A stretch of DNA of 16,650 nt from Planctomycetota bacterium. Its GTDB lineage: Bacteria; Planctomycetota; PUPC01; DSUN01. The notes beneath the pieces are model-generated. The model was given only the letters and a program-made list of their open reading frames with translations, was not told the DNA's origin and made no database searches. The position numbers were made by a program, and so were the translations under genes. Shown in pieces: positions 1 to 16,650 of the stretch. How positions within the stretch are numbered: the first letter of the stretch is position 1; each line of letters opens with the position of its first letter. Location of the stretch: NCBI GenBank assembly GCA_016872875.1, contig VGYW01000167.1, positions 1 to 16,650 on the forward strand, written 5' to 3'.

Positions 1-300
1 CTACGCTGGCGGGGCCTTTTCCCAGGGCTCCCTTCGGTCGCCCTGGGCTACGGCTCAAACGCCCCCATTCGGGGGCTAAACCCCAGCCCCCAGAAGATGT
101 GGGCAAAGATCAGGGCGAAGCCCTGGGAGGGGCAGGCGGCCAGATCCAGCCCTGTAGGGGCGTACTACCCGCCCTGGGCAGGATGTGGTGCCCGGAACCG
201 CATAGTACGCCCCTTCAGGGCTGACCTGCCCTTCGCCTCTATTCCCAGGGCTTCGCCCTGGGCTGTTATAGTACGCCCCTGTCGGGGCTGCGGAGCAGTT
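1..300. repeat. Repeat-rich intergenic leader with palindromes
   Basis: No convincing gene is seen here. The stretch is a chain of small palindromes. Positions 148-167 and 203-222 form a 20-bp inverted repeat with one mismatch (core AGGGGCGTACTA / TAGTACGCCCCT). A third related copy, TAGTACGCCCCT followed by GTCGGGGCT, lies at about 269-289. Another hairpin, CCCAGGG...CCCTGGG, lies near 26-48, and a similar one at 243-262. These look like members of a dispersed short palindromic repeat family. Open frames crossing the stretch have no recognisable protein features. Confidence 0.6.
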
Positions 301-339
301 CACCTGAACTGGGGGCCATGCTCGTGGCCAACACCGTTC

Positions 340-368
340 TTGACTCACCCGCCACGTCCTCGTAGAAT
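340..368 (+). promoter_or_regulatory. Sigma-70-like promoter for the aspartic protease gene
   Basis: TTGACT (340-345) and TAGAAT (363-368) are separated by 17 bp. This is close to consensus, and the site lies about 60 nt upstream of the start codon at 431. No experimental support is available. Confidence 0.55.
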
Positions 369-430
369 CATGACAGATTGAGGATGGGCAAACCTTGCGC
401 GGAGCGTAGGTCGGCGGCCAGGAGTATAGC

Positions 431-793
431 ATGGGCATGACCCACGTGACCGTGAGGGTGGTAAGCCTCGCCAAGCAGGGGGCGCCGTACGAGGCCGACT
501 TCCTGGTGGACACGGGGACCATCCATTGCGTTGCCCCGCGCGACCGCCTCCTCCAAGCGGGTGTGGAGCCTGAAGGGAAGGATGTGTACACACTCGCCAC
601 GGGCCAACCTGTGGAGTTGGAGTACGGTTACGCCCGCTTTACCTTCATGGGGATGCAGGCCGTTTCGCGTGTCGCCTTCGGCCCTCCGGGTATCGAGCCC
701 CTGCTCGGGGTCCTGGCTCTCGAGGATGTCGGCATCGTGGTGGACCCCCGCACGCAGCAGTTGCGCAAGCTCGACGCGCTGCCCCTCAAGTGA
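431..793 (+). CDS. Retropepsin-like (clan AA) aspartic protease family protein
   Basis: A 120-residue protein with the look of a single-domain retroviral-type aspartic protease. The catalytic-type motif is FLVDTGT with D27-T28-G29, followed by a hydrophobic strand (CVAP). Near the C terminus is a second conserved-type segment, LLGVLALEDVGIVVD (residues 91-105). The length matches small bacterial clan AA proteins, which would act as homodimers with one Asp from each subunit. The ATG at 431 is chosen because AGGAG (420-424) lies 6 nt upstream; an ATG at 437 is less well placed. A promoter is visible at 340-368. The gene is monocistronic and converges on the next gene, with only 13 nt between stop codons. 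No signal peptide or membrane segment is seen, so it is probably cytoplasmic. Its substrate is unknown. Confidence 0.75.
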   Translation: MGMTHVTVRVVSLAKQGAPYEADFLVDTGTIHCVAPRDRLLQAGVEPEGKDVYTLATGQPVELEYGYARFTFMGMQAVSRVAFGPPGIEPLLGVLALEDVGIVVDPRTQQLRKLDALPLK

Positions 794-806
794 TCCCTGT
801 CCGGCA

Positions 807-1991
807 TCACCGTGCGCCGTACCTCAGCCCGGCCTCGATGTACCTGATGGCGTTGGCCGTGAAGCGGGCGGAGTGCTGCTCGTGTGGCCCGGCGGAGGGG
901 TATAGAACCATCCGCTCTCGACCGCCCTCCTCGATCGCCGCGCGGACCTTCTCCTCGATCTGGTCGGGCGTGCAGCGCTCCATGTCCAGGAACTCGATGT
1001 TCCCGTAGAGGGTCATGCGGTCGCCCACGAGGCGCCGCGCGTCCCCGAACGCGATGTCGCCCTGCGGCGGCGGCTCCACGGGGTCGGTGGAGTCCACGCC
1101 CATCTTGAGGAAGAGGGGGAGCAGGCGCCCGACCTTCCCGTGGCAGTGGACGTGGATGAGGGCGCCGGGGTCACGCTCCTTGACCAGCCGCATCAACTCG
1201 CCGTCGTAGGGGAGCACCAGTTCGTCCCACTGCTTGGGTCCCATCATCGGGGGGCAGGCGCGCTCGACGCCGTTGAAGTGCCAGAAAGGCCCCACGCCCT
1301 GGCTGAGGAGGAACTCCACCTTGGGGCGGGTCCTCTCCAGCCAGGCGTCGGCCAGGGCCTTGATCAGCCCAGGCTCGGCCAGCACCCACTCCAGCACTTG
1401 CTCGTAGGGCATCATCGCCACGAGCATGGCCACCATCGAGGTGATGCCTGCGCCCGCGAGGCAGCAGGCGCCCGCCTCGGCCCGGTGCTTGCGGAAGGGC
1501 TCGAACTCCTCGGGCGCCGGCGGCTCGAAGCGGTAGGGCACGCTCAGCATCCGCTCAACGTCCGCGGGCGAGCGGACCGGCTTCACCCTGTCCCACTCCG
1601 TCTCGATCCCGTCGTCCTTGTCGTAGGACCAGAACAGGTCGCCCTTGGGCGTGTGGAGCACAGTGGTGCGCCGCCATCTGGCCGCGCTCAGTTGCTCCGG
1701 CGGTCGCCTCTCGATGAACTCCTCGGGGGCCTGGAGGAACCGCCAGTAGCCGATGCCGCCGAAGACGTTCGGGCAGCGCGCCGGGTTGCAGGGCGGCGTG
1801 GGGTCGCAATGCTCCTGGACCATCCTGGCGACCTGGACGAACTCAGGTCGGCCCCGCCAGCCGCCGGGGCGCTCCTTCTCGATGTCGCCCAGCGGGCTCC
1901 ACGAGATCGGCGCAGCAATCGGTATCCGGTCCGCCTCGCCCCCGCGGTAGGCCGCCATTACGCGTCGGCTCGAACGCTTGAGATCGCCCAT
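807..1991 (-). CDS. UroD-like methyltransferase-family protein
   Basis: A 394-residue protein of the uroporphyrinogen decarboxylase-like superfamily, which also includes cobamide-dependent methyltransferases such as MtaA/MtbA. It has an N-terminal helical segment (KRSSRRVMAAYRGGEADRIP), a GPFWHFNG segment (234-241), HVHCHGKVG with H280, H282 and C283 as possible metal ligands, and the barrel end TLYGNIEFLD. In MtaA-type enzymes zinc is held by His/Cys plus a late Cys; here the late segment reads PSAGPHE with no Cys, so metal binding may differ. True UroD activity in haem synthesis is unlikely for this divergent form. The start at 1991 is preferred over the longer open frame reaching 2342, which runs through palindromic repeats; AGGAGAAGGG lies upstream of 1991. 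The substrate is unknown. Confidence 0.75.
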   Translation of the reverse strand: MGDLKRSSRRVMAAYRGGEADRIPIAAPISWSPLGDIEKERPGGWRGRPEFVQVARMVQEHCDPTPPCNPARCPNVFGGIGYWRFLQAPEEFIERRPPEQLSAARWRRTTVLHTPKGDLFWSYDKDDGIETEWDRVKPVRSPADVERMLSVPYRFEPPAPEEFEPFRKHRAEAGACCLAGAGITSMVAMLVAMMPYEQVLEWVLAEPGLIKALADAWLERTRPKVEFLLSQGVGPFWHFNGVERACPPMMGPKQWDELVLPYDGELMRLVKERDPGALIHVHCHGKVGRLLPLFLKMGVDSTDPVEPPPQGDIAFGDARRLVGDRMTLYGNIEFLDMERCTPDQIEEKVRAAIEEGGRERMVLYPSAGPHEQHSARFTANAIRYIEAGLRYGAR

Positions 1992-2075
1992 AGGCTGGGT
2001 CCCTTCTCCTGGTGAGGACTCGACACGCGGGCAGTGCGAAGGCCCCCGCGGCCGCCTCCGCGCCCGCAGACCCTC

Positions 2076-2104
2076 AGTGAACAGCACGGAAGTGCAGAAG
2101 TCAA
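2076..2104 (-). promoter_or_regulatory. Possible promoter for the UroD-like gene
   Basis: On the minus strand TTGACT is followed after 17 bp by TTCACT, a weak -10 match, about 85 nt upstream of the start codon at 1991. The -35 and spacing are good and the -10 is poor, so this is tentative. Confidence 0.3.
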
Positions 2105-2154
2105 GTCGCGGTTCTGTCCGATTCGATCGCCCTTGCCCCGTGGGTAGCGGTCGC

Positions 2155-2256
2155 CAACTTGCGCCCCCCGGGGGCGCAAGTTGCTCGCGCGATGGCGGCT
2201 TCCGGGCCTCGATCTTGCGCCCCGGCGCGTTGCGAAGGGGCGCAAGATCGAGGCCC
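2155..2256. repeat. Two adjacent long palindromes
   Basis: Positions 2155-2183 form a near-continuous palindrome (CAACTTGCGCCCC / GGGGCGCAAGTTG). Positions 2204-2223 and 2237-2256 are perfect 20-bp inverted arms around a 13-nt loop. Both contain the core CTTGCGCCCC, so they are related copies. They lie upstream of the UroD-like gene and beside the IS remnant. They may be a repeat pair or a bidirectional terminator; neither has a clear T tract. Confidence 0.65.
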
Positions 2257-2652
2257 AGAACCCGTGGGCGTGACGTGCCGCCATGCCACGTATCCCATAG
2301 GCTCTTGCTAGGGCGTGACTTACGGCTTGGCTTGCCGGCCATTCCGCCAGGGGCCTCGCTGCCCTCGGAGAACGGGAAAAAGGAGCGCTTCTACCAGACC
2401 CTCAAGAGCGAGTGCATCCGTCCCGGCACGCCCCTGAGCCTGGAGGACGCCCGCCGCCTCGTGGCCGACTTCGTGGCCCACTACAACGCCAAGCGCCTCC
2501 ACAGCGCCATCGGCTACATCGCGCCCCACGACAAGTTCGAGGGCCGGGCGGAGGCCATCTGGGCCGAGCGCGACCGCAAGCTCGCCGCGGCCCGCGGAGC
2601 CCGGGCGGCCCGCCGCGCCCAGGCCACGCTCGGCACCGAAAACGGAGAACTC

Positions 2653-2681
2653 TTGACACCAAGTAAGGAGTTGCCTATGAT
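2653..2681 (+). promoter_or_regulatory. Near-consensus sigma-70-like promoter at the IS remnant end
   Basis: TTGACA (2653-2658) and TATGAT (2676-2681) are separated by exactly 17 bp. No coding gene follows on this strand; the next gene is convergent. Transcription from here would produce a short structured RNA across 2690-2815. Confidence 0.45.
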
Positions 2682-2687
2682 GCACCC

Positions 2688-2805
2688 GGCCGGTGAAACG
2701 GACGCAGGCTCTGCCGGGGAGCAACCCGCCAGGGATAGCCGGCTGGAGTGTGGCCGAAAGGCTGGAGCGGGGATGGCCCTTCGGGGCTATCCCTGCCCCC
2801 CTCTG
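2688..2805 (+). ncRNA. Candidate structured RNA segment downstream of the promoter
   Basis: Several consecutive hairpins can be drawn: CGGG/CCCG around 2717, CCAG/CTGG around 2730-2747, GGCC-GAAA-GGCT with a GNRA loop (about 2752-2763), and a strong hairpin GGGGATGGCCC-TTC-GGGGCTATCCC (about 2770-2796). The pieces GGACGCA and GGATAGCCGG loosely recall the core of the c-di-GMP-I (GEMM) riboswitch, but the upstream conserved part and the tetraloop arrangement do not fit, so no family is assigned. Confidence 0.25.
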
Positions 2806-2934
2806 AAGCCATTCGGCCTATCCCCCAATGCCTCTGAAAACTCCGACTGGCCGAAGGCCAGTCGTCTGTCCGAGTCTCTTATCTCCGAGGCCCGTTTGTC
2901 CAGTTAACGCTGAACCAGTACAGTGCTTTGGGTT

Positions 2935-2972
2935 TTGTCATTCCTTCGGATTTGGGATTTCGGATTTTGGGA
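2935..2972. repeat. Short AT-rich tandem motif (GGATTTGGGATTTC type)
   Basis: CGGATTTGGGATTTCGGATTTTGGGA is a degenerate tandem of a 7-8 nt unit, much lower in GC than its surroundings. It lies just downstream of the stop codon of the convergent sugar isomerase-like gene. Function is unknown. Confidence 0.4.
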
Positions 2973-2973
2973 C

Positions 2974-3879
2974 TTATTCCTGTGCGGCGGCGGCGGCGGA
3001 GAGCTTGCGCCAGGCGGCGATGGTGGGGGTGAGGATTCCTTCGGCGGAGCCCTTGATGCCGTAGCCCTGGAAGCCGATGGGGCCGGCGAAGCCGATGGCC
3101 CGGAGCTTCTTGAGGAGGGCGAGCTGGTTGAAGGTGCCCTTGTCGAGGGTCTGGATGAGCTTGCCCCAGTTGCCGCCCGTCACGCCGGTGTCGGCGCCGC
3201 AGATGCTGACGATGAAGAGGACGGCTTTGGCGTCGTCGAGGAGCTTGGGGATGGCCTGCTCTTCGCCCATTGCCATGGCGTGGCAGAGGTTGAAGGTGAC
3301 GCCGAACTGGGGGTGCTTGACGACCTGGGCGAGGCGGGTGGCGTCGGCGAACCTGGCGGTCCACTCGCCGACGTGTGGGTAGATGGCGATGCGGAGGCCG
3401 TTTGCGGCGGCGGTGTCGGAGAGCCCGCGGAGCGTCTTGACGAGCGGCTCGTCGCCCTTGAGGGAGGCGAAGGCCGGCCCGTTGCCGCCGACGTGGAGCC
3501 AGATGATTGTGCCGCTGCCCTTGAGCGCGGCAATGAGGTCGGGGAGCTTGGCGTGTACGGCCAGCTCTCCCTTGGGCGTGACCTGGGCGGAGCAGTAGAT
3601 GGCGAACATTTTGAGCTTTGCCTGCTCGGCCTCGGCGAGGATGGCCTTGGCCTGGTCGGGCGGGCACTCGTGCCAGGCGAAGCCGGCGTAGCCGAGCTTG
3701 GACACGAGGTCGAACAGCTCGATCGTCTTCCTGCCGCTGCCGCGCATGAACGCCGTGTCCATCGCGTAGAAGGGGTTGGGGAGAGCGGGGGTCTTGGCCT
3801 CCTCCGCGAGCCCCGCGAGGGGCAGGGCGCAGCAGGCAAGGGCCGCCGCAAGGACCGCACCAGTCGCCGCGTTCATCAT
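2974..3879 (-). CDS. Exported xylose isomerase-like TIM-barrel protein
   Basis: A 301-residue protein with an N-terminal signal peptide (hydrophobic AVLAAALACCALPLAGLA, likely cleaved near residue 25), so it probably acts outside the cytoplasm. The rest fits the sugar phosphate isomerase/epimerase (AP-endonuclease 2) TIM-barrel family: FDLVSKLGYAGFAWHE, then LKMFAIYCSAQ, IIWLHVGG, GLRIAIYPHVGEW, FGVTFNLCHAMAMGE and FAGPIGFQGYGIKG. The H in YPHVGEW and NLCHAM, together with the acidic residues, are candidate metal ligands. Such exported members are common in planctomycetes and are thought to act in carbohydrate catabolism; the substrate here is unknown. Two consecutive ATG codons (3879 and 3876) follow AAGGAGG; the second has the better spacing (7 nt). 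No clear partner gene is seen. Confidence 0.8.
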   Translation of the reverse strand: MMNAATGAVLAAALACCALPLAGLAEEAKTPALPNPFYAMDTAFMRGSGRKTIELFDLVSKLGYAGFAWHECPPDQAKAILAEAEQAKLKMFAIYCSAQVTPKGELAVHAKLPDLIAALKGSGTIIWLHVGGNGPAFASLKGDEPLVKTLRGLSDTAAANGLRIAIYPHVGEWTARFADATRLAQVVKHPQFGVTFNLCHAMAMGEEQAIPKLLDDAKAVLFIVSICGADTGVTGGNWGKLIQTLDKGTFNQLALLKKLRAIGFAGPIGFQGYGIKGSAEGILTPTIAAWRKLSAAAAAQE

Positions 3880-3920
3880 CAGGCCTCCTTCTCAATGCGG
3901 CTTGTGGCCGCAACCAAAGG

Positions 3921-3984
3921 GGATGATTGGATGGATGGATGAATGGATGATTGTCTGACATTCATCCACCCATCCATTCATCCT
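3921..3984. repeat. GGAT/GAAT-type hairpin repeat, copy A
   Basis: A run of GGATGGATGAATGG-like units is followed by TGTCTGACA and then by complementary CATCCACCCATCCATTCATCC. The two arms can pair into a long stem. Related copies occur at 4299-4370 and 9292-9383. This copy lies just upstream of the exported isomerase-like gene. Confidence 0.75.
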
Positions 3985-4298
3985 CGCTAGCGTGCGCGCA
4001 AAGCGCGCTGAGTCACACTAAACGGTGTACGGTGTCGGGCAGAGCCTTCCGCGTCGGAGACGCGGGCCACTGGATGTTACCCGATTGGGCATTGGGGTGC
4101 AAGCAGGAAGAGGGGGCGGCGGCGCCGGCGGCCAGGCCCCCGGCCCTCAGTCGGAGAGAGCAGGCCGTGGTGCCACTCGGCGCCGCCGCATGGGACGGGA
4201 AAGGGGATTCAGCTTCCTGGCGAGGGAAGGACGGATAGTCCGCTTTCCCGCCTCGGATGACACTACTTCTCAAGGCGGCCGCCGGCCGCGACGAACGG
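3985..4298. other. Intergenic stretch without a supported gene
   Basis: About 310 bp lies between two GGAT-type hairpin repeats. I see no gene with conserved features. A local hairpin (GGCGAGGGAA / TTTCCCGCC around ACGGATAGTCCG) is visible at about 4220-4254. Since both edges carry the same repeat, the stretch could have been carried or rearranged between repeats, but nothing proves that. Confidence 0.45.
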
Positions 4299-4371
4299 GG
4301 ATGACTGGATGGGTGGATGAATGGATGACTGTCTGACACCCATCCACCCATCCATTCATCCATTCATCCCC
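4299..4371. repeat. GGAT/GAAT-type hairpin repeat, copy B
   Basis: GATGACTGGATGGGTGGATG-type units, then CTGTCTGACA, then the complementary CATCCACCCATCCATTCATCC run. It lies 15 nt beyond the stop codon of the histidine kinase gene, where a transcript-end hairpin would be expected. The TGTCTGACA centre is shared with copy A. Confidence 0.75.
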
Positions 4372-4385
4372 CACAACCGAGAGGT

Positions 4386-5594
4386 CTACGGCGCTTTGGG
4401 GAGCGCGATGCGGAACATGACGCCCTGGGGCATGTTGATGGCCTCGATGCGGCCGCCGTGGTCGCGGACGATGGCGTCGCTGACGCAGAGGCCGAGGCCC
4501 GTGCCCTGCCCCGCGCCCTTGGTGGTGTAGAAGGGCTGGAAGAGTCGGTGGGGCTCGGCGAAGCGCGGGCCGTCGTTCTCGAACTCCATCACGGCCCAAC
4601 TGTCGCGCGGGAAGGTGCGGAGGGTCAGGTTGCCGCCCTGGCGGGCGTCGCGCAGGGCGTCGAGGGCGTTGTTGACGATGTTCTGGACGACTTGCTGGAG
4701 CTCGCAGAAGTGGCCGAGGACGGGCAGGGGCTCGTGGTGGAGGCTCTCGTGGAGGCGGACGCGGCTGGTCTGGATGGGGTGGTGCAGGAGGCCGAGGGAT
4801 TCGGCGATGAGCTGGTTGACGTCCAGGACGGCCTTCGTGCTGTCGCGGCGGCGGGTGAACTTGAGGAGTCCGGCCACGATGTGGTCGCAGCGGCGCGCCT
4901 CGTTCCAGATGCGGCCGAGGTGTGCGCGCGCGGCCTCGGGCAGGGCGGCGTCCTGGCGCAGCAGTTGTGCGAAGCCGAGGATGCAGGTCAGCGGGTTCTT
5001 GAGCTCGTGAGCGACGCTGGAGGTCATGGTGCCGACGGAGGCGAGGCGCTGGCACTCGACGAGCTGGCGGCGGAGCTCGCGCTCGGCGGTGACGTTTGCG
5101 ATCATGAGCACGGCGCCGGTGATCTTGCCGCGGTGCTCGCCGACGGGTGAGGCGACGACGCGGAGGGTGGCCTGGCCGAAGGGGCGGTCGAACTCCGCCA
5201 CCTCCCCCGTCCGCAGGGTCTCGCGCGCGCGGCAGAAGGAGCAGGGCTTGGGACGCTCGAGCGTGTCGCCCTCGAGGGCGTGCTCGCCGAAGACCTCGTA
5301 GCAGTGGCGGCCGAGGAGCTCGCCGGCCATGCGGCCGCAGAGGACCGCGAAGGGGCCGTTGACGCGCAGGAGCCGCAGGTCGTGCGACACGTAGGCGATG
5401 GCGAGCGGGGAGTCGTGGAAGAGCGCCCGCCACTCGGTCAGCGGCACGGTCTCCGGCGCCGGCTGGAACGCGATGTCAGTGACCTCAAGGGACAATGGGC
5501 AACCCCGATTTGGATCGGCTCCCGGGGGTATAGCAAACAGGGCGCCCGGTGAGGCGGCGAAGAGTGGCCGCCCTTCGGGCGCCCTGAGCCGCAC
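4386..5594 (-). CDS. PAS-domain sensor histidine kinase (NtrB-like)
   Basis: A 402-residue open frame. Residues about 55-168 form a PAS domain containing a CSFC pair (C118, C121) and C98, a pattern seen in PAS domains that may sense redox state or bind metal. A DHp domain follows with H-box SVAHELKNPLT (phosphoacceptor H196). The HATPase domain has N-box QNIVNNALDAL (304-314), an atypical G1 box ENDGPRF in place of DNGPG, and PFYTTKGAGQGTGLGLC (F and G2 boxes). No membrane segments are visible, so it is a soluble kinase. No response regulator is adjacent, so it looks orphan. The N terminus is uncertain: the ATG at 5594 starts in a palindromic repeat, and a TTG at 5495 (370 residues) is a plausible alternative. 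Confidence 0.85.
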   Translation of the reverse strand: MRLRAPEGRPLFAASPGALFAIPPGADPNRGCPLSLEVTDIAFQPAPETVPLTEWRALFHDSPLAIAYVSHDLRLLRVNGPFAVLCGRMAGELLGRHCYEVFGEHALEGDTLERPKPCSFCRARETLRTGEVAEFDRPFGQATLRVVASPVGEHRGKITGAVLMIANVTAERELRRQLVECQRLASVGTMTSSVAHELKNPLTCILGFAQLLRQDAALPEAARAHLGRIWNEARRCDHIVAGLLKFTRRRDSTKAVLDVNQLIAESLGLLHHPIQTSRVRLHESLHHEPLPVLGHFCELQQVVQNIVNNALDALRDARQGGNLTLRTFPRDSWAVMEFENDGPRFAEPHRLFQPFYTTKGAGQGTGLGLCVSDAIVRDHGGRIEAINMPQGVMFRIALPKAP

Positions 5595-5851
5595 GAGCCG
5601 CTGCCATCCGGGACACCTGGTCCCTTAGCGGCGGAGCGGGCAGCCATCTTGTCTCCCACTCTCACTATTGTTCCGAGCAAGAAGCATGCCGTGAGCCCGC
5701 GGGGGTGCCGGCCAGAGTTCACGTTGCATAACTATCCATAACATCAGGAGTTATGGAGTTCCAGGGAATCAGACAATCGGGACTCCATGCACCTTTTGGG
5801 TGGGCGCTCCATACATCTTGGGCACGACTGGGCGCGGGCCGGCCCGCGCCC
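5595..5851. other. Intergenic stretch with palindromes, no supported gene
   Basis: No gene is supported. A palindrome GGGCGCGGGCCGGCCCGCGCCC (two halves of an 11-bp stem) at about 5830-5851 sits immediately after the stop codon of the minus-strand remnant and could end its transcript. Just inside the kinase reading frame, 5538-5583 forms another hairpin (GGGCGCCC type). Confidence 0.4.
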
Positions 5852-6165
5852 TTACTCGCGTGGTTGCTCTCTAAGCTCAGAGAGCACGTCAACGAGGTTC
5901 GGCGGCGGATCCTTGTACCTGTCCCCACGGAACTGACTGAGGACACGCCCATCGGCGCTGAGGTGGAGGGTGTAGTCACGGTCTGTGTAGTACACGATGA
6001 AACCGCAATCTCGTTGCCTGGCTCCGGGAGCAGGTCCGCGACGACGCGCCGGCTGACGACGAATCTCAACGTGGCAGCGCCCGTGTAAGGGGAAGTGCTG
6101 CTCGACGGGAAGCGCCAGACTTCATTGCCCTCTGCACTCAGCTTCATCACGTCCCCTGAGCCCGG
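5852..6165 (-). pseudogene. Possible frameshifted remnant of a repeat-type protein
   Basis: On the minus strand one frame reads DVMKLSAEGNEVWRF and later VVADLLPEPGNEIAVSS (about 6153-6000). A second frame then continues with FIVYYTDRDYTLHLSADGR, ending in VLSELREQPRE and a TAA at 5852-5854. Both halves resemble parts of PQQ/FG-GAP-like repeat proteins (sAdGnevWrf, lpepGNEIav, htLhlsadGRvl), and they would join with one frameshift near 6005. No start codon or upstream body is present, so this looks like a decayed C-terminal fragment. A sequencing or assembly indel is an alternative. The overlapping plus-strand frame at 5753-6088 shows no protein features. Confidence 0.4.
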
Positions 6166-6207
6166 CCCGCCGCCGAAAGCGGAATCGCTGTCCGCCGGAT
6201 TTTCCTG

Positions 6208-6236
6208 TTGACATCCTGGTGCGGCGGCGCTACATT
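6208..6236 (+). promoter_or_regulatory. Sigma-70-like promoter for the SMC/ubiquitin-like operon
   Basis: TTGACA (6208-6213) and TACATT (6231-6236) with a 17-bp spacer. The expected start of transcription near 6243 leaves a leader of about 95 nt before the SMC start codon. No repressor operator or riboswitch is recognised in the leader. This is the only strong promoter seen before the operon. Confidence 0.6.
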
Positions 6237-6338
6237 GCGCACTTGGACGTGGGGACCGCCTGCGCGCTTGCACCCCCACACGGCTTGCCGCGATGAACAT
6301 CTGCTGCCCGCGACACGGGTCGCGGTTACGGTGCGTAA

Positions 6339-9281
6339 ATGGCTGACCGCTTCCTGCTCCTCTCGAAGCTGCGGCTTCAGAACTACAAGCTGCACGCCAG
6401 CACCGAGGTTGACCTCGGCGAGCGGCCAATCCTCCTCATCACGGGCGCAAACGGGTCGGGCAAGACCCAGGTGCTGGAGGCGCTCCGCCTCTGCCTGGGC
6501 GTCCACCCGTCGCCCAGCCGCGCCCGCGGGATGGCCTCGGTGATCGGGCCGGCCGCCGACGAGGCGCGCCTGGTGCTCGACGTGCGGAACCCGCCCCTCG
6601 ACGGCGCCCACCGCCTCCTCAAGCCGCCCCACGAGGAGCTCGCCCGCGAGCTCGACCGCGACGTCGTCCGCATCGCCGCCCGCGTGAACGCCTCGGGCAG
6701 CGTCCAGTACCGCGTCGGCGGGCCAGAGCAGGAGTGGCCCACCCGCCAGGTGTCGGGGCAACAGCTCCGCGACATCTTCCGCTCGGCCAACATCCAGGCC
6801 GCCAACCGCCTGGCCTTCACCGAGGAGGGGGTGGTGGACGTCTTCGCGGGCGAGAGCGGCCGCAGGAAGCTCGAGAGCCTCCTCGAGGCCACGGGCCGCC
6901 TCCAATACCTCGAAGACCTCCGCCAGGCACTGGTGCACCTGGAGGACGCGAACCGCCAGACCGAGCCGCTGCGCCAGAAGCTCAAGTGGGAGAGCGACCT
7001 CGTGGCGAGCATCCGCGAGCGGCTCGAGATAATCCGCCAGCGGAGCAAGTACATCGAGCAGCACGCCGCCCTCTGCATCGAGCACGCCTGGGCCATCGTG
7101 CGCGACGCCGAGGCCGCCCGCGACGCAGTGGTGGCGCGCACGGAGCGCGCCGAGGCGCGCCTGGCACGCGTCAGGGCGTCCCTGGCCGATGCGAACGACG
7201 CCCTCGGCCGCGCCGAGGCGGACATGGCCGACCACGCCCGCCGCGCAACCGAGGCCCGCGCCGCCATCACCCGCGAAAAGGGCGCCCTCGAACGCCTCGT
7301 GGGCCAGCGCCTCCACCTCCAGCAGAGCCTGGCCGAGGCCAGGGCGGACCTCCCCCGCCTCCAGGCCGAACGCGACGACCTCGCCCGCATCCTCGCCGCC
7401 GAGAAGGGCAAGGAGAACGCCCAGGCGTTCCAGGAGCGCCAGCGCGAGCTGGTGGCCATCGAGAACGAAATGTCGCGGGTGCACCGCGAGGTGGAGAGCC
7501 TCGACGCCGACCTGCGCTCCGCCGAGGGCGAGGCTGTAGCGGCAAGCGTCCCGCTTGCCGACCGCAACCGGGACGGTTGCGGCTACTACGAGCAGGAGAT
7601 GCTCGACGGCTGCGCGGCGTTCCAGCGCGGGCTGGTCGAGCGCCGCATGCAGGGGCAGCTCATCGGGCCAGTCGTCTCCCTCATCCGCATCAGGGCCGGC
7701 GAGGAGCCGTGGGAGCGGGCGGTCCGCTGCCTGGCGGGCCGCCACCTCTTCGCGTTCGTGGCCCGCGACCGCGATGCCTACGCCGCGGCGAAAGCCCTCT
7801 TCGATGAGCTCTTCCCTCACAGGAAGCCGCCGATCACCATTGTCAGGCGCAGCGATGAGGAGGCGCGGCTCCGCAGGCCGAAGCTGCCGAGGGGAGTCCA
7901 CGGCTTCGCCTTCGACCTCATCGAGGGCGAGGAGCACTGCCTGGGGTTCCTTCGGCGGGTGCTGCATGGCGCCGTGGCCGAGGCGGGCGGCGACCCCAAT
8001 GAGTTGACCGACTTCGCCGAGGGCCACAATTGCCCCGTGCTGACCGCCGACTGCCGGAGCTTCTACGCGCCCTTCGGCGGCTTCACGCGGCCCCCCGCGC
8101 CCATCGCCACCGCGCTCGGCACGCCCATCGCCTCGCCGGATGTAGGCGGGGCGTCTCTGCCCCACGCGGGGCACGGAGGCCCCGCCCACATTCATCGGCT
8201 CCTTCGCCGCCACGCCGAGCTTGCCACCCGAGCACGGCAGCTCGAAGGCGAGCTCCGCAAGCTCGGCATCCGCCCCGAAGTTGCCGAACGCCTCCGAACC
8301 GTCGCCGAACGCATCGAGGGCCTCGACGCCCGCACCGCGCAAATGGCCGCCGCCGACGCCCGCCTGGCCTCGCAGATCAAGGTGCTTCAGGACGCCATCA
8401 ATGAGATGGCCCGCGCCGAGCAGCCCCTGGCGACGAACATTGATGACCTCCAGGCCCGCGTGCGCGACGCCCAGGCCGAGGTGGTCCGCTGCACCACCCT
8501 CATCGCCGAGGAGGAGAAGGTGGTCGCCCGCTTCCACGAGGAGGCGGAGGCTGCCACCACTCAGCTCGAAGCCGCAATCAAGGAGGCCGAGCCGCTGGGC
8601 AAGCGCCCCCCCGAGGTCCGCCTCACCGCGCTCGTCGCACAGGAAAAGGCCGAGGTCAAGGGCAAGCTCGACGCCATCGTGGGCCAGACCGTGGACGAAG
8701 ACAACCTCCGCCGCAAGGAGGAGGAGCTCGAGCAGCTCGAAACCTATGTGGCGGAGCGGACGGGCCACGTGGAGAAGCTCCAGGGCGACGTAGCGGAGCG
8801 GCGCGACATCTGGCAGCGCGAGGTCCGCTCGATGGTCGAGCACCTCTCCCGCGTGATGCAGACGCTGCTCCGAGGCGGCGCGTTCCGCGACGTGCGGCTC
8901 GAGGTCGCTCACGTCGAAGACCCCGACAAGGCGGAGCTGGCCATCCGCGCCCGCACCAAGGGCGCCCAGTGGCTCGACTACCGCGAGCTCTCCGGCGGCG
9001 AAAAAGTCCTCTGCACCGAAGCCCTCATCATGTCGCTCCACACCCTCAGCGACAGCCCCGTCCACGCCATTGACGAGTTCACCCAGCGGCTCGACCGCTC
9101 GAACGCGGCGGCGGCGTTCGACATCGTGCGGAAGACCTTCGAGATGACCTCGCGGGGCCAGCCGCGGCTCGTCCCGCAATTCGTCCTCCTCTGCCCCGAG
9201 GCCTTCGGCCTCGAGGAGAACGAGCTCATCCGACACATCGTCCTCGTGGAGGCGAAGCTCAGAGGACAGGCGCGGAAGTGA
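6339..9281 (+). CDS. SMC-family ATPase, Smc5-like
   Basis: A 980-residue SMC-type protein. Walker A is GANGSGKT (36-43). A Q-loop region with NRLAFTEEGVVDVFAGESG (156-174) precedes a long Ala/Arg/Glu-rich coiled coil (about 195-435). A hinge-like domain follows (about 438-575: LIGPVVSLIRIRAGEEPW, then GRHLFAFVARDRDAYAAAK), then a second coiled coil (about 610-850). The C-terminal head has signature LSGGE (884-888) and Walker B PVHAIDEFTQRLD with D912 and E913. The AIDEFTQRLD segment and the later PQFVLLCPEAF recall the Smc5 pattern (VDEINQGMD and ITPKLL) more than bacterial condensin or RecN. SMC proteins dimerise at the hinge and entrap or extrude DNA. Kleisin- and kite-like candidates follow directly. 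The ATG at 6339 has a weak Shine-Dalgarno. Two palindromic elements are translated in frame at the hinge/coil borders. Confidence 0.88.
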   Translation: MADRFLLLSKLRLQNYKLHASTEVDLGERPILLITGANGSGKTQVLEALRLCLGVHPSPSRARGMASVIGPAADEARLVLDVRNPPLDGAHRLLKPPHEELARELDRDVVRIAARVNASGSVQYRVGGPEQEWPTRQVSGQQLRDIFRSANIQAANRLAFTEEGVVDVFAGESGRRKLESLLEATGRLQYLEDLRQALVHLEDANRQTEPLRQKLKWESDLVASIRERLEIIRQRSKYIEQHAALCIEHAWAIVRDAEAARDAVVARTERAEARLARVRASLADANDALGRAEADMADHARRATEARAAITREKGALERLVGQRLHLQQSLAEARADLPRLQAERDDLARILAAEKGKENAQAFQERQRELVAIENEMSRVHREVESLDADLRSAEGEAVAASVPLADRNRDGCGYYEQEMLDGCAAFQRGLVERRMQGQLIGPVVSLIRIRAGEEPWERAVRCLAGRHLFAFVARDRDAYAAAKALFDELFPHRKPPITIVRRSDEEARLRRPKLPRGVHGFAFDLIEGEEHCLGFLRRVLHGAVAEAGGDPNELTDFAEGHNCPVLTADCRSFYAPFGGFTRPPAPIATALGTPIASPDVGGASLPHAGHGGPAHIHRLLRRHAELATRARQLEGELRKLGIRPEVAERLRTVAERIEGLDARTAQMAAADARLASQIKVLQDAINEMARAEQPLATNIDDLQARVRDAQAEVVRCTTLIAEEEKVVARFHEEAEAATTQLEAAIKEAEPLGKRPPEVRLTALVAQEKAEVKGKLDAIVGQTVDEDNLRRKEEELEQLETYVAERTGHVEKLQGDVAERRDIWQREVRSMVEHLSRVMQTLLRGGAFRDVRLEVAHVEDPDKAELAIRARTKGAQWLDYRELSGGEKVLCTEALIMSLHTLSDSPVHAIDEFTQRLDRSNAAAAFDIVRKTFEMTSRGQPRLVPQFVLLCPEAFGLEENELIRHIVLVEAKLRGQARK
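7536..7586. repeat. In-frame palindromic element within the SMC gene (first)
   Basis: GTAGC...GCTAC outer arms (7536-7540, 7582-7586) enclose two hairpins: CGGCAAGCG/CGCTTGCCG and ACCGCAACC/GGTTGCGG. The segment is translated as AASVPLADRNRDGCG-like residues (about 400-416), a non-helical break in an otherwise coiled-coil stretch just before the hinge. It looks like an inserted short palindrome that kept the frame. Confidence 0.65.
8141..8190. repeat. In-frame palindromic element within the SMC gene (second)
   Basis: Arms TGTAGGCGGGGC (8141-8152) and GCCCCGCCCACA (8179-8190) pair with one mismatch around an inner TGCCCC/GGGGCA hairpin. The segment encodes VGGASLPHAGHGGPAHI, a Gly/His-rich stretch just after the hinge and before the second coiled coil. 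Confidence 0.65.
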
Positions 9282-9291
9282 AGGTAGTGCA

Positions 9292-9384
9292 GGATGAATG
9301 GATGAATGGATGGTTGGATGATTGCCAGAGCGCAGGCTCTCTGTTCCTTCAGACATCCATTCATCCACCCATCCATTCATCCTC
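9292..9384. repeat. GGAT/GAAT-type hairpin repeat, copy C
   Basis: GGATGAATGGATGAATGG-type units, a 30-40 nt loop, then CATCCATTCATCCACCCATCC. It fills the 124-nt gap between the SMC stop codon and the next start. It is related to copies A and B (3921-3984, 4299-4371), but the loop differs. Confidence 0.75.
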
Positions 9385-9405
9385 TTGCAGGACTTGGCAA
9401 CGGCA

Positions 9406-10140
9406 ATGTCACACGTAACCCCACAGCCCGGGGGCCGGCCGCCGGACGATTCGGTGCTCTCCCGCCTCTGGGACGTTGCGCACAAGTACCAGCGGCGGCT
9501 GGCGACGGGCGAGGTGGTGCCGCTTCGGGAGTCGGAGGCCGACCGGCGGGCCGTGGCGCCCTTCGCGCGGCGGCTCTCCACGCCCAGCGAGCGGTCGCTC
9601 GACGGCTTGGCCTACCGCTCGCTCGCGGAGATGCAGGTGCGGCGCGACAGCCGCAGGCTCCTCTCCAACGTGCCGGGCCGCCTGCGCCTCCGTCGTCTCG
9701 GCTTCGAGGTCGCCCTGCGAGCCAAGCCGGCCGTCTTCCTCCACGGGCCGCTGCGGCTCGCCACGAATGGCCTCCTGGCCTCCGTGGGCTTCACGCCCGA
9801 TGCCCTCGAGCCGGGCGACGACGCAGCGGCCCTCCGCGACGAGCTCGACGCGAGCCAATACCGCGTGCGCATGCGCGGCGTGGAGGACGCCGAGCTTGAG
9901 GCCCTTCGCGGCGCGGTGAAGAAGCGGCTCCTCGGCCTGAGGCTCAGGCCCGCCGCGCTCGCGGAGAGCCTGACGAGCGGCGAGGCCGACCTGCTCTCCC
10001 AACTGGTCCGCCGCGGCGAGGTCGCGCTCTTCGCCGACCGCGACGGCAGCATCGAGATACGCGCGGGCGGGGCCAGCCGCTCCGTGCCCAGCACCGTGGT
10101 CGCCCTCTACCCAAGCCGAAAGGGGACGCGAGGTGGCTGA
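9406..10140 (+). CDS. Unknown protein, candidate kleisin of the SMC complex
   Basis: A 244-residue protein that I do not recognise by sequence. The N-terminal part is helical and charged (SVLSRLWDVAHKYQRRL, 16-32; SLDGLAYRSLAEMQVRRDSRRLL, 64-86). The middle holds GRLRLRRLGFEVALRAKPAVFLHGPL. The C-terminal segment LTSGEADLLSQLVRRGEVALFADRDGSIEI (189-218) could form a small winged helix, and kleisins such as ScpA end in a comparable winged helix. Position supports this: it follows the SMC gene and overlaps the kite-like gene by 8 nt, the usual order of kleisin and kite subunits. The ATG at 9406 is preferred because the longer frame from 9322 would begin inside a hairpin repeat. The kleisin assignment is inference; a structure prediction with the SMC heads would test it. 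Confidence 0.6.
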   Translation: MSHVTPQPGGRPPDDSVLSRLWDVAHKYQRRLATGEVVPLRESEADRRAVAPFARRLSTPSERSLDGLAYRSLAEMQVRRDSRRLLSNVPGRLRLRRLGFEVALRAKPAVFLHGPLRLATNGLLASVGFTPDALEPGDDAAALRDELDASQYRVRMRGVEDAELEALRGAVKKRLLGLRLRPAALAESLTSGEADLLSQLVRRGEVALFADRDGSIEIRAGGASRSVPSTVVALYPSRKGTRGG

Positions 10141-10705
10141 CGAGACGCCCGCCGAGCCGCAGCCGCAGGCCCCCGCCGACGAGACGCTTCTGCCCCAGCT
10201 CATGGCCGTCCTCACGGCGCGCTGGCGCGACGAGACCGGGCGGCTGGCGGTCGGCGCGCCCAGGAAACGCCTCCTCGAGGCCCTCCGCGTGGACGACGCC
10301 GCCCTCGACGCGCTTCTCGCCCGCCTGGCCGAGCGCGCGGAGGGCCTCGGCCTGGAGTTCCGCGACTACCGCAGGGCGGGCGACTCCTGGTGCTGCCTCG
10401 CCGCCACCCACGGCGGACCAATCGAGCTGAGCGAGCTCGACCAGGGCGTCCTCGGCCTCATCATCCACCTCGTCCTCAAGAGCGGCCGCCGCCGCGCCGC
10501 GGGCATCGAAGAGCTCCGCGAGACACTCGTCGGCCGCGAATACCTCACCGAAAACCAATTCCAGTCGGTCCTCCGCCGCCTCGAATACCACGGCTACGTC
10601 CACCGCAGCCGCGGCGCCGTGAGCCTCGACTGCCGCACCGCCCTCGAGTTCGACGAGGCGGCGCAGAAGGAGATTGCCGAGCAGGCCAGGTTGCTGATTC
10701 TGTAG
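10133..10705 (+). CDS. Tandem winged-helix protein, candidate kite subunit
   Basis: A 190-residue protein with an acidic, Pro-rich leader (1-18) and two segments that read as winged helices. The first is TLLPQLMAVLTARW...RKRLLEALRV..AALDALLARL (about 18-92). The second is LSELDQGVLGLIIHLVLKS..GIEELRETL..LTENQFQSVLRRLEYHGYVHRS (about 99-168). Two tandem winged helices next to an SMC and a possible kleisin fit kite subunits (ScpB, MukE, and Nse1/Nse3 in eukaryotic Smc5/6). The start is GTG at 10133, overlapping the previous stop by 8 nt, which suggests translational coupling; AAAGGGGA lies upstream. An alternative reading is a stand-alone transcription regulator, which the overlap makes less likely. 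Confidence 0.6.
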   Translation: MADETPAEPQPQAPADETLLPQLMAVLTARWRDETGRLAVGAPRKRLLEALRVDDAALDALLARLAERAEGLGLEFRDYRRAGDSWCCLAATHGGPIELSELDQGVLGLIIHLVLKSGRRRAAGIEELRETLVGREYLTENQFQSVLRRLEYHGYVHRSRGAVSLDCRTALEFDEAAQKEIAEQARLLIL

Positions 10706-10714
10706 GAACCATTC

Positions 10715-10798
10715 CGTGCCCCGTACCGCGTCCCGCGTGCCACGTGCCAAGACAGGAGCTGGCTTCCTCTGAGCACGCGGGACGGGGCACGCGGCACG
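10715..10798. repeat. GTGCC-GCGTCCC-type hairpin repeat, junction 1
   Basis: Left arm at 10715-10748 and right arm at 10772-10798 share the core CGTCCCGCGTGC / GCACGCGGGACG (12 bp perfect, more with gaps). It fills the gap between the kite-like and RING-like genes. Close relatives lie at 11298-11378 and 13145-13214. Confidence 0.75.
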
Positions 10799-10817
10799 CA
10801 TCAAGTGCTGTTCCCCC

Positions 10818-11285
10818 ATGCCCACCGACATCTCGCTCATCTCGATCCGCTGCCTCGGCCACGGCGGCGACATGCTCCTCAGCGAGGCCATCCTCGAGGG
10901 GTGGAAGATGTGCAACGAGTGCCACCTCTTCATCTGCCCCACGTGCGCCGAGGCGTTCCAGGCCGAGAAGGGCGGCTCCTGCCCTGGCTCCCAGGCCCGC
11001 CGCGAGCACAAGATGGACCTCGCTGAGATACCCACCGACGAGGTCATCCTCTTTGTCCAGCACGCGGTTGAGGCGCCGCGGCTTGGGCCGGTCGTCTACG
11101 AGGTCTTCTTCCGCGGGCGGGCGGTCGAGCTCGACCCCTTTGGGGCCGTGCGCCCCCAGCCCGAGCGCCGCACCCCGCCCGACGACCCCCTGGCCATTCT
11201 CCGCCGCGAAGATTGGAAGCGCTACGGGGTCGTCATGGTGAAGCGGAAGAGGGGGCGATATGTCACCTGGGGGCCGGTGAGATGA
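10818..11285 (+). CDS. Small Cys/His-rich protein, candidate RING-like E3
   Basis: A 155-residue protein. Residues 12-64 carry eight Cys/His residues in four pairs: C12-x2-H15, C32-x2-C35, C40-x2-C43 and C55-x8-H64. This count and spacing could hold two zinc ions in a cross-brace like RING, B-box or related treble-clef folds; the ligand order differs from canonical RING. A predicted mixed strand/helix region follows (VVYEVFFRGRAVELDPFG, about 92-109) with a basic C terminus (VKRKRGRYVTWGPVR). Placed between SMC-complex candidates and JAMM/E1/Ubl/E2 genes, it is the natural candidate for a substrate-recruiting ligase. In eukaryotic Smc5/6 the Nse1 subunit carries a RING. E3 function is inferred; a plain zinc-binding adaptor is possible. 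The ATG at 10818 has no strong Shine-Dalgarno. Confidence 0.65.
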   Translation: MPTDISLISIRCLGHGGDMLLSEAILEGWKMCNECHLFICPTCAEAFQAEKGGSCPGSQARREHKMDLAEIPTDEVILFVQHAVEAPRLGPVVYEVFFRGRAVELDPFGAVRPQPERRTPPDDPLAILRREDWKRYGVVMVKRKRGRYVTWGPVR

Positions 11286-11297
11286 GGGCTTGCGCGT

Positions 11298-11378
11298 CGT
11301 GCCGCGTCCCGCGTGCCGCGTGAAGAAGAGGAGGAGTCGATCTTATGTCTTGGGACGCGGCACGCGGGACGCGGCACG
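11298..11378. repeat. Perfect 24-bp inverted repeat enclosing the JAMM gene start
   Basis: The arms at 11298-11321 and 11355-11378 are perfect reverse complements (GTGCCGCGTCCCGCGTGCC type). The 33-nt loop contains AGGAGGAG (11329-11336) and the ATG at 11345. The right arm is translated as residues 4-12 of the JAMM protein. In mRNA this would present the ribosome binding site in a loop. Confidence 0.8.
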
Positions 11379-11917
11379 GGGTCTTCATCCTCCACCGTGT
11401 TGTCGGGGAGGTGCTTGCATTCTGCCGCCGGCGGGAACCGAACGAAGCCCTCGGCGTGCTGGCGGGCCGCCGCTGCCAGCACCAGGGCCGCCGCTACGTG
11501 CGGGTCACTGACTGGGCGACGGGCGGCGTGGACGCCAGCCCCGTCCACGCCCAGCTCACCCCCCAAGGGGTCGTGGAATGCCACGTGGAGCTCGATGAGC
11601 GCTACGGACCGGACCGCAGGCCGCAGATCGTCGGCCTCTTCCACTCCCACCCCTTCGGGGGCGAGCCGGCGCTCTCGGAGCGCGACCTCGCCACCTTCGG
11701 CGGCTTCCCCTACGACGCGGAGGGGAACGTGTTCGTCCTCGTCAACCCGCGCACCGGCCACTTCCTTGTCTTTCAGCGGGAAAAAGACTCCAGGAGTCTT
11801 TTCTGCGAAGCACCCGAAGGGCCGTTCCGGGAAAAGACTCCTGGAGTCTTTTTCCCGCTTGTCGAGCAGGAATGGGTCGAGTATGCCCCAACGGCGCCCG
11901 ATGGCTCCAAGCGATGA
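11345..11917 (+). CDS. JAMM/JAB-domain metallopeptidase, likely Ubl deconjugase or processor
   Basis: A 190-residue MPN+/JAMM peptidase. The zinc site is complete: E34 in NEALGVLAGR, then H100-S-H102-P and S111-x2-D114 in GLFHSHPFGGEPALSERD. In bacterial ubiquitin-like operons JAMM enzymes trim Ubl precursors or remove Ubl from targets. Since the Ubl here already ends in Gly, deconjugation seems the likelier job. The start at 11345 has an excellent Shine-Dalgarno (AGGAGGAG, 8 nt upstream), although the first 12 codons derive partly from a repeat arm. No other in-frame start precedes the conserved domain. Residues about 144-173 (REKDSRSLF...REKTPGVFF) are encoded by a 29-bp inverted repeat and look foreign to the fold. 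The 3' end overlaps the E1 gene by 35 nt, indicating coupling. Confidence 0.9.
   Translation: MSWDAARGTRHGVFILHRVVGEVLAFCRRREPNEALGVLAGRRCQHQGRRYVRVTDWATGGVDASPVHAQLTPQGVVECHVELDERYGPDRRPQIVGLFHSHPFGGEPALSERDLATFGGFPYDAEGNVFVLVNPRTGHFLVFQREKDSRSLFCEAPEGPFREKTPGVFFPLVEQEWVEYAPTAPDGSKR
11775..11859. repeat. Perfect 29-bp inverted repeat inside the JAMM coding sequence
   Basis: Arms 11775-11803 and 11831-11859 are perfect reverse complements around a 27-nt spacer. Each arm is itself almost a palindrome, AAAAGACTCC-A-GGAGTCTTTT. The whole element stays in frame and encodes about 28 residues near the C terminus. Confidence 0.9.
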
Positions 11918-12701
11918 CCGGCAGGACAGGACGCGGCGGTTCTTCGGCCGCCGCGCCCTCGCGCGCATCGAGCGGGCGAGAGTCCTGGTCATTGGCGCGG
12001 GCGCAGTCGGCAACGAGGTGGCGAAGAACCTCGCACTCGTGGGCGTCCGACGCCTCACCCTGGTGGACCCCGACACTGTTGAGCTGTCGAACCTCAATCG
12101 CTGCATCTTCTTTCGCGAGGGGGATGTTGGGCGGAAGAAGGTCCACGTGGCCCGCCGCGCCCTGCGCGCCGCCGCCCCGCGAACCGAGGTCATCGCCGTG
12201 CCACGCCCGATTCAGGACGCGCCGGAGGATGTCTGGGATGCCGACGTGGTGGCGCTCTGCGTGGACGACGAGCTGGCCCGCTACTACACCAATGCCCGGC
12301 TCCTGGGCGAGAGGCGCCCGTTCCCCGTCGTCAACGGCGCGATGGGCCGCACCTGGGCCGAGACGACCGTCCTGGTGCCTGGCCAGACCGCCTGCCTGGT
12401 GTGCCTCTGGAGCCAGGACTACCTCCAAGGCGTGCTCGGCGAGGACGTGCGGCGGCGCTGCGACGCCTTCTTCCAGGCCGCACGCGTGAAATTTCCCGCG
12501 ATTTCTGTCTTGACTTCCCTGGTTGGCGCGCTATCATCAACGGAGGTAGTGAAGCTGCTCGCCCGCTCCCCGCAGGAGCTCCCCGTTGCCGCGGGCAAGC
12601 GGCTCCGCTACGACGTGCGGCGGCACGAGCTGCTCGTTCAGGACATCGTGCCCAACCCGCAGTGCGTGGACGCGATGTGTAGAAGAAAGCGTGATACGTG
12701 A
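11883..12701 (+). CDS. E1-like (ThiF/MoeB-type) Ubl-activating enzyme
   Basis: A 272-residue adenylating enzyme. The Rossmann nucleotide loop is VLVIGAGAVG (34-43). The signature VDPDTVELSNLNRCIFF (61-77) with N70, N72 and R73, then DVGRKK (81-86), matches the ATP-binding core of ThiF/MoeB/E1 proteins. A likely structural zinc site is formed by C171-x2-C174 and C261-x4-C266. C193 in RRRCDAFF is a candidate thioester cysteine in the crossover loop region. The reaction would be adenylation of the Ubl C-terminal Gly and transfer to E2. The ATG at 11883 is chosen (AGGA about 12 nt upstream, inside the JAMM gene); 11901 is an alternative. The last codons (CGT GAT ACG TGA) lie in the GTGATACGTG-type repeat after the gene. 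Thiamine or cofactor synthesis roles are less likely next to an E2. Confidence 0.88.
   Translation: MPQRRPMAPSDDRQDRTRRFFGRRALARIERARVLVIGAGAVGNEVAKNLALVGVRRLTLVDPDTVELSNLNRCIFFREGDVGRKKVHVARRALRAAAPRTEVIAVPRPIQDAPEDVWDADVVALCVDDELARYYTNARLLGERRPFPVVNGAMGRTWAETTVLVPGQTACLVCLWSQDYLQGVLGEDVRRRCDAFFQAARVKFPAISVLTSLVGALSSTEVVKLLARSPQELPVAAGKRLRYDVRRHELLVQDIVPNPQCVDAMCRRKRDT
12510..12537 (+). promoter_or_regulatory. Possible internal promoter within the E1 gene
   Basis: TTGACT (12510-12515), 16-bp spacer, TATCAT (12532-12537), in a stretch noticeably lower in GC than the rest of the gene. It would give separate expression of the Ubl gene starting at 12818. It could also be chance within coding sequence. 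Confidence 0.3.
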
Positions 12702-12769
12702 TCCGTGATGCGTGAGAGGAAGATGAGAGCTCGGCTTACTCTTCTCACGTATCACGTATCACGCATCAC
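12691..12769. repeat. GTGATACGTGATC-type hairpin repeat, E1/Ubl junction
   Basis: The left arm is made of GTGATACGTGATCCGTGATG-like 7-8 nt units (12691-12720) and the right arm of the complementary CACGTATCACGTATCACGC units (about 12741-12769). The stop codon of the E1 gene lies within the left arm. It is a different family from the GTGCC-type repeats at neighbouring junctions, but it sits in the same kind of place. Confidence 0.75.
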
Positions 12770-12817
12770 CTGTCCCGCATCCCCGCGTTCCGCGGCCCAA
12801 GCCAAAGGAGAAAGACG

Positions 12818-13132
12818 ATGAGCGATTCCCCAACCCAGGCCGAGATTCTGGTGGACGTGGAACCGGCCAACAAGACCTTCCGCATCCGGGTGGAGAACGC
12901 CACGACGGTGGCCGACCTGGTGAACGCGGTGCTGGAGCGGTGCGAGGCGGACGGCATCAACGTGCGCCGCTGGGCGCGCGACCGAGTTGGGCGCGAGAAC
13001 GTCTCGCTCGTCCTCATGCGGAAAGCCCAGGGCAGCGCCGCGCTCCCGCCCACCATCGAGTTCGGACGCATCGAGCCCGTCGTCCAGCCCGACGAGCGCT
13101 TCAGCCTGGACGCGACCGCGATTGTGGGATGA
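12818..13132 (+). CDS. Ubiquitin-like (beta-grasp) modifier candidate
   Basis: A 104-residue small protein between the E1 and E2 genes. The pattern fits a beta-grasp fold: strand pair AEILVDVEPANKTFRIRV (8-25), helix TVADLVNAVLERCEADG (30-46), strand NVSLVLMRK (61-69), then late strands ending FSLDATAIVG. The protein ends in Val-Gly with the Gly as the very last residue, so the reactive C terminus would need no trimming; the usual Gly-Gly is absent. Sequence similarity to ubiquitin itself is weak, and the call rests on size, secondary-structure pattern, terminal Gly and context. The start is firm: AAAGGAG precedes the ATG at a normal distance. It has the strongest ribosome binding site of the operon, as would suit a modifier needed in excess. 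Confidence 0.75.
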   Translation: MSDSPTQAEILVDVEPANKTFRIRVENATTVADLVNAVLERCEADGINVRRWARDRVGRENVSLVLMRKAQGSAALPPTIEFGRIEPVVQPDERFSLDATAIVG

Positions 13133-13144
13133 CGAACCGTGCCG

Positions 13145-13214
13145 CGTGCCGCGTCCCGCGTGCCAAGACCTGCGAGCGCGCCTTCTCCTTTCCTGGCACG
13201 CGGGACGCGGCACG
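13145..13214. repeat. GTGCC-GCGTCCC-type hairpin repeat, Ubl/E2 junction
   Basis: Arms 13145-13165 and 13194-13214 are perfect 21-bp reverse complements around a 28-nt loop. The core is the same as at 10715-10798 and 11298-11378, while the loops differ, so the arms are conserved and not the whole element. Confidence 0.85.
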
Positions 13215-13243
13215 GGGGACGGAACTCACCGTAGGCTCGGCCC

Positions 13244-13936
13244 ATGCTCCATTTCCCCACGAGGGTTTTCAACGAGCGGATCGCCGTCTTCGTGGACAGC
13301 TTCTACGAGGAGCTCGCGCGGCTCTACCGCGCCCAGGGCTGGGGCTGGGAGCAGCCGGTTCGTAGCGCGGCCTCAAGGCCGTACAATGACGGGCTAAAGC
13401 CCGCACTACGAGCTCCTGCCGCCTGGCAACACCCAGACTTCGCAGTCCGCATCGCCGCACGCCACAAGGACGGCGCGGCGCGAACCATCGAGCTCAAGGC
13501 CAAGAACCTGCCGGGGGTTCGCAACGTTGACGACGGGGGCAAAGTGGCCCTCAGCCGCGACCACACCTTCCGCGTGGACATCCCGCGCAGCTACCCCAGC
13601 AACCTCGGCGACATCGCGGTCCGGGCGACCACCACCCTCTACCACCCGCGTCTCGGCCCCTCCGGACGCGGCCACGCCTGCGTCTTCGTCAACGGCGAGA
13701 TCGACCGCGTCCTCTGGAGCATCGTCCGCCACGTCCTGCTCGACCCCGCCTACGTGCAGCCGCCCCGGCTCTTCCGCGGGGTTGACCGCGGGACCAACCT
13801 CATGGCGATGGCCTGGTACGAGGCGGACCCGCAGGGCATCCACAACCGCCTCCTCGACCTCTGGGCGGAGGCACACGGGGCCAAGAAGTTCCAGGCCGCC
13901 GCGCAGAAGGCGGGCGGCGTGAAGATTGATGCGTGA
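13244..13936 (+). CDS. E2-like Ubl-conjugating enzyme
   Basis: A 230-residue protein whose centre follows the E2/UBC fold. HTFRVDIPRSYP (107-118) corresponds to the strand and YP turn of E2s. TTTLYHPRLGPSGRGHACVFVNGE (129-152) corresponds to the HPN region and active-site loop, with HPR in place of HPN and C146 as catalytic cysteine. LWSIVRHVLLDPAYVQPPRL resembles the E2 helix after the active site. An N-terminal helix (FNERIAVFVDSFYEELARLYRA) precedes the fold. The missing Asn of HPN could change how the oxyanion is supported. Residues about 40-56 come from an inserted palindrome. The ATG at 13244 has a weak Shine-Dalgarno but lies just after a hairpin repeat, as for other genes here. With E1 and Ubl directly upstream the assignment is strong. 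Confidence 0.85.
   Translation: MLHFPTRVFNERIAVFVDSFYEELARLYRAQGWGWEQPVRSAASRPYNDGLKPALRAPAAWQHPDFAVRIAARHKDGAARTIELKAKNLPGVRNVDDGGKVALSRDHTFRVDIPRSYPSNLGDIAVRATTTLYHPRLGPSGRGHACVFVNGEIDRVLWSIVRHVLLDPAYVQPPRLFRGVDRGTNLMAMAWYEADPQGIHNRLLDLWAEAHGAKKFQAAAQKAGGVKIDA
13361..13410. repeat. In-frame palindromic element within the E2 gene
   Basis: Ends CGTAGCG (13361-13367) and CACTACG (13404-13410) form near-perfect terminal inverted repeats. Inside are two hairpins, CGGCCT-CAA-AGGCCG type and CGGGCT-AAA-GCCCG. It is translated as RSAASRPYNDGLKPALR between the N-terminal helix and the E2 core. Confidence 0.75.
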
Positions 13937-14030
13937 CGCGTGACGCGTGATCTGGGTCCCTTTGGTCCCTTTGGTCCCTTTGGTCCCTTTTGTCCCTTCC
14001 GTCCCGCGTGCCGCGTGCCGTGTGAGAAGA
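13925..14030. repeat. GCGTGAC units followed by GGTCCCTTT tandem repeat
   Basis: GTGACGCGTGACGCGTGATC at the E2 stop codon is followed by about four to five copies of a 9-bp unit GGTCCCTTT (13955-14000), then CGTCCCGCGTGCCGCGTGCC. The last piece matches the left arm of the hairpin repeats at other junctions, but no right arm follows. A related GTGAC plus TCCCTT arrangement occurs after the second UroD-like gene. Confidence 0.75.
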
Positions 14031-14034
14031 GAAG

Positions 14035-14361
14035 ATGGAAGAGTGTCCGGCGCCAGGTGAAGGGTTGCGCGCGGCTGCCAGCGGCGGCGGGCGCGCGCAG
14101 GTGCTCGCGGCGGAGGAGGGCGCCTGGGCTGAGGAGCCGCCGCCTGACCTCCAGCCCCACTTCCGATGCACGCTCCACGGGCGGGGGACAGTGATCCCAG
14201 CGTTTGGCCCCTCACGTGCGAGCTTGCTCTCAGCACCCGACTCGTCCTCGTCGTCGTCCTCGAATCCCTCGATGGGCGAGGGAGCCGCCGGACTCGACGA
14301 CGACGACGACGAGGACGACGACGATTCGGAGCCTCAAGATGACGGGCAGGCAGAAGATTGA
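14035..14361 (+). CDS. Small hypothetical protein with Ser run and acidic tail
   Basis: An open frame of 108 codons with no recognised family. It starts at an ATG preceded by GAGAAGAGAAG. Residues 70-76 are a Ser run and 88-97 an almost pure Asp/Glu run, giving a strongly acidic C-terminal tail. Two cysteines (C4, C45) are present. The DNA coding for the Ser and Asp runs consists of complementary trinucleotide repeats (TCGTCC and GACGAC types, about 14241-14328) that could form a hairpin. The stop overlaps the next gene by 23 nt, which fits translational coupling. It could be a true operon member or a non-coding stretch that happens to be open in GC-rich DNA. Confidence 0.4.
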   Translation: MEECPAPGEGLRAAASGGGRAQVLAAEEGAWAEEPPPDLQPHFRCTLHGRGTVIPAFGPSRASLLSAPDSSSSSSSNPSMGEGAAGLDDDDDEDDDDSEPQDDGQAED

Positions 14362-15487
14362 GGCCGCGCTGTCCGAGGCAGGCACACCACAGACGCCCGC
14401 CGTCATCTGCTACGAGGGCATCTACATCCGCGACCACTGGGCGCAGCTCACCGAGTATCCCTGGTGGTTCGCCTCCGAGCCCGACCTCGAACGCCAGCTC
14501 CTCTGGCGCCGACAGGCCATCGAGCGGACGGGCCAGGACTGGTTCGACCTCCCGTCCTGCCACAGCCGCGAGGAGCGCGAGGCGCTGCACATCGAGGTGG
14601 CACGCGAGGGGGCATTCCTGCTCGACCGCCGCACGGGCAGCGCGAAGCCGTTGCCCCAGCCCCAGGTCGGCGGCTGGGCGCCCGAGGGCGGCCTGCACTC
14701 CGTGCGGACAGGGCGGCTGCCCGAGACGCCCGAGGAGGTGGACGCCGCGGTATCCCTCCCGCCGGCCTTTGACGCCAAGCTCTTCGCTGAGGAGGGGCGG
14801 GGGGACCTCGCGCGGGCGCTCCTCAGCGACGTCGCCGCCGAGCTCTTCCCCCTCCGCTCCATCGGCGTCCCGCTCTGGTCCTGCTACTACCTCTGGGGCT
14901 TCGAGGGGATGATGCTCCTGGTGGCCACGCGCCCCGACCTGGTGCGCCGCGCCTGCGAGCGCCTCCTCGCCCGCGCGCTCCGCGAAGTCCAGGTCGCAAA
15001 GGCCCTCGGCGCCGCGGGAATCTGGCTCGAGGAATCCTTCACCGACATGGTCAGCCCGGCCGCCTTCGCGGAGCTGGACCTCCCCTGCGTCCAGCAACTC
15101 GTCCAAGCAATCCGCGACGCAGGGATGAAGAGCATCTACTACTACTGCGGCGACCCCGCCGACCGGTGGGACCTGTTGCTCGCCAGTGGTGCCGACGCCC
15201 TGAGCCTCGAGGAGAGCAAGAAGGGCTTCGAGATTGACATCGAGGAGGCCGCGGCCCGCGCCGATGGCCGCTGCGCCCTGCTGGGGAACCTCGACGCCAT
15301 CTGGCTGCTGCCTCACGCAACCGAGGACGAGCTTCGAGCCGAGCTCGCCCGCCAGCTCGACGCCGGCCGCCGCAACCAAGGCCGCTTCATCATGTCTCTC
15401 GGCAGCCCCGTCACCCCCGCCACCCCCGTCGCGCGCGTCAGGCGCTACTGCGACCTCGTCAGAGAGATCGTGACCCGTGACGCGTGA
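14339..15487 (+). CDS. UroD-like methyltransferase-family protein (second)
   Basis: A 382-residue protein of the UroD-like superfamily, distant from the copy at 807-1991. It has a typical N-terminal segment (KIEAALSEAGTPQTPAVICYEG), LGAAGIWLEESFTDMVSP (223-240), GMKSIYYYCGD with C270 as a candidate metal ligand, ASGADALSLEESKKG (282-295) and GNLDAIWLL at the barrel end. The HxHC pattern of the first copy is absent. Members of this group act on methyl-corrinoid or unknown substrates; the actual reaction cannot be told. The ATG at 14339 is preferred because conserved sequence begins there and the upstream part of the frame is repeat-derived. The final residues TRDA are encoded by a GTGACCCGTGACGCGTGA repeat. 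It follows the ubiquitin-like operon on the same strand, but a functional link is doubtful. Confidence 0.75.
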   Translation: MTGRQKIEAALSEAGTPQTPAVICYEGIYIRDHWAQLTEYPWWFASEPDLERQLLWRRQAIERTGQDWFDLPSCHSREEREALHIEVAREGAFLLDRRTGSAKPLPQPQVGGWAPEGGLHSVRTGRLPETPEEVDAAVSLPPAFDAKLFAEEGRGDLARALLSDVAAELFPLRSIGVPLWSCYYLWGFEGMMLLVATRPDLVRRACERLLARALREVQVAKALGAAGIWLEESFTDMVSPAAFAELDLPCVQQLVQAIRDAGMKSIYYYCGDPADRWDLLLASGADALSLEESKKGFEIDIEEAAARADGRCALLGNLDAIWLLPHATEDELRAELARQLDAGRRNQGRFIMSLGSPVTPATPVARVRRYCDLVREIVTRDA

Positions 15488-15550
15488 CCCGTGATTTCTG
15501 TCCCTTGGGTCCCTTATGTCCCTTTGGTCCCTTGCCCATGCCGCGTGGCG
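15468..15550. repeat. GTGACCCGTGACGCG units plus TCCCTT-type tandem
   Basis: It includes the stop codon of the second UroD-like gene and continues with TGTCCCTTGGGTCCCTTATG-like units, then GCCCATGCCGCGTGGCGCC. It has the same architecture as 13925-14030, so these are two copies of one compound repeat, each placed at a gene's 3' end. Confidence 0.65.
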
Positions 15551-15622
15551 CCCGGGAAACCCCGGACGCGAAGGGTCCGCACGCCCTACCGGTGTCTGCC
15601 AGGTGTAAATTACCAAACAAAC

Positions 15623-15685
15623 GAAACAAAAACGGGGTCGGGCGGGCGGCGAAGCCGCCGCCCTAGCCCGCCCCCGTTTTGTTTC
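15623..15685. terminator. Long hairpin, possible bidirectional terminator
   Basis: GAAACAAAAACGGGG and CCCCGTTTTGTTTC arms (one bulge) continue into a GGCGGCG-AAGC-CGCCGCC core, so almost the whole 63 nt can pair. A-rich and T-rich ends on either side of the GC stem would allow termination on either strand. It lies about 135 nt after the second UroD-like gene. Confidence 0.6.
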
Positions 15686-16492
15686 ATTAGTTGGACAATC
15701 CGCTGTCGCGTGACTTTTGCCCCCTCCCGCCTCGCAAGGTGGCACGCTGTTTGCTTTGTTGCCATTCGGCAACATTTTCGGCCTCTACTGTCACCAGAGT
15801 CGCCAGTGTGTGCACCTCTGTTGTAGCCCCCTAGCCCGCCCTCTGTCGGGGCTGATTCGCTTCGGCCCTCAGCCAGGTGCAACTCACGCCGCCACGGCTG
15901 ACCGCCCGCTCCGCTTGCCGCTCCGCTAGGCCAGGGCCATCGCAAGGTCTGGTGCATCGATGGCCTGCCGGGTTGAAGCTCTGCCACGGATGAAGGTCGG
16001 GGGCGGGTCGGGATGGTGGGGCCTCAGCCCGCTCGCCCCTTCTGCCAGGGGCTCGCTAGGCAAGTGGACGCGGCAAGGCAGCGAGGTGCCCCACTCCGGC
16101 CGGGCGCAGGCCGCAGGGGTTGTCTTGGCCGCTCCGCTTCCTGCTGTCGCCCACCTTGTAGCGTCAGTGCTGCGACGGGGCTGCCCGCCGCCTGCCCGAC
16201 GCGGCTCGCGGCGGGGGGGGCGGGAGGGGGGGCGGGCAGCGGGCCACAGGGGGTGTGGGGGGCCGACGCTACGGCGGCCCCCCAAAGGGCGGGCCTGGGA
16301 CGTAGAAGTGGATGAAGCCCAAGAATTATTTGTAATGGGGCTATCTCCTTGACTCCAGTGACCTCAATGGGTGGCCCTGGGGAAGGAGGCCGTCTTGAAC
16401 GCCAAATCGGCTCTTTGGCTGCGATGTTGCGGTCAGTTGGGCTGTTCTGCACGTTGGCACGTACACCACAACCTGTTGTGGCTACTGGAGTG

Positions 16493-16517
16493 AAGGGGAT
16501 ACCCCCCTTTTATTTGT
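16493..16517 (+). terminator. Terminator-like hairpin
   Basis: AAGGGG-ATACC-CCCCTT followed by TTATTTG. The stem is short (6 bp) with a modest T-rich tail. No gene ends just upstream, so its role is unclear. Confidence 0.3.
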
Positions 16518-16650
16518 AAAAGATTGACAGCGTCCCAAGTCCTTGAGATCGTGGGTGTGCCTGCGGCCGGTGCGTCGGGGGCTTTGCCCCCGAACCCCCA
16601 GGATTTTCCGCTTTCGGGCCGCCGGCACCCCAACAGGAAAATGGCCGCGC

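What the first reader, a model, noticed from the sequence alone, without database searches (positions are those of the whole stretch)
6208..13936. One operon joins an Smc5-like SMC complex to an apparently complete ubiquitin-like conjugation pathway
Reading along the plus strand: SMC ATPase, possible kleisin, tandem winged-helix (kite-like) protein, RING-like zinc protein, JAMM peptidase, E1, Ubl, E2. SMC, JAMM, E1 and E2 are supported by motifs; Ubl by size, fold pattern and position; kleisin, kite and E3 by position and weak patterns. Bacterial E1-E2-Ubl-JAB operons are known (for example Bil and related systems, and type II CBASS with E1/E2 and JAB), but a link to a dedicated SMC complex with a possible E3 is not something I know as a characterised system. 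In eukaryotes Smc5/6 carries a RING ligase (Nse1), kite/MAGE Nse3 and kleisin Nse4, so the parallel is notable. The system might modify proteins on DNA loaded by the SMC complex, for repair or against phage or plasmids.
Basis: partly seen in the sequence, partly recalled or inferred. Interest (0 to 1): 0.95.

Follow-up and report, generated by a model that had tools for sequence, protein, structure and literature searches.

The report
SMC machine with its own ubiquitin-like tag
A DNA fragment, likely from a planctomycete bacterium, encodes an Smc5/6-related chromosome ATPase next to a predicted complete ubiquitin-like tagging pathway, and the same eight genes recur in Asgard archaea, the closest known relatives of eukaryotes, so a machine that likely tags proteins at DNA probably predates eukaryotes.

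Summary
Eight plus-strand genes (6339-13936) encode an SMC ATPase, a kleisin-like protein, a winged-helix (kite) protein, a RING-like zinc protein, a JAMM protease, an E1, a ubiquitin-fold protein and an E2. The same eight, in the same order, occur in six Asgard loci and a second planctomycete. The SMC is of the Smc5/6 type: its family profile matches Smc6 best in the PDB (107-121 bits; Smc1-4 at most 60), and a canonical SMC profile gives the reverse (Smc1-4 353-462, Smc6 97). Gene 2's predicted fold is nearest the Smc5/6 kleisin, by a small margin; the kite family weakly matches Nse1, MAGE/Nse3 and MksE. The E2 was found in 27 of 54 SMC-bearing genomes and 0 of 565 others. Four planctomycetes keep all eight genes at about six separate places. 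The dependence is one-way: 26 of 45 SMC-bearing Asgard genomes lack this E2; of 15 such checked, 14 encode ordinary ubiquitin. Most likely this is a prokaryotic Smc5/6-like machine that attaches its own tag to proteins at DNA. Complex formation, ligase activity and substrates are inferred. Ten searches of an open-licence library listed no description of it.

The parts
6339..9281 (+). SMC ATPase of an Smc5/6-type family (980 aa): Walker A at 6441-6467, weak hinge match at residues 441-544, LSGGEK and Walker B near the C-terminus
   Evidence: PDB profile best hits Smc6, control; tree
9406..10140 (+). gene 2, predicted kleisin (244 aa): helical N-terminal domain, disordered linker, C-terminal winged helix
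10133..10705 (+). predicted kite, winged-helix protein (190 aa); overlaps gene 2 by 8 bases
   Evidence: family members hit MarR_2, MksE, SMC_Nse1, MAGE in Pfam, SarA in PDB
10818..11285 (+). RING-like zinc protein (155 aa), ligand pattern C12-x2-H15, C32-x2-C35, C40-x2-C43, C55, H64; candidate E3
   Evidence: conservation; weak RING/IBR/FYVE/B-box matches
11345..11917 (+). JAMM metalloprotease (190 aa), HSHP, S111 and D114 intact; predicted Ubl processing/deconjugation
   Evidence: Prok-JAB 1.2e-8; Rpn11 best in PDB; alignment
11883..12701 (+). E1 (272 aa), ThiF/UBA-type adenylation domain; four Zn-type Cys and invariant C193 (12459-12461), candidate catalytic Cys; overlaps JAMM by 35 bases
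   Evidence: ThiF 2.8e-45; UBA6/UBA1 best in PDB; alignment
12818..13132 (+). ubiquitin-like protein (104 aa) ending in Val-Gly
   Evidence: AlphaFold2 beta-grasp, pLDDT 87.9, ubiquitin/SUMO matches; VG invariant in 15 of 15
13244..13936 (+). E2 (230 aa), catalytic-type Cys146 (codon 13679-13681) after HPR
   Evidence: 28 of 28 PDB profile hits at E up to 1 are E2s, best 0.0016; UQ_con in 6 of 14 members; alignment

Best explanation
The eight genes encode an Smc6-related SMC ATPase, a predicted kleisin and kite, a RING-like zinc protein, a JAMM protease, an E1, a predicted ubiquitin-fold protein and an E2, which together likely form one machine that would load onto DNA and attach its own ubiquitin-like tag to proteins there. 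Proposed working: two copies of the single SMC close into a ring through the kleisin (gene 2), which also holds the kite; ATP drives DNA capture as in other SMC-kleisin-kite complexes. The E1 adenylates the C-terminal glycine of the Ubl and passes it to Cys146 of the E2. The RING-like protein, bound to the SMC core as the RING of Nse1 is in Smc5/6, brings the charged E2 to proteins on the captured DNA or to the complex itself (kleisin first, by analogy with Nse4). The JAMM protease removes the tag, and trims it where it is made with a tail. The purpose is most likely genome maintenance, such as handling stalled forks, recombination intermediates or protein roadblocks. Shown: gene set, order, co-occurrence, motifs, SMC family. 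Predicted: folds of kleisin and Ubl. Inferred: assembly, ligase activity, substrates, purpose.
For: Gene order SMC-g2-kite-RING-JAMM-E1-Ubl-E2 is the same in the window and in L002, L003, L005, L014, L019, L037 (Asgard; L037 cut inside the SMC) and L043 (planctomycete). SMC-g2-kite-RING in 30 of 30 Asgard loci and 3 of 5 planctomycete loci with at least 2.1 kb downstream. E2 in 19 of 45 SMC-bearing and 0 of 182 SMC-less Asgard genomes; 8 of 9 and 0 of 383 in Planctomycetota (Fisher p about 1e-15 each). Four planctomycete genomes keep all eight genes at about six separate places. Smc6 best for the SMC profile, reverse for canonical SMCs. Kleisin architecture, Smc5/6 kleisin on top. Kite family hits Nse1, MAGE, MksE. 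Ubl fold. E2. Nse1 is a ubiquitin ligase stimulated by Nse3 and Nse4 that modifies Nse4 (PMC8750328, abstract).
Confidence: 0.72

Rival explanations
1. An anti-phage or anti-plasmid defence system: the SMC complex senses foreign DNA, as Wadjet and human Smc5/6 do, and the ubiquitin-like tag disables phage or plasmid proteins, as in Bil-type systems.
For: Ubl-E2-E1-JAB operons and SMC complexes both serve in bacterial defence (general knowledge; SMC part in PMC10586767, passages). Patchy in Planctomycetota, 9 of 392 genomes. The SMC matches PADLOC ATPase models mad3 (2.1e-25) and LmuB (1.2e-23), as SMC-like ATPases in general do.
Against: No match to a Toprim JetD, nuclease, cyclase or membrane killer among the eight. 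The four flanking window genes scanned are metabolic (URO-D twice, TIM barrel) or a sensor kinase. In Heimdallarchaeota the surroundings are shared across loci (several neighbouring gene clusters in 6-10 loci each), unlike mobile defence islands. In the viral collection 87 stretches matched a pattern and the 9 confirmed ones align over 40-70 residues only.
Confidence: 0.17
2. Two independent modules that happen to sit together: an SMC complex, and an E1-Ubl-E2-JAMM set for protein quality control or sulfur transfer.
For: 26 of 45 SMC-bearing Asgard genomes lack this E2, and 15 checked lack both E2 and Ubl. E1 relatives include ThiF and MoeB.
Against: The E2 was not found without this SMC (0 of 565 genomes), and the genes stay together in the genome even when unlinked. 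An E2 and a JAMM are not needed for sulfur transfer (general knowledge).
Confidence: 0.07
3. A purely structural chromosome-folding SMC in which the Ubl pathway only regulates the amount or loading of the complex, without substrates beyond the complex.
For: In fission yeast the first known Nse1 substrate in the complex is the kleisin Nse4 (PMC8750328, abstract). Absence of the E2 does not remove the core.
Against: A full E1-E2-Ubl-JAMM set kept over two domains of life is a large cost for self-regulation; no direct evidence either way.
Confidence: 0.04

Closest known systems
Eukaryotic Smc5/6 complex (Smc5, Smc6, Nse1 RING-kite, Nse3 kite, Nse4 kleisin, Nse2 SUMO ligase)
   Same: SMC of the Smc6 type, kleisin-like and kite-like proteins, RING-like protein, link to ubiquitin-family tagging
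   Different: One SMC gene in the operon (likely a homodimer), one kite gene, RING on its own protein, no Nse2 or Nse5/6 seen in the operon, and its own E1, E2, Ubl and protease
Archaeal 'SMC5/6-related' SMC proteins (Yoshinaga and Inagaki 2021, known to me only through passages of PMC9389158)
   Same: Probably the same or a neighbouring SMC family
   Different: The main text of PMC9389158 has 0 occurrences of 'ubiquitin' and 'operon'; the 2021 paper itself is not held, so identity is untested
Bacterial Bil/Bub and type II CBASS Ubl or E1-E2-JAB operons
   Same: E1, E2, JAB protease and a Ubl in one operon
   Different: No SMC complex in those (recalled); E1 and E2 are separate here, and no cyclase or effector match
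Asgard/Caldiarchaeum ubiquitin operon (ubiquitin, E1, E2, small RING protein, Rpn11)
   Same: Same enzyme classes, Rpn11-like JAMM
   Different: PF00240 ubiquitin is a separate gene on other contigs in G001-G003; the Ubl here has no PF00240 match, only Rad60-SLD at 0.2; the main text of the Hatano 2022 paper has 0 occurrences of 'SMC'
Wadjet (JetABCD)
   Same: SMC, kleisin and kite in one operon
   Different: No JetD match; different SMC type; has a tagging pathway

Membership tests
Eukaryotic Smc5/6 complex | SMC subunit of the Smc5/6 subfamily | tested here: met
   A1 profile: five Smc6 sequences on top of the PDB (107-121 bits), Smc1-4 at most 60, bacterial Smc 61, Smc5 42; canonical profile reverses this. 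No tree with eukaryotic sequences was possible
Eukaryotic Smc5/6 complex | Two different SMC proteins (heterodimer) | tested here: inconclusive
   One gene of the family in the window and one match in 41 of 45 Asgard genomes; the other four have two partial matches on different contigs, which look like pieces of one gene. A distant second SMC below E 1e-60 is not excluded
Eukaryotic Smc5/6 complex | Nse4-type kleisin | tested here: inconclusive
Eukaryotic Smc5/6 complex | Two kites, Nse1 and Nse3 | tested here: inconclusive
   One kite gene; weak hits to both Nse1 and MAGE profiles
Eukaryotic Smc5/6 complex | RING E3 (Nse1) | tested here: inconclusive
   Separate zinc protein with eight ligand-type positions and weak RING-class hits; activity not testable
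Eukaryotic Smc5/6 complex | Nse2/Mms21 SUMO ligase | tested here: inconclusive
   No match among the eight products; the window's genome is not available
Bil/Bub or type II CBASS | E1, E2 and JAB protease together | tested here: met
Bil/Bub or type II CBASS | Nucleotide cyclase and effector (CBASS) | tested here: not met
   No match among the eight products or the four flanking window genes (Pfam)
Wadjet | JetD Toprim nuclease subunit | tested here: not met
   No match among the eight products or the four flanking window genes (Pfam)
Asgard eukaryote-like ubiquitin system | Modifier is a PF00240 ubiquitin | tested here: not met
   No PF00240 match listed for the window Ubl; PF00240 found in 19 of 23 genomes (19 of 20 Asgard, 0 of 3 planctomycetes)
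ThiS/MoaD sulfur carrier systems | Ubl ends in Gly-Gly, no E2 | tested here: not met
   Val-Gly at the end of the domain in 15 of 15; E2 present

The most novel reading that the evidence does not exclude
This is the prokaryotic forerunner, or a sister, of eukaryotic Smc5/6: an SMC ring born with its own ubiquitin-like tag. One Asgard branch (Heimdall group 2) then dropped the dedicated E2 and Ubl but kept SMC, kleisin, kite and RING beside general ubiquitin, the state from which eukaryotic Smc5/6 with its Nse1 ubiquitin ligase could have come.
Probability: 0.4. Interest if true: 0.97.

Novelty: categorically new. Interest (0 to 1): 0.95.

Why it matters
Why Smc5/6, unlike cohesin and condensin, carries ubiquitin-family ligases, and where it came from, is open. 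A conserved operon in Asgard archaea and planctomycetes that couples an Smc6-type SMC to a dedicated tag would show that the link predates eukaryotes, and offers a small eight-protein version that can be rebuilt from purified parts. It would also be the first prokaryotic SMC complex known to me with a tagging pathway of its own.

Tried and rejected
Viral collection: nothing beyond short ATPase fragments. Direct Pfam and NCBIfam scans name only SMC, JAMM and E1. Per-member Pfam scan of gene 2 gave nothing coherent, and its sequence profile found only Nse1 (E 0.087) and a ribosomal protein in the PDB, so the kleisin call rests on fold and position. A GINS-like reading of gene 2's N-terminus crossed my mind; no GINS entry was among the fold rows shown, which does not exclude it. 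Ubl profile against PDB sequences: nothing up to E 5; the fold search gave the ubiquitin fold. 'Smc5-like' was weakened in favour of Smc6-like (Smc5 42 bits). The last protein search with the SMC alignment scored 7994 candidates and mainly re-found the close family and canonical SMCs; it showed a gap from at least 749 bits to at most 117, the Asgard relatives not being among the listed rows. Thermococcus SMC at 117 bits comes close to Smc6, so alone would not prove Smc6 kinship; the control is what carries it. Placing the planctomycete clades relative to the Asgard ones failed: the inner forks of the tree are open and long branches meet. Rows left out of alignments: gene 2 used 28 of 37 ORFs found, kite 26 of 35, JAMM 15 of 17, E2 14 of 15 (L013 partial), E1 14 of 14, Ubl 15 of 15; some rows carry out-of-gene N-terminal extensions (L038 kite and E1).

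Full report
1. What is in the window. The plus strand from 6339 to 13936 carries eight genes. Pfam names three clearly: SMC (SMC_N 6e-20; weak hinge match at 441-544), JAMM (Prok-JAB 1.2e-8) and E1 (ThiF 2.8e-45). The other five reach no Pfam or NCBIfam cut-off. No whole genome is held for the window. The closest SMC relatives are planctomycetes where named (22 hits at 65-84% identity; L001 in the tree), so the window most likely comes from Planctomycetota. Four flanking window genes were scanned: URO-D, a xylose-isomerase-like TIM barrel and a PAS histidine kinase on the minus strand, and URO-D downstream.

2. The same operon elsewhere. An SMC alignment (A1, 20 sequences) found 50 loci in reference genomes, in Asgard archaea (mostly Heimdallarchaeota and Hermodarchaeota) and Planctomycetota. 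Searching them with the other seven proteins gave the same order SMC-g2-kite-RING-JAMM-E1-Ubl-E2 in L002, L003, L005, L014, L019, L037 (Asgard; L037 is cut inside the SMC) and L043 (planctomycete). Hermodarchaeota (L007, L009-L011, L015, L042) have SMC-g2-kite-RING on one strand, Ubl-E2 and a second RING-like gene on the other, and, except in L009 whose contig ends, JAMM-E1 further upstream. Of loci with at least 2.1 kb after the SMC, 30 of 30 Asgard and 3 of 5 planctomycete loci have g2-kite-RING next to it. Identities of Asgard proteins to the window are 17-49%, so this is not recent transfer. In the tree the 49 family SMCs are one group against 8 canonical SMCs (SH-aLRT 100), with planctomycetes in two clades and Asgard in several; the order of the deep forks is open.

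3. Co-occurrence. The E2 profile (E up to 1e-3) matched 19 of 227 Asgard genomes and 8 of 392 Planctomycetota genomes; the SMC profile (E up to 1e-60) matched 45 of 227 and 9 of 392. All 27 E2 genomes are among the 54 SMC genomes; none of the 565 SMC-less genomes has an E2 match (Fisher p 1.1e-15 and 7e-16). Limits: the searches scored only part of the first-look candidates (up to 7 per genome, 3, 2); genomes are related and partly incomplete, so the p values are too small; many of the positive genomes were first reached through the SMC search, though the draws themselves do not depend on it, and G300 came in independently. In G020-G023 the SMC stands alone, yet kleisin-kite, RING, JAMM, E1 and Ubl-E2 are all present at other places. 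G019 has SMC, kleisin, kite and E1, and no match for E2, Ubl, RING or JAMM; G300 has SMC, E2, RING, JAMM and E1, with no kite or kleisin found and the Ubl not searched; G026 (the genome of L001, which has SMC to JAMM in order) has an E2 piece on another contig but no E1 or Ubl match, its operon contig ending after JAMM. Against a fixed unit: 15 Asgard genomes with SMC-g2-kite-RING have neither this E2 nor this Ubl. 14 of these 15 do encode PF00240 ubiquitin; G014 has no match. G001-G003, which have the dedicated Ubl, have that ubiquitin too.

5. How it likely works. The parts match an SMC-kleisin-kite ring of the Smc5/6 sort plus a full charge-and-transfer chain. In eukaryotes the RING of Nse1 is a ubiquitin ligase stimulated by Nse3 and Nse4, and it modifies Nse4 (PMC8750328, abstract). 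I propose the same geometry here with a private modifier: RING on the core, E2 charged by the E1, tag put on the complex and on proteins at the captured DNA, JAMM as eraser. Genome maintenance is preferred to defence because surroundings are stable among Heimdallarchaeota loci and no effector is seen.

6. Known or new. Archaeal SMC5/6-related SMCs are in print (PMC9389158, passages; the 2021 source is not held). The main text of that paper has 0 occurrences of 'ubiquitin' and 'operon'. The Asgard ubiquitin-ESCRT paper has 0 of 'SMC', as has the 2006 survey of prokaryotic ubiquitin relatives. Ten searches listed no paper whose title or abstract describes an SMC complex with its own E1-E2-Ubl set; the library holds only open-licence papers and no preprints, so this is not proof of novelty. 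I rate it categorically new because no known system that I can name, in any domain, pairs an SMC complex with its own modifier, E1, E2 and protease; its single parts belong to known superfamilies.

7. A side finding. In the six planctomycete relatives looked at (L043, L064, L065, L067, L068, L069), the Ubl frame runs on into the first part of the E2 and the rest of the E2 lies in the -1 frame. Five have a run of 9 or 10 A, 37-38 codons after the Ubl end; in L043 it is the only A or T run of 8 or more in 22.6 kb, while the AT-richer contigs L081, L087, L088 and L089 have 9-14 such runs each; L067 has CCCTTTC before a stop, 35 codons after. This looks like a programmed -1 frameshift (or slippage) making a Ubl-E2 fusion for the protease to cut; homopolymer sequencing error is a rival for the five, less so for L067. 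It is not in the window, where Ubl and E2 are separate genes.

Noticed in passing
L043:15914-16878; also L064, L065, L067, L068, L069: Ubl frame continues into the E2 N-terminus, rest of E2 in the -1 frame; A9-A10 run (5 of 6) or CCCTTTC (L067) at the junction: candidate programmed frameshift giving a Ubl-E2 fusion.
   Followed up: partly
window 9291-9383, 10715-10798, 11298-11378, 13137-13222: A hairpin repeat sits in four of the five gaps of the operon, related in sequence in three of them; another lies inside the 3' end of the JAMM gene (11755-11879).
   Followed up: partly
window 13360-13414: The E2 carries about 16 extra residues absent from the other 13 rows of the alignment, perhaps a repeat inserted in frame.
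   Followed up: no
L007:8006-8389 (-), L009, L010, L011, L015, L042: Hermodarchaeota have a second, shorter RING-like gene beside the E2; next to it in L011 lies a transglutaminase-fold gene (L011:6258-7907).
   Followed up: partly
L007:14764-15732 (-), L007:3530-5005: Beside the RING gene lies a gene family found in 7 Hermodarchaeota loci whose L007 member is a histone deacetylase; upstream of JAMM a family in 5 loci whose L007 member matches ResIII and Helicase_C.
   Followed up: partly
L002:15958-16272 and 5 other Heimdall-type loci: A ninth small gene (about 100 aa, no Pfam match for the L002 member) starts right at the E2 end in 6 loci.
   Followed up: no
G006-G012, G015-G018: 11 of the 15 Asgard genomes without the dedicated Ubl have a second, weaker PF00240 match (27-32 bits) besides ubiquitin.
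   Followed up: no
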